Made by a program: the position numbers and the translations under genes
Assembly (NCBI GenBank): GCA_017998715.1
Contig: JAGOCP010000003.1
Span: forward strand, 1-45,263
Source of the DNA: Thermoanaerobaculia bacterium
GTDB taxonomy: Bacteria; Acidobacteriota; Thermoanaerobaculia; Multivoradales; JAGPDF01
Direction: 5' to 3'
Length of the DNA: 45,263 nt
Notes under the pieces: generated by a model
What the model was told of the DNA's origin: nothing
Seen by the model: the letters and a program-made list of their open reading frames with translations, nothing else
Database searches by the model: none
Shown here: piece by piece, positions 1 through 45,263 of the stretch
Numbering within the stretch: position 1 is the stretch's first letter
How the letters are laid out: each line of letters opens with the position of its first letter

Positions 1-1
1 G

Positions 2-730
2 CTCTTCGAGGTCGGTTTCGGCGGCCTCATCACGCTCACCGCTTCGTTCGTTTTCCTCGGCACGGCCAACATGATCGGCGCCGTCCAGGGCGGCACTTTC
101 GGTCTCGGCTTCACCACCTTGCCGGCGGTTTTCGCCCACATGGGGGCGTTCGGCAACATCGTCGGCGCGATCTGGTTCTTCATGCTCTTCCTGGCCGCGA
201 TCACGAGCTCGATCTCCATGTACCAGCCGTCGCTCGCCTTCTTCCAGGAAGCGCTCGGATGGGGTCGCAAACAGTCGACCTCGCTGATGGTGGGCATCTG
301 TCTCGTCGGCTCCTTCCTGGTGATGTACTACAGCAAGGGGGGCATCTTCTGGTCGACCATCGACGACTGGGTCGGGACCTTCCTGATCTTCGTCCTGGCG
401 ATGATTCAGATCATCGCCTTCAGCTGGGTCTTCGGCATCGAGAAGGGCTGGAAGGAGGCCCATATGGGGGCGCAGATCCGCATCCCGGGTTTCTATAAAT
501 TCATCATGAAGTACGTCACGCCGATCTATCTGCTGGTCGTCTTCATTGCCTTCTGCACCCAGAATCTCGGATCGTGGGTGAAATCGGTCGCCGACGAGCC
601 GCTGCGGCAGGGGGCGATCGGGCTGGTTCTGGCGACCGCCCTGATCCTCATCATCTGCACCCGGATCGGCTCGAAGCGCTGGCGTGCCGCAGGTCTCGAC
701 ATCGACGGCAAGCATGCCCCGAACGACTGA
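2..730 (+). CDS. Sodium-dependent symporter, NSS/SNF family (C-terminal part)
   Basis: The reading frame is open from base 2, so the gene begins before the window; 242 residues of the C-terminal part are present. It would import a small solute (amino acid or related amine) driven by the sodium gradient. The visible part holds about five hydrophobic segments, including a helix followed by the conserved-looking run TSSISMYQPSLAFFQE, which matches the helix 8 region that binds sodium in LeuT-like transporters. A loop containing GWKEAHMGAQIRIPGFYKF precedes the last helices, and the C-terminus is a short charged tail. It is followed 15 bases later by a one-helix small subunit-like gene, the arrangement of MetP/MetS-type two-component NSS carriers. 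The family call is firm; the substrate cannot be read from this fragment. Confidence 0.88.
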   Translation, partial: LFEVGFGGLITLTASFVFLGTANMIGAVQGGTFGLGFTTLPAVFAHMGAFGNIVGAIWFFMLFLAAITSSISMYQPSLAFFQEALGWGRKQSTSLMVGICLVGSFLVMYYSKGGIFWSTIDDWVGTFLIFVLAMIQIIAFSWVFGIEKGWKEAHMGAQIRIPGFYKFIMKYVTPIYLLVVFIAFCTQNLGSWVKSVADEPLRQGAIGLVLATALILIICTRIGSKRWRAAGLDIDGKHAPND

Positions 731-745
731 CAAGGAGAGCGTGAC

Positions 746-877
746 ATGACCACTCTGGGTTGGATCTTCCTCCTCTCGTCGACCGCCTTCGTCTGGGGGT
801 TGACCGGCTGGTGCTTCTACAAGGTCCTGACCGTCAAGGAAGAGATCGAGATTCCGCCGGCCTCGCTCGGCGGCTGA
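746..877 (+). CDS. MetS-like small membrane subunit of the NSS transporter
   Basis: A 43-residue reading frame starting at ATG with a good ribosome binding site (AAGGAG at 732-737). It encodes one hydrophobic helix (about residues 5-26, rich in Trp and Phe) followed by a charged stretch KVLTVKEEIEIPPA and a glycine end. The size, single helix, position directly after an NSS transporter and the acidic tail match the MetS small-subunit family, described beside MetP methionine transporters. It probably stabilises or activates the upstream carrier in the inner membrane. The call rests on context and general shape; no alignment was run. Confidence 0.72.
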   Translation: MTTLGWIFLLSSTAFVWGLTGWCFYKVLTVKEEIEIPPASLGG

Positions 878-880
878 CGC

Positions 881-942
881 ACCTCCGGAGCCCGGAGGTC
901 CTGCCACACCGCGGCCGCGGGTCGGTTTCCGACCTGCGGCCG
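881..942 (+). terminator. Double hairpin after the transporter operon
   Basis: Two inverted repeats follow the small subunit gene. The first is ACCTCCGG (881-888) with CCGGAGGT (892-899), a 3-base loop. The second is a 14-bp stem, 912-925 with 929-942, TTT loop and a single G-U pair. There is no T-run after them, so this is a terminator-like structure rather than a classical intrinsic terminator. Confidence 0.5.
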
Positions 943-1016
943 TTCGTCCGTCCGGGCGGCTGTAAGAAAGTCTCCCGCTGAGCGTTGTACGGTTGAAGAG
1001 GGAAGGAGAACCGACC

Positions 1017-1646
1017 GTGCAAGGGCGACCGCAGGCGCAGGACACCGAGGCATCGCGATTCAGATCCGCCGGCGGGGGAGCGCTCCCGGCCGGCTCCGAG
1101 CCGGCACCGGCCGACCCGGTCCAGCAGCTCGCGGAGCTCTTCCGCGAGCACTACGACAAGGTCTTCCGAGCCGCGTACCGGATTACCGGCAACGCCATGG
1201 ACGCGGAAGACGTGCTGCAGTCGGTCTTCCTGCGCCTTGCCCGACGGCAGGAGGCCGAGCCTCTGGGGGAGGAGGCCGCGGGCTACTTCTACCGTTCGGC
1301 GGTCAACGCGGCGCTCGACGTCGTGCGTTCCCGCCAGCGTGCCGGCTGGGCCCCGCTCGAAGAGGCCGAGCTGCCGCGTGCGAGCGCCAATGCCCTCGCC
1401 AGCGCCGAGTTCGAGCCCGAGCGGGAGCGCCGCCTGAAGCAGCTGCGGAAGACGCTGCGGCTGGCGATCGCCCGGCTCTCACCGCGCGCCGCCGAGGTCT
1501 TCACCCTGCGCTATTTCGAGGGCCTCGGCAATCAGGAGATCGCCAGGCTCCTGGGCAGCAGCCAGGGCGTCGTCGCCGTTCTGCTCCACCGCACCCGCTA
1601 CCGTCTGCGCAAAGAGATCACCAGCCTCATGGGAGAAGCGTCATGA
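1017..1646 (+). CDS. ECF-type RNA polymerase sigma factor
   Basis: A 209-residue sigma-70 family protein that would direct RNA polymerase to a small envelope- or stress-related regulon. Region 2 runs from about residue 38 (LAELFREHYDKVFRAAYRITG) and has the acidic DAED motif at 62-65, followed by VLQSVFLRLARR. Region 4 lies at the C-terminus (LSPRAAEVFTLRYFEGLGNQEIARLLG, given here as a description of its helix-turn-helix). I chose GTG 1017 because GGAAGGAG at 1001-1008 sits 8 bases upstream; an in-frame TTG at 993 lacks a site. The first 35 residues are low complexity. The stop overlaps the next start as ATGA (1643-1646), so it is translationally coupled to a probable anti-sigma protein. Confidence 0.9.
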   Translation: MQGRPQAQDTEASRFRSAGGGALPAGSEPAPADPVQQLAELFREHYDKVFRAAYRITGNAMDAEDVLQSVFLRLARRQEAEPLGEEAAGYFYRSAVNAALDVVRSRQRAGWAPLEEAELPRASANALASAEFEPERERRLKQLRKTLRLAIARLSPRAAEVFTLRYFEGLGNQEIARLLGSSQGVVAVLLHRTRYRLRKEITSLMGEAS

Positions 1647-4450
1647 AGTCCGAAGAGCGATTCGAGCAGGCCGTTGCCGCCGTCCGTGACGAGCAGATCG
1701 ATCCGCGCACCGTCGAGACGGCGGGCGAGCGCGTCTGGGCGCGCCTCGCGAACGAGGCCGACGCCGTGGTTGCCGGTCAGACCGCGCCCTCTGCCAACGC
1801 CGCGAGCGCTGGCGCCGAGCACCGCATCCTCGGCTGTGAGGGCTTCCGCGAGCTGATGCCGGCCTATCTCGCCGGCGCCCTCGCCGAGCCCAAGAAGGTT
1901 CTCCTCGAAGACCATACCCGCGAGTGCCTTCCCTGCCGCCGGGCTCTCGCGGCGGCGCGTCAGGCGAAGGCCGCGGTCGCTGCTGCGCCGGCCCGCGAGT
2001 CGTCGCGCCCGCGGAGCGCCCGGGGTGAATCCTCCGGTGTCCGGCGCTGGGCGCTCGCTGCCAGTCTCGCCGGAGTGGCGTTGCTCTCGGGCTTCCTCGT
2101 CCGCCAGGCGGGCGTCGGGTATCTCGGCGCCGCTCCCGCCGTGACGGTGCGGGCGATCTCTGGCGAGCTCTCGGTCGTCTCCGGTGGCGAGGTGCGGCCG
2201 GCGGTGGCCGGCGAGCGCATCGCCGGTGCGCAGCTGGTGCGTACCGCGCAGAGATCGGGCGCCGTGCTCGAGCTCGCCGACGGCTCGCGTATCGAGCTCG
2301 CCGAGCGCTCGGAGCTGGGCCTCGGCCGGCGCTGGGACGGCACGATTCTCGAGCTCGAGCGCGGCAGCCTGATCGTCGAGGCCGCCAAGCAGCGGCGCGG
2401 CCATCTCTACGTCGATACCGGCGACTGCCGGGTGTCGGTCGTCGGCACGATCTTCTCCGTCAACCACGGCGCCAAGGGCTCGCGCGTCTCGGTGATCGAG
2501 GGCGAAGTGCACGTGCAGGAAGGCGCGGAGCGCGCCGTTCTCCTCCCCGGGCAGCAGTTCGCCAGCGGCCATCGACTGGCCGCGGTGGCGGTGGCCGACG
2601 AGATCTCCTGGAGCCGCGATGCGGCGCGCTATCGCGAGCGCCTCGCCGCGCTGAAGAGCCTCGGCCACGAGCTCGACCTCGCCCTGACGCCGGCTTCGGC
2701 GCGCACTTCGACGCGCCTGCTCGATCTGGTTCCGGCCGGCACTGGCATCTACGTCGCGCTGCCCAACCTCTCGCAGTCCGTCGGCACGGCATGGCAGCTG
2801 GTGCAGCAGCGGGTGAGCGAGAATCCGGTGCTCGGCGAGTGGTGGAACGAGCACTTCGCGAACCCCGAGGACGAAGCCGCGATCGCCGAGGCGATCGCCG
2901 AGCTCGAGCGCTTCGGCAGCGAGCTCGGGGCGGAGATCGCGATCGCGGTCGATCTCGCGCAGACCGGTGGCGCGGACGCGGCGGGCGGCGAAGCTCCCCT
3001 GTTGCTCGCCGAAGTCGACGATCCGGCGCGATTCTCGCCGCTTCTCGATCAGGAGATCGCCCGTCTCAACGCGCTGCCGGTGCCGCATCCGGCTGGCGAG
3101 GCGGGATCTCAGCCGCGCCTGCGGCGCATCACCGATCCGGCGAGCGAGAGCGCGACCGAGCATGAGCTGCTCGTCTGGCTGACCGGCGATCTGCTGCTCG
3201 CTTCGCCTTCGGCGGCGCCGCTCGCGGCGATCCAGGCCGAGCTCGCGACGGGTGCCAACGCCTTCGTCGGCTCACCGTTCCACCAGCGCCTCGCCGCGAT
3301 CTACGGCGGCGGTGCGGAGTGGTTGGTCGGTGTCGACCTGGCGTCGATCGTCGCCCGGGCGACGGCGCAGCCGGAGGCGACCGAGCCGGAGCAGGCCGCC
3401 CAGGGCCGCGTGCTCGAGCGCCTCGGCCTCGCCGATGCGGAGTTCCTGATCCTCGACAGCCGCAGCTCCTCGGGCGAAACCCAGAGCCGCGCCCACCTCG
3501 GCTTCCGTCACGAGCGCCGGGGGCTGGCCTCCTGGCTCGCCGAGCCTGCTCCCGTCGGCGCGCTCGACTTCGTTTCGCCCTCCGCGCACCTCGCGGTAGG
3601 CGGCATTCTCAAGGAGCCGGCGGCGATGCTCGACGATCTCCTCGCCCTGGCCGAGGCGGATGGCTCCGGCGAGCATTCGGTGCTGCGCGAGCTCGCCGAC
3701 TTCGAAGCCGAGCACGGGCTGTCGCTGCGCGAGGATCTCGCCGCAACGCTGGGTGGCGACTTCGCCTTCGCCTTTGACGGTCCGTGGCTGCCGACGCCGT
3801 CGTGGAAGCTCGTGCTCGAGGTCGCCGACGCCGGCCGCCTGCAATCGACGCTGGTGAACCTGGTGGAGGAGTGGAATCGCACCGCCGCGAGCGGCGACGG
3901 AGAGCCGCGGCCCACTTTGGCTCTCGCCCAGGAGGCCGTCGACGGACGGGTCTACTACGATCTGCGGACCTCGACCGGCACCGAGCTCGCCCACTTCCTC
4001 TTCGTCGATGGCTACCTCGTCGTCGGACCTTCGCGGGCCCTGCTCGCCGAGTCCGTCGGCCAACGTGCCGCCGGCATCACGCTCACCGCTTCGTCGGGCT
4101 TCCTCGAGCTGCTGCCGCTCGATGGCGAGGCCAACTACTCGGCCGTGGTCTACCAGAACCTCGGCGGCGCGGTGGGCGCCCTGGGCGAGTTCCTCGGTCG
4201 CCAGGAGGGCATTCCCGCCGCCGAGCGAGAGCAACTGACGGCGCTCGCCGGCGAGGCCGGCGCGAGCCTGGCGGTGGCCTACGGCGAAGCGCAGGGGCTC
4301 ACCTTCTCGACCCGCGGCGTACGCGGGCCGATGGGGGTCTCGTTCGAGAGCCTGCTCGCCCTCGGCGGCCTCTTCGGCGGCGGCGACGCGGCGCCGGAGA
4401 GCGCCCCCGCCGGTGCGGTGAGCGAAACTCCTGCCGGCCCACAGGCGTAG
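1643..4450 (+). CDS. Zinc-finger/FecR-domain membrane protein, probable anti-sigma, with large unknown C-terminal region
   Basis: A 935-residue protein coupled to the sigma gene. Residues 60-105 contain a zinc-finger motif HTRECLPC (His91, Cys95, Cys98), the pattern of zinc-binding anti-sigma domains. One transmembrane helix lies at about 136-153. Residues 165-320 resemble a FecR domain ([11 protein letters not shown], then RGSLIVEAA and [10 protein letters not shown], ending in a LLPGQQ turn). The remaining 600 residues are Ala/Glu/Leu-rich and start [19 protein letters not shown]; they look like a periplasmic domain vaguely similar to DUF3352-type proteins, but I do not recognise them securely. 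Inferred role: it binds the sigma factor in the cytoplasm and releases it when the periplasmic part senses a signal. It precedes the ABC genes by 14 bases. Confidence 0.75.
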
Positions 4451-4464
4451 AGTTCCGGGTGTCG

Positions 4465-5451
4465 ATGTCCACACCACTCCTGGAGCTCGAAGGGCTCGAA
4501 GTCCACCTGGCAGGGCGAGCGATCCTCAAGGGTCTCGACGGCTCGCTCGCCGGCCAGGTGGTCGGTCTGTTGGGGCCCAATGGCGCCGGCAAGACCACCC
4601 TGTTCAATACCATCCTCGGCTTCTACCGCCCCTCGGCGGGAAGGGCACGCGTCCTCGGACGCGATATTGCTACCGACGCCGCCGCCGTGCGCGAGCGAAT
4701 CGGTTACATGCCGGAGAGCGAGTCGTTCGTGTCGGGGCTCTCGGCGGTCCGCTTCGTGCGCATGATGGCCGAGCTGTCGGGGCTGCCCGCCCGCGCCGCG
4801 CTCGAGCGGGCGCACGAGGCGCTGTTTTACGTCGGTCTCGGCGAGGCGCGCTACCGCAAGCTCGAAACCTACTCGCTCGGCATGAAGCAGCTCGCCAAGC
4901 TCGCCCAGGCGATCGCCCACGGACCGGAGCTGCTGCTGCTCGACGAGCCGACCAACGGCCTCGACCCCTCGGCGCGGCAGCGGATGCTCGGCCTGGTGCG
5001 CGAGATCGCCGCCTCGGGCGTGCGCATCATCCTCTCGTCGCACCTGCTGCGCGACGTCGAGAGTTGCTGCGACGAGGTGATCGTGCTCAAGGACGGCAAG
5101 GTGGCGACGATCGCCAATCTCGCCGCGGAGCGCGCCAGCCAGCGCCGCTTCCTCGAGCTCGAGACCCGCGGCGGCGAGAACGGCAACTACCCCGGCCGGC
5201 TCGCGGAGCTCGGCTGCGAGGTTGCCGAGCTGTCGAATCGCAAGCTCAAGGTCGTCCTGCCGCCGACCGTCGACGTGCGCCAGCTCTACCGGATCGCGGC
5301 CGAACAGGGAGTGCAGCTGCGCCGCCTGTCGTCGAGTCGCAACTCGCTCGAGCACCTATTCCTGCGCGCCATGGAGAGCGGCGAGAACGCAACGCCGGGA
5401 AACCCGGGCGAACCTGCGCCGCAGACGGAGGTGCCTCGTGCCGGTCTATGA
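4465..5451 (+). CDS. ABC transporter ATP-binding protein (exporter type)
   Basis: A 328-residue ATPase that would energise an ABC-2 type exporter. The Walker A motif is GPNGAGKTT, the signature is the YSLGMKQ variant usual in this subfamily, Walker B is [13 protein letters not shown], and the H-loop is in LSSHLL. A C-terminal extension of about 100 residues follows the nucleotide-binding domain. ATG 4465 is preferred; GTG 4459 in the same frame is possible, and no strong ribosome binding site is present, so coupling with the gene ending 14 bases upstream is likely. It overlaps the permease gene that follows by 14 bases. Substrate unknown. Confidence 0.9.
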
Positions 5452-6337
5452 CCACCGCTATCGCGGCTGGACCGGCGAGCGCCGCACCGGGCGCTTCCGC
5501 ATCTGGACCGTGGCGCGCTTCGCTCTGGCCGATCTGTGGAAGTCGCGCCTCGCCTTGCTGCTGTTCATCCTGGCGCTGCTGCCGCCGATCTTCTTCGGCG
5601 GCATGATCTATCTCGCCAACAACATCGACATGCTGGCCGCCGTCGGCTGGAAGGTCACCGGCGAGGGGGTCGATTCGAGCTGGATGGCGATCGACAAGGA
5701 GCCGTTCTTCTGGTTCCTCGTCTGGCAGTCGAGCTTTGCTTTCTTCCTCGCGGCGTTCATCGGCCCGACGCTGGTCGCGCCGGATCTGGCGCACAACGCT
5801 TTGCCGCTCTATCTTTCGCGCCCGCTGTCGCGCGCCGACTACATCGCCGGCAAGCTCCTGGTGCTGCTGCTGCCGCTCTCGGCGGTGACCTGGATCCCCG
5901 GCCTCCTCCTGATCGGCCTCCAGACGGCGCTCGCCGGCACCGGCTGGCTGGGAGAGCACTGGCGCCTCGTGCCGGCCCTGGTCGTGGGCTCGTGGATCTG
6001 GATTCTCCTGCTCGCCGTGCTGGCGATCGCGATCTCCGCCTGGGTCAAGTGGCGTCCGGTCGCCACCGGCATGCTCTTCGGGCTGTTCATCGTCGGCGAG
6101 GCGTTCGGCAAGGCGATCGAAGAGATCGCCGGCTTCCGCTGGGGCAAGGTCCTGGCGATGGACGACGTGGTGCAGACGATCTGGGCGGACCTCTTTGGCG
6201 GCATCGACTTCCTGGGCCACGAGTTTCCGCAGGATCCACTGCCGGTCGCCGCCTGCTGGGCAACGCTCGCGGTGCTCCTCGCCGCCGCCCTCTGGGTGCT
6301 GCACCGCAAGGTGCGCGCCTGCGAGGTGTCGCGATGA
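5438..6337 (+). CDS. ABC-2 type membrane permease
   Basis: A 299-residue integral membrane protein with about six hydrophobic segments; the first is [19 protein letters not shown] cytoplasmic N-terminus ([18 protein letters not shown]) resembles permeases annotated as ABC transporter permease subunits paired with NosF-like ATPases. The GTG at 5438 has GGAGG at 5427-5431, 6 bases upstream, which decides the start and makes it overlap the ATPase gene. Its stop overlaps the next ATG as ATGA (6334-6337). It forms the first ATPase-permease pair of the operon; whether both pairs build one heteromeric exporter or two is not clear. Confidence 0.85.
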
Positions 6338-7296
6338 GCGGCACTCCTGCGGCGGGCGTGGTGTTGTTCGAGGACGTTTCGAAGTTCTACGGTGAGGTTC
6401 TGGGAGTCAACCGGGTCGACCTGGCGATCGGCGCCGGCATCACCAGTCTCGTGGGGCCGAACGGCTCTGGCAAGACGACGCTGATGAACCTCGCGACCGG
6501 TCTCCTCCGGCCGACCGAGGGGCGGGTGTCGGTGCTCGGTATCGAGCCCTCCGACCCGGAACGCCTGTTCGCCAAGGTGGGCTACTGCACGCAGTTCGAT
6601 ACCTATCCGCGCGGCATCAGCGGTTGGGACTTCGTGCACCTCTATCTCAAGTTGAGCGGCCTCGATAGCGGTCGCGCGGCGGAGGCCGCGAGGCGTGCGA
6701 TTGCGCGCGTCGGCATGACCGACGCGGCGTCGCGGCGCATCGCCGGTTACAGCAAGGGGATGAAGCAGCGCATCAAACTGGCGCAGGCCATCGCCCACGA
6801 CCCCCAGGTGCTGCTCCTCGACGAGCCGCTGAACGGTCTCGATCCGCTGGCGCGTTCGGAAGTGATCGAGCTGCTGCGCAGCTTCGCCGCCGACGGGCGC
6901 ACGGTCGTCGTCTCCAGCCACATCCTGCACGAGGTCGACGAGCTTTCCGACCGCGTGGTGCTGGTGCACGGCGGCTACATCGTCGCCGAAGGGGCGATCG
7001 CCGGCGTGCGCGACGAGATGGCCGCCGAGCGGCCGCTCGCCGTGCTCGTGCGCTGCGACCGGCCGGGAGCTCTCGCGGCGCGGGTGTTCGCCGAGGATCA
7101 TGTCGTCGAGGCGCGCATCGATCCCGACGGCCGTGGCCTGCTGGTGCGGACGCGCAGCTCCGAGCAGTTCTACCTCCTGCTCAACCGTCTGGCGGCAGAG
7201 GGCCTGGTCGAGGTCGAGGCCGTGGTGCCCGCCGACGAGGATGTGCAGGCGGTCTACCAGTATCTGATCGGCTCCCCCACCGGGGCGGCGTCCTAG
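6334..7296 (+). CDS. ABC transporter ATP-binding protein (second)
   Basis: A 320-residue ATPase with Walker A GPNGSGKTT, signature YSKGMKQ, Walker B LLLLDEPLNGLDP and H-loop VSSHIL. The C-terminal 90 residues after the nucleotide-binding domain (AVLVRCDRPGALAARVF onward) form a separate small domain, as in ATPases of ABC-2 exporters. It is similar in plan to the first ATPase of the operon and probably arose by duplication. A purine-rich GAGGTG sits 5 bases before the start, inside the upstream gene. It is followed by its own permease 13 bases downstream. Confidence 0.9.
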   Translation: MSGTPAAGVVLFEDVSKFYGEVLGVNRVDLAIGAGITSLVGPNGSGKTTLMNLATGLLRPTEGRVSVLGIEPSDPERLFAKVGYCTQFDTYPRGISGWDFVHLYLKLSGLDSGRAAEAARRAIARVGMTDAASRRIAGYSKGMKQRIKLAQAIAHDPQVLLLDEPLNGLDPLARSEVIELLRSFAADGRTVVVSSHILHEVDELSDRVVLVHGGYIVAEGAIAGVRDEMAAERPLAVLVRCDRPGALAARVFAEDHVVEARIDPDGRGLLVRTRSSEQFYLLLNRLAAEGLVEVEAVVPADEDVQAVYQYLIGSPTGAAS

Positions 7297-7309
7297 AAGG
7301 AGCACACGC

Positions 7310-8149
7310 TTGAGCGAAACGGAAGCGATCGGACTCTCCCGCTGGCTGCGCCAGGTGCGGGCGATGCTCGGACTCGAGCTGCGCAAGACCTTCCTCCGGC
7401 CGCGAGCGCTGCCGGTGGTGCTGGTCGCTTTTCTGCCGGTGATCCTCCTCGCGCTGCGCATGCTCGCGACCAGGCTGCAGGCGATCCCGGCCGAGGCGGT
7501 CGGAGACGTGGCGCAGACCTATGGCGTCATCTTCCAGCTCTTCTTCGTGCGCCTGGTGGTCTTCTTCGGCTGTTTCGGGATCTTCACCTACCTCATCCGC
7601 GGCGAGATGCTCGAGCGCAGTCTGCACTTCTACTTCCTCGCCCCTCTGCGGCGCGACGTCTTCGTGGTCGGCAAGTACCTCGCCGGAGTAGTCGCCGGTA
7701 GCGCGCTCTTCGGCACCTCGGTGTTGCTGCAGATCGGGCTTTGCTTCCTCACCGGCGCGACTCCCGGCGGCCGGGCCTACCTGTTGAGCGGACCAGGGGC
7801 AGGCCAGGCGATGGCCTACCTCGGCGTCACGGTTCTCGCGGTGATCGGCTATGGCGCCGTCTTCCTGGCGCTCGGCATGCTGGTCAAGAACCCGATGATC
7901 CCCGCGGCGCTCATCCTCGGCTGGGAGTGGATCAACTTCCTGCTCCCGCCGGCGCTCAAGAAGCTGTCGGTGATCCACTATCTGCAGTCGCTCTGCCCGG
8001 TGCCGGTGCCGCACGGTCCGTTCGCCCTGCCGGCCGAGCCGACTCCGGCGGTGCTCGCTCTCCTCGGGCTCCTGGCGCTCGCCGCGGCGCTGCTCTTCTT
8101 CGCCTCGCGCCGCGCCCGCCGCCTCGAGATTCTCTACTCGACCGACTGA
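7310..8149 (+). CDS. ABC-2 type membrane permease (second)
   Basis: A 279-residue membrane protein with about six hydrophobic segments (for example PVVLVAFLPVILLALRML and LFFVRLVVFFGCFGIFTYL). It begins with TTG at 7310; AAGGAG at 7297-7302 with 7-base spacing supports this start. The C-terminus ends in RRARRLEILYSTD after the last helix. It completes an operon of sigma factor, anti-sigma/FecR protein and two ATPase-permease pairs, so the exporter is likely made under control of the upstream sigma factor, or at least together with it. Substrate unknown. Confidence 0.83.
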   Translation: MSETEAIGLSRWLRQVRAMLGLELRKTFLRPRALPVVLVAFLPVILLALRMLATRLQAIPAEAVGDVAQTYGVIFQLFFVRLVVFFGCFGIFTYLIRGEMLERSLHFYFLAPLRRDVFVVGKYLAGVVAGSALFGTSVLLQIGLCFLTGATPGGRAYLLSGPGAGQAMAYLGVTVLAVIGYGAVFLALGMLVKNPMIPAALILGWEWINFLLPPALKKLSVIHYLQSLCPVPVPHGPFALPAEPTPAVLALLGLLALAAALLFFASRRARRLEILYSTD

Positions 8150-8177
8150 CGGCGAAGATCAGAGCGCTGCGGGCCTG

Positions 8178-8183
8178 TAAGAT
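8178..8183 (+). promoter_or_regulatory. TAAGAT -10-like element before sigma gene
   Basis: TAAGAT lies 11 bases before the ATG at 8195, which has no ribosome binding site. TGTAAGA also occurs at 961-967 upstream of the first sigma gene. No -35 match is visible. It could give a nearly leaderless transcript. Confidence 0.4.
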
Positions 8184-8194
8184 AGGTCCACGCC

Positions 8195-8812
8195 ATGCGC
8201 GAAGACGAGTTCTCGTCCGAAGGCCCCTCGCCGGCGGCGGCGGACCCGGCCGTCACGCAGGTTCTCGAAGCGTGGAAGGCGGGCGACGACGGCGCCCTGG
8301 AGCGCCTGCTGCCGATGGTGTACGACGAGCTGCGCGCGATCGCCGGCCACCAGCTGCGCCAGGAGCGTCGCGGCCACACCCTGCAGCCCACCGCCCTGGT
8401 CAACGAGGCCTATCTCAAGTTGCGGCGACTGCGCGCCATTCGCTGGCACGATCGAGCGCATTTCTTCGCCTTTGCTTCCCGGATCATGCGTCGCATCCTG
8501 GTCGATCATGCCCGAGGCCGTCTGGCGGCGAAGCGCGGAGCCGGAGCGGTACCGGTCGACTGGATTCAGCAGATCGAGGACCGACCCGGAGGCGCCACGA
8601 GTCCCTGGACGCTGATTGATCTCGATCGCGCGCTCGACCGACTGGCGGCGCAGCGCCCGCGCCTCTCGCAGTTGGTCGAGGTGCGGTTCTTCGGCGGCCT
8701 GACCGTCGAGGAGGCCGCCGAGGTGCTCGAGTGCTCCCCGCGTACCGTCAAGCGGGACTGGGCCTTCGCTCGCGCCTGGCTGCTGCGCGAACTGGGCCGC
8801 CCTCTTGAATGA
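8195..8812 (+). CDS. ECF-like sigma factor (Sigma70_ECF/TIGR02999 type), kinase-linked
   Basis: A 205-residue sigma factor. Hallmarks are MVYDELRAIAGHQLRQE, TLQPTALVNEAYLKL and DRAHFFAFASRIMRRILVDH, all typical of the TIGR02999/PF07638 group, plus a C-terminal region 4 (LTVEEAAEVLECSPRTVKRDW). In region 2.2 the acidic DAED found in ordinary ECF factors (and in the one at 1017) is replaced by QPTA, putting Thr66 where a glutamate is expected. Related kinase-linked sigma factors (EcfP of Vibrio, group ECF43) need threonine phosphorylation there to bind RNA polymerase. The gene overlaps the following Ser/Thr kinase gene by 8 bases and no anti-sigma gene is adjacent. Phosphorylation control is an inference. 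Confidence 0.88.
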   Translation: MREDEFSSEGPSPAAADPAVTQVLEAWKAGDDGALERLLPMVYDELRAIAGHQLRQERRGHTLQPTALVNEAYLKLRRLRAIRWHDRAHFFAFASRIMRRILVDHARGRLAAKRGAGAVPVDWIQQIEDRPGGATSPWTLIDLDRALDRLAAQRPRLSQLVEVRFFGGLTVEEAAEVLECSPRTVKRDWAFARAWLLRELGRPLE

Positions 8813-11800
8813 CCCGAGCCCGGATCTCGACCGGTTAGAGGAGCACTTCCATCGCCTCGCCGCGCTCGCTCCCGGCGAGCGCGAGTCGGCGTTGCGGGCG
8901 CTCGAGCTGGGCGAAAACGCCGCATTCGCGGCGGCGATGCGGGATCTTCTCGCGGCGGCGGACACGCCGTCCTCGCCGCTCGATCGACCGGCGATCTCGG
9001 GAGGCGAGCTGACGTTGGCGGACGATCTGCGCGGAGTCTTCTTCGAGGTGGAAGCGCCGCGGGAAGTCGCGCCGCCGGCCGGAGAAGCGGAGGGCGCTGC
9101 ACAGGATCGGCTTCCGCGGGTTCCCGGCTTCGCGATCCAGCGGCGGATCGGCCGCGGCGGCAGCGCTACGGTCTACCTCGCCGAGCAGCTGCGGCCCGAG
9201 TTCAGCCGGCTGGTGGCCCTCAAGATCGTCGACCGCGTCATCGACGCGACCTCGCTGCGAAGGGTCGAAGACGAGCGGCGAATCCTCGCCCGGCTCGAGC
9301 ATCCCGGCATCGCGCGTCTCTACGATGCCGGCGTGACACCCGCCGGGCAGCCCTACCTCGCGATGGAGCGCGTGGACGGGCTGTCGATCTTCGACCACTG
9401 CTCGGTGCGAAACCTCTCCGTGAAAGAGCGGGTAGAGCTCTTCCTCGGTGTTCTCGAGGCCGTCGAGTTCGCCCACCGGGCGGGGGTCGTGCACCGGGAT
9501 CTCAAGCCCGGCAACATCCTCGTCACCGAGAGCGGAGCCGTGAAGTTGCTCGACTTCGGTATCGCCAAGCTCGTCGCGGGCCCCGGCGAGGAGGCGGAGA
9601 CCCTCACCCAGGGGCGGGCGATGACGCTGGCCTACGCCAGCCCCGAGCAGATCCTCGGTCAGCGCGTTTCGGTCGCCTCCGACGTCTACTCCCTCGGAGT
9701 CGTACTCTACGAGCTGCTCGCCGAGACTCTGCCTTACAGGATCGACGGGGTGCGCTTCGAAACCTACGAGGACGCCGTCCGGGCGCAGGATCCCGAGCCC
9801 CCATCGGCCGCAATCACCCGCACGGCGGAGACTTCGACCGGGGAGCGCCCGAGCCAGGAGCTCGCACGGCGCCGCCGCGCGCTGAAGGGCGACCTCGACG
9901 CGGTGGTGCTGCAGGCACTGCGCAAGGAACCGGCGGCCCGCTACGGCTCGGCCGACGACTTCGCCCGCGATCTCCGCCAGGTGCTCGGAGGACGCCCGGT
10001 CGCGGCCCGCGGCGCGAACCGGCGCTACCGCGCCGCCCGCCTTGTACGCCGCAATTGGAAGCGAATCGCGGTCGGCGCGGCGCTGGTGGCGGCCGCCGGC
10101 CTGGGTGCACTGCCCGAGCTGCGCCAGCGACTTCTGCTGCCTCTGCTCACCCCTGCCGTTGCAGACGAGCTCTCGAGCCACAGCGCGGTACGCGCCGGCA
10201 GCCCAGAGGCGAGAGCCGCCATGAAAGCCGGAGCGGAGGCGCTTCGTCGGTTCGATGCCGGGGCGGCCCGGGCGCAGTTCGTGCTCGCCACGAAGCTCTT
10301 CACCGGAGCGGCCGAGCAAGCGCTCGCCTGGGACGGCCTCTCTCGCGCCGAGACGCTCTGCGGAGAGATGGGCCCGGCCGGCGAGGCGGCGACGCGGGCG
10401 GCGGCGATTCCTGTCCCGGAAGGTGGGCTGCCGGCGGACGAAGCGGCACGAATCGCCGCCCGCGCCCTCTCTGCCGGGCGGGATTGGCCGCGCGCGATCG
10501 CGGCGCTCGACCGGCTCTTCGGGCGCGCCGCTTCGAGGACCGACATCGGCCTCGACCTGGTCGCCGCCCTCCTCGCTTCCGGCCAGACCGAGGCCGCGAA
10601 CGCCACGTTAGGAAGACTCGCCCAGCTTCCGGCGCTCGCAGAAGGGGCGAATCGCGACCCGCGCTTCGATCTCGCGGAATCGGCGGTGGCATACCGCCTG
10701 GGCGACCATCAGCGAGCGGCCGCCGCGGCCACGCGGGCGATCGACTGGGCGAACCGGCACGCGCGGCCGACGATCCGTCTGCGAGCGGAGCGCCTGCATG
10801 CCGAGGCGGTCGGACGGCTCGATCTGCAGGCGGAGGCGCACGGGGACTTAACGGCTATCGCCGCGGAAATGGTGCGCGAAGGCATGCACAACGAAGCCGC
10901 GCTGACGCATCTCGCCCTCGCCAGACTCTTTTCGCGCACGGGAGAGAACGCTCGTGCGCAAGCCGGTTTCGAGCAGGCCCTGCTCGCGCTTCGCGCTGCC
11001 GGCGATGCCGCCGGCGAAGCGCGCGCCCTCGTCGGTCTCGCCTTCGAGGCCTCCAAGGGGGGAGATCTCCAGCACGGTCTCGGCATCATCCGGGAGGCCG
11101 TGGAATTGGCGCGCGCGATCGGCGACCGGTGGTGCGAAGGCGAGGCTTTGGTCATCGAGCTCGTCCTCGCCAACTGGTCCGACGATGCCGAGGCGGTGCG
11201 GGAGCTGACCGCGCCGACTCTCGCTGCGCTTCGCGAGTCGGCCAATCGCCAGACCCTTTTCGCGACGCTCAACAATCTCGCGATTGCCGAGATCGAACGT
11301 CTGGAGCTCGACGCCGCAGAGAGCTATCTCGGCGAGGCCGCCCTTCTCGCCCACCGGGTCGGCAACCGACTGGCGGACGCCGGTATGGATCGCGCTTACG
11401 CCTTTCTCGAGGAGTCGCGCGGCAACCTCGATCTCGCTCGCCAGCGCTACGAGTCGGCTCTCCAGAAAGCGCGGCGGGCGGAGATTCCGGTTTCCATCGC
11501 CACCTATCTGGCCGACCTCGCAGGGCTCGAGGTCGCAGCCGATCGCCCCGAAGCCGCCGCGGTGCGCGCCGCGGAGGCGATCGCGGCACATCGCGCCGTG
11601 GGTCGGCTGCGTGACGCAGCCGAGCTCGAGGGGATCCTGGCTTGGGTCGAGGCGCGGCGCGGAAACGCCGCCGCGGCGCGCGCGGGTCTGGCCGCGGCGC
11701 GTCTGGCCGCTGGTGAGCCGCCTGCGGATCCGACACTCGCGTCGCTGATCCTCGAGGCCCGAATCGAGGAGGCGCTGGGGGAGTGGCCCCGCGCCGTGGC

Positions 11801-12011
11801 GCTGCGGCGGCGCACGTTGCAGATGGCCGAAGCGCAGGCCACCGCCGGACCCTGGATCGCGGAGCGCTACGCCCTGATCGTCGCCCTTCGTCGGGCTGGG
11901 CGAGGGGACGAGGCGCGCGGTCTCGCGACCGACCTCCTCGTCGAGTCCGAAAGGCGGGGCGCCCGGGGTGTGGCACGTGGCCTCCGCGAGCTCCTCGCCT
12001 CTCCGAGCTGA
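8805..12011 (+). CDS. Ser/Thr protein kinase with TPR ectodomain
   Basis: A 1068-residue membrane kinase. After a 100-residue N-terminal region with no recognised domain comes an intact kinase domain: glycine loop IGRGGSATV (115-123), VALK lysine 140, HRDLKPGN (His230, Asp232, Asn237), DFG (250-252) and SPEQ at 279. A single transmembrane helix lies at about 420-436. The remaining 600 residues are helical repeats of TPR type (for example ARAQAGFEQALLALRAAG), predicted outside the cytoplasm. The start is TTG 8805, overlapping the sigma gene by 8 bases; no nearer alternative has a ribosome binding site. The natural partner is the upstream sigma factor; the ligand is unknown. Confidence 0.9.
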   Translation: MNDPSPDLDRLEEHFHRLAALAPGERESALRALELGENAAFAAAMRDLLAAADTPSSPLDRPAISGGELTLADDLRGVFFEVEAPREVAPPAGEAEGAAQDRLPRVPGFAIQRRIGRGGSATVYLAEQLRPEFSRLVALKIVDRVIDATSLRRVEDERRILARLEHPGIARLYDAGVTPAGQPYLAMERVDGLSIFDHCSVRNLSVKERVELFLGVLEAVEFAHRAGVVHRDLKPGNILVTESGAVKLLDFGIAKLVAGPGEEAETLTQGRAMTLAYASPEQILGQRVSVASDVYSLGVVLYELLAETLPYRIDGVRFETYEDAVRAQDPEPPSAAITRTAETSTGERPSQELARRRRALKGDLDAVVLQALRKEPAARYGSADDFARDLRQVLGGRPVAARGANRRYRAARLVRRNWKRIAVGAALVAAAGLGALPELRQRLLLPLLTPAVADELSSHSAVRAGSPEARAAMKAGAEALRRFDAGAARAQFVLATKLFTGAAEQALAWDGLSRAETLCGEMGPAGEAATRAAAIPVPEGGLPADEAARIAARALSAGRDWPRAIAALDRLFGRAASRTDIGLDLVAALLASGQTEAANATLGRLAQLPALAEGANRDPRFDLAESAVAYRLGDHQRAAAAATRAIDWANRHARPTIRLRAERLHAEAVGRLDLQAEAHGDLTAIAAEMVREGMHNEAALTHLALARLFSRTGENARAQAGFEQALLALRAAGDAAGEARALVGLAFEASKGGDLQHGLGIIREAVELARAIGDRWCEGEALVIELVLANWSDDAEAVRELTAPTLAALRESANRQTLFATLNNLAIAEIERLELDAAESYLGEAALLAHRVGNRLADAGMDRAYAFLEESRGNLDLARQRYESALQKARRAEIPVSIATYLADLAGLEVAADRPEAAAVRAAEAIAAHRAVGRLRDAAELEGILAWVEARRGNAAAARAGLAAARLAAGEPPADPTLASLILEARIEEALGEWPRAVALRRRTLQMAEAQATAGPWIAERYALIVALRRAGRGDEARGLATDLLVESERRGARGVARGLRELLASPS

Positions 12012-12065
12012 ACGTTCCGCCGCCCCGCGGCCCCGTTTGCCCCGCCCTCTCGCCTATGAGGGAGT

Positions 12066-12080
12066 GATTCGTTCCGAATC
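12066..12080. promoter_or_regulatory. Short inverted repeat upstream of FG-GAP gene
   Basis: GATTCG (12066-12071), TTC, CGAATC (12075-12080), a perfect 6-bp inverted repeat 29 bases before the ATG. It could be an operator or a small 5' hairpin; nothing else supports either reading. Confidence 0.3.
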
Positions 12081-12108
12081 GCGCGGACCAGCGAAAGCGG
12101 GGGCGGAG

Positions 12109-13806
12109 ATGAAGAACCGGACGGCAGTAGCGCGGTGGCGATACGCAGTGGCGGCAGGGTGGGTCCTGGTGGGGTTGCTCGACCCGGCGACCTCGCGGGC
12201 CGATCTCTTCGGCCACCGCTCGCAGCGGCTGCAGGACAGTTTCGGCAGCACCCTCGCCGGCTTTGCCCTGCCGAACGACAATCTCGGGCAGGCTCTGGCG
12301 AGCGGCGATTTCGACGGCGACGGCCGCGACGATCTCGCGATCGCCGACTACGAGTCGCTGACCGGGGAAAAGGAGGGTTCCGTGCACCTGCTCTACGGAA
12401 TCCAGGGGCCGGTCAGCCCGAATACGCAGATCCGCGACTTCGATCCAGCGACCGGGGCGAGCGACCGCGAGATCGGCGACGGCTTCGGCGAGGCGCTCGC
12501 CGCGGGAGATTTCAACGGCGACGGCTTTGTCGACCTGGCGATCGGCATCCCATACGAAGATGCCGGTCTCGTGCCCGATGTCGGCGCCGTGCTGGTGCTC
12601 TACGGCTCACAGGAGGGTCTGGTCGTCGCCGGAGCGCCATCACCACAGCGATATCGCGTCGGCGCGGATGGTCTTCTCGGAACGCCGCATGCCGACGACC
12701 GTTGGGCGTCGGCCTTGGCGGCCGGGGACTTCGATCACGACGGCCGCGACGACTTGGCGGTCGGCTGCCCGCGCTGCGACGCTTTCACCTTTCAGCTGCC
12801 GGTCGACGCGGGAGGAGTCTGGATTCTCTACGGCTCGGCGACCGGCCTTTCGACCGTCGGCGAGGACCACTTCGACCAGGACTCGGTCGACGCTCTCGAC
12901 GGCGCGCCGATGCTCAACAGCTGCGAAGAGGGCGACCGCTTCGGACGCGCCCTCGCGGCGGGCGACTTCGATGGCGATCTGGCGGACGACCTCGCGGTCG
13001 GGGTGCCAGAGGAGGGTATCGGCGCGGCCGGCGCCGCGGGGGCAGTGCAGGTTCTCTATGGGCAAACGGGGGCGGGCCTGCGCGTCACCCGGAATCAGTT
13101 CTGGAACGAATCGAACGTCGCGACGACGGGAGCGGCAGAGGCCGGGGACGGTTTCGGCCTGAGGCTCGCCGCCGGCGACGTCACCGGCGAAGGGATAGCG
13201 GATCTCGCGATCGGCGCCCCGCGTGAGGACGTCGGCGCGCTCGAGGACGCTGGCGCGGTGACACTCCTCTGGGGACAGCTCGGCAACGGCCTCGACACTC
13301 CCGGCTCCGAGATCTACGACGAAAGCCAGCTTGCCAACGTCGGCTTCCCGGCGGCGTTCGAGAACTTCGGCTCGACGCTCGCGATCGGCGACTTCGTCGA
13401 GCAGAACGCACGCGGTGCGCTCGACCTGGTGATCGGAGCGGCTCAGGAAGAAGTACTCGATCCGGTGACGCTGTTGACGGTGCCGTTGGCAGGCGCTTTC
13501 GTCGTCGTACCCGGCGGGTTCGGCCTGGACCCGAACTCGGCCCAGTTCTGGATGCAGGGGACGCGCTCCATCGCCGGCGGCGCCGATCTTGCTGCCGGGA
13601 ACGCCTTCGCCTACGCGCTCGCCGCCGGAGATTTCGACGGCGACGGACATCACGACCTCGCGGTCGGGGCGCCGTTCGTCGACGGGACGACCTCGCCAGG
13701 CGTGCCGACGGCGAATGCCGGAGCGGTCTACCTGATCTTCGGTGCCCTGTTCGCCGACGGCTTCGGGAGCGGAGATCTGGCCGCCTGGTCGGTATCGGCG
13801 CCGTAG
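12109..13806 (+). CDS. Secreted FG-GAP repeat (beta-propeller) protein
   Basis: A 565-residue protein with an N-terminal signal peptide (basic start, then a hydrophobic run ending DPATSRA). It has seven FG-GAP/integrin-alpha type repeats, each with a form of FGxALAAGDFDGDGxxDLAIG, including calcium-loop-like DxDGDG motifs in repeats 1, 2, 3 and 7; repeats 5 and 6 have lost them. Seven repeats should close one beta-propeller. The last residues, DGFGSGDLAAWS, form a short C-terminal motif separate from the propeller. The start is ATG 12109; GGGCGGAG lies directly before it with poor spacing. Function unknown; probably extracellular or outer-surface binding. It stands alone between the kinase and the patatin gene. 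Confidence 0.82.
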   Translation: MKNRTAVARWRYAVAAGWVLVGLLDPATSRADLFGHRSQRLQDSFGSTLAGFALPNDNLGQALASGDFDGDGRDDLAIADYESLTGEKEGSVHLLYGIQGPVSPNTQIRDFDPATGASDREIGDGFGEALAAGDFNGDGFVDLAIGIPYEDAGLVPDVGAVLVLYGSQEGLVVAGAPSPQRYRVGADGLLGTPHADDRWASALAAGDFDHDGRDDLAVGCPRCDAFTFQLPVDAGGVWILYGSATGLSTVGEDHFDQDSVDALDGAPMLNSCEEGDRFGRALAAGDFDGDLADDLAVGVPEEGIGAAGAAGAVQVLYGQTGAGLRVTRNQFWNESNVATTGAAEAGDGFGLRLAAGDVTGEGIADLAIGAPREDVGALEDAGAVTLLWGQLGNGLDTPGSEIYDESQLANVGFPAAFENFGSTLAIGDFVEQNARGALDLVIGAAQEEVLDPVTLLTVPLAGAFVVVPGGFGLDPNSAQFWMQGTRSIAGGADLAAGNAFAYALAAGDFDGDGHHDLAVGAPFVDGTTSPGVPTANAGAVYLIFGALFADGFGSGDLAAWSVSAP

Positions 13807-13828
13807 ATTCCTCCCCCGCGCCGGGGTG

Positions 13829-13856
13829 GTGTGCGCCGGCCGTCGTGGGCGCACAC
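13829..13856. terminator. Hairpin after FG-GAP gene
   Basis: GTGTGCGCC (13829-13837) pairs with GGCGCACAC (13848-13856), 9 bp perfect, 10-base loop, starting 23 bases after the stop. There is no T-run, so termination is plausible but not certain. Confidence 0.4.
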
Positions 13857-13880
13857 TGGCGACGAGGGGGGCTGCGGCCT

Positions 13881-14648
13881 ATGCGCTACAGACTCGGCAT
13901 CGTGCTCTCGGGCGGCGGTAGCCGGGGGCTCGCCCATGCGGGTGTGCTGCGCGCCTTGGCCGAGAACGGCATCGAGCCCGACTGCATCGCCGGTACCAGC
14001 GCCGGCGCGCTGGTGGGAGCGCTCCATGCCGCAGGCCGCGACTGCACGGAGATCCTGCAGTTCTTCGACGACGCCAATCCCTTCCGCCTGTCGCGCCTGG
14101 CGCTCGGCAAGCCCGGCTTCATCGACTCGGAGAAGATCGTCGGCTCGTTCGCACGCTGGTTTCCGGAGGACTCGTTCGCCGCGCTCTCGCGCCCGCTGTT
14201 CGTCACCGGTACCGACCTGGTCTCGGGCCGGTTGCAGGTGTGGAGCTCCGGGCCACTGGTCCGGCCGCTCCTCGCCTCGTCGGCGGTGCCGTTCGTGATC
14301 TCGCCGACGCGGGTCGAGGGCCGCCTCTACATCGACGGCGGTATCGTCAACAACTTTCCGGTCGAGCCCCTCTTCGGCCTTTGCGACGCCATCCTCGGCG
14401 TTCATGCCACACCGCTCTCGGCGCGGTCCGAGGGCGAGCTCTCCTCGACCTTCGCGGTCACCCAGCGGGCGCTCGAGATCGGCATGTTCCACGCCTCGCG
14501 GCGCAAGTTCCACCACGCCGACCTGGTGATCTCGCCCGCCGGGCTTGGCCGGTTCTCGACCTTCGACATCAAGCGGCATGCCGAGATCGTCGAAGTCGGG
14601 TACCGCGCGACGCTGGAGCAGCTCGACGCGGTGCGGGCGCTGCTCTAG
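13881..14648 (+). CDS. Patatin-like phospholipase (RssA/YjjU-like)
   Basis: A 255-residue patatin-fold acyl hydrolase. It shows the oxyanion loop GGGSRG (11-16), the nucleophile elbow GTSAG with Ser40, and the catalytic Asp152 in DGGIVNNFP, so the Ser-Asp dyad is complete. It would hydrolyse acyl esters of phospholipids or similar lipids. There is no signal peptide, so it is likely cytoplasmic or membrane-associated. I chose ATG 13881, 10 bases after the G-rich GAGGGGG at 13864-13870, because homologs start close to the glycine loop; a frame-open extension to 13845 adds only basic residues. Confidence 0.88.
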   Translation: MRYRLGIVLSGGGSRGLAHAGVLRALAENGIEPDCIAGTSAGALVGALHAAGRDCTEILQFFDDANPFRLSRLALGKPGFIDSEKIVGSFARWFPEDSFAALSRPLFVTGTDLVSGRLQVWSSGPLVRPLLASSAVPFVISPTRVEGRLYIDGGIVNNFPVEPLFGLCDAILGVHATPLSARSEGELSSTFAVTQRALEIGMFHASRRKFHHADLVISPAGLGRFSTFDIKRHAEIVEVGYRATLEQLDAVRALL

Positions 14649-14700
14649 CCCGAAACGGCTGCGGGCACCGTCGCCGGTGGCAGGTGCCGTGTACTCCTTC

Positions 14701-14720
14701 GGCCACCCCTTCGGGTGGTC
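14701..14720. terminator. Tetraloop hairpin between patatin and CBS genes
   Basis: GGCCACCC, CTTC loop, GGGTGGTC: 8 bp including one G-U pair. It lies 53 bases after the patatin stop and 76 before the CBS start. There is no T-run; it may terminate or protect the patatin transcript. Confidence 0.4.
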
Positions 14721-14795
14721 CCGAGGCGGGGGGGCAGGAGCACACTGAATGTCCGCGCCGGTCGCCCGATCTTCCGCCGAAGGAGGAGCCTGGAG

Positions 14796-15284
14796 ATGAA
14801 AGTCCGAGACTTGATGCGCAGCATTCCCCGCCACACCACCATGGGAGAGTCCCTGGCCAGCGCCGGCCGCACGATGGCCGAAGCCGGCGTCGGCGTTCTG
14901 CCGGTGGTCGACGCCGACCACCGGGTCGTCGGCGTGCTCACCGACCGCGACGTCTGCTGCGCAGTGGCGCGTGCCAACCGGCGTCCGAGCGAGCTGCGGG
15001 TCGAAGAGGTGGCGAGTGCGCCGCCGTGGGTCTGCGAAGCCGGCGACGAGCTGTCGGCGGCGCTCGCGACGATGCGCACCTACGCCGTGCGGCGCCTGCC
15101 GGTGGTGGATCCCCTGGATCGCCTCGAAGGGCTGCTGTCGCTCGACGAGGTGATTCTCGCCTCGCACCTGCTCGCCGGCGACCGCGCCGGGGCGCCGGTG
15201 CACGCCGAGGTGATCGAGACGATGCAGGCGATCCTGCGCCCGGCGGCGGCTCTCGTCGAAGTTCCCGTCGGCGCGGCCGGCTGA
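14796..15284 (+). CDS. Twin CBS-domain protein
   Basis: A 162-residue protein made of two CBS motifs: residues 1-60 (MKVRDLMRSIP, then GVGVLPVVDADHRVVGVLTDRD) and about 70-125 (EEVASAPPWVCEAGDELSAAL, then VRRLPVVDPLDRLEGLLSLDEV). A pair of CBS motifs usually binds adenosine nucleotides and serves as an energy or ion sensor. No catalytic domain is attached, so it would act through a partner or alone. The start is clear: AGGAGG at 14781-14786 lies 9 bases before the ATG. The genes on both sides give no strong clue to its partner. Confidence 0.85.
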   Translation: MKVRDLMRSIPRHTTMGESLASAGRTMAEAGVGVLPVVDADHRVVGVLTDRDVCCAVARANRRPSELRVEEVASAPPWVCEAGDELSAALATMRTYAVRRLPVVDPLDRLEGLLSLDEVILASHLLAGDRAGAPVHAEVIETMQAILRPAAALVEVPVGAAG

Positions 15285-15345
15285 CCGGGTGGCCGCCGCC
15301 CTGGCACCCTCCGGCGCGGCGCGCCCGCGTTCGACCCGCCTCGCG

Positions 15346-15351
15346 TAGGAT
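15346..15351 (+). promoter_or_regulatory. TAGGAT -10-like element before DUF2721 gene
   Basis: TAGGAT sits 7 bases before the ATG at 15359, and there is no ribosome binding site. This spacing fits a leaderless transcript. No -35 match is seen. Confidence 0.4.
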
Positions 15352-15358
15352 CGCCGGC

Positions 15359-15904
15359 ATGGATCTTCCGATTCCGGCGACCGGGCCGTTGCTCGCGGCG
15401 ATGGTGACTCCGGCGGTCCTGATCTCGGCCGCCGGTACTCTGGTGTTCTCGACCACTTCGCGCCTGGCGCGGATCGTCGACCGGGCGCGGGTGCTCGGAC
15501 GCGAGCTCGAAGAGCTCGATCAGTCGCCCGAGGCGCCCTTTGCCGAGGAGAAGCGGCGCGAGATCGAGCTCCAGTTCGCCGTCCGCGCCCAGCGCAGCCG
15601 GCTGGTGCAGCGCGCCGTGACCGGTTTCTACGTCGCTCTGGGGCTTTTCGTCGCGACCACCGTCCTGATCGGTCTGGGCTCGTTTCTGGCGATCGAGCCG
15701 CTCCTGCCGTCGGCGTTCGCCATCGTCGGCACGCTGGTGCTGTTCTACGGCTGCATCGAGCTCATCCGCGAGACGCGGCTGGCGCTCAAGGCGGTCGACG
15801 GCGAGATGGAGTTCGTCCTCCACCTGCGCCGTCTGCGGCGCGAGCGGCAACTCCCAGGCGCGGCGCCTGCGGCAGCGCTGCCGACCTCCCGCCGCGAGGC
15901 CTGA
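15359..15904 (+). CDS. DUF2721 family membrane protein
   Basis: A 181-residue protein. The N-terminal MVTPAVLISAAGTLVFSTTSRLARIVDRAR is the signature of DUF2721. It has one hydrophobic segment there, a charged middle (residues about 45-80, coiled-coil-like) and two more membrane helices at about 90-140 (FYVALGLFVATTVLIGLG and AFAIVGTLVLFYGCIEL). The function of the family is unknown. The start is ATG 15359; a TAGGAT hexamer just upstream may be the promoter of a leaderless mRNA. It converges on argS with only 6 bases between stops, so the two transcripts must overlap. Confidence 0.82.
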   Translation: MDLPIPATGPLLAAMVTPAVLISAAGTLVFSTTSRLARIVDRARVLGRELEELDQSPEAPFAEEKRREIELQFAVRAQRSRLVQRAVTGFYVALGLFVATTVLIGLGSFLAIEPLLPSAFAIVGTLVLFYGCIELIRETRLALKAVDGEMEFVLHLRRLRRERQLPGAAPAAALPTSRREA

Positions 15905-15910
15905 GCTCGC

Positions 15911-17851
15911 CTACATCTTCTCGGGCTCGGGGATCCCCAGCAGCTCGCAGAGCGCGCCGGCCGCCTTGGCGAAGTTGCGGAAGGCGCCGCGGCGCAGCAT
16001 GCGCAGCGCGGCGTCTTCCTCGTGCAGCACCGGATGGTGGTGGTAGGCGGTGTTGAAGCGCTGAGCGAGCTCGAGCGCCTGGCGTGCGATGAGCGAGAGC
16101 TCGAGCGACGAAGTCGCGCGCTCGACGGTCTCCTCGACCAGCGCGGCGGCGTGCACCAGATCCCAGAGGTCGTCGCTCCACAGCTCGGCGGGGAGCGCGG
16201 CCACCGCCTCCGGAGTCACCGCGTCGCTGGCTCCGCCGGCTCCAAGTACCGCGAGCTTGCGTTCGATATTGCGCGCCCGCACCAGTGAGTACTGAAGATA
16301 GGGGCCCGACTCGCCCTCGAAGTTGAGCGCTTCGTCGAGGTCGAAGGCGATCACCCGCGTGGTGCCGGTCTTCACCATGAAGAAGCGCACCGCGGCGACG
16401 GCGATCTCCTTCGCCAGGCGGTGGAGCTCCTCGTGACCGAGCTCGCGGTTGCGGCTGGCGATCTCCTCGCGCGCCTTCTCCTCCAGCCGGTCCAGGAGGT
16501 CGTCGGCCTTGACGCCGATCCCCTTGCGGCCGGACATCTCCATCGCGCGACCTTCGTCGCCCTCCGCAGCGAGGTAGCCCAGCGCCTTGGCCGTCGCCGG
16601 CGACAACGTGACCATCTCGTAGGCGAAGTGCACGGAGCGCGCCGCGGCGTCGTGATGCCCGAGGGCCGAGAGGCCGGCGCGGACGATCTTCTGCAGGTAG
16701 CTCTGGCGGGCGTCGATGACGTTGATCACGTTGGCGCCGCGACCGAAGGCCGGATGATCCTCGGCCCCCTCGCGGGCGGTGACCCAGAGACCGGCCTCGC
16801 GCCAGTAGCGGTAGGCGAAGTCCTTGCCCAGCAGGCCGAACTTCCACAGTTGGTAGGCGATGTCCTTGCCGACGTAGGTCACGGTGCCGTCCGAGCGCAC
16901 GATGACCTTGTCCGGATCCTCGAGGCCGGCGAACTCGGGGGTGCCTTCGAGCGGCATCACCCAACAACCGGCGTTCTTGCCTTCGGCTTCGAGCACGACG
17001 GCGCCGGTCGCCTTGAGGAGCTCGAAGGCGACGCTGAAGAAGTCGAGCCCGAGGATGTCGCTCTCGTGGGTGAGCAGGTCATAGCCGATTCCCAGCCGTC
17101 CCATCGTCGCGAGATGCCGGCCGACGATCCGGCGGGCCACCAGACGTCCCATCTCGGCGCGCTCACCGACGCCCGACTCGAGCCCGTGCAGCGTCTCGCG
17201 GCGGAGCTTCTGGCGCTCGGGGTCTTCCTCGTACCACTTGCCGACCTTGGCGTAGACGTCCCAGCAGCGATAGTCGAACGGCTCGCGGATGGCTGCGACC
17301 TCGGCGACCGACAGATGCTCGAGGTCGACGAACCCGACCACCACATCGGCCACCTGGACGCCGGTGTCGTCGATGTAGTTCTGGACTTCCACCGGGACTC
17401 CCTGGGCGCGCAGGCCGCGCACCAGCAGGTCGCCGAGCACGGCGTTGCGGAGGTGGCCGATGTGGGCGGCCTTGTTCGGGTTGATGTTGGTGTGCTCGAC
17501 GATGACCTTGTCCGCAGGCGGCTCGCCTGGAACCGGTGGCTGGAAGACCGGCCCGGCGAGCAACCCGGCGGCGAACGCCGAGCGGTCGAAGAAGAGGTTC
17601 AGGTAGCCGGCCCCCTCCACCCGGAGCTCGCGCACTCCCGCTGGCAGGCGCCACTCGGCCGCGAGCGCCTCGGCGATCTCGCGAGGCTTTCTTTTCAATG
17701 ACTTGGCAAGGTGAAGCGGAGTCGGAAAGGCGAGGTCGCCCAAGGCCCGCCGGGGGGGGATCTCGGCGACGGGGTCGTGATCGAGCCCGAACTGGCGGGC
17801 GATTTCGGCCTTGAGGGAGACGGCGAGTTGACGTTTGATGGCCCGGAACAT
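15911..17851 (-). CDS. argS: Arginyl-tRNA synthetase
   Basis: A 646-residue class I synthetase that charges tRNA-Arg. The N-terminal Add-1-like domain contains ARRALGDLAF-type residues (PRRALGDLAFPTPLHLAKSL), the HIGH motif is intact (residues 130-133 after NINPNKAA), and the second catalytic signature is MSGRKG instead of KMSKS, as in many ArgRS proteins. The C-terminal DALR-type anticodon-binding domain ends in FRNFAKAAGALCELLGIPEPEKM. The start ATG at 17851 has no ribosome binding site but a TAGACT hexamer 8 bases upstream. It is a single gene, divergent from the macro-domain gene and convergent with the DUF2721 gene. Confidence 0.96.
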   Translation of the reverse strand: MFRAIKRQLAVSLKAEIARQFGLDHDPVAEIPPRRALGDLAFPTPLHLAKSLKRKPREIAEALAAEWRLPAGVRELRVEGAGYLNLFFDRSAFAAGLLAGPVFQPPVPGEPPADKVIVEHTNINPNKAAHIGHLRNAVLGDLLVRGLRAQGVPVEVQNYIDDTGVQVADVVVGFVDLEHLSVAEVAAIREPFDYRCWDVYAKVGKWYEEDPERQKLRRETLHGLESGVGERAEMGRLVARRIVGRHLATMGRLGIGYDLLTHESDILGLDFFSVAFELLKATGAVVLEAEGKNAGCWVMPLEGTPEFAGLEDPDKVIVRSDGTVTYVGKDIAYQLWKFGLLGKDFAYRYWREAGLWVTAREGAEDHPAFGRGANVINVIDARQSYLQKIVRAGLSALGHHDAAARSVHFAYEMVTLSPATAKALGYLAAEGDEGRAMEMSGRKGIGVKADDLLDRLEEKAREEIASRNRELGHEELHRLAKEIAVAAVRFFMVKTGTTRVIAFDLDEALNFEGESGPYLQYSLVRARNIERKLAVLGAGGASDAVTPEAVAALPAELWSDDLWDLVHAAALVEETVERATSSLELSLIARQALELAQRFNTAYHHHPVLHEEDAALRMLRRGAFRNFAKAAGALCELLGIPEPEKM

Positions 17852-17859
17852 GGGAAGCC

Positions 17860-17865
17860 AGTCTA
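17860..17865 (-). promoter_or_regulatory. TAGACT -10-like element before argS
   Basis: On the minus strand TAGACT lies 8 bases before the argS ATG, with no ribosome binding site between. It is consistent with leaderless transcription. Confidence 0.4.
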
Positions 17866-17909
17866 CTGGACTGGCTCGCCCCGTGGCCGCCCGGCTCCGC
17901 TGGCTCGGG

Positions 17910-17931
17910 CTCCCCGGGGGCCCCCCGGGAG
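17910..17931. repeat. 22-bp GC palindrome between argS and macro-domain gene
   Basis: A 22-base inverted repeat of only G and C apart from one T-A pair, with a single mismatched pair (17915/17926). It sits about 60 bases upstream of argS on one side and 107 upstream of the macro gene on the other. It may be a shared operator or simply a stable hairpin. Confidence 0.35.
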
Positions 17932-18038
17932 GGGGGACGGGGCCTGCGGGCGCGAACGGGCGAGAGTTGATATGCTCAGTGGCTCAAAACGCCTCCTCAG
18001 GCTGGTGGCGTCAAACCTAGCGACCCGGGCATCGACTC

Positions 18039-18593
18039 ATGGCGGAAACCAAGGCGGACAACCGCATCGTCATTACGATGAACAACACCACCCTCGAGCT
18101 GGTGGAGGGGGATATTACCGATCTCGACGTGGAGGCGATCGTCAACGCCGCCAACGAGAACCTGGTGCTGGGCGGCGGCGTGGCGGGCACGATCAAGCGG
18201 CGCGGCGGGCCTTCGGTCCAGGAGGAGTGCCGGCGGATCGGCTCGACCGGCGTCGGCACCGCGGTCATCACCGGCGCCGGCAAGATGAAGTTCAAGCACG
18301 TCATCCACGCCGTCGGTCCGAAGATGGGCGAAGGGGACGAGGACCGCAAGCTCTCGGCCGCGGTGCGCTCGTCGCTCGCGCTCGCCGACCGCCACGGCTT
18401 GAAGTCGGTCGCCATCCCGGCGATCTCGACCGGCAACTTCGGCTTTCCCGTCGAGCGCTGCGCGCGCATCCTGCTCACCGAAGTGCATCGCTATCTGCAG
18501 GGCGGGACGAAGCTCCAGCGCGTCATCGTCTGTCTGTTCGACGAGGCGACCTGGAAGCTCTTCGCGCGCGAGCTGCGGCGCGGTTTCCGCTGA
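18039..18593 (+). CDS. Macro-domain protein (ADP-ribose binding, YmdB-like)
   Basis: A 184-residue single macro domain. Motifs include GDITDLDVEAIVNAAN (24-39), GGGVAG (45-50), the TGAG turn at VITGAGKMKFKHVIHAVGP and the phosphate-binding STGNFGFP loop. Such proteins bind ADP-ribose and commonly remove acetyl or ADP-ribosyl groups from O-acetyl-ADP-ribose or modified proteins. ATG 18039 is used; a second in-frame ATG at 18078 just before the domain is an alternative, and neither has a clear ribosome binding site. The substrate cannot be determined here. It lies between divergent argS and a convergent SRPBCC gene. Confidence 0.9.
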   Translation: MAETKADNRIVITMNNTTLELVEGDITDLDVEAIVNAANENLVLGGGVAGTIKRRGGPSVQEECRRIGSTGVGTAVITGAGKMKFKHVIHAVGPKMGEGDEDRKLSAAVRSSLALADRHGLKSVAIPAISTGNFGFPVERCARILLTEVHRYLQGGTKLQRVIVCLFDEATWKLFARELRRGFR

Positions 18594-18597
18594 AGCG

Positions 18598-18631
18598 CGG
18601 CCTGCCGCCGGCTTTTCGGGCGGTCAGGCCG
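18598..18631. terminator. Bidirectional hairpin between macro and SRPBCC genes
   Basis: Arms 18598-18609 and 18619-18631 form a 12-bp stem with one bulged T, loop GGCTTTTCG. It starts 5 bases after the macro stop and covers the stop codon of the opposing gene. No proper T-run on either side. Confidence 0.45.
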
Positions 18632-19067
18632 AGCGCTCGGCGATACGCTTCAATCCGCGCAAGTTCTGCTGGAACATCCGCCGGCTGGCGGCATCGAACC
18701 TCAACAGGCGGAAGAGCAGCACGCCCGCGCCGCTGAAGCTCTCCTGCTCGCGGACGAACGTGCCGTTGGGCTTGGCGTCGAGATAGAAGGCGTGCCGCCC
18801 GGTCACACCGGCGCCGCTGGCGGTCCAGATCAGGGCGCGCGGGGCTGTCGCCGCCTCCACCTGGGCGTTGAAGCGGAGGGTCAGCCACCCCAGATGGACG
18901 GCGAGTACGAACGACGATCCGTCGTGCAGGGTCTTCCTGTCCCGGGTCTCGGCATCGCGACAGCCGGGCCACCAGTGCTGCCAGCTGCGGGGATCGACCA
19001 GGAACTTCCAGACGACTTCCGGCGGCGCTGCGATGTGAATCGTCTCTTCGATCTGCAGGCGGGTCAC
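18624..19067 (-). CDS. SRPBCC family protein (START-like fold)
   Basis: A 147-residue protein with the polyketide cyclase/START-like beginning IEETIHIAAPPEVVWKFLVDPRSWQHWWPG, followed by beta-strands and a C-terminal helix FRLLRFDAASRRMFQQNLRGLKRIAE. The fold binds hydrophobic ligands; function unknown. GTG 19067 is chosen because the protein then starts just before the domain and leaves 22 bases after apgM. An ATG at 19121 would overlap apgM by 32 bases and add 18 low-complexity residues. It is the last gene of the minus-strand operon that starts at 23238. Confidence 0.78.
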   Translation of the reverse strand: MTRLQIEETIHIAAPPEVVWKFLVDPRSWQHWWPGCRDAETRDRKTLHDGSSFVLAVHLGWLTLRFNAQVEAATAPRALIWTASGAGVTGRHAFYLDAKPNGTFVREQESFSGAGVLLFRLLRFDAASRRMFQQNLRGLKRIAERSA

Positions 19068-19089
19068 CGTGGCCGGGCCGGTCCTGCGC

Positions 19090-20307
19090 TCAAGCGCCGA
19101 ACTTCTCCAGCTTGCCGGCATGGGCGAGCAGCAGGCCCATCAGTTCGCGCGCCGGAAATGTACCCAGATGGCCGCGGATCGCCTGCTGTTCGTCGAAGGC
19201 GGTCGTCTCGTCGACGAAGGCGAGCGGCGAAGCCACCAGCAGCGGGACAGGGTGGAAACTGTGCGCCGCCATCGGCGCCGGCGTCGAATGGTCGCCAGTC
19301 ACGGCGACCACGTCGGGCGCGAGCGCCAGCAGCCGTGGAAGCTGGCCGTCGACCTCTTCGATCGCCGCCGCCTTGGCGTCGATGTTGCCGTCTTCGCCGG
19401 CCTGGTCGGTCTGCTTGACGTGCAGGAAGAAGAAGTCGAAGTCCTGCCAGCGTTCCGCGACGCGGTCGAGGATCTCGCCGATCCGCTTGCCGCATTCGAC
19501 GACCTCCATGCCGCAGGCCGAAGCGACGCCGCGATAGAGCGGGTAGCCGGCGAAGGCGCCGCAGCGCATCTTGTAGAGCGCCGGCAATTGCGGCAGATGA
19601 GGGAGCTGCGAAAAGCCGCGCAACAGCACGCGGTTGGCCTTGGGCTCGTCGGCGATCGCGCTCTCCATCAGCGCCACCGCGCGACGCACCAGCGCCGCCG
19701 CCCGCGCTCCGCCGGCGGCCGACTCGCTCGCAGCGAGCGGTGGCACGCCCAGATGCTGCGGGTCGGTGTCCTCAATGGCGGCTCCCAGTCCTTCGCCGGA
19801 GAGCAGGAGCACGAAGCGATGAGCCTCGCCCGGCACCACGCGCACGCTGGCGTCGGTGATGGCCTCCAGGGCGCAGTTGAGCTTTTCGCAGACACGAACG
19901 CATTCCGCGGTCGGGATGCGGCCGGCGCGGCGATCGGTGAGCATTCCCCGGGCATCGGCAGTGGCGAAGTTGCCGCGCGCCGCTACGTCGCCTGGGGCGA
20001 GGGTGAGCCCGAGCCCGAGCGCCTCGAGGATGCCGCGTCCGATGTCGAATTGGGGCTCGCGCGGATCGTAGCCGAAGAGTGCCAGATGCCCCGGCCCGCT
20101 GCCGGGGGTGATGCCGGTGGCGACCGGCACGATCCGGCCGAGCGACGAGCGCGCCGCCAGGGCGTCGAGGTGCGGCGTGCGCGCTTTCTGCAGCGCGGAG
20201 AGCGGCTGGGCGGGGGTGGCGAGGTCGCCGACGCCGTCGAGAACCAGCATCACGATCTTCTGCGCGTTGCCCTGGGCCAGCCGGGAGAGCAGTTCGAGAT
20301 GTCGCAT
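19090..20307 (-). CDS. apgM: 2,3-bisphosphoglycerate-independent phosphoglycerate mutase, archaeal type
   Basis: A 405-residue alkaline-phosphatase-superfamily enzyme that interconverts 3- and 2-phosphoglycerate in glycolysis. It shows the metal site LVLDGVGD near residue 20, the catalytic serine region GSGPGHLALFGYDP, the family stretch YKMRCGAFAGYPLYRGVA, the second metal site FFFLHVKQTDQAGEDGN and VTGDHSTPAPMAAHSFHPVPLL near the C-terminus. The length fits the ApgM family (about 400), not the 510-residue GpmI. It is preceded 30 bases upstream by an unknown small gene and, further up, by a KDPG aldolase, giving a central carbon flavour to the operon. Confidence 0.93.
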   Translation of the reverse strand: MRHLELLSRLAQGNAQKIVMLVLDGVGDLATPAQPLSALQKARTPHLDALAARSSLGRIVPVATGITPGSGPGHLALFGYDPREPQFDIGRGILEALGLGLTLAPGDVAARGNFATADARGMLTDRRAGRIPTAECVRVCEKLNCALEAITDASVRVVPGEAHRFVLLLSGEGLGAAIEDTDPQHLGVPPLAASESAAGGARAAALVRRAVALMESAIADEPKANRVLLRGFSQLPHLPQLPALYKMRCGAFAGYPLYRGVASACGMEVVECGKRIGEILDRVAERWQDFDFFFLHVKQTDQAGEDGNIDAKAAAIEEVDGQLPRLLALAPDVVAVTGDHSTPAPMAAHSFHPVPLLVASPLAFVDETTAFDEQQAIRGHLGTFPARELMGLLLAHAGKLEKFGA

Positions 20308-20337
20308 CGGTGTCGGCGCTCGCGGGGACCGTGCGGT

Positions 20338-20763
20338 TCAGGCGACCAGGTAGGCGATGGCGCGGATCTGCAAACGGGAGCGCGGCTCGAAGCCGTTGCC
20401 GACCAGGGAATAGGAGCTCTTGCCGGCCATCACCGGCAAGACGATCCAGCCGTCGAAGGTGTCGCCGGCGCCGTAGGGCGCCACCACCGGTTCGATCTCC
20501 GCCAGCTTGATCCAGTGCTCGTCTTCGGGGTCGAAGGAGCCCTGCAGCTCGAGATAGGCGCGGTCGAGATCGATGACTTTCTGGCCCGACGGGTGCCAGA
20601 CGGAGAAGACGAAACGGATCTCGTCGTAGGGCGCCGTATCGATCATCTTTTCCGCCGCGACCGACATCGGAAAAGCAAAGGCCCCTGCGGAGTCGGTGGC
20701 GAAGATCTCCGGCGTGGCGTCGAAGCTGATCTGCGTCGAGCGCGTTTCGCGCGCTTCAGTCAT
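20338..20763 (-). CDS. Conserved-looking hypothetical protein, beta-rich
   Basis: A 141-residue protein that I do not recognise. It is predicted soluble and beta-strand rich, with alternating segments such as EIRFVFSVWHPSGQKVIDLDRAYLELQG and DTFDGWIVLPVMAGKSSYSL, giving the look of a jelly-roll or carbohydrate-binding-like sandwich. There is no signal peptide or membrane helix. ATG 20763 has AAGGA 6 bases upstream on the minus strand. It sits between the aldolase (28 bases upstream) and apgM (30 bases downstream), so it is co-transcribed with sugar-phosphate genes; no function is proposed. Confidence 0.72.
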   Translation of the reverse strand: MTEARETRSTQISFDATPEIFATDSAGAFAFPMSVAAEKMIDTAPYDEIRFVFSVWHPSGQKVIDLDRAYLELQGSFDPEDEHWIKLAEIEPVVAPYGAGDTFDGWIVLPVMAGKSSYSLVGNGFEPRSRLQIRAIAYLVA

Positions 20764-20791
20764 GACGGACCGTCCTTGGACTCTGGCTGGT

Positions 20792-21445
20792 TCATTGTCC
20801 ACCGCGCGCGAGTGTCAGAGCGCGTTGGATGTTGCGCGAGGTGACGGAATCGTCGGCGCCCACGAGCGGCGCTCCGATGCCGAAGGCGACCGCGCCTGCG
20901 GCGCGGTAGGCCGGGATCTCCTCGATCCCGAAGCCGCCGCCGGCGAGCATCGGCGCCAGATCGCCGAGCGGTTGGCGGACCACCGAAAGGTAGGCCGGGC
21001 CGCCGACCGGTGGCAGCGGGTAGACCTTGAGCAAGTCGGCGCCCAGCTCGTGGGCGGCCACGAGCTCCGAGGGGGTGAGCCCTCCCATGCAGAGAAAGAG
21101 ACCGTGCTCACGGGCGATTCCGGCGACGGCGGCGCTGACGTTCGGAGTGACGATGAACTCGCTTCCTGCGGCGACCGCCTCGCGTGCCCGCGCCGCCGTC
21201 GTCACCGTGCCCATTCCGATACGGATCGCCGAGCCCGCCGGGCGCAGAGCGAGCAACTCGCGGACCAGTTCGGTGGCGCCCGGGACGGTAAAGGTGACTT
21301 CGATCATCTCCAGCCCGTGGCGCATGAAAGCCAGCGCCTGGCCGGTTGCGACGGCGCGATCCTGGTGGCGGACGACGGCGATGATCGGCGCCTGCGCGAG
21401 GCTCGTCGCGACGGTCGATTTGAGGTCGGGCGCCAAGGTCTGCAT
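20792..21445 (-). CDS. eda: KDPG/KHG aldolase
   Basis: A 217-residue class I aldolase that splits 2-keto-3-deoxy-6-phosphogluconate to pyruvate and glyceraldehyde-3-phosphate, the last step of the Entner-Doudoroff route (or cleaves 4-hydroxy-2-oxoglutarate). The catalytic Glu49 is in MIEVTFTVPGA, and the Schiff-base Lys140 in LLKVYPLPP (FFP in most relatives is YPL here). The phosphate site GGGFGIEEIPAY is present. The start ATG 21445 lacks a ribosome binding site but has a TAGAGT hexamer 7 bases upstream, so it may have its own promoter inside the operon. No edd gene is visible in the window. Confidence 0.9.
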   Translation of the reverse strand: MQTLAPDLKSTVATSLAQAPIIAVVRHQDRAVATGQALAFMRHGLEMIEVTFTVPGATELVRELLALRPAGSAIRIGMGTVTTAARAREAVAAGSEFIVTPNVSAAVAGIAREHGLFLCMGGLTPSELVAAHELGADLLKVYPLPPVGGPAYLSVVRQPLGDLAPMLAGGGFGIEEIPAYRAAGAVAFGIGAPLVGADDSVTSRNIQRALTLARGGQ

Positions 21446-21452
21446 GGCGCGG

Positions 21453-21458
21453 ACTCTA
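21453..21458 (-). promoter_or_regulatory. TAGAGT -10-like element before eda
   Basis: TAGAGT on the minus strand, 7 bases before the eda ATG, in the 24-base gap after trmJ. It suggests an internal, leaderless promoter. Confidence 0.35.
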
Positions 21459-21469
21459 TCATCCGGGAC

Positions 21470-22207
21470 TCAGGCCGGCGGTGCCTTGCGACCGCGCGCC
21501 AGCGCGTTTCCGGTGCGCCGCAGCAGGCCCGAGAGTAGCGCCGCCTCGCGCTCGGACAACTCGGCCCGGGCGAGGAGCTGGCGAAGGTCCCGGGCCACCC
21601 GCCGAATGGTCGTGTCGCGGGCGAACCCGACGGCGGAGAGCAGCTCCTGCAGCCGGCCGAACAGATGCTCGATCTGGAAGACCGTGGCGCGAGACACTGG
21701 CGCGATCGCGATCGCGCCCGGCGTGCCGCGCGCCACGTAGAGCTCGTAGGCCACGAGCAGAACGGCCTGCGCCAGGTTCAGGGTCGGGTTGGCGGGGGCT
21801 GCTGGAATGCTCACCAGGACGCTCGCGTGCGCCAGCTCGTCGCTCGTCAGTCCCGAGACCTCGGCACCGAAGATCAAGGCGACACGAGCGTCAGCGGCGT
21901 GCGCCGCGAGATGTTCCGGCAGAGCCCGCGGCGCGACGACCGCGTGCGGCCAGAGCCGATCGCGCATCGAGGCGGTCGCGACCACGTACCCGCAATCAGC
22001 GAGCGCCGCCGCGAGACTCGCATACCGTTGCGCCGCGAGCAGGATCGAGTGCGCGTGCATGGCGAAGGCAAAGGCGGTGTCGCCGAGCTCCGGCGCCGGC
22101 TCGACCAGCCGGAGCTCGGTGAGGCCCATGTTGGCCATCGCGCGGGCGACTGCGCCGATGTTGCCCTCCTGCTGCGGACGGACGAGGACGACGACGGGTA
22201 GCGTCAC
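21470..22207 (-). CDS. tRNA/rRNA 2'-O-methyltransferase, TrmJ type (SpoU/SPOUT)
   Basis: A 245-residue knotted SPOUT methyltransferase, likely methylating the ribose of nucleotide 32 in tRNA. Motif 1 is RPQQEGNIGAVARAMANMG (10-28), motif 2 is LIFGAEVSGLTSDEL and motif 3 is NPTLNLAQAVLLVAYEL; the usual FGRE and SLNLSQAV appear here as FGAE and TLNLAQAV, so the catalytic arginine expected after FG is replaced by alanine and activity may differ. A C-terminal helical domain (about residues 175-245) follows, as in TrmJ. It starts with GTG overlapping the apbE-like stop (GTGA, 22207-22204). Confidence 0.83.
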   Translation of the reverse strand: MTLPVVVLVRPQQEGNIGAVARAMANMGLTELRLVEPAPELGDTAFAFAMHAHSILLAAQRYASLAAALADCGYVVATASMRDRLWPHAVVAPRALPEHLAAHAADARVALIFGAEVSGLTSDELAHASVLVSIPAAPANPTLNLAQAVLLVAYELYVARGTPGAIAIAPVSRATVFQIEHLFGRLQELLSAVGFARDTTIRRVARDLRQLLARAELSEREAALLSGLLRRTGNALARGRKAPPA

Positions 22208-23238
22208 GGCTTGCGGACCGCGGACCAGTTCGACGAGGCGACGACCGCTGTGTCACCGGCGCCCAGGAGCCAGAGGACGGAGGGCTTCGGTCGCAGCGAC
22301 CCGAGTCGCAGTTGCCCGCCGTTGGCGCCGAGCACGCTCATGGCGAGAGCGAGCGGCTCGGCGTCGGCGGCGAGCGTGGTGACGGCAACGACGCTCGAGA
22401 CGCCAGTCGCCGGGCGACCGCTGCGCAGATCGAAGGCGGGGAGAATGCGCTCGCCGGCGATGGTGAAGGTGGCGAGCGCCGGATCGGCGACCGCGATCGC
22501 CTGGTCCAGCAAGAGGACGCGGCTGGCGGGATTGCCGGAGGCAGAGAGCGTCGGCAGCGCGATCGGCCAACCGGCGCCAGCCGGTCCGCTTCCGACGCCG
22601 CGGGTCACCGGCCCGAGCGTCACCCGGAGGTTCCCGGCGCCCGCCTCGACGAGGCTGCGAACAGCGAGATCCACTGCCCAGCCGCGGGCGAACCCGCGCA
22701 GGTCGAGCTCGCTGCCTGCCGCCAGTTCGACCTGGCGGGTTTCGGCCACCAGCGTCAGGCGGGAGCACTTGGTCGACGCCGCCGCAGCTTCGAGGCGATC
22801 CTGGGTGGGCAGCGCGCCGCCCGCGGCCCCTTCGGCCCAGAGACGGTAGACCGCGCCGCCGGTCGGGCCGCAGGCGCCATCGCTCCAGGTGCAGAAGGAG
22901 CTCGCCCGCGAGACGAGAGCGAACAGATCGGCCGACAGGGTCACCCTGCCCGTTCGGGCGGGGGAGGCGAGTCCTGCGAGCTCGCGCTCGGCCTGCACGA
23001 CGACATCCCAGGCAGCCTGCAACGCTTTCTCCGCAGTCGCCCGCGGCAGGTCGAGCACCTCGATCTCGAGACTCACGCCGAACGCCGGTCCGGCGATCTG
23101 CAGCGCCGCCGGGAGTTCAGCGCGACGCGCACCGAGTGGCTGCGCAGCGCCAGCTTCGCCCCAAAGGGCAGCGGTGAGCGCGAAGGTGGCCAGGGCAGGG
23201 CCCCGCAGCGACAGGGAGAGTCGAAATGGTCTCGGCAC
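22204..23238 (-). CDS. ApbE-like FAD:protein FMN transferase homolog, divergent
   Basis: A 344-residue protein with a signal peptide (RPFRLSLSLRG, hydrophobic run, then GEAGAAQ), so it acts in the periplasm. The core resembles ApbE: an N-terminal strand-helix GPAFGVSLEIEV, the central ELDLRGFARGWAVDLAVRSL (DLGGIAKGYAVD in normal ApbE) and the C-terminal PAFDLRSGRPATGVSSVVAV, then AEPLALAMSVLG. The usual His-Ile before the DPRTG-like loop is missing and ADALAT is AEPLAL, so the metal/FAD site looks altered; it may be a degenerate or specialised flavinyltransferase. The start is GTG 23238 with TATGAT 6 bases upstream; longer in-frame extensions lack coding character. Confidence 0.7.
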   Translation of the reverse strand: MPRPFRLSLSLRGPALATFALTAALWGEAGAAQPLGARRAELPAALQIAGPAFGVSLEIEVLDLPRATAEKALQAAWDVVVQAERELAGLASPARTGRVTLSADLFALVSRASSFCTWSDGACGPTGGAVYRLWAEGAAGGALPTQDRLEAAAASTKCSRLTLVAETRQVELAAGSELDLRGFARGWAVDLAVRSLVEAGAGNLRVTLGPVTRGVGSGPAGAGWPIALPTLSASGNPASRVLLLDQAIAVADPALATFTIAGERILPAFDLRSGRPATGVSSVVAVTTLAADAEPLALAMSVLGANGGQLRLGSLRPKPSVLWLLGAGDTAVVASSNWSAVRKP

Positions 23239-23244
23239 GAAATC

Positions 23245-23250
23245 ATCATA
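23245..23250 (-). promoter_or_regulatory. TATGAT -10-like element before apbE-like gene
   Basis: TATGAT (five of six to consensus) on the minus strand, 6 bases before the GTG start at 23238. No ribosome binding site fits between them, so the mRNA would be essentially leaderless. It is the best candidate promoter for the whole apbE-like to SRPBCC operon. Confidence 0.45.
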
Positions 23251-23355
23251 CGCGGGAGCTTTGCCGTGGCGCCCCTTGCGAACGAGTGCGGGGTTGCCAC
23301 AGAATGCGCGCACGTCAAACACCGGCAACCATCTCGCATCTGGACGAACTCCAAC

Positions 23356-24171
23356 ATGGCAACCGACCGGCTCAGAGCTTTTCTGCTTCCCCTTGCGCTG
23401 TGCACCGTCCTCGCCGGGTGCGGCAAGGTGCAGGCCCGCGTAGAGTTCAAGCAGGGCAATTCCTCCTACAAGACTGAGAACTACCGCGACGCCATCAAGT
23501 ACTACAAGCGCGGCTTGGAGCTCGATCCTGCGGCGACGCAGGTCTGGCGCTCCGTCGGTCTGGCGGCGATGGCGGTCTACCGGCCGGGGGACACCTCGAA
23601 ATCGAATCTCGCCTACGCGGAAGAGGCTCTGGAGGCTTTCGAGAAGTTCGCCCAGGCCTATCCCGAAGACGCCAAGGTGCAGGACTACATCCTGACGATC
23701 CTGATGAGCTCGGAGCGCTTCGACGACGCCCTGAAGCGGCTGCGGGCCCGGTCGGCGAAGAACCCTAACGACAAGGACAACAACCAGGCGATCGTGACGG
23801 TGCTCATACGCGCCGGCAAGCTCGACGAGGCGCTCGCCTACGTCAAGAGCCTCGGCGCACGCGCCGACGGAATCTCTCACTACTCGGTCGGTGTCGCCGC
23901 CTGGGACAAGGCCTACCACGATCCGATGTTGAGTCCCGAGCAGCGCGGGGTGATCGTCGACGCCGGCATCGAGGCGCTGCGTAAGTCGGTCGCGATGACC
24001 CCGGATTCATTCGACTCGCTGGTCTATCTGAACCTGATTCTGCGCGAGAAGGCGAAGCTCGAGGTCGATCCCGTGAAGCAGCAGGAGTTGATCGCCGAAG
24101 CAGTCATCTACCAGGATAAGGCCAAAGCCATCGTCGCCGCGCGCAAGGCGCAGGCGGCCGCCGCTTCCTGA
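23356..24171 (+). CDS. TPR-repeat lipoprotein
   Basis: A 271-residue lipoprotein: signal peptide with lipobox LAGC, Cys22 as the lipidated residue. The mature part has TPR-like helix pairs, the first FKQGNSSYKTENYRDAIKYYKRGLELDP (residues about 30-58), followed by further repeats over 80-170, and ends in a charged helix KAKAIVAARKAQAAAAS. There is no clear ribosome binding site before ATG 23356. It begins an operon with tonB 16 bases downstream and probably acts as a periplasmic partner of the TonB system or in substrate capture; that role is an inference from the order of genes. Confidence 0.82.
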   Translation: MATDRLRAFLLPLALCTVLAGCGKVQARVEFKQGNSSYKTENYRDAIKYYKRGLELDPAATQVWRSVGLAAMAVYRPGDTSKSNLAYAEEALEAFEKFAQAYPEDAKVQDYILTILMSSERFDDALKRLRARSAKNPNDKDNNQAIVTVLIRAGKLDEALAYVKSLGARADGISHYSVGVAAWDKAYHDPMLSPEQRGVIVDAGIEALRKSVAMTPDSFDSLVYLNLILREKAKLEVDPVKQQELIAEAVIYQDKAKAIVAARKAQAAAAS

Positions 24172-24187
24172 GGCGACGGGAGAGCCC

Positions 24188-24904
24188 ATGTTCGAAACTG
24201 CACTGATCGAATCGCAGAAGCGCAAGGCGCCAAAGAACCGGGCGCTGATCATCCAGATGGCGTTGTTGATGCACGTGGTCCTGATCGGCACGGTGCTCGC
24301 CGTGCAGTACTGGACGATCGACCCGGTGGACGAGCCGCCGATCCAGGTCACGTTCTTCCAGGCCTCGGCGCCGCCGCCGCCGCCGCCGCCGCCCCCGCCG
24401 CCGGCCGCTCCCAAGCCGGTAGCACCGAAGCCGGTGGTCGTGCAGCAGGTGCAGGCCGAGATCGTTCAGCCCGTGAGCGTGCCAGAGGACATTCCCGAGC
24501 CCTCCACCGAGGTCGCTTCCGAAGGCGAAGGCACCGAAGGCGGCGTCGAGGGTGGTGTCGAGGGTGGCGTCGCGGGCGGCCAGGTCGGTGGCGTGGTGGA
24601 GAGCGTGGGCGAGGAAATCCTGCGCGTCGGCGGCGAGATCAGCAAGCCGGTGCGTCTCGGTGGAGCCCAGCCGGCCTACACGGAGCTCGCGCGCAAAGCG
24701 CGTATTCAGGGCGTGGTGATCGTCGAGGCGATTATCGACAAAGAGGGCAAGGTGACCAACGTCCGTGTCCTGAAGGGCCTGCCGATGGGTCTCGACCAGT
24801 CGGCGGTGGACGCGGTCAAGAGCTGGCGCTTCAAGCCGGCGACGTTGAATGGGCGGCCTGTGAGCGTCTACTACTCGCTGACGGTCAACTTCCGACTGCA
24901 ATAA
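24188..24904 (+). CDS. tonB: Energy transducer TonB
   Basis: A 238-residue TonB protein linking the inner-membrane motor to outer-membrane receptors. A membrane anchor lies at about residues 22-40 (LIIQMALLMHVVLIGTVLAVQYW). A run of eleven prolines (62-72) is followed by Ala/Pro/Lys and an acidic Glu/Gly/Val region with short tandem repeats, spanning the periplasm. The C-terminal TonB domain starts near 160 (AYTELARKARIQGVVIVEAIIDKEGKV) and ends DAVKSWRFKPATLNGRPVSVYYSLTVNFRLQ. The ribosome binding site is GGGAG just upstream. Its neighbours exbB and two exbD genes complete the motor. Confidence 0.93.
   Translation: MFETALIESQKRKAPKNRALIIQMALLMHVVLIGTVLAVQYWTIDPVDEPPIQVTFFQASAPPPPPPPPPPPAAPKPVAPKPVVVQQVQAEIVQPVSVPEDIPEPSTEVASEGEGTEGGVEGGVEGGVAGGQVGGVVESVGEEILRVGGEISKPVRLGGAQPAYTELARKARIQGVVIVEAIIDKEGKVTNVRVLKGLPMGLDQSAVDAVKSWRFKPATLNGRPVSVYYSLTVNFRLQ
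24371..24403 (+). repeat. Proline-codon (CCG) tandem run in tonB
   Basis: Eleven proline codons in a row, ten of them CCG and one CCC, encoding the rigid spacer of TonB. Slippage would alter length by whole residues and keep the frame. Confidence 0.85.
24542..24577 (+). repeat. 12-bp tandem repeats in tonB
   Basis: Three units of GGCGTCGAGGGT type (24542, 24554, 24566, the last diverged) encoding GVEG-like residues in the acidic spacer. Likely length variation in a disordered linker. Confidence 0.6.
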
Positions 24905-24936
24905 AACCGAACTGAAACAGGAAGAGGAGAGGAGCT

Positions 24937-25632
24937 ATGGAATTTAGCCCGATGCATCTGTGGGAGCAAATGACGTGGATCGCCAAGGGCGTGGTGATCA
25001 TGCTCATTTTTCTCTCCGTCTACTCGCTGTACGTGACGCTCGAGCGCTATCTGTTCTTCAAGAAGGCCAAGAGCCAGTCGCTCGACTTCGCCAAGCAGGC
25101 CACCGCGGCCTTGGCCAAGGATCAGATTCAGCAGGCGGTCGACGTGGCGAAGAAGTACCCCGCCAGCCACCTGGCGCGCGTCACGCGGGCAGGTCTGATC
25201 GAATTCCAGCTCGACACGGTCCGTTCTTCGGGTCTCTCGGGCAGTGACCTGGTCGAGGCAGCCCGCCGCGCGATCGAGCGCGAGACGCTGATCACCTACT
25301 CGGACTTCAAGAAGGGCGTCGGCGCCCTGGCGACGATCGCCACGACTGCGCCGTTCATCGGTCTCTTCGGCACCGTCGTCGGCATCATCAACGCTTTCCG
25401 CGGCATGTCCACCGGCGCTGGCGGCATCGCAGCGGTCTCCGGCGGTATCGCCGAAGCCCTGGTGACGACGGCGCTCGGCCTCTTCGTCGCCATTCCGGCG
25501 GCCTGGATGTTCAACTACTTCACGAACGTCCTGGAGCGCTTCAGCGTCGAGATGTCGAACTCCTCGTCCGAGCTCGTCGACTTCTTCATCAAGAAGCACG
25601 GAGGCAGCGATGCAGTTGGGGTCCGCGTTTAA
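24937..25632 (+). CDS. exbB: MotA/TolQ/ExbB proton channel protein
   Basis: A 231-residue inner-membrane subunit of the proton-driven motor. Three membrane helices are visible: GVVIMLIFLSVYSLYVTLERY near the N-terminus, and the pair GALATIATTAPFIGLFGTVVGI and GIAEALVTTALGLFVAIPAA, the family signature with the TTAPFIGLFGTV and TALGLFVAIP pore segments. GAGGAGAGGAG just before the ATG is a strong ribosome binding site. It overlaps the following exbD by 23 bases, so the two are translationally coupled. Confidence 0.95.
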   Translation: MEFSPMHLWEQMTWIAKGVVIMLIFLSVYSLYVTLERYLFFKKAKSQSLDFAKQATAALAKDQIQQAVDVAKKYPASHLARVTRAGLIEFQLDTVRSSGLSGSDLVEAARRAIERETLITYSDFKKGVGALATIATTAPFIGLFGTVVGIINAFRGMSTGAGGIAAVSGGIAEALVTTALGLFVAIPAAWMFNYFTNVLERFSVEMSNSSSELVDFFIKKHGGSDAVGVRV

Positions 25633-26050
25633 CATCCCGGGTTCGAGCGAGAACGACGTCAAGGCGGATATCAACGTCACGCCGCTCGTCGATGTCTGTC
25701 TGGTGATGTTGATCATCTTCATGGTGGTCACGCCACTGCTGCGCGCCGGCGCCGACGTCAACCTGCCGCAGACGAACATGCCCCCGAAGATGCCGGAGGG
25801 GGCGAAGCAGAAGACGATCTCGATGACCTCGCGCGCCGAAGTCGTGATCGACGGGGTGTGGATCCCCGACCAGAATCTGGCCACCTACTTCAAGGACCTG
25901 CATCAGCAGTCGCCCGAGAAGACGCTGGTCATCAAGGCAGACAAGGCGCTGAAGTACAAGGAAGTCCGCCGCATCATGCAGACCGTCAACGAAGCCGGGT
26001 TCGACGGCGTCGGGCTGGTGACGGACAAGCGCGAAACGGCAGCCAAGTAG
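25610..26050 (+). CDS. exbD: ExbD/TolR biopolymer transport protein (first)
   Basis: A 146-residue protein with one membrane helix, [21 protein letters not shown]; the aspartate in PLVD is the conserved proton-handling residue. The periplasmic domain ends in RIMQTVNEAGFDGVGLVTDKRE. It begins with GGAGG at 25600-25604 inside exbB and overlaps that gene by 23 bases. With the next gene it forms a pair of ExbD proteins, the common arrangement in Acidobacteriota and Bacteroidota-like motors. Confidence 0.94.
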   Translation: MQLGSAFNIPGSSENDVKADINVTPLVDVCLVMLIIFMVVTPLLRAGADVNLPQTNMPPKMPEGAKQKTISMTSRAEVVIDGVWIPDQNLATYFKDLHQQSPEKTLVIKADKALKYKEVRRIMQTVNEAGFDGVGLVTDKRETAAK

Positions 26051-26078
26051 TCAACAGGGCGCACCGGAGGACAGGTCG

Positions 26079-26498
26079 ATGAGTATGAACGTAGGTGGCG
26101 GTGGAGGCATCAAGAGCGAGATCAACGTCACGCCCCTGGTGGACGTCGTGCTCGTGCTGCTCATCATCTTCATGGTGATCCAGCCCATGCTGCAGGTGGG
26201 CTACGAGGTGGAGACCCCGCCGGAGGTCAAGTCGTCCCAGCCGCCGCCTCCGAGCAGCGAGCAAATCATCATCCGGATGGACGCCGAGGGTAAGACCTTC
26301 ATCAACAAGGAGGAGGTCCCGCGGATCCGGTTCGCCGAGCGCCTGAAGACTGCGATGACTGGTCGCGAGAAGAAACTGGCTTTCTTCGCCGCCGACGGCG
26401 AGCTCTCCTACGAGAAGGTGGTCGATTTCATGGACCTCTGCAGGAACAACGGCGCCCAGAATCTCGGAATCGTCTTCGACGACCTTCGCGCCGAGTAG
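26079..26498 (+). CDS. exbD: ExbD/TolR biopolymer transport protein (second)
   Basis: A 139-residue ExbD with a glycine-rich N-terminus ([20 protein letters not shown]), one membrane helix containing the conserved aspartate, and a short periplasmic domain ending [18 protein letters not shown] about 8 bases upstream of ATG 26079. It differs clearly in sequence from the first ExbD, so the motor probably uses a heterodimer. It is the last gene of the operon; a strong intrinsic terminator follows. Confidence 0.94.
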
Positions 26499-26539
26499 TC
26501 ACCCAAGACTTCCGAAGACCCTCCTCGCACTTCCTGTCG

Positions 26540-26589
26540 GCCCGCTCTTGCCCCGGTCATCCCCGGGGCGACGGCGGGCTCGATTTTTT
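26540..26589 (+). terminator. Intrinsic terminator of the tonB-exb operon
   Basis: Nested stem: GCCCGC (26540-26545) with GCGGGC (26574-26579), and inner GCCCCGG (26550-26556) with CCGGGGC (26563-26569), followed by six T at 26584-26589. This is the best classical terminator in the window. Confidence 0.88.
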
Positions 26590-26616
26590 CTGCCCGGACC
26601 GATCGCGCCAGGCCCC

Positions 26617-26644
26617 TTGACGGGAGCTAGCGAAGTGATATCAT
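26617..26644 (+). promoter_or_regulatory. Sigma-70-like promoter of the SPFH operon
   Basis: TTGACG (26617-26622), a 16-base spacer and TATCAT (26639-26644): five of six matches to each consensus hexamer. Start of transcription expected near 26651, just before the ribosome binding site AGGAGGG (26656-26662) of the SPFH gene. Confidence 0.65.
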
Positions 26645-26657
26645 TCCGCTAGCCTAG
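26626..26657. promoter_or_regulatory. Paired GCTAGC palindromes over the promoter: possible operator
   Basis: GCTAGC at 26626-26631 and again at 26648-26653, centres 22 bp apart (two helical turns), flanking the -10 hexamer; extended they form the inverted repeat GCTAGCG-N14-CGCTAGC. A third CTAG follows at 26654-26657. A repressor bound here would block the promoter; the ribbon-helix-helix protein encoded in the operon is a candidate. Confidence 0.5.
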
Positions 26658-26666
26658 GAGGGCGCG

Positions 26667-27536
26667 ATGAAAGAACGGCAAGCGACAACTTGGAATGGCC
26701 TGGTGATGCTCCTGTTGCTCCTGGGAGCGTTGGGCGGCAGCGTGGTGGCGGTGATCTTCGGGGCCAGAGGCGGGGAGCCAGGCCAGATCGTGGCGGGAAT
26801 GGTCGGGGCGGTGACGGCACTCTTCCTGCTCCTCGGTCTCTTCATGGTCGAACCGAACCAGGGCCGCGTCCTGACCCTCTTCGGTGCCTATCGCGGGAGC
26901 GAGCGCCGCGGCGGGCTGCGCTGGGCGAATCCCTTCATGACCAAGCGGGCGATTTCGCTGCGGGTACGCAACTTCGAGACCGCCCATCTCAAGGTCAACG
27001 ACGCCGACGGCAACCCGGTCGAGATCGCCGCCGTCGTCGTCTGGCGGGTCATCGACACCTTCGACGCCGTCTTTCTGGTGGACAACTACGAGGACTTCGT
27101 CCACGTGCAGTCGGAGTCGGCGCTGCGCAACCTGGCGACGCAATACACCTACGACTCGCACACGGAGCAGGACAAGTCGCTCCGCGGCAACACGATCGAG
27201 GTCGCCGACCAGCTGCGGCGGGAGATCCATGACCGCCTGGTCCAGGCCGGAGTCGATGTCCAGGAGGCGCGCATCACTCATCTTGCCTACGCGCCGGAGA
27301 TCGCCCAGGCGATGCTGCAGCGCCAGCAGGCGACGGCGATCATCGCCGCGCGGCAGAAGATCGTCGAGGGCGCCGTCGGCATGGTCGAGATGGCGCTCGA
27401 GCGCCTCTCGCAGAAGGGGATCGTCGCCCTCGACGAGGAGCGCAAGGCCGCGATGGTCTCGAACCTCCTCGTCGTTCTGTGCAGCGAGCGCGCTGCGACG
27501 CCGGTGGTCAACACCGGGACGCTCTACAACGGTTGA
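26667..27536 (+). CDS. SPFH/Band-7 domain membrane protein
   Basis: A 289-residue protein with two N-terminal membrane helices (about 10-32 and 40-60) and a Band-7 domain starting [32 protein letters not shown]. The middle is typical stomatin-like sequence ([27 protein letters not shown]), and the C-terminal part holds the coiled helix [34 protein letters not shown]. Such proteins form oligomeric membrane scaffolds that organise lipids or proteases. The start is clear with AGGAGGG 4 bases upstream. It heads a three-gene operon with a ribbon-helix-helix protein and a zinc-ribbon protein. Confidence 0.92.
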
Positions 27537-27546
27537 CGGCGGCGCC

Positions 27547-27747
27547 CTGAGCGATCGCAAGCCGTTCCTGCTCCGCCTCGACCGCGAGCTCCATGCCGGC
27601 CTCGAACAGTGGGCCGCGGACGAGCTGCGGAGCCTGAACGCGCAGATCGAGTACCTCCTGCGCCGCGCGCTGCGCGACGCGGGCCGGGAACGGCGCGCGG
27701 CCGTAGCCGCGCCCCCCGCAGGGCGAGACAAGGAAGAGACGACATGA
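27547..27747 (+). CDS. Ribbon-helix-helix (Arc-type) protein with apparent CTG start
   Basis: A small protein of about 66 residues beginning [41 protein letters not shown], a ribbon-helix-helix fold of the Arc/toxin-antitoxin-antitoxin type that usually follows SPFH genes; the tail is Arg/Ala-rich. The frame has no ATG, GTG or TTG near the domain: the reading frame contains only CTG at 27547 at the expected position, 11 bases after the SPFH stop (TGA 27534-27536). So it starts at CTG, by reinitiation, or as a +1 frameshift product of the SPFH gene; a sequence error is also possible. It overlaps the next gene as ATGA. Confidence 0.68.
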
Positions 27748-27968
27748 GCGACAGACGGTGCAGCAAGTGCGGCAGTCTCCAGAAGGAGGGGTTCCTTCTC
27801 GACTGCTCCCACAACGCAGTGCGGGTCGGCCATTGGGCCGAAGGAGCCCCGGAGTTCTGGTTTCTGCGGGTTCTCAAGATGCGCGGCCGCCGGAAGCTGC
27901 CGATCCAGAGCTGGCGCTGCACCAAGTGCGGGCTGCTGGAGTCCTACGCCAACGGCAGCGGCGACTGA
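27744..27968 (+). CDS. Small zinc-ribbon protein (DUF6487-like)
   Basis: A 74-residue protein with two CxxC knuckles, CSKCG near residue 6 and CTKCG near residue 60, which together should bind one zinc. Between them lie [20 protein letters not shown] and a basic [12 protein letters not shown] segment, the general plan of DUF6487-type proteins. ATG 27744 overlaps the previous stop (ATGA) and GGAAGAG lies just upstream. It is the third gene of the SPFH operon; function unknown, possibly a nucleic-acid or protein adaptor. Confidence 0.8.
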
Positions 27969-27987
27969 CCGGCAGGGGAAGGGAAGG

Positions 27988-28710
27988 TCAGAGCGGCGCG
28001 CAGCGCACGCCCAGACGCTGCCACGGGGAGGTCGCCAGGGCGAAGCCGATGGCAGCGTCCGACTCGTACGTCCCGGGCGCCAACACGCGGCAGGAGAGCT
28101 CGAAGCGGGTCGCCCCGGCGAGCGGGAAGGGCGCGAGGCCCAGCTCGACTTCGCCCTCCGGCGAGCGCTCGCGCAGGGCGATCTGCCAGCCGGGAAACGC
28201 GAAGAAGCCCGTCTCACCGGTGCACACCGCGAGCGACAATCCGTCGGCGAGGTCGAGCCAGCGGTCGTCGGCGGCCACGGCGGCGAGCTCGATGCCGGCG
28301 CTCTCCAGCAGCTCATCCCGGCGGGCGCTGGCGCCGGCCCGGAACGCGCTCCAGGCTGGCTCGTCGCAGAAGCGATCTGAAAGGCGCAGCGCATGGGTCG
28401 CCACCAGGGCGGCGAGGTGCGGGCCCTCGTCTGCGAAGCGCTCGATCCCCCGCCGCCAGATCTCGCGCCGCGCCTCTCCCGGAACATCCCGGAAATCGAG
28501 CGCCGCCCTGCCGTCGGCCGCCCGGTAGGGCGCGGCGTCGGCCTCCCACCAGCCATTGTCGTGCTCGCCCACAGCCCGCAGCAGAAGTTCCCGCCGCGGG
28601 TGCCCGGCAAGTTCGGGCAGGCGGAACAGGCGCAACAGATCGGCGCCGAAGCGGGCGTGATCGGCTTGCGTCACATGCCGGCTGCCCAGAGGTGTCCTGC
28701 GCACGATCAT
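27988..28710 (-). CDS. DUF3891 family protein
   Basis: A 240-residue soluble protein starting [29 protein letters not shown], with the conserved histidines of this family (QADH and [12 protein letters not shown]), which suggests a metal-binding HD-like site. The middle contains [15 protein letters not shown] and the C-terminal half is beta-rich. Function of the family is unknown. ATG 28710 has GGAGG about 6 bases upstream on the minus strand, and an upstream in-frame extension lacks such a site. It converges with the zinc-ribbon gene (19-base gap) and diverges from maeB. Confidence 0.82.
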
Positions 28711-28803
28711 CGGCTTCCTCCCCTTGCGCTGCAACCCTACCGCGACCTGGCCCGCTCCAGCTCTCCGGCGGGGACCTGCCCGGAAGGAGGTTGTGCAGGG
28801 GAG

Positions 28804-28809
28804 TAAACT
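28804..28809 (+). promoter_or_regulatory. TAAACT -10-like element before maeB
   Basis: TAAACT lies 10 bases before the maeB ATG at 28820. No ribosome binding site is properly spaced, again suggesting a very short leader. Confidence 0.35.
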
Positions 28810-28819
28810 GGCAGGCACC

Positions 28820-31090
28820 ATGATCAAGATCACGCGCGACGAAGCGCTCGAGTATCACTCCCGCTCCCCCAAGGGGAAGATCGAGGTCCTGCCGTCGAAA
28901 CCGACGGCGACGCAGCGCGACCTCTCACTGGCCTACACCCCCGGCGTCGCCGAGCCCTGCCTCGAGATCGCCAAGGACCCACTCCTCGCCTACGAGTACA
29001 CCGCCAAGGGAAACCTCGTCGCGGTCATCTCCAACGGCACCGCCGTCCTCGGACTGGGCAATATCGGCGCCCTTGCGGGCAAGCCGGTGATGGAAGGCAA
29101 GGGCGTCCTCTTCAAGCGCTTTGCCGGCATCGACGTCTTCGACATCGAAGTCGCGACGGAGGACCCCGAAGAGTTCATCCGCGCGGTGAAGCTCCTCGAG
29201 CCGACCTTCGGCGGCATCAACCTCGAGGACATCAAGGCTCCCGAGTGCTTCGAGATCGAGCGCCGCCTCAAGGCGGAGATGAACATCCCGGTCTTCCACG
29301 ACGACCAGCACGGCACGGCGATCATCTCCGGCGCAGCGCTCGTCAACGCCCTCGAGGTCGCCGGCAAGAAAATCGAAGCGGTCAAACTGGTGCTCTCCGG
29401 TGCCGGAGCCGCGGCCTTCGGTTGCCTGCGCCTCTACCTCGAGCTCGGCATCCGTAAGGAGAACATCATTCTCTGCGACCGCAAGGGCGTGATCTATCGC
29501 GGCCGGCCGGGCGACAACGACGCGCAGAAGATGGAGTTCGCCGCCGACACCCCGGCCCGGACGCTCGAAGAGGCGCTGGTCGGCGCGGACGTGCTGGTCG
29601 GTCTGTCGGTCGCCGGCGCGGTCACCCCCGCCATGCTCGTCAGGATGGCGCCGAACCCGATCATCTTCGCCATGGCGAATCCGACGCCGGAGATCGGCTA
29701 CGACGAGGCGCTCGCGGCACGCCCCGACGCCATCGTCGCCACCGGTCGCAGCGACTACCCCAACCAGGTGAACAACGTCCTCGGTTTCCCCTTCCTCTTC
29801 CGCGGCGCCCTGGACGCCCGCGCCTCGGACATCAACACGGCGATGAAGCTCGCAGCGACGCGGGCGCTGGCCACCCTCGCGCGCGAGGACGTTCCGGACT
29901 CTGTCCTCAAGGCCTACGGCCTGAAGTCGCTCAAGTTCGGGCGCGACTACCTCATTCCCAAGCCGTTCGACTATCGCGTTCTGCTGACTGTGGCGCCTGC
30001 GGTGGCGAAGGCGGCCGAAGAGAGCGGCATCGCGCGCGTTTCGGTGGGCGAGGTGGAGGAGTATCAGCATCGGCTCGAGCATCTCGTCTCGCGCCGCCTG
30101 GAGCTCATGCGCGTGGTCGTCGATCGCGCGAAGGACGATCCGAAGCGGATCGTCTTCCCGGAGGGTGAGGAGGACAAGATCCTGCGCGCGGCGAAGATCC
30201 TCGTCGACCAGGGGATCGCCCATCCGATCCTGCTCGCCCGCCGCGAGCGCATCGCTTCGAAGCTCGCCGAGCTCGGACTACCGGAGGACAGGATCACCAT
30301 CGTCCACAACGAGAGCGCGCCGCAGTACGAGCGCTACGCCCAGCGCTTCCACGAGCAGCGGCGGCGTGAGGGCGTGACCCTCGAGGACGGCTACAAGCGG
30401 ATGCGCTCGCGCAACTACTTCGGCAGCATGATGGTGGCGGAAGGAGACGCGGACGGGCTCATCTCGGGTCTCACCTACGAATATGCCGACACCATCCGGC
30501 CGGCCCTCCAGGTGATCCACACGCGACCGGGGGTGAAGCGGGTCGCCGGCGCCTACATCCTGATCCTCAAGGACCGGATGTTCTTCTTCGCCGACACCAC
30601 GGTCAATATCGATCCCGACGCCGAGACGCTGGCGGAGATCGCGCTGCTGACCGCGGAGTTCGCCCGCCGATTCGACGTCGAGCCGCGGGTGGCGATGCTG
30701 TCGTTTTCGAACTTCGGCTCCAATTCCCACCCCTCGGCGAAGAAAGCCCGCCGAGCGGTGGAGATCGTCCGCGAACGCGCCCCGGAGCTGGCGATCGAAG
30801 GCGAGATGCAGGCGGACACGGCGGTCATGGCCTCGGTGCTCCAGGAAACCTACCCCTGGGCGCGCCTCGGCGGGCCGGCAAACGTCCTGATCTTCCCCGA
30901 GCTCAACTCGGCCAATACCGCCTACAAGCTGATCTGGCGGCTGGCGGGGGCCGAAGCGATCGGCCCGATCCTGCTGGGGATGGCGAGGCCGGTCCATGTC
31001 TTGCAAAGGGGTGTGGAGGTGTCGGACATCGTCAACATGGCTGCGATCTGCGTCGTCGACGCGCAGGAATACGCGGCCCGGCAGGAGTAG
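28820..31090 (+). CDS. maeB: NADP-dependent malic enzyme with phosphotransacetylase-like domain
   Basis: A 756-residue two-domain enzyme that decarboxylates malate to pyruvate, producing NADPH. The malic domain (1-425) has the tyrosine in [11 protein letters not shown], the lysine region [26 protein letters not shown], the DDQHGTAII metal/substrate loop and the Rossmann [12 protein letters not shown]. The C-terminal domain (about 430-756) is phosphotransacetylase-like ([46 protein letters not shown]), which in MaeB proteins is regulatory and senses acetyl-CoA rather than catalysing. The length matches the MaeB class. It is a single-gene unit followed by a strong GC hairpin. Confidence 0.96.
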
Positions 31091-31104
31091 ATTTCCCGCT
31101 GGCC

Positions 31105-31133
31105 GGCCCGGCGGAAGGGAAGGCCGCCGGGCC
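31105..31133 (+). terminator. Strong hairpin after maeB
   Basis: GGCCCGGCGG (31105-31114) pairs perfectly with CCGCCGGGCC (31124-31133), loop AAGGGAAGG, starting 15 bases after the stop. No T-run follows, so it may be a Rho-assisted or stabilising structure. Confidence 0.6.
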
Positions 31134-31146
31134 CTGGCACCCTGCG

Positions 31147-31176
31147 TTGATGATTGCCGTAATACAACAATAGAAT
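31147..31176 (+). promoter_or_regulatory. Sigma-70-like promoter of the CsgG-like gene
   Basis: TTGATG (31147-31152), 18-base AT-rich spacer, TAGAAT (31171-31176) in the only AT-rich patch of the area. The ribosome binding site AGGAGGG (31191-31197) and ATG 31204 follow at normal distance. Confidence 0.65.
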
Positions 31177-31203
31177 CCCCCATCAACCCCAGGAGGGCTC
31201 ACC

Positions 31204-31830
31204 ATGAAGCGCATCATCGGATGGACGACGGTCTTGGCATTGCTGTTGTTGGTCGCGCCGGTTCAGGTGCAGGCGGCGGACAACACGAAGCCCCGCATCG
31301 CGGTGCTCGAGTTCAAGAACAAGGCGGACGGTCAGTGGTGGTACAACGGCGGCGCCGCGGCGATGCAGGACGTGTTCGTCACGGAGCTCGTCAAGAGCGG
31401 CAAGTTCCGGGTCATCGACCGTGAGCAGCTCGCGGCGCTCATGCAGGAGAAGAATCTGTCGCTCGCCGGCGACGTCGATCCCAAGACTGCGGTCAAGGCC
31501 GGGAAGCTCCTCGGCGTGCAGTACTTCTTGACCGGCGCGGTGACCGAGTACGGCGCGCAGGGCACTTCGGCGCACGCCCCCAGCGTCGGTGGTCTACCGG
31601 GCTTCTCCGGCGGCAAGAAGACCTTCACCGCCGCCGCCAACGCGCGGATCATCGACACCACCACCGGCGAGATCCTCTGGGCCGACGAAGCGCGCGGCGA
31701 GGACTCCAAGTTCAAGCTCAGCATCGGCGGCTTCGGAGGCGGCGTCGACTACGACGATCGCCAGTTCGACAAGGTCATGAAGCCGGTCGTGCAGCAGCTC
31801 GTGGCGAGCATCAAGGCCGCCGACCTGTAA
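31204..31830 (+). CDS. CsgG/HfaB-like secreted protein
   Basis: A 208-residue protein with a signal peptide ending QVQAAD. The mature part matches the CsgG/HfaB plan: RIAVLEFKNKADGQWWYNGGAAAMQDVFVTELVKSGKFRVIDREQL, then AVKAGKLLGVQYFLTGAVTEYG, and ANARIIDTTTGEILWADEARGE. CsgG forms a curli-secretion pore when lipidated; here no lipobox cysteine follows the signal peptide, so it is probably periplasmic or soluble at the outer membrane. It has its own promoter and a bidirectional terminator, so it stands alone. Likely an envelope protein of unknown exact role. Confidence 0.82.
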   Translation: MKRIIGWTTVLALLLLVAPVQVQAADNTKPRIAVLEFKNKADGQWWYNGGAAAMQDVFVTELVKSGKFRVIDREQLAALMQEKNLSLAGDVDPKTAVKAGKLLGVQYFLTGAVTEYGAQGTSAHAPSVGGLPGFSGGKKTFTAAANARIIDTTTGEILWADEARGEDSKFKLSIGGFGGGVDYDDRQFDKVMKPVVQQLVASIKAADL

Positions 31831-31850
31831 GAAGAAGCTCCCCGCCGCAG

Positions 31851-31886
31851 ACAGAAAGAGGCGCCTTCACGGGCGCCTCTTTCTGT
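31851..31886. terminator. Bidirectional intrinsic terminator
   Basis: A perfect 15-bp stem, 31851-31865 with 31872-31886, loop TTCACG. The stem itself is A-rich on one arm and T-rich on the other (AAAGAGG / CCTCTTT), so it serves the CsgG-like gene from the left and the convergent kinase-like gene from the right. Confidence 0.85.
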
Positions 31887-31954
31887 TTGCCTGCTGTAGC
31901 TGCTGCGCCGGCCGCGATCCGGCGGCTTCTGCGAGCGCCTCCGGTCGCGAAGGC

Positions 31955-33886
31955 TCAGTTGTTGCCGGTGAGATTGAAGGCGACCTTGAGGTCCATCCAC
32001 ATCCGCACCGCGACGCCGTTCTTGGTTGCCGGTGTGAAGGCGCAGCCGCGGGCGTAGTCGAGCGCCGCTTCGTCCATGCCGAAGCCCGCCGAGCTGCCGG
32101 TCGCCTGCACGTCGGCGGCCCGCCCCGTTTCGTCCACCAGTACCCGCACCGTGACGGTCGCCTCCTTCTTCATCCGCTGGGCGAGCGGCGGGTAGCGCAG
32201 GCTCGCCCGGCGAACGACCTTCGGCGGAGCGACGCCGGCCCCCATCGTCACCAGATCGCCCTGCCGGACCGTTCCGTCCGTGGCGGGCCGCGCGGGAGCC
32301 TCGGCCCGGGTCTCGGCCGGGACTGCTGGCTTGGCCTCGGGAGCCGGCGGGGTGGAAGCGGGCGCCGTGGCTGCCGCAGTCTCGGCCGGCGCCGTCGTCG
32401 GCGGAGGCGCCGCGGCCGTCGCTGGCGCCGAAGGCGGGGGGACCGAAGCCGGCGTGACCGGCCGCGGAGCAGGAACGGCCGCTGCGGCGCGCTGCTCCTG
32501 GGCCTTCTTGGCGTCGTCGAGCTGCTTCTGCAGCGTCTTCAACTGATCCTCGTACTGAGCCGAAGAGCTCTTGATCTTGTCGTCGACGATCTTCTGAATC
32601 TGCGCCTGGATCTCCTCCGGCGTCGGTCCGCTCGGCGCCGGGGCGGTATCGGCCGGTGCCGCGGTGAGCGGGGCGTCAGTGGCGGGGGAGGAAGGCGCGG
32701 AGCCGCGGCCGAACATCATGTAACCGATTCCGCCCAGGACGACGAGCGCGCCGACTCCGGCGGCGATCATCATCGTGTTGTTCTTCGCCGGCTTGCTCTC
32801 ACCGCCCTGGCGTTCACGCCCGGAGAGGGTCTCATCGCGAGCGGCGCTCTCGCGCGCCGGGGCGCCGCCGCTCTGCCCGAACGAAGGCGCCTGCGCCTTG
32901 GGGGCTGGCGCCGCGGCAGCGGCCGCGGCGGCGACGATCGGAATCGCCGTGGTCTTCTCGACCTCCAGCTCCTGCGTTTCGCGCTCGATCTCCTCGCGGA
33001 AGAGATTGTGCATGAAGAAGGCGAGGTTGAACGTGGTCGGGTTGTACTGCCCCTCGAACATCATCTTGGCCAGGGTCTTGTGCCAAGTGACGGCATCACC
33101 GATCCGCTGCTCGCGCGGCACGAGGCTGCGCTTGAGGAGATTGGCCAGCTCGGGGTGGAGATTGCCGCCGTCGGCGGCGATGACCGCCTGGTCGACGAGC
33201 GCCGCCTGGCCGCCGGCCGTGGAGACCGGCAGGGCGCGCCCGGTCAGCAGCTCGAAGAGAATGGCGCCGAGCGAGTAGACGTCGTCCGACTTCGCCGGCG
33301 GAGCGCCCGCCAGCACTTCGGGTGCGAGGTAGCGGCCGGCGGACTGCTTGATCAGAGGGTGGTTCGCGGCCTCGCGCAGGCCGCTGGAGGCTTCGAAGCC
33401 GAGCAGGCGCAGCTCGCCTTCGTTCGACACGATGACGAGCTGGGGGGTGAGGAATCCGTGCTGGACGCGCTCGTCGCCGATGCGCGTCTCGTAGGCCACG
33501 GCGAGACCGAGCGCGATGCGCTCGGTCATCAGCAGCGCATGGTCGAGCGGGATCGGCGAGTGCTTCTTCGCCGCCTGCTCGAGCAGCTGAGCCAGCGTCT
33601 TGCCCGAGATGTAGTCATAGGCGACGTAGGGCACACCGCGCACCTGGCCGAGATCGAGGCCGAGGGCGAGGTTCGGACTCTTCAGCGCCTGCTGCAGCGG
33701 GGCGCGCGACTGGATGCGCTGGGCGAGGCGCTCGCCGTCGAGGCCCTGGCCGTTGAAAATGCGCAGAAGAATGACCCTCTCGACTCCCTGCTTGCCGAGT
33801 TTGCCGGCGCGAAACGTCTCGCCCAGAGCATCCTCCGAGAGCTTCTTGAGGAGAAGGTAGTTGCCGAACTGGTCGCGTGTGTTCAT
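31955..33886 (-). CDS. Pseudokinase-transmembrane-TonB C-terminal domain fusion protein
   Basis: A 643-residue protein with an unusual plan. Residues 8-280 follow the Ser/Thr kinase fold (LLLKKLSEDALGETFRAGKLG; AYDYISGKTLAQLLEQAA; RYLAPEVLAG; DDVYSLGAILFELLTGRALP), yet the glycine loop is degenerate, the VAIK lysine position reads VILLR, HRDLKPxN is HGFLTPQL (no catalytic Asp) and DFG is GFE. A membrane helix lies at about 371-393, then a coiled coil (425-470), a Pro/Ala-rich spacer, and a TonB C-terminal domain (about 560-643; SLRYPPLAQRMKKEATVTVRVLVDETG). ATG 33886 has a GGGGGCGGA leader; a 24-bp palindrome and a promoter lie upstream. Likely a cytoplasmic pseudokinase sensor connected to the periplasm; no active phosphotransfer expected. 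Confidence 0.8.
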   Translation of the reverse strand: MNTRDQFGNYLLLKKLSEDALGETFRAGKLGKQGVERVILLRIFNGQGLDGERLAQRIQSRAPLQQALKSPNLALGLDLGQVRGVPYVAYDYISGKTLAQLLEQAAKKHSPIPLDHALLMTERIALGLAVAYETRIGDERVQHGFLTPQLVIVSNEGELRLLGFEASSGLREAANHPLIKQSAGRYLAPEVLAGAPPAKSDDVYSLGAILFELLTGRALPVSTAGGQAALVDQAVIAADGGNLHPELANLLKRSLVPREQRIGDAVTWHKTLAKMMFEGQYNPTTFNLAFFMHNLFREEIERETQELEVEKTTAIPIVAAAAAAAAPAPKAQAPSFGQSGGAPARESAARDETLSGRERQGGESKPAKNNTMMIAAGVGALVVLGGIGYMMFGRGSAPSSPATDAPLTAAPADTAPAPSGPTPEEIQAQIQKIVDDKIKSSSAQYEDQLKTLQKQLDDAKKAQEQRAAAAVPAPRPVTPASVPPPSAPATAAAPPPTTAPAETAAATAPASTPPAPEAKPAVPAETRAEAPARPATDGTVRQGDLVTMGAGVAPPKVVRRASLRYPPLAQRMKKEATVTVRVLVDETGRAADVQATGSSAGFGMDEAALDYARGCAFTPATKNGVAVRMWMDLKVAFNLTGNN

Positions 33887-33907
33887 TCCGCCCCCTAGGC
33901 CCGGCGC

Positions 33908-33931
33908 CACGGCGCTCGCGCGAGCGCCGTG
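33908..33931. promoter_or_regulatory. 24-bp perfect palindrome in the leader of the pseudokinase gene
   Basis: Uninterrupted palindrome CACGGCGCTCGC-GCGAGCGCCGTG, 22 bases upstream of ATG 33886 and downstream of the predicted promoter, so within the 5' leader. Could be an operator, or a hairpin ending the upstream mltG transcript. Confidence 0.5.
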
Positions 33932-33969
33932 TCAGGCAGGACCCTGTTATCGATGAGCTGCTGTGGGCT

Positions 33970-33998
33970 ATTCCACAGCGGATCGCGGGAACTGTCAA
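33970..33998 (-). promoter_or_regulatory. Sigma-70-like promoter of the pseudokinase gene
   Basis: On the minus strand TTGACA (33998-33993, perfect consensus), 17-base spacer, TGGAAT (33975-33970, four of six). It gives a leader of about 75 bases. The -10 lies inside a small inverted repeat CTGTGG/CCACAG (33961-33978). Confidence 0.6.
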
Positions 33999-34048
33999 TC
34001 TCGAACTTCCCGCGGCCTTGGCGCAGCGCGGGCGCCAGCGGGTGGGAA

Positions 34049-35143
34049 TCAGCGCCCGGCCGCGCGGGCACGCCACGGCCGCTTCTGCCAGCGTTCGACG
34101 TTGCGGTTGTGCTCCGCCAGGGAGTCGGCGAAGACATGGCTGCCGTCGTTGCGGCTGACGAAGTAGATATAGGAGACGTCGGCCGGTCGCGCCGCGGCCT
34201 GGAGGCTGGCGAGGCCGGGGGAGCAGATCGGGCCGGGTGGCAGACCGGCAACGCGATAGGTGTTCCACGGCGACTCCATGCGCAGGTCGCTCTTCGTCAG
34301 ATTGCCGTTCCAGCGGCCGAGGAGCTTCAAGGCGTGAATGATCGTCGGATCGGCATAGAGGCCGATGGCGAGACGCAGCCGGTTGGCGTATACCGCGGCG
34401 ATGAGCGGCCTTTCGGCATCGAGCTTCGCCTCCTTCTCGACCAGGCTGGCGAGGATCACCAACTCGCGCAGCGGTCGCGAATCCCCCGCCGCGCGCAGCG
34501 GGCGGACGCGGGAGTCGAACTGGCGGCGAAACGTGGCGACGAGGGTGTCGGCGATCTCGCGCTCGGACGTCCCCGGCGCGAAGCGATAGGTGTCGGGAAA
34601 GAGATAGCCCTCGAGATGCGCGGCCGCCGCGTCGAGATCGGCGATGCGCCCCGGGTTGGCGAACTCGGCGCGCAGCCGGGCGGCGTCGCCGAGACCGGCT
34701 GCGGCCAGAGCCGCGGCGCTCTCGTCGACGTCGAGCCCCTCGACGAGCGTGACGGCGATCGTACGGATCTCGCCGCGCTCGAGCTTGCCAAGGATCTCGA
34801 TCGTCGACATTCCGGCGGGAAGCTCATACTCGCCCGCCTTGAGGTGCGGGGCTCCGCGAGCCCAGCGCAGCCAGGCGCGAGCGAGCAGCGCCGGGCCGAT
34901 CCGCCCTTCGCCCTCGAGCCGGCGGAGGATGCCGCCAGCGCTTTCTCCCGGCGAGACGACGAAGAGAGCGCTGCCGCCGCCGCGCGGGCCGCTCTGCGGG
35001 CGGTGCAGCTCCCGCCACCCCCAACCGGCGACGGCGCCCGCGGCGAGGAGACCGAGGAGAAAGAGGCAGCCGAACAGGCGCAAGAGCCGCGCGAAGCAGC
35101 CGCGCTTCGCCGGTGCGGCCCCGGCTGTCGCGGGCGCCGTCAT
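34049..35143 (-). CDS. mltG: Endolytic murein transglycosylase
   Basis: A 364-residue inner-membrane enzyme that cuts nascent glycan strands and sets their length. A membrane helix lies at about 19-41, a LysM-like segment follows (about 55-110: GGILRRLEGEGRIG), and the YceG catalytic domain holds Glu226 in ILASLVEKEAKLDAERPLIAAVYANRL, with LFPDTYRF and SPWNTYRVAGLPPGPICSPG motifs. ATG 35143 overlaps the upstream ruvX stop (ATGA), the common pairing of these genes. The usual QSDPTV motif reads YADPTI. No terminator T-run is visible before the next minus-strand gene. Confidence 0.93.
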   Translation of the reverse strand: MTAPATAGAAPAKRGCFARLLRLFGCLFLLGLLAAGAVAGWGWRELHRPQSGPRGGGSALFVVSPGESAGGILRRLEGEGRIGPALLARAWLRWARGAPHLKAGEYELPAGMSTIEILGKLERGEIRTIAVTLVEGLDVDESAAALAAAGLGDAARLRAEFANPGRIADLDAAAAHLEGYLFPDTYRFAPGTSEREIADTLVATFRRQFDSRVRPLRAAGDSRPLRELVILASLVEKEAKLDAERPLIAAVYANRLRLAIGLYADPTIIHALKLLGRWNGNLTKSDLRMESPWNTYRVAGLPPGPICSPGLASLQAAARPADVSYIYFVSRNDGSHVFADSLAEHNRNVERWQKRPWRARAAGR

Positions 35144-35562
35144 GCCGGTCGGGTCCGCCGGCGGTCGAGCGCCTCCTGCAGGAGCAGCTGGGCGGCGAGC
35201 GCATCCCGGCGCTCGCGGCGTTTCTCCGGCGCGACGCCGGCCTCGCGCAGGCGATGGTCGGCCTCGCGACTGGTCAGGGTCTCGTCGATGGTCTCGACGG
35301 GCAGGCCGCAGAGGGCGCCCAGCCGGGCGGCGAAGCGCCGCGCCCGGACGGCCGGCGGACCGGCCGAGCCATCGCTGCGCAGGGGCTCGCCGACGACGAT
35401 CCAGGCGACCTGCTCGCGGTGGGCGATCGCGGCGATAGCGGCCAGGGCGCTCGCATCGTCGGTGCGCGCGAGGGTTTCGCTGGGCAGCGCGTAGGTGCCC
35501 TCCGGATCGGAAATAGCCACCCCGATTCTGCGTTCGCCGAAGTCGATTCCGAGGGCTCTCAT
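35140..35562 (-). CDS. ruvX: RuvX/YqgF family putative pre-16S rRNA nuclease
   Basis: A 140-residue RNase H-fold protein of the YqgF/RuvX family, involved in 16S rRNA 5' maturation. The first metal aspartate is in RALGIDFGERRIGVAISDPEGT, followed by VVGEPLRSDGSAGP, VETIDETLTSREAD with the second acidic residue, and DALAAQLLLQ with the last. ATG 35562 is chosen because the domain starts with MRALGIDFG; upstream in-frame Met codons give unstructured extensions. It diverges from the thiolase gene and is coupled to mltG. Confidence 0.92.
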   Translation of the reverse strand: MRALGIDFGERRIGVAISDPEGTYALPSETLARTDDASALAAIAAIAHREQVAWIVVGEPLRSDGSAGPPAVRARRFAARLGALCGLPVETIDETLTSREADHRLREAGVAPEKRRERRDALAAQLLLQEALDRRRTRPA

Positions 35563-35672
35563 GGGGCGGGAGGGTGGCAGCGCCTGTGTTAGCATTCGCG
35601 CGCTGTCCGGCGTCCCGGCGGTGATCTTGTAGGACGCCCCAGGCAATCCGCAAGTCCCGGAGGACATGGAAG

Positions 35673-36851
35673 ATGCACGAAGTGTTCATCCTCGCCGGCG
35701 CGCGCACCGCGATCGGCGCTTTCCAGGGTGTTTTTCGCGACCAGTCGGCGCCGAAGCTGGGCGCCCGCGCCCTTGCCGGCGCCATCGAGCGCGCCGGCGT
35801 CGCTCCGGCCGATCTACAGCAGGTCTACATGGGTTGTGTGCTGGCGGCCGGAATCGGGCAGGCACCAGCCCGGCAGGCGACGCTCGGTGCCGGCTGTCCG
35901 GAGTCGACCGGCGCCATCACCTTCAACAAAGTGTGTGGATCCGCCATGCGGGCCGTCATGTCGGCGGCGAACGACCTGCGCTGCGGCGACTTTTCGCTGG
36001 TCGCGGCCGGCGGCATGGAGAGCATGAGTCAGGCGCCCTATCTCGCGGCAGGAGTTCGCGACGGCCTGCGGCTCGGGGGCGGCAAGCTCATCGACTCCCT
36101 GGTGCACGACGGCCTGTGGGATCCCTACGGCGACAAGCACATGGGCAATTGCGCCGAAGTCTGCGCCCGGGAGTACAAGTTGACCCGGGAGGAGCAGGAT
36201 GCCTTCTCGCGCGAGAGCTACGCCCGGGCGCGCGCTGCGCAGGAGAGCGGACTCTTCGCTTCCGAGATCGTGCCCTACGAGATCGTCTCGCGCAAAGGCA
36301 CGACGGTCATCGATCGCGACGAAGAGCCCGGCAAGTCCGACCTCGAGAAGATGGCGGGCCTCAAGCCGGCGTTCGAGAAGGACGGCACGGTCACCGCCGC
36401 CAACGCCAGCAAGATCAACGACGGCGCGGCGGCGCTGGTGCTCGCGACCGGTGACGAGGTCAAGCGGCTCGGCGTCAAGCCGATCGCGCGGCTCGTCTCG
36501 CAGGCGTCGCACGCCCAGAAGCCGGAGTGGTTCACGACCGCGCCGGTAGCGGCGATCCGCAAGGCGCTCGACCGCGCCGGGCTGACGGTGGCCGACATCG
36601 ACCTGTTCGAGATCAACGAGGCGTTCGCCGTCGTCGCGCTCGCCTGCATGCGGGACCTGGGGATCGCGCACGAGAAGCTGAACGTGCGCGGTGGAGCCGT
36701 GGCCCTCGGCCATCCGATCGGAGCCTCCGGTGCGCGCATTCTCGTCACCCTCCTGGCTGCGCTCGAGGAGCGCGATCTTCGCCGGGGCTGCGCCGGCATC
36801 TGCATCGGCGGCGGCGAAGCGACCGCTGTGGTGGTCGAACGGCTCGCCTGA
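35673..36851 (+). CDS. Acetyl-CoA acetyltransferase (thiolase)
   Basis: A 392-residue thiolase that condenses or splits acetoacetyl-CoA. The acylated Cys88 is in FNKVCGSAMRAVMSA (serine-glycine-leucine in most family members is SAM here), the His is in GGAVALGHPIGASGARI and the second Cys377 is in GCAGICIGGGEA. AGG AGG at 35659-35663 sits 9 bases before ATG 35673; an earlier ATG at 35666 is in another frame. The stop overlaps the lptD ATG as TGATG, so lptD is translated from the same mRNA, an odd metabolic partner for an envelope gene. Confidence 0.93.
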   Translation: MHEVFILAGARTAIGAFQGVFRDQSAPKLGARALAGAIERAGVAPADLQQVYMGCVLAAGIGQAPARQATLGAGCPESTGAITFNKVCGSAMRAVMSAANDLRCGDFSLVAAGGMESMSQAPYLAAGVRDGLRLGGGKLIDSLVHDGLWDPYGDKHMGNCAEVCAREYKLTREEQDAFSRESYARARAAQESGLFASEIVPYEIVSRKGTTVIDRDEEPGKSDLEKMAGLKPAFEKDGTVTAANASKINDGAAALVLATGDEVKRLGVKPIARLVSQASHAQKPEWFTTAPVAAIRKALDRAGLTVADIDLFEINEAFAVVALACMRDLGIAHEKLNVRGGAVALGHPIGASGARILVTLLAALEERDLRRGCAGICIGGGEATAVVVERLA

Positions 36852-39205
36852 TGCGCCGTTTCCGCGGCCGGAACGCCCTCGCCGTGCTCGCCCCGTCCGC
36901 CTGGCTCGCAGCCGCTGCCGCGCTCGGCCTGGCGCTCGTGGCGCTGCCTGCAGGCGCCCGAGCGCAAGCAACGCCGCCGGCCGCAGCGGCGCCCGCCAGC
37001 GCTCCGGCGCCAGCAGCTGCGCCGGCAGCCGACAGAATCACGTTCGAGCTCAAGGTGCCGCAGGAGCGCGGTGGCGGCACGATCTCCGGGTCGGCGGCCG
37101 AGCTCGAGAGCTTCGGCGAAGCCCAAGTCACCGCGCTGGGCGCCGTGGAGATCCACTTCCGCGACGTCATCGTCCACGCCGAGCGGCTGTCGCTCGACCG
37201 CGACACGATGACGGTCCAGGCCGAGGGGGACGTGGTGTTCGATCAGGGGCCGCAACGGATCTCCGGCCAGCGTCTCGACTTCGATCTCGAGCAGCGCACC
37301 GGTACTTTCTGGCAGGCGACCGCCTTCGTCCACCCGGACTACTACTTCTCCGGCGACATCATCGCCAAGACCGGACCCAACGACTTCGCGGTGGACCACG
37401 GCGTCTTCACCTCCTGCACCGGCGACAAGACACCCGACTGGAGCTTCGCCATGTCCTCGGCGGAGGTCGAAGTCGAGGGCTATGCGCGAGTGAAGAACGC
37501 CCGGCTCAAGGTCAAGAAGCTGCCGGTCTTCTACTGGCCCTACATGCTCTGGCCGGCGAAGACCGAACGCACTTCGGGCATGCTGGTGCCGAACATCGGC
37601 TACTCCAAGCGTCGCGGCGAATATCTCGGGCTCGCCTGGTACCAGGTGCTCGGTCCGAGCTACGACAACACGATCTACGTCGACGGCTACAGCGAGGGCT
37701 TCTACGGCGCCGGCGACGAGTTTCGCTACCGCCCTTCGGAAACCACCAAAGGCAACGCGCGTTTCTACTTCTTCCACAACGAAGAGCTGCAGGAGGACGC
37801 CTGGCGGCTCGACTGGTCCCATGTCGCCGACAAGCTGCCTTTCGGCATGCGCGGTGTCGTCGACATTGAGCACTACAGCGACTTCGAGGTCTTCCGCGAC
37901 TTCGAACGCAGCGAGAGCCAGAACACCCGGCGCTACGTCTACTCGAACGCCTTCGTCTCCGGCAACTGGGGGGCGCACTCGCTCAACATCCTCGCCGACC
38001 GGCGGGAGACGTTCCTCGGCGACAACCAGGAAACCGTCCTGCAGAGCCAGTTGCCCGAAATCGCCTACCGCCTGCGCGAGCGCAAGCTCGGAACGAGCCC
38101 GTTCTACCTCTCGCTCGGCGCCACCGCGAACTACCTTTCGGCCGAGCGCGCCGGCTCCTACAGCACCGGCTATGGCCGGTTCGACCTGCAGCCCGAAGTG
38201 AAGTTGCCGCTGCGTCCGGCGCCCTGGCTTTCGCTCGCGGTCGCCGCCGGCGGGCGGGCCACCTGGTGGGGCGACAGCTATTCGACGCATGAGGTCGATC
38301 CGGAGACCGATGTCGGGTCGCAGCGCTGCGGCGACCAGTCGGTGCCCGACGACCAGCTCTATTGCGGAGACACGCTCACTCGGGTCTATCCCTCCGGCAG
38401 CGTCGAGATGGTCGGGCCGTCGTTCTCGCGCATCTTCGACACCGGTGGCAAGAGCTTCTCGAAGTTCAAGCACGTCATCGAACCGCGCTGGACCTACAGC
38501 TATCTCGGCGCCTTCGACGAACAGGACCGGGTAGCGCAGTTCGACGAGATCGACCTGCTCATTCCGAGCAACATCGCCGAGTTCGCGCTGGTCAACCGCC
38601 TCCTCGCCCGCCCGGCGGACGCCACGCAAGGGGGGGCGTTCGAGATCCTTTCCTTCGAGCTCTCGCAAGCCTACTCGTTCGACCAGACGCAGCCGCTGCA
38701 GAAGTCGCGCGACGGACTCACCACCGATTCGTCGAGCCCGTTGTTCGCGAAGCTCCGCTTCAATCCGAGCCGCGCCTTCAGCCTGCAGGCTCAGGCGGCC
38801 TACAACACGCTGTTCACCGGGCTCGATTCGACTTCGCTCTCCGGCACCGCGAAGCTCCGGCGCGGCAACCTCGGGCTTACCTGGTTCACCCGCTATGCCT
38901 CGGAGAGCTTCAACGACCCGACGCGCTCGGACACGATCTCCGACCAGATCCGCTTCAGCTTCGGGCTCGACATCCTGCCTTCGCGTCTGCGTCTCGACGG
39001 TCAGGTGAACTACGACGTCGAGAACGGCGACATCCAGCAGCAGCGCTACTTCCTCCACTACACCTCCCAGTGCTGGAGCGTGCAGCTCGAGGGACGTGAG
39101 TACACGCGCGGCCTGGTGGTCGACCGCGACTACCGCCTGTCGCTCACGCTCAAGAACGTCGGCTCGTTCCTGGACATCTCCGGCGGCGCGTCGAGCGGCG
39201 GCTGA
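36851..39205 (+). CDS. lptD: LPS-assembly protein LptD
   Basis: A 784-residue outer-membrane protein that inserts lipopolysaccharide in the outer leaflet. A signal peptide (Ala/Leu-rich, ending AGARAQA) is followed by a Pro/Ala-rich linker, an OstA-like jelly-roll (about 60-190: GEAQVTALGAVEIHFRDVIVHAERLSLD) and the beta-barrel. Family hallmarks are the FTSCTGDKTPDWSF, LPVFYWPYMLWPAK and RTSGMLVPNIGYSKRRGEYLGLAWYQ stretches and, near the end, HYTSQCWSVQLEG. Cysteine positions differ from E. coli, with one Cys in the C-terminal pair position. It begins at ATG 36851 in the thiolase stop. Strong evidence for an LPS-bearing diderm. Confidence 0.94.
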   Translation: MRRFRGRNALAVLAPSAWLAAAAALGLALVALPAGARAQATPPAAAAPASAPAPAAAPAADRITFELKVPQERGGGTISGSAAELESFGEAQVTALGAVEIHFRDVIVHAERLSLDRDTMTVQAEGDVVFDQGPQRISGQRLDFDLEQRTGTFWQATAFVHPDYYFSGDIIAKTGPNDFAVDHGVFTSCTGDKTPDWSFAMSSAEVEVEGYARVKNARLKVKKLPVFYWPYMLWPAKTERTSGMLVPNIGYSKRRGEYLGLAWYQVLGPSYDNTIYVDGYSEGFYGAGDEFRYRPSETTKGNARFYFFHNEELQEDAWRLDWSHVADKLPFGMRGVVDIEHYSDFEVFRDFERSESQNTRRYVYSNAFVSGNWGAHSLNILADRRETFLGDNQETVLQSQLPEIAYRLRERKLGTSPFYLSLGATANYLSAERAGSYSTGYGRFDLQPEVKLPLRPAPWLSLAVAAGGRATWWGDSYSTHEVDPETDVGSQRCGDQSVPDDQLYCGDTLTRVYPSGSVEMVGPSFSRIFDTGGKSFSKFKHVIEPRWTYSYLGAFDEQDRVAQFDEIDLLIPSNIAEFALVNRLLARPADATQGGAFEILSFELSQAYSFDQTQPLQKSRDGLTTDSSSPLFAKLRFNPSRAFSLQAQAAYNTLFTGLDSTSLSGTAKLRRGNLGLTWFTRYASESFNDPTRSDTISDQIRFSFGLDILPSRLRLDGQVNYDVENGDIQQQRYFLHYTSQCWSVQLEGREYTRGLVVDRDYRLSLTLKNVGSFLDISGGASSGG

Positions 39206-39221
39206 GGTCCGGCGGCGGTCG

Positions 39222-40058
39222 ATGCGGACGCTCGTTTTCGGCGGCACCGGAATCGTCGGCGGGGCCCTGGTGAGCGAGGGCCGGCGCCGCGGTTGGCCGG
39301 TTCTCGGCCTCTCCCACGCGCAGGGCGATATTTCCGACCCACGCCGGGTCGCAGACGCCTGCGCCGCATTCCGCCCCGCACTCATCGTCAATTGCGCCGC
39401 GTTTACCAAGGTCGATCTCTGCGAGACCGAGCGCGCGAGCGCCTTCGCCGTCAACGGCACGGCGGTGGGCCATCTCGTGCGCGCGGCGGAGGCTTCGGGA
39501 GCGCGTCTGGTCCATCTTTCGACCGACTACGTCTTCGACGGTCGCGCCACATCGCCCTATACCGAGGAGCACCCGACCGCGCCCCAGTCGGTCTACGGCG
39601 CCAGCAAGCTCGAGGGGGAGCGGCAGGCACTGGCGAGCGAGCGCTCCCTGGTGGTGCGGACCAGCTGGATCTTCGGTGCCCGGGGAGCGAACTTCGTCGA
39701 CACCATCGCCGGCCGGATCCGCAACGGTCAGAAGAGCTTTCGGGTCGTCGAGGATCAGGTCGGGGCGCCGACCTGGGCCCCCTTTCTGGCCAGAGCCGTG
39801 TCGGATCTGGGAGAATGGGGAATCACCGGGCTGGTGCACTATCAGAATCGGCCGGCGGTCTCTTGGTACGGGCTCGCGCGCGAGATCGCGCGGCGGCTCG
39901 ACCCGGCGGTCGAGGTGGTGCCGATCCCGACATCGGAGGCGCCGCGTCCGGCGCCCAGGCCGGCCTTTTCGGTGCTGGCGGTCGATCGTTTCGAGCAACT
40001 CGCGGGGCGCAACGTCGAGTCCTGGCAGGACGGGCTCGCGAAACATCTTGGGTCCTAG
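39222..40058 (+). CDS. rfbD: dTDP-4-dehydrorhamnose reductase
   Basis: A 278-residue SDR enzyme making dTDP-L-rhamnose from the 4-keto intermediate. It begins with FGGTGIVGGALVSEGRRRG, contains PALIVNCAAFTKVDLCETE, the LVHLSTDYVFDG motif, the catalytic YGASK tyrosine-lysine pair and VVRTSWIFGARGANFVDTI, all typical of RmlD. ATG 39222 has only a weak GGCGGCGG upstream. It opens a cluster of four sugar-nucleotide genes; rmlA, rmlB and rmlC are not in the window. Confidence 0.88.
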   Translation: MRTLVFGGTGIVGGALVSEGRRRGWPVLGLSHAQGDISDPRRVADACAAFRPALIVNCAAFTKVDLCETERASAFAVNGTAVGHLVRAAEASGARLVHLSTDYVFDGRATSPYTEEHPTAPQSVYGASKLEGERQALASERSLVVRTSWIFGARGANFVDTIAGRIRNGQKSFRVVEDQVGAPTWAPFLARAVSDLGEWGITGLVHYQNRPAVSWYGLAREIARRLDPAVEVVPIPTSEAPRPAPRPAFSVLAVDRFEQLAGRNVESWQDGLAKHLGS

Positions 40059-40074
40059 ACAAAGGAGCAGCTGA

Positions 40075-41043
40075 ATGCAACGCGTACTGATCACAGGTAT
40101 CACCGGCTTCGCGGGCTCGCATCTGGCCGAGCATTTTCTCGCCGACCACCCGGGAGTCGAGGTCTTCGGCACCTATCGCTGGCGCAGCCGGCGCGAGAAC
40201 ATCGAGGGCATCGAGGGCAAGGTCCGGCTGCTGGAGTGCGACCTCTCCGACATGACCGCGGTGCGCAATGCGCTCGAGACCAGCCGCCCGGACGCGATCT
40301 ACCACCTTGCGGCGCAGAGCTTCGTGCCGTCGTCTTGGGTGTCGCCCCTGCAGACCCTGACCGACAACATCTCCGGCCAGACGAACATCTTCGAAGCCGT
40401 GCGGTCGCTCGGCCTCGATCCGGCGATCCAGATCGCCTGCTCCTCGGAGGAGTACGGGCTGGTGCTGCCGGACGAGGTGCCGATCAAGGAGACCAATCCG
40501 CTGCGGCCGCTGTCGCCCTACGCGGTTTCCAAGGTGACTCAGGACTTCCTCGCCTACCAGTACTTCATGAGCTATGGCATCCGGGCGATCCGCACCCGCG
40601 GCTTCAACCACACCGGGCCGCGGCGCGGCGAAGTCTTCGTGACCTCGAACTTCGCCAAGCAGGTGGCGACGATCGAGGCGGGCAAGGCCCCGGCGGTCAT
40701 CAAGGTCGGCAATCTCGATGCCGTGCGCGACTTCACCGACGTGCGCGACATGGTGCGCGGCTACGTACTGGCGACCGAGAAGGGCAAGCCGGGCGAGGTC
40801 TACAACCTGGCTTCCGGCAAGGCGATCACCATCCGCGCCATGCTCGACAAGCTCATCGCCCTGGCCAAGGTGGAGGTCAAGGTCGAGACCGACCCGGCGC
40901 GGCTGCGCCCCTCGGACGTCGAGGTGCTGATCGGCGACTACTCGAAGTTCCACGCCGACACCGGCTGGGAGCCGAAGATCCCGTTCGATCAGACGCTCGA
41001 AGACCTCCTCAACTACTGGCGTCAGCGCATCGCGCGAAAGTAA
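40075..41043 (+). CDS. GDP-mannose 4,6-dehydratase-like extended SDR
   Basis: A 322-residue NAD(P)-dependent sugar-nucleotide enzyme. The Rossmann motif is GITGFAGSH (8-16), the active site has SSEEYG (123-128) and the Tyr149/Lys153 pair in SPYAVSK, and FNHTGPRRGEVFVTSNFAKQV and VGNLDAVRDFTDVRDMVRGYV identify the GDP-mannose dehydratase/reductase group. The last motif is more like GDP-6-deoxy-D-mannose reductase (RMD) than true Gmd, so it could be either. AAAGGAG lies 10 bases before the ATG. It is followed 7 bases later by a related gene, which may supply the other step. Confidence 0.82.
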   Translation: MQRVLITGITGFAGSHLAEHFLADHPGVEVFGTYRWRSRRENIEGIEGKVRLLECDLSDMTAVRNALETSRPDAIYHLAAQSFVPSSWVSPLQTLTDNISGQTNIFEAVRSLGLDPAIQIACSSEEYGLVLPDEVPIKETNPLRPLSPYAVSKVTQDFLAYQYFMSYGIRAIRTRGFNHTGPRRGEVFVTSNFAKQVATIEAGKAPAVIKVGNLDAVRDFTDVRDMVRGYVLATEKGKPGEVYNLASGKAITIRAMLDKLIALAKVEVKVETDPARLRPSDVEVLIGDYSKFHADTGWEPKIPFDQTLEDLLNYWRQRIARK

Positions 41044-41050
41044 CGCCCGG

Positions 41051-42019
41051 TTGCCCCTCCAGAAGCCGCCGTCGCCCGAAGCCGGTCGCTCGCCCTTGCG
41101 CATCCTCGTCACCGGTGCTACCGGCTTCGTGGGGCGGAAGTTGGCGGAACGGCTCGCGGCGGCGGGGCATCGGGTGGGCGCGGTGGCGATCGACCAGCAT
41201 CCGCTGCCGTTCGTTGCAGAGCGCTTCGCGGTCGACATCCGCGATGCGGCCTCGCTGGCAGCGGCGGTCACCCGCTTCTCGCCCGACCGCATCGTGCACC
41301 TCGCCGCGCTGTCGCATGTCGGCGAATCTTGGCGGCGGATTCCGGACTACTTCGCGATCAACGTGCTCGGCGTCGAGCACATTCTCGCCGCCGCGGACGA
41401 TTGTCCGGTGCTCTTCATGTCGAGCGCGGAAGTCTATGGTCTGGTGCCCGACGCCGAGCAACCGATCGCCGAGTCCCGCGCGCTCTCGCCGCGCACCCCC
41501 TACGCACTGACCAAAGCCGCTGCGGAGCGCCTGGCGCTCGCCGCCGGGGCGACGGTCGTGCGTTCGTTCAATCTGATCGGCGCCGGCCAGGCGCCGAACT
41601 TCGCACTGCCATCTTTCGCGACTCAGCTCGCGGCGATCGAACGTGGCGCGCCGCCGCAGCTCTCGGTGGGCAATCTCACGGCGCGGCGCGATTTCGTGCA
41701 CATCGAAGATGCGGTCTCGGCGCTCGTTCGGCTCGCCGAGCAGCCGCAACCTGGGGCCGTACTCAATCTCGCCAGCGGCGTCGACCATTCGATCGCCGAG
41801 CTTCTCGAACGCCTGATCGCCCTGTCGGGACTCTCCGTGCATTGCAAGGAAGACCCGGAGAAGCTGCGCCCCGTCGACGTGCCGCGCCTGTGCGGCGACG
41901 CCTCGCGGCTGCGCGCGCTCGCCTGGGAACCCGAACGCGGCGTCGACGCGGCGCTCGAGGATCTCTTCGCCGAGGCTCGGGCGCACCGAGACAGCGCCTT
42001 GGCGGAGGCAGGCGCATGA
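41051..42019 (+). CDS. Extended SDR sugar-nucleotide epimerase/reductase (RMD-like)
   Basis: A 322-residue NAD(P)-binding enzyme, related to the gene before it. Rossmann motif VTGATGFVGRKL, active-site SSAEVYG, PYALTK with the Tyr/Lys pair, and SVGNLTARRDFVHIEDAVSALV. The order in the operon and the RMD-like motif suggest it reduces or epimerises the product of the upstream enzyme. The start is uncertain: TTG 41051 gives 15 extra residues (MPLQKPPSPEAGRSP), while TTG 41096 gives an N-terminus of the usual length; neither has a ribosome binding site, so coupling to the previous gene is likely. Confidence 0.78.
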   Translation: MPLQKPPSPEAGRSPLRILVTGATGFVGRKLAERLAAAGHRVGAVAIDQHPLPFVAERFAVDIRDAASLAAAVTRFSPDRIVHLAALSHVGESWRRIPDYFAINVLGVEHILAAADDCPVLFMSSAEVYGLVPDAEQPIAESRALSPRTPYALTKAAAERLALAAGATVVRSFNLIGAGQAPNFALPSFATQLAAIERGAPPQLSVGNLTARRDFVHIEDAVSALVRLAEQPQPGAVLNLASGVDHSIAELLERLIALSGLSVHCKEDPEKLRPVDVPRLCGDASRLRALAWEPERGVDAALEDLFAEARAHRDSALAEAGA

Positions 42020-43014
42020 AGCTCCTCGTCACCGGCGCGACCGGCTTCCTCGGCCGGCGGACCGTCGCCGCCCTGGCGCCGCGCCATGAGCTCCGCCTGC
42101 TCGTGCGTCCAGCCGCGTCGCGCGAACGTTTTCCGGCCGGCGTCGAGTTCGTTCCCGGCGACGTCACCGACCGCGCGAGTCTGGCGGCGGCTGCGGCCGG
42201 CTGCGATGCCATCCTGCACGCCGCGGCGCTGGTGAAGATCGACGCTCCCGCGGCGGAGTTCGACCGGGTCAACGTCGGCGGACTCGAGAACGTCCTCGCG
42301 GTGGCGGCCGAAGCGCGAGTCGCGCGAATCCTCTACGTTTCGAGCTTCATCGCGCTTGGACCGACCGAACGGGGCCCCGGCGGCGTGCTCGACGAGCGGG
42401 TCGAGAGCGCGGACCGCGCCTGGATCAACGACTACGAGCGCACCAAGACGCTCTCCGACCTGCGTGCGCGGCGCGCCATCGCGGCGGGTGCGCCGCTCTC
42501 GGTCGTCTACCCGGGGGTGATCTACGGCCCGGGCGAGCTCACCGAAGGCAACATCCTGGTGCGTCACCTGCTGGACCTCGCGCACGGGCGGCTGCCGGCG
42601 CTGATGGGTAAACCCGAGCGGCGCTGGAACTACGTATTCGTCGACGACGTCGCCGCCGGTATCGTCGCGACTCTCGAACAGGAGAGTGCTGGCCGCCGCT
42701 ACATGCTCGGCGGAGAGAACGTCACTCAGGCCGAGCTCTACCGCCTGGTGGGCGAGATCGGCAAGATCCGCGTACCGCGCCTGCGCATGCCGGACCTGCT
42801 GGCGAGCGCGAGCGGAGCGGCGATGAAGGCCTGGGCGCGATGGACCGGCGGCGTTCCGCGACTCACCCCGGATCTGGTCGAGATCTATCGTCACGACTGG
42901 GCCTACGACTCCTCGACAGCCGTCCGCGAGCTCGGCTACAGCCCGAGGAGCCTGCGAGCCGGTCTGGAGACGACCGTCGCCTGGCTGAGGGAGACCGGGG
43001 CATGGCCGGCCTGA
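42016..43014 (+). CDS. NAD-dependent epimerase/dehydratase (HpnA/dihydroflavonol-reductase-like)
   Basis: A 332-residue extended SDR of the group that includes hopanoid-associated sugar epimerases (HpnA). It shows VTGATGFLGRRTV at the start, the VSSFIALGP segment with the catalytic Ser, the YERTK tyrosine-lysine pair, and YPGVIYGPGELTEGN near the substrate site. The C-terminal residues form the substrate pocket (PDLVEIYRHDWAYDSSTAVRELGY), a hallmark of that subgroup. ATGA overlap (42016-42019) with the previous gene, preceded by GGAGG. Product unknown; no hopanoid genes are seen nearby. Confidence 0.82.
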   Translation: MKLLVTGATGFLGRRTVAALAPRHELRLLVRPAASRERFPAGVEFVPGDVTDRASLAAAAAGCDAILHAAALVKIDAPAAEFDRVNVGGLENVLAVAAEARVARILYVSSFIALGPTERGPGGVLDERVESADRAWINDYERTKTLSDLRARRAIAAGAPLSVVYPGVIYGPGELTEGNILVRHLLDLAHGRLPALMGKPERRWNYVFVDDVAAGIVATLEQESAGRRYMLGGENVTQAELYRLVGEIGKIRVPRLRMPDLLASASGAAMKAWARWTGGVPRLTPDLVEIYRHDWAYDSSTAVRELGYSPRSLRAGLETTVAWLRETGAWPA

Positions 43015-44342
43015 CGCCCGGCGAGCTCGGCCGCAAGGCGGTGCACATGGCGGTCGGCGGCTTCGCCTTCGCCGTGCGCCCGCTCGGCGCGCCCCTCGCC
43101 GCTCTCGCGGCGCTTGCGGCAGTGCTCTTCAACGCGCTTCTCTTGCCGCGCATCGGTGGCCGAAGTCTGTGGCGTGAAGGGGAGACCCGCAGCGGCTTCG
43201 CGCTCGGGATCGTGCTCTATCCGATCGCGGTCCTGCTGCTGATCGTGATCTTCGCCCGCCACCTCGAAGTGGCGGCGGCGACCTGGGGGATCCTCGCTTT
43301 CGGCGACGGCATGGCCTCGATCGTCGGCATGGCGATCGGCCGCCGCAAGCTCCCATGGAATCGGGACAAGAGCTGGGCCGGCTCGTTCGCCTTCATCCTC
43401 TTCGGCGGTCTGGCTGCGTCGATCCTCCTGCTCTGGTCGGCGCCGGGCCGTTACAGCGCAGCGTTCGCCATCGCCATCGCCTTCGCCGCGGCGCTGTTCG
43501 CGGCGTTGCTCGAGTCGCAGCCCCTGGGCCTCGACGACAACCTCGGCGTGCCCCTGGTCACCGCGGTGGTGCTCTTCTGCCTCACGCTCACCCAGGGGCA
43601 CTGGGCGGTCGTCGGTGCGCCCGCCTTTCACGGCCGTCTGGCGATCGGCCTGGCGGTCAACATCGTGCTCGCCGTCGCCGCCTATGCGACGAAAGGCGTC
43701 GGGCGGTCCGGAGCGGCGGTCGGAACGTTGCTCGGTACGGCGATCTGGGCCTTCGCCGGCCCGTCCTCCTTCGCCCTGCTGTTCGCCTTCTTCGTGCTCG
43801 GCACGGCGGCGACCCGGCTCGGCTACGCCCGCAAGGCGGCGGCCGGGATCGCGCAGGAGAAAGGCGGTCGGCGCGGGCCCGGAAACGCCCTGTCGAAAAC
43901 CTCGATTCCGGCCCTGGCGGCGGTCTTCATCGCCACGACACCTTATCCGGCGCTCTTCGCGCTGGCGCTGGCCGGCGCCTTCGCCACCGCGGCGTTCGAC
44001 ACGGTTTCGTCCGAGGTCGGCAAGGCCTACGGTCGCCGCACCTACCTGATCACGACCCTGCGCTCCGTGCCGCGCGGCACGGACGGAGCGGTCTCGCTCG
44101 AGGGAACAGCCTCGGGCATGGCGGCGGCCCTCCTCCTGGGTGGCCTCGGCGCGGCGCTCGGCCTTTATCCGGCAGCGGGCATCTTCGCGGTGGTGATCGC
44201 CGCCTTCGTCGCCACGACCCTCGAGAGCGTCGTCGGTGCGACGCTCGAGAAGCGCGGCCTGCTCGACAACGAAGCGGTCAATTTTCTCAACAGCCTCGCC
44301 GGCGCACTGCTCGCGGCCGGCGGCGGCGCTCTGCTCCTCTGA
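43002..44342 (+). CDS. Prenol kinase-like/DUF92 fusion membrane protein
   Basis: A 446-residue integral membrane protein made of two parts. Residues 1-205 resemble CTP-dependent dolichol/phytol kinases (VTE5/SEC59 type): LGRKAVHMAVGG (R11, K12, H15), FGDGMASIVGMAIGRRKLPW, DKSWAGS (123-128) and ESQPLGLDDNLGVPL (171-185). Residues 215-446 are DUF92 (VTE6/phytyl-phosphate kinase type): RSGAAVGTLLG, FFVLGTAATRLG, EKGGRRGPGNAL, FDTVSSEVGKAYGR, and LITTLRSVPRGTDGAVSLEGT. In plants the two activities act in sequence on phytol. Overlap of 13 bases with the epimerase gene links it to surface glycoconjugates; it may supply a lipid phosphate or diphosphate. Confidence 0.82.
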   Translation: MAGLTPGELGRKAVHMAVGGFAFAVRPLGAPLAALAALAAVLFNALLLPRIGGRSLWREGETRSGFALGIVLYPIAVLLLIVIFARHLEVAAATWGILAFGDGMASIVGMAIGRRKLPWNRDKSWAGSFAFILFGGLAASILLLWSAPGRYSAAFAIAIAFAAALFAALLESQPLGLDDNLGVPLVTAVVLFCLTLTQGHWAVVGAPAFHGRLAIGLAVNIVLAVAAYATKGVGRSGAAVGTLLGTAIWAFAGPSSFALLFAFFVLGTAATRLGYARKAAAGIAQEKGGRRGPGNALSKTSIPALAAVFIATTPYPALFALALAGAFATAAFDTVSSEVGKAYGRRTYLITTLRSVPRGTDGAVSLEGTASGMAAALLLGGLGAALGLYPAAGIFAVVIAAFVATTLESVVGATLEKRGLLDNEAVNFLNSLAGALLAAGGGALLL

Positions 44343-44410
44343 GCCGCCCGGGCGCAGCACGCAACTCGCGGCCGCGCCGGCCGTAGTACAGGGCAGGCCC
44401 GGAGAATCCA

Positions 44411-45263
44411 GTGACCGCTGACAGCAGGGCAGCTCTCCAGCAGCGGCTGGCTCTCTGGGGGCCGGCCTTCGGCGTTCTCCTGTTGCACGCTGCCTTCGCC
44501 TCCACCTACGGCATCTTTCGCGACGAGCTCTACTATCTGGCCTGCGCGGCGCGGCTCGATTGGGGATACGTCGATCATCCGCCGCTCGTCGCGGCGCTCA
44601 CAGCTGTGTGGACGGGACTCTTCGGCAACTCGCTCCTTTCGATTCGACTGCTGCCGGCACTTGCCGGAGCCGGTGCCGTGGCGGTCGCCGGGTCGATCGC
44701 GCGGCGGATGGGCGGCGGGACGTTCGCGATCGCCCTGACCGGCTTGTCGGTCGGACTCTCGCCGATCTTCCTCGGACTCACCTGCGTGCTGTCGATGAAC
44801 GCCTTCGACCTGCTGTTCTGGGCGCTCGCCGGCCGCCTCGCCACGTCGCTCCTCGACGGCGGCGACGAGCGCCTCTGGCTCGCCTTCGGCGCCGTGGCCG
44901 GCGTCGGGCTGCAGAACAAGATCAGCATGCTCTTCCTCGGCTTCGGTCTGCTCGTGGGCCTGCTCGCGGCGCGGCGCCTCGACCTCCTGCGCAGCGGCTA
45001 CCTCTGGCTCGGCGGCGGTCTCGCAGCGATCCTGTTCGCGCCCCACCTCGTCTGGCAACAGCTCCACGGCTGGCCGACGCGCGAGTTCGTGGCCAACGCC
45101 AGCCAGAGCAAGAACGTGGCGCTCGCACCCCTGGACTTCCTGGCGAAGCAGGTGCTGCAGACCGGGCCCCTGCACGCCGTTGTCTGGCTCTGCGGCCTCG
45201 CAGTGCTGCTGTTCGCGGTGCGATTCCGCCGCTGGCGCGCCCTCGGCGTCGCCTACTTCGCCA
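44411..45263 (+). CDS. ArnT/GT39-like membrane glycosyltransferase (N-terminal part)
   Basis: An open frame of 284 residues running off the right edge. It begins with GTG 44411 after GGAGA at 44401-44405. The motif RDELYYLACAARLDWGYVDHPPLVAAL is characteristic of lipid-linked-sugar glycosyltransferases (GT39/ArnT/GT83): the Asp-Glu pair is the catalytic site on the first periplasmic loop. Several membrane helices follow (FGVLLLHAAFA, LLPALAGAGAVAVAGSIA, and others), plus a loop with NKISMLFLGFGLLVGLLAARR. It would move a sugar from a polyprenyl phosphate to a lipid or protein. It is the last visible gene of the sugar operon; its full length cannot be judged. Confidence 0.85.
   Translation, partial: MTADSRAALQQRLALWGPAFGVLLLHAAFASTYGIFRDELYYLACAARLDWGYVDHPPLVAALTAVWTGLFGNSLLSIRLLPALAGAGAVAVAGSIARRMGGGTFAIALTGLSVGLSPIFLGLTCVLSMNAFDLLFWALAGRLATSLLDGGDERLWLAFGAVAGVGLQNKISMLFLGFGLLVGLLAARRLDLLRSGYLWLGGGLAAILFAPHLVWQQLHGWPTREFVANASQSKNVALAPLDFLAKQVLQTGPLHAVVWLCGLAVLLFAVRFRRWRALGVAYFA

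Follow-up and report, generated by a model that had tools for sequence, protein, structure and literature searches.

A predicted pseudokinase joined by a single transmembrane helix to a TonB C-terminal domain and encoded beside mltG in a Thermoanaerobaculia bacterium

Gram-positive bacteria use PASTA kinases. To our knowledge, how Gram-negative cells report the state of their outer membrane or wall directly to cytoplasmic kinases and c-di-GMP signalling is largely open. Pseudokinase-kinase pairs are known in eukaryotes. SidJ is a kinase-fold protein with a different chemistry. Among described bacterial proteins, GltG of Myxococcus consists of an FHA domain, a transmembrane (TM) region and a TonB C-terminal domain (TonB_C) (PMC3169522). 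The general plan of a cytoplasmic domain fused to TonB_C is therefore already known, and a preliminary description of the locus analyzed here, which named no system of this kind, is to be amended on this point. Within the bacterial pseudokinases, the GLW family is defined by GLW in place of HRD and LLLL/W in place of the beta3 Lys; the review that defines it takes up SidJ and makes no mention of TonB (PMC12599244). FhaA binds the MviN pseudokinase in its phosphorylated form (PMC11898655), and the PASTA kinase IreK phosphorylates MltG in Enterococcus (PMC12369325). The TM His of TonB is required for ExbBD coupling, as TonB(H20A) is inactive (PMC11658791). We found nothing relevant on kinase-TonB or GGDEF-TonB fusions in the open-access PMC literature, and domain databases may list such architectures without comment. 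Here we describe a pseudokinase-TonB_C protein encoded in a 45,263-nt stretch of DNA (the window, meaning the whole stretch analyzed) from a Thermoanaerobaculia bacterium, the host genome being a metagenome-assembled genome (MAG) of 481 contigs that is 84% complete.

Domain layout and loss of the active site

The minus-strand reading frame is real and encodes a 643-aa product between an ATG at 33886 and the stop at 31955 (Table 1). A GTG 24 nt upstream of the ATG is a possible alternative start, but GGGGGCGG lies just 5' of the ATG. Pfam matches over cut-off were found for Pkinase (5.5e-10) and TonB_C (7.8e-16). An AlphaFold2 (AF2) model, built on a 12-row alignment, has a pLDDT of approximately 90 for the kinase fold (residues 8-280); it places TonB_C at residues 550-640, with a pLDDT of 92-97 for the domain (residues 563-639). 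Residues 4-300 superpose on MEK1, CDK2, PknA and PknB with VIA Z values of 24-26 (Foldseek and VIA-align), and the last 103 residues, folded alone, have TonB C-terminal domains as their top Foldseek matches. The bilobal fold of bacterial Hanks-type kinases is thus recovered by Pfam, AF2 and VIA. Structure prediction of both domains, which the preliminary description had proposed, returned a confident kinase fold in residues 8-280 and a confident TonB_C, and Pfam, AF2, Foldseek and VIA together bear out the fusion that it had read from the sequence.

Table 1. Features of the pseudokinase-TonB_C locus and of related proteins (positions in the window unless another locus is named)
Feature	Position	Strand	Basis or remark
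Whole gene, pseudokinase-TM-coiled coil-TonB_C, 643 aa	31955..33886	-	ORF, Pfam, four full-length orthologues
Pseudokinase domain (predicted), residues 8-280	33047..33865	-	Pfam, AF2, VIA; catalytic residues lost in 5/5
Helical extension, residues 281-314, YNPTTFNLAFFMHNLFREEIERETQELEVEKTT	32945..33046	-	dN/dS vs L009, orthologue alignment, motif scan
Single TM helix, residues 372-392, no His	32711..32773	-	Kyte-Doolittle maximum 1.99
Periplasmic coiled-coil helices, residues 423-469	32480..32620	-	AF2 secondary structure
Pro/Ala-rich spacer, residues 470-540	32267..32479	-	Sequence; low pLDDT
TonB_C domain, residues 563-639	31970..32200	-	Pfam 7.8e-16, AF2, Foldseek
Inverted repeat AGAAAGAGGCGCC..GGGCGCCTCTTTCT, likely bidirectional terminator	31853..31885	.	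Between convergent genes; by eye
CsgG/LpoB-like secreted protein, convergent	31204..31830	+	Pfam CsgG 5e-28, LpoB 1e-10
mltG (YceG), directly upstream	34049..35143	-	Window ORF; conserved neighbour
ruvX (YqgF-like), overlaps mltG start	35140..35667	-	ORF; name by sequence resemblance only
Active Ser/Thr kinase, N-terminal receiver-like domain, C-terminal TonB_C	L002:262-3423, G000:C430	+	
GGDEF-TM-coiled coil-TonB_C proteins	L057:2250-3650; L075:1501-2757	both -	Intact GGDEF

The AF2 model adds a helix pair (285-313) after the kinase fold and a coiled-coil helix (443-469), while the TM region is disordered in it. At about residues 372-392, the TM segment is the best hydrophobic peak of the protein and has the same position in the orthologues; Kyte-Doolittle analysis found no second hydrophobic segment comparable to it in the protein. 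Since approximately 370 residues precede the TM segment, the cytoplasmic part is sizeable. The layout fits a topology with a cytoplasmic kinase fold, one TM helix and a periplasmic TonB_C, which is compatible with a transenvelope protein. The order of helix, coiled coil, Pro/Ala spacer and TonB_C first noted by eye agrees with Kyte-Doolittle analysis, AF2 and the sequence.

We read the active site against six active kinases of the host genome and an active kinase-TonB paralogue described below. The glycine loop is S17-E18-D19-A20-L21-G22 (SEDALG), the VAIK Lys is replaced by R42 and the alphaC Glu by R61, HRD has become H143-G144-F145, the catalytic-loop Asn is L150 and DFG is G163-F164-E165; the APE Glu (E190) and the alphaF Asp (D202) are retained. 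Arg in place of the VAIK Lys, Gly-Phe-Glu in place of DFG and EDA in the glycine loop recur in all five sequences, in which the HRD Asp is Phe, Cys or Met (HG[FCM]). The three residues that mark an active Ser/Thr kinase (VAIK Lys, HRD Asp and DFG Asp) are thus replaced in five of five. The list of losses in the preliminary description is right but for a minor correction: His of the HRD motif and the final Gly of the glycine loop survive. Judged from its sequence, the domain is a pseudokinase by fold and by conserved loss of the catalytic motifs.

Conservation, gene neighbourhood and a family sharing the TonB_C end

The preliminary description had also proposed a search of other genomes; a genome scan returned four full-length orthologues (52-67% identity) in separate MAGs labelled Acidobacteria or Thermoanaerobaculia, with mltG as the neighbour in five of five; the distribution data comprise these five related MAGs. 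Since the orthologues are full-length and come from separate MAGs, the domain combination is not a product of chance. In a plasmid search, no record spanned 80% of the query, and the best among the matches listed span the kinase part only. Compared with the orthologue at L009, dN/dS is approximately 0.24 for the kinase domain, 0.08 for the helical extension (dN 0.05, dS 0.68), which is the most conserved stretch, 1 for the disordered linker and 0.45 for TonB_C, indicating that the dead kinase and the helical extension are the most constrained parts. The pseudokinase is maintained rather than decaying, with purifying selection strongest on the pseudokinase and the helical extension.

In all five genomes the pseudokinase gene lies downstream of mltG on the same strand, with a gap of 101-162 nt, and the neighbour has a YceG Pfam match at L009, L010, L011 and L012. 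The convergent CsgG/LpoB-like gene is present in the window and at L009, L011 and L012, with a malic-enzyme gene beyond it; no lipobox is visible in the protein encoded in the window. In the window, the far side of the locus holds a thiolase gene and lptD. At the locus, a terminator scan gave nothing above chance, the inverted repeat of Table 1 included, and a promoter scan gave no match. The conserved mltG neighbourhood may reflect mere slow rearrangement among related genomes. Given that MltG is an IreK substrate, the link between mltG and a kinase-like protein is suggestive at most. Elsewhere, the window encodes a further Ser/Thr kinase, whose motifs are those of an active enzyme and whose C-terminal part consists of TPR repeats (8805-12011, +), and a 935-aa protein with a zf-HC2 anti-sigma-type zinc finger and a FecR domain (1643-4450, +).

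The host genome encodes a second protein of the same layout, in which a receiver-like domain and an active kinase with intact VAIK, HRD and DFG are followed by one TM segment, a coiled coil and TonB_C. Its receiver-like domain is below the Pfam cut-off and, by eye, has Asn at the expected phosphoacceptor Asp. The gene, which adjoins accD, was recovered from each of the five genomes, either intact or fragmented (complete in G001, truncated by a contig end in G002, fragmentary in G003 and G004). In G001 a ruvC-exbB-exbD-exbD-tonB cluster runs divergently from it, and in G002 and G003, too, it has exb genes in its vicinity. A third type, in which an intact GGDEF domain takes the cytoplasmic position, is complete in G001 and G002. 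G003 and G004 yielded TonB_C fragments, and a search of the host genome (84% complete) gave no copy. This type may provide a c-di-GMP output for the shared periplasmic module. In a TonB_C tree of the five genomes, the pseudokinase, active kinase and GGDEF types group together (100/99) to the exclusion of canonical TonB, and the YT..ARKARIQG and W motifs of canonical TonB are absent from this group. Sequence comparison thus indicates common ancestry of the three TonB_C types. A post-kinase LF..E helix is found in both the pseudokinase and the active kinase proteins, while the kinase-domain tree gave no resolution of whether the two are sisters. Our data indicate that the pseudokinase protein is one member of a small family, so far undescribed, whose varied signalling domains share the same periplasmic end.

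Proposed role and competing explanations

The window carries a tonB-exbB-exbD-exbD operon (24188-26498, +) with one ExbB and two ExbD genes. The TonB encoded there has a His in its TM segment, while residues 369-400 of the pseudokinase protein contain none and the active kinase and GGDEF members also lack a TM His. A TM segment without His favours a passive transenvelope link over energised engagement of the outer membrane; the relation between the missing His in this family and ExbBD coupling is correlative.

We hypothesize, at somewhat less than even confidence, that the protein is a non-catalytic, non-energised transenvelope scaffold, an inner-membrane pseudokinase whose role is probably in cell-wall homeostasis. 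The pseudokinase and the helical extension would serve as a docking site for cytoplasmic partners. These may include FHA proteins, which would bind after phosphorylation of T312 by a cellular kinase such as the active kinase-TonB paralogue. The coiled coil and the Pro/Ala spacer would cross the periplasm, and TonB_C, unpowered by ExbBD, would hold a partner that sits in the outer membrane or is bound to peptidoglycan. In this way the condition of the outer envelope would be coupled to cell-wall synthesis, most likely via the operon neighbour MltG. T312 ends the helical extension in a T-x-x-I-x-I context with acidic residues at -2 and -4 and hydrophobic residues at +3 and +5. In a motif scan it was the only site of its type in the cytoplasmic part, and its context is kept in four of five sequences; the motif is weak, and the orthologue at L012 has Ala at +5. 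Since T312 is conserved and the host genome contains 13 FHA domains and approximately 50 kinase-like matches, phospho-dependent docking via T312 is plausible by analogy with MviN and FhaA.

A different reading, which we regard as unlikely yet deserving of attention, is that the pseudokinase and the receiver-like-kinase proteins assemble into a heteromer by way of their coiled coils and TonB_C domains, with the dead domain acting as a switch for the live one, as in the eukaryotic pairs. The occurrence of both proteins in five of five genomes, their shared layout, their related TonB_C domains and the LF..E helix common to both are consistent with such an allosteric partnership, but the two are not grouped in the kinase-domain tree, and their genes are found on separate contigs with different neighbours. 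We consider it improbable that the protein is an energised TonB-like transducer, regulated by its pseudokinase, whose TM segment couples to ExbB/ExbD and whose TonB_C drives outer-membrane receptors, as for GltG with AglRQS. The TonB_C fold is genuine, the window has its own tonB-exb operon and the active paralogue lies near exb genes in G001, G002 and G003; against this, the TM His is absent from all three types, their TonB_C domains branch in a clade of their own without the conserved TonB Trp, and the pseudokinase gene is linked to mltG, not to exb.

The chance that the altered site still binds nucleotide and catalyzes another reaction, such as AMPylation, appears slight. SidJ sets a precedent and the R42, G163 and E165 substitutions are themselves invariant among the orthologues, but substitutions have removed the Lys, both catalytic Asp, the Asn and the glycine loop, and the place where the ATP phosphates would bind carries two acidic residues. 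A fragmented, incomplete MAG as the source might suggest a decaying gene or an assembly artefact, which is barely conceivable given four full-length orthologues with the same gene order under purifying selection; pseudogene decay was rejected on the selection and the full-length orthologues. As for the transenvelope signalling protein of the preliminary description, the folds, the active-site loss in every orthologue and the topology agree with it; a TonB-like energised engagement of the outer membrane is less likely than a passive one.

Beyond the passive scaffold that we prefer, we tentatively suggest that these proteins are a new class of transenvelope receptor, in which a TonB_C uncoupled from ExbBD would be the sensing or anchoring end of a modular output (pseudokinase, kinase with pseudo-receiver or diguanylate cyclase). 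If so, they would give Gram-negative bacteria a direct route from the outer membrane to cytoplasmic phospho- and c-di-GMP signalling, and TonB_C as a signalling module would be separated from TonB as a motor output. With its interchangeable outputs, among them a conserved dead kinase encoded next to mltG, the TonB_C family offers a concrete, testable candidate for the Gram-negative equivalent of the PASTA kinases.

Comparison with known systems

In plan, the described proteins closest to the one reported here are GltG, the PASTA kinases and MviN. The PASTA kinases (PknB, StkP and IreK) likewise have a kinase fold, one TM segment and an extracytoplasmic end that contacts the envelope, but they are active enzymes with PASTA repeats, whereas here a dead kinase is joined to TonB_C; the PASTA kinase model NF033483 scores 67 against a cut-off of 450, and the protein has neither PASTA repeats nor the residues of an active kinase. 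The mycobacterial MviN pseudokinase is also a membrane-tethered bacterial pseudokinase and acts in cell-wall control (PMC11898655); unlike our protein, MviN is a multi-pass lipid II flippase that lacks TonB_C. EssB/YukC and the GLW family resemble it as transmembrane bacterial pseudokinases that have lost all catalytic motifs (PMC12599244). We rejected membership in the GLW family since HG[FCM] stands at HRD and Arg at the Lys position, the GLW and LLLL/W motifs being absent. The C-terminal fold, the Pro-rich spacer and the single TM segment are those of TonB energy transducers, yet TonB generally lacks a cytoplasmic domain (PMC8262864) and requires its TM His (PMC11658791). GltG differs in carrying an FHA domain and no kinase fold, and GltG and GltJ work in the AglRQS-driven gliding machine; the pseudokinase protein has neither an FHA domain nor a match to the AgmX/PglI tail model NF033768, which its active-kinase relatives match only below its cut-off. 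With GltG (PglI) and GltJ (AgmX) of Myxococcus xanthus it nevertheless shares a cytoplasmic signalling domain, one TM segment, a periplasmic helix and a TonB_C (PMC3169522, PMC5349195).
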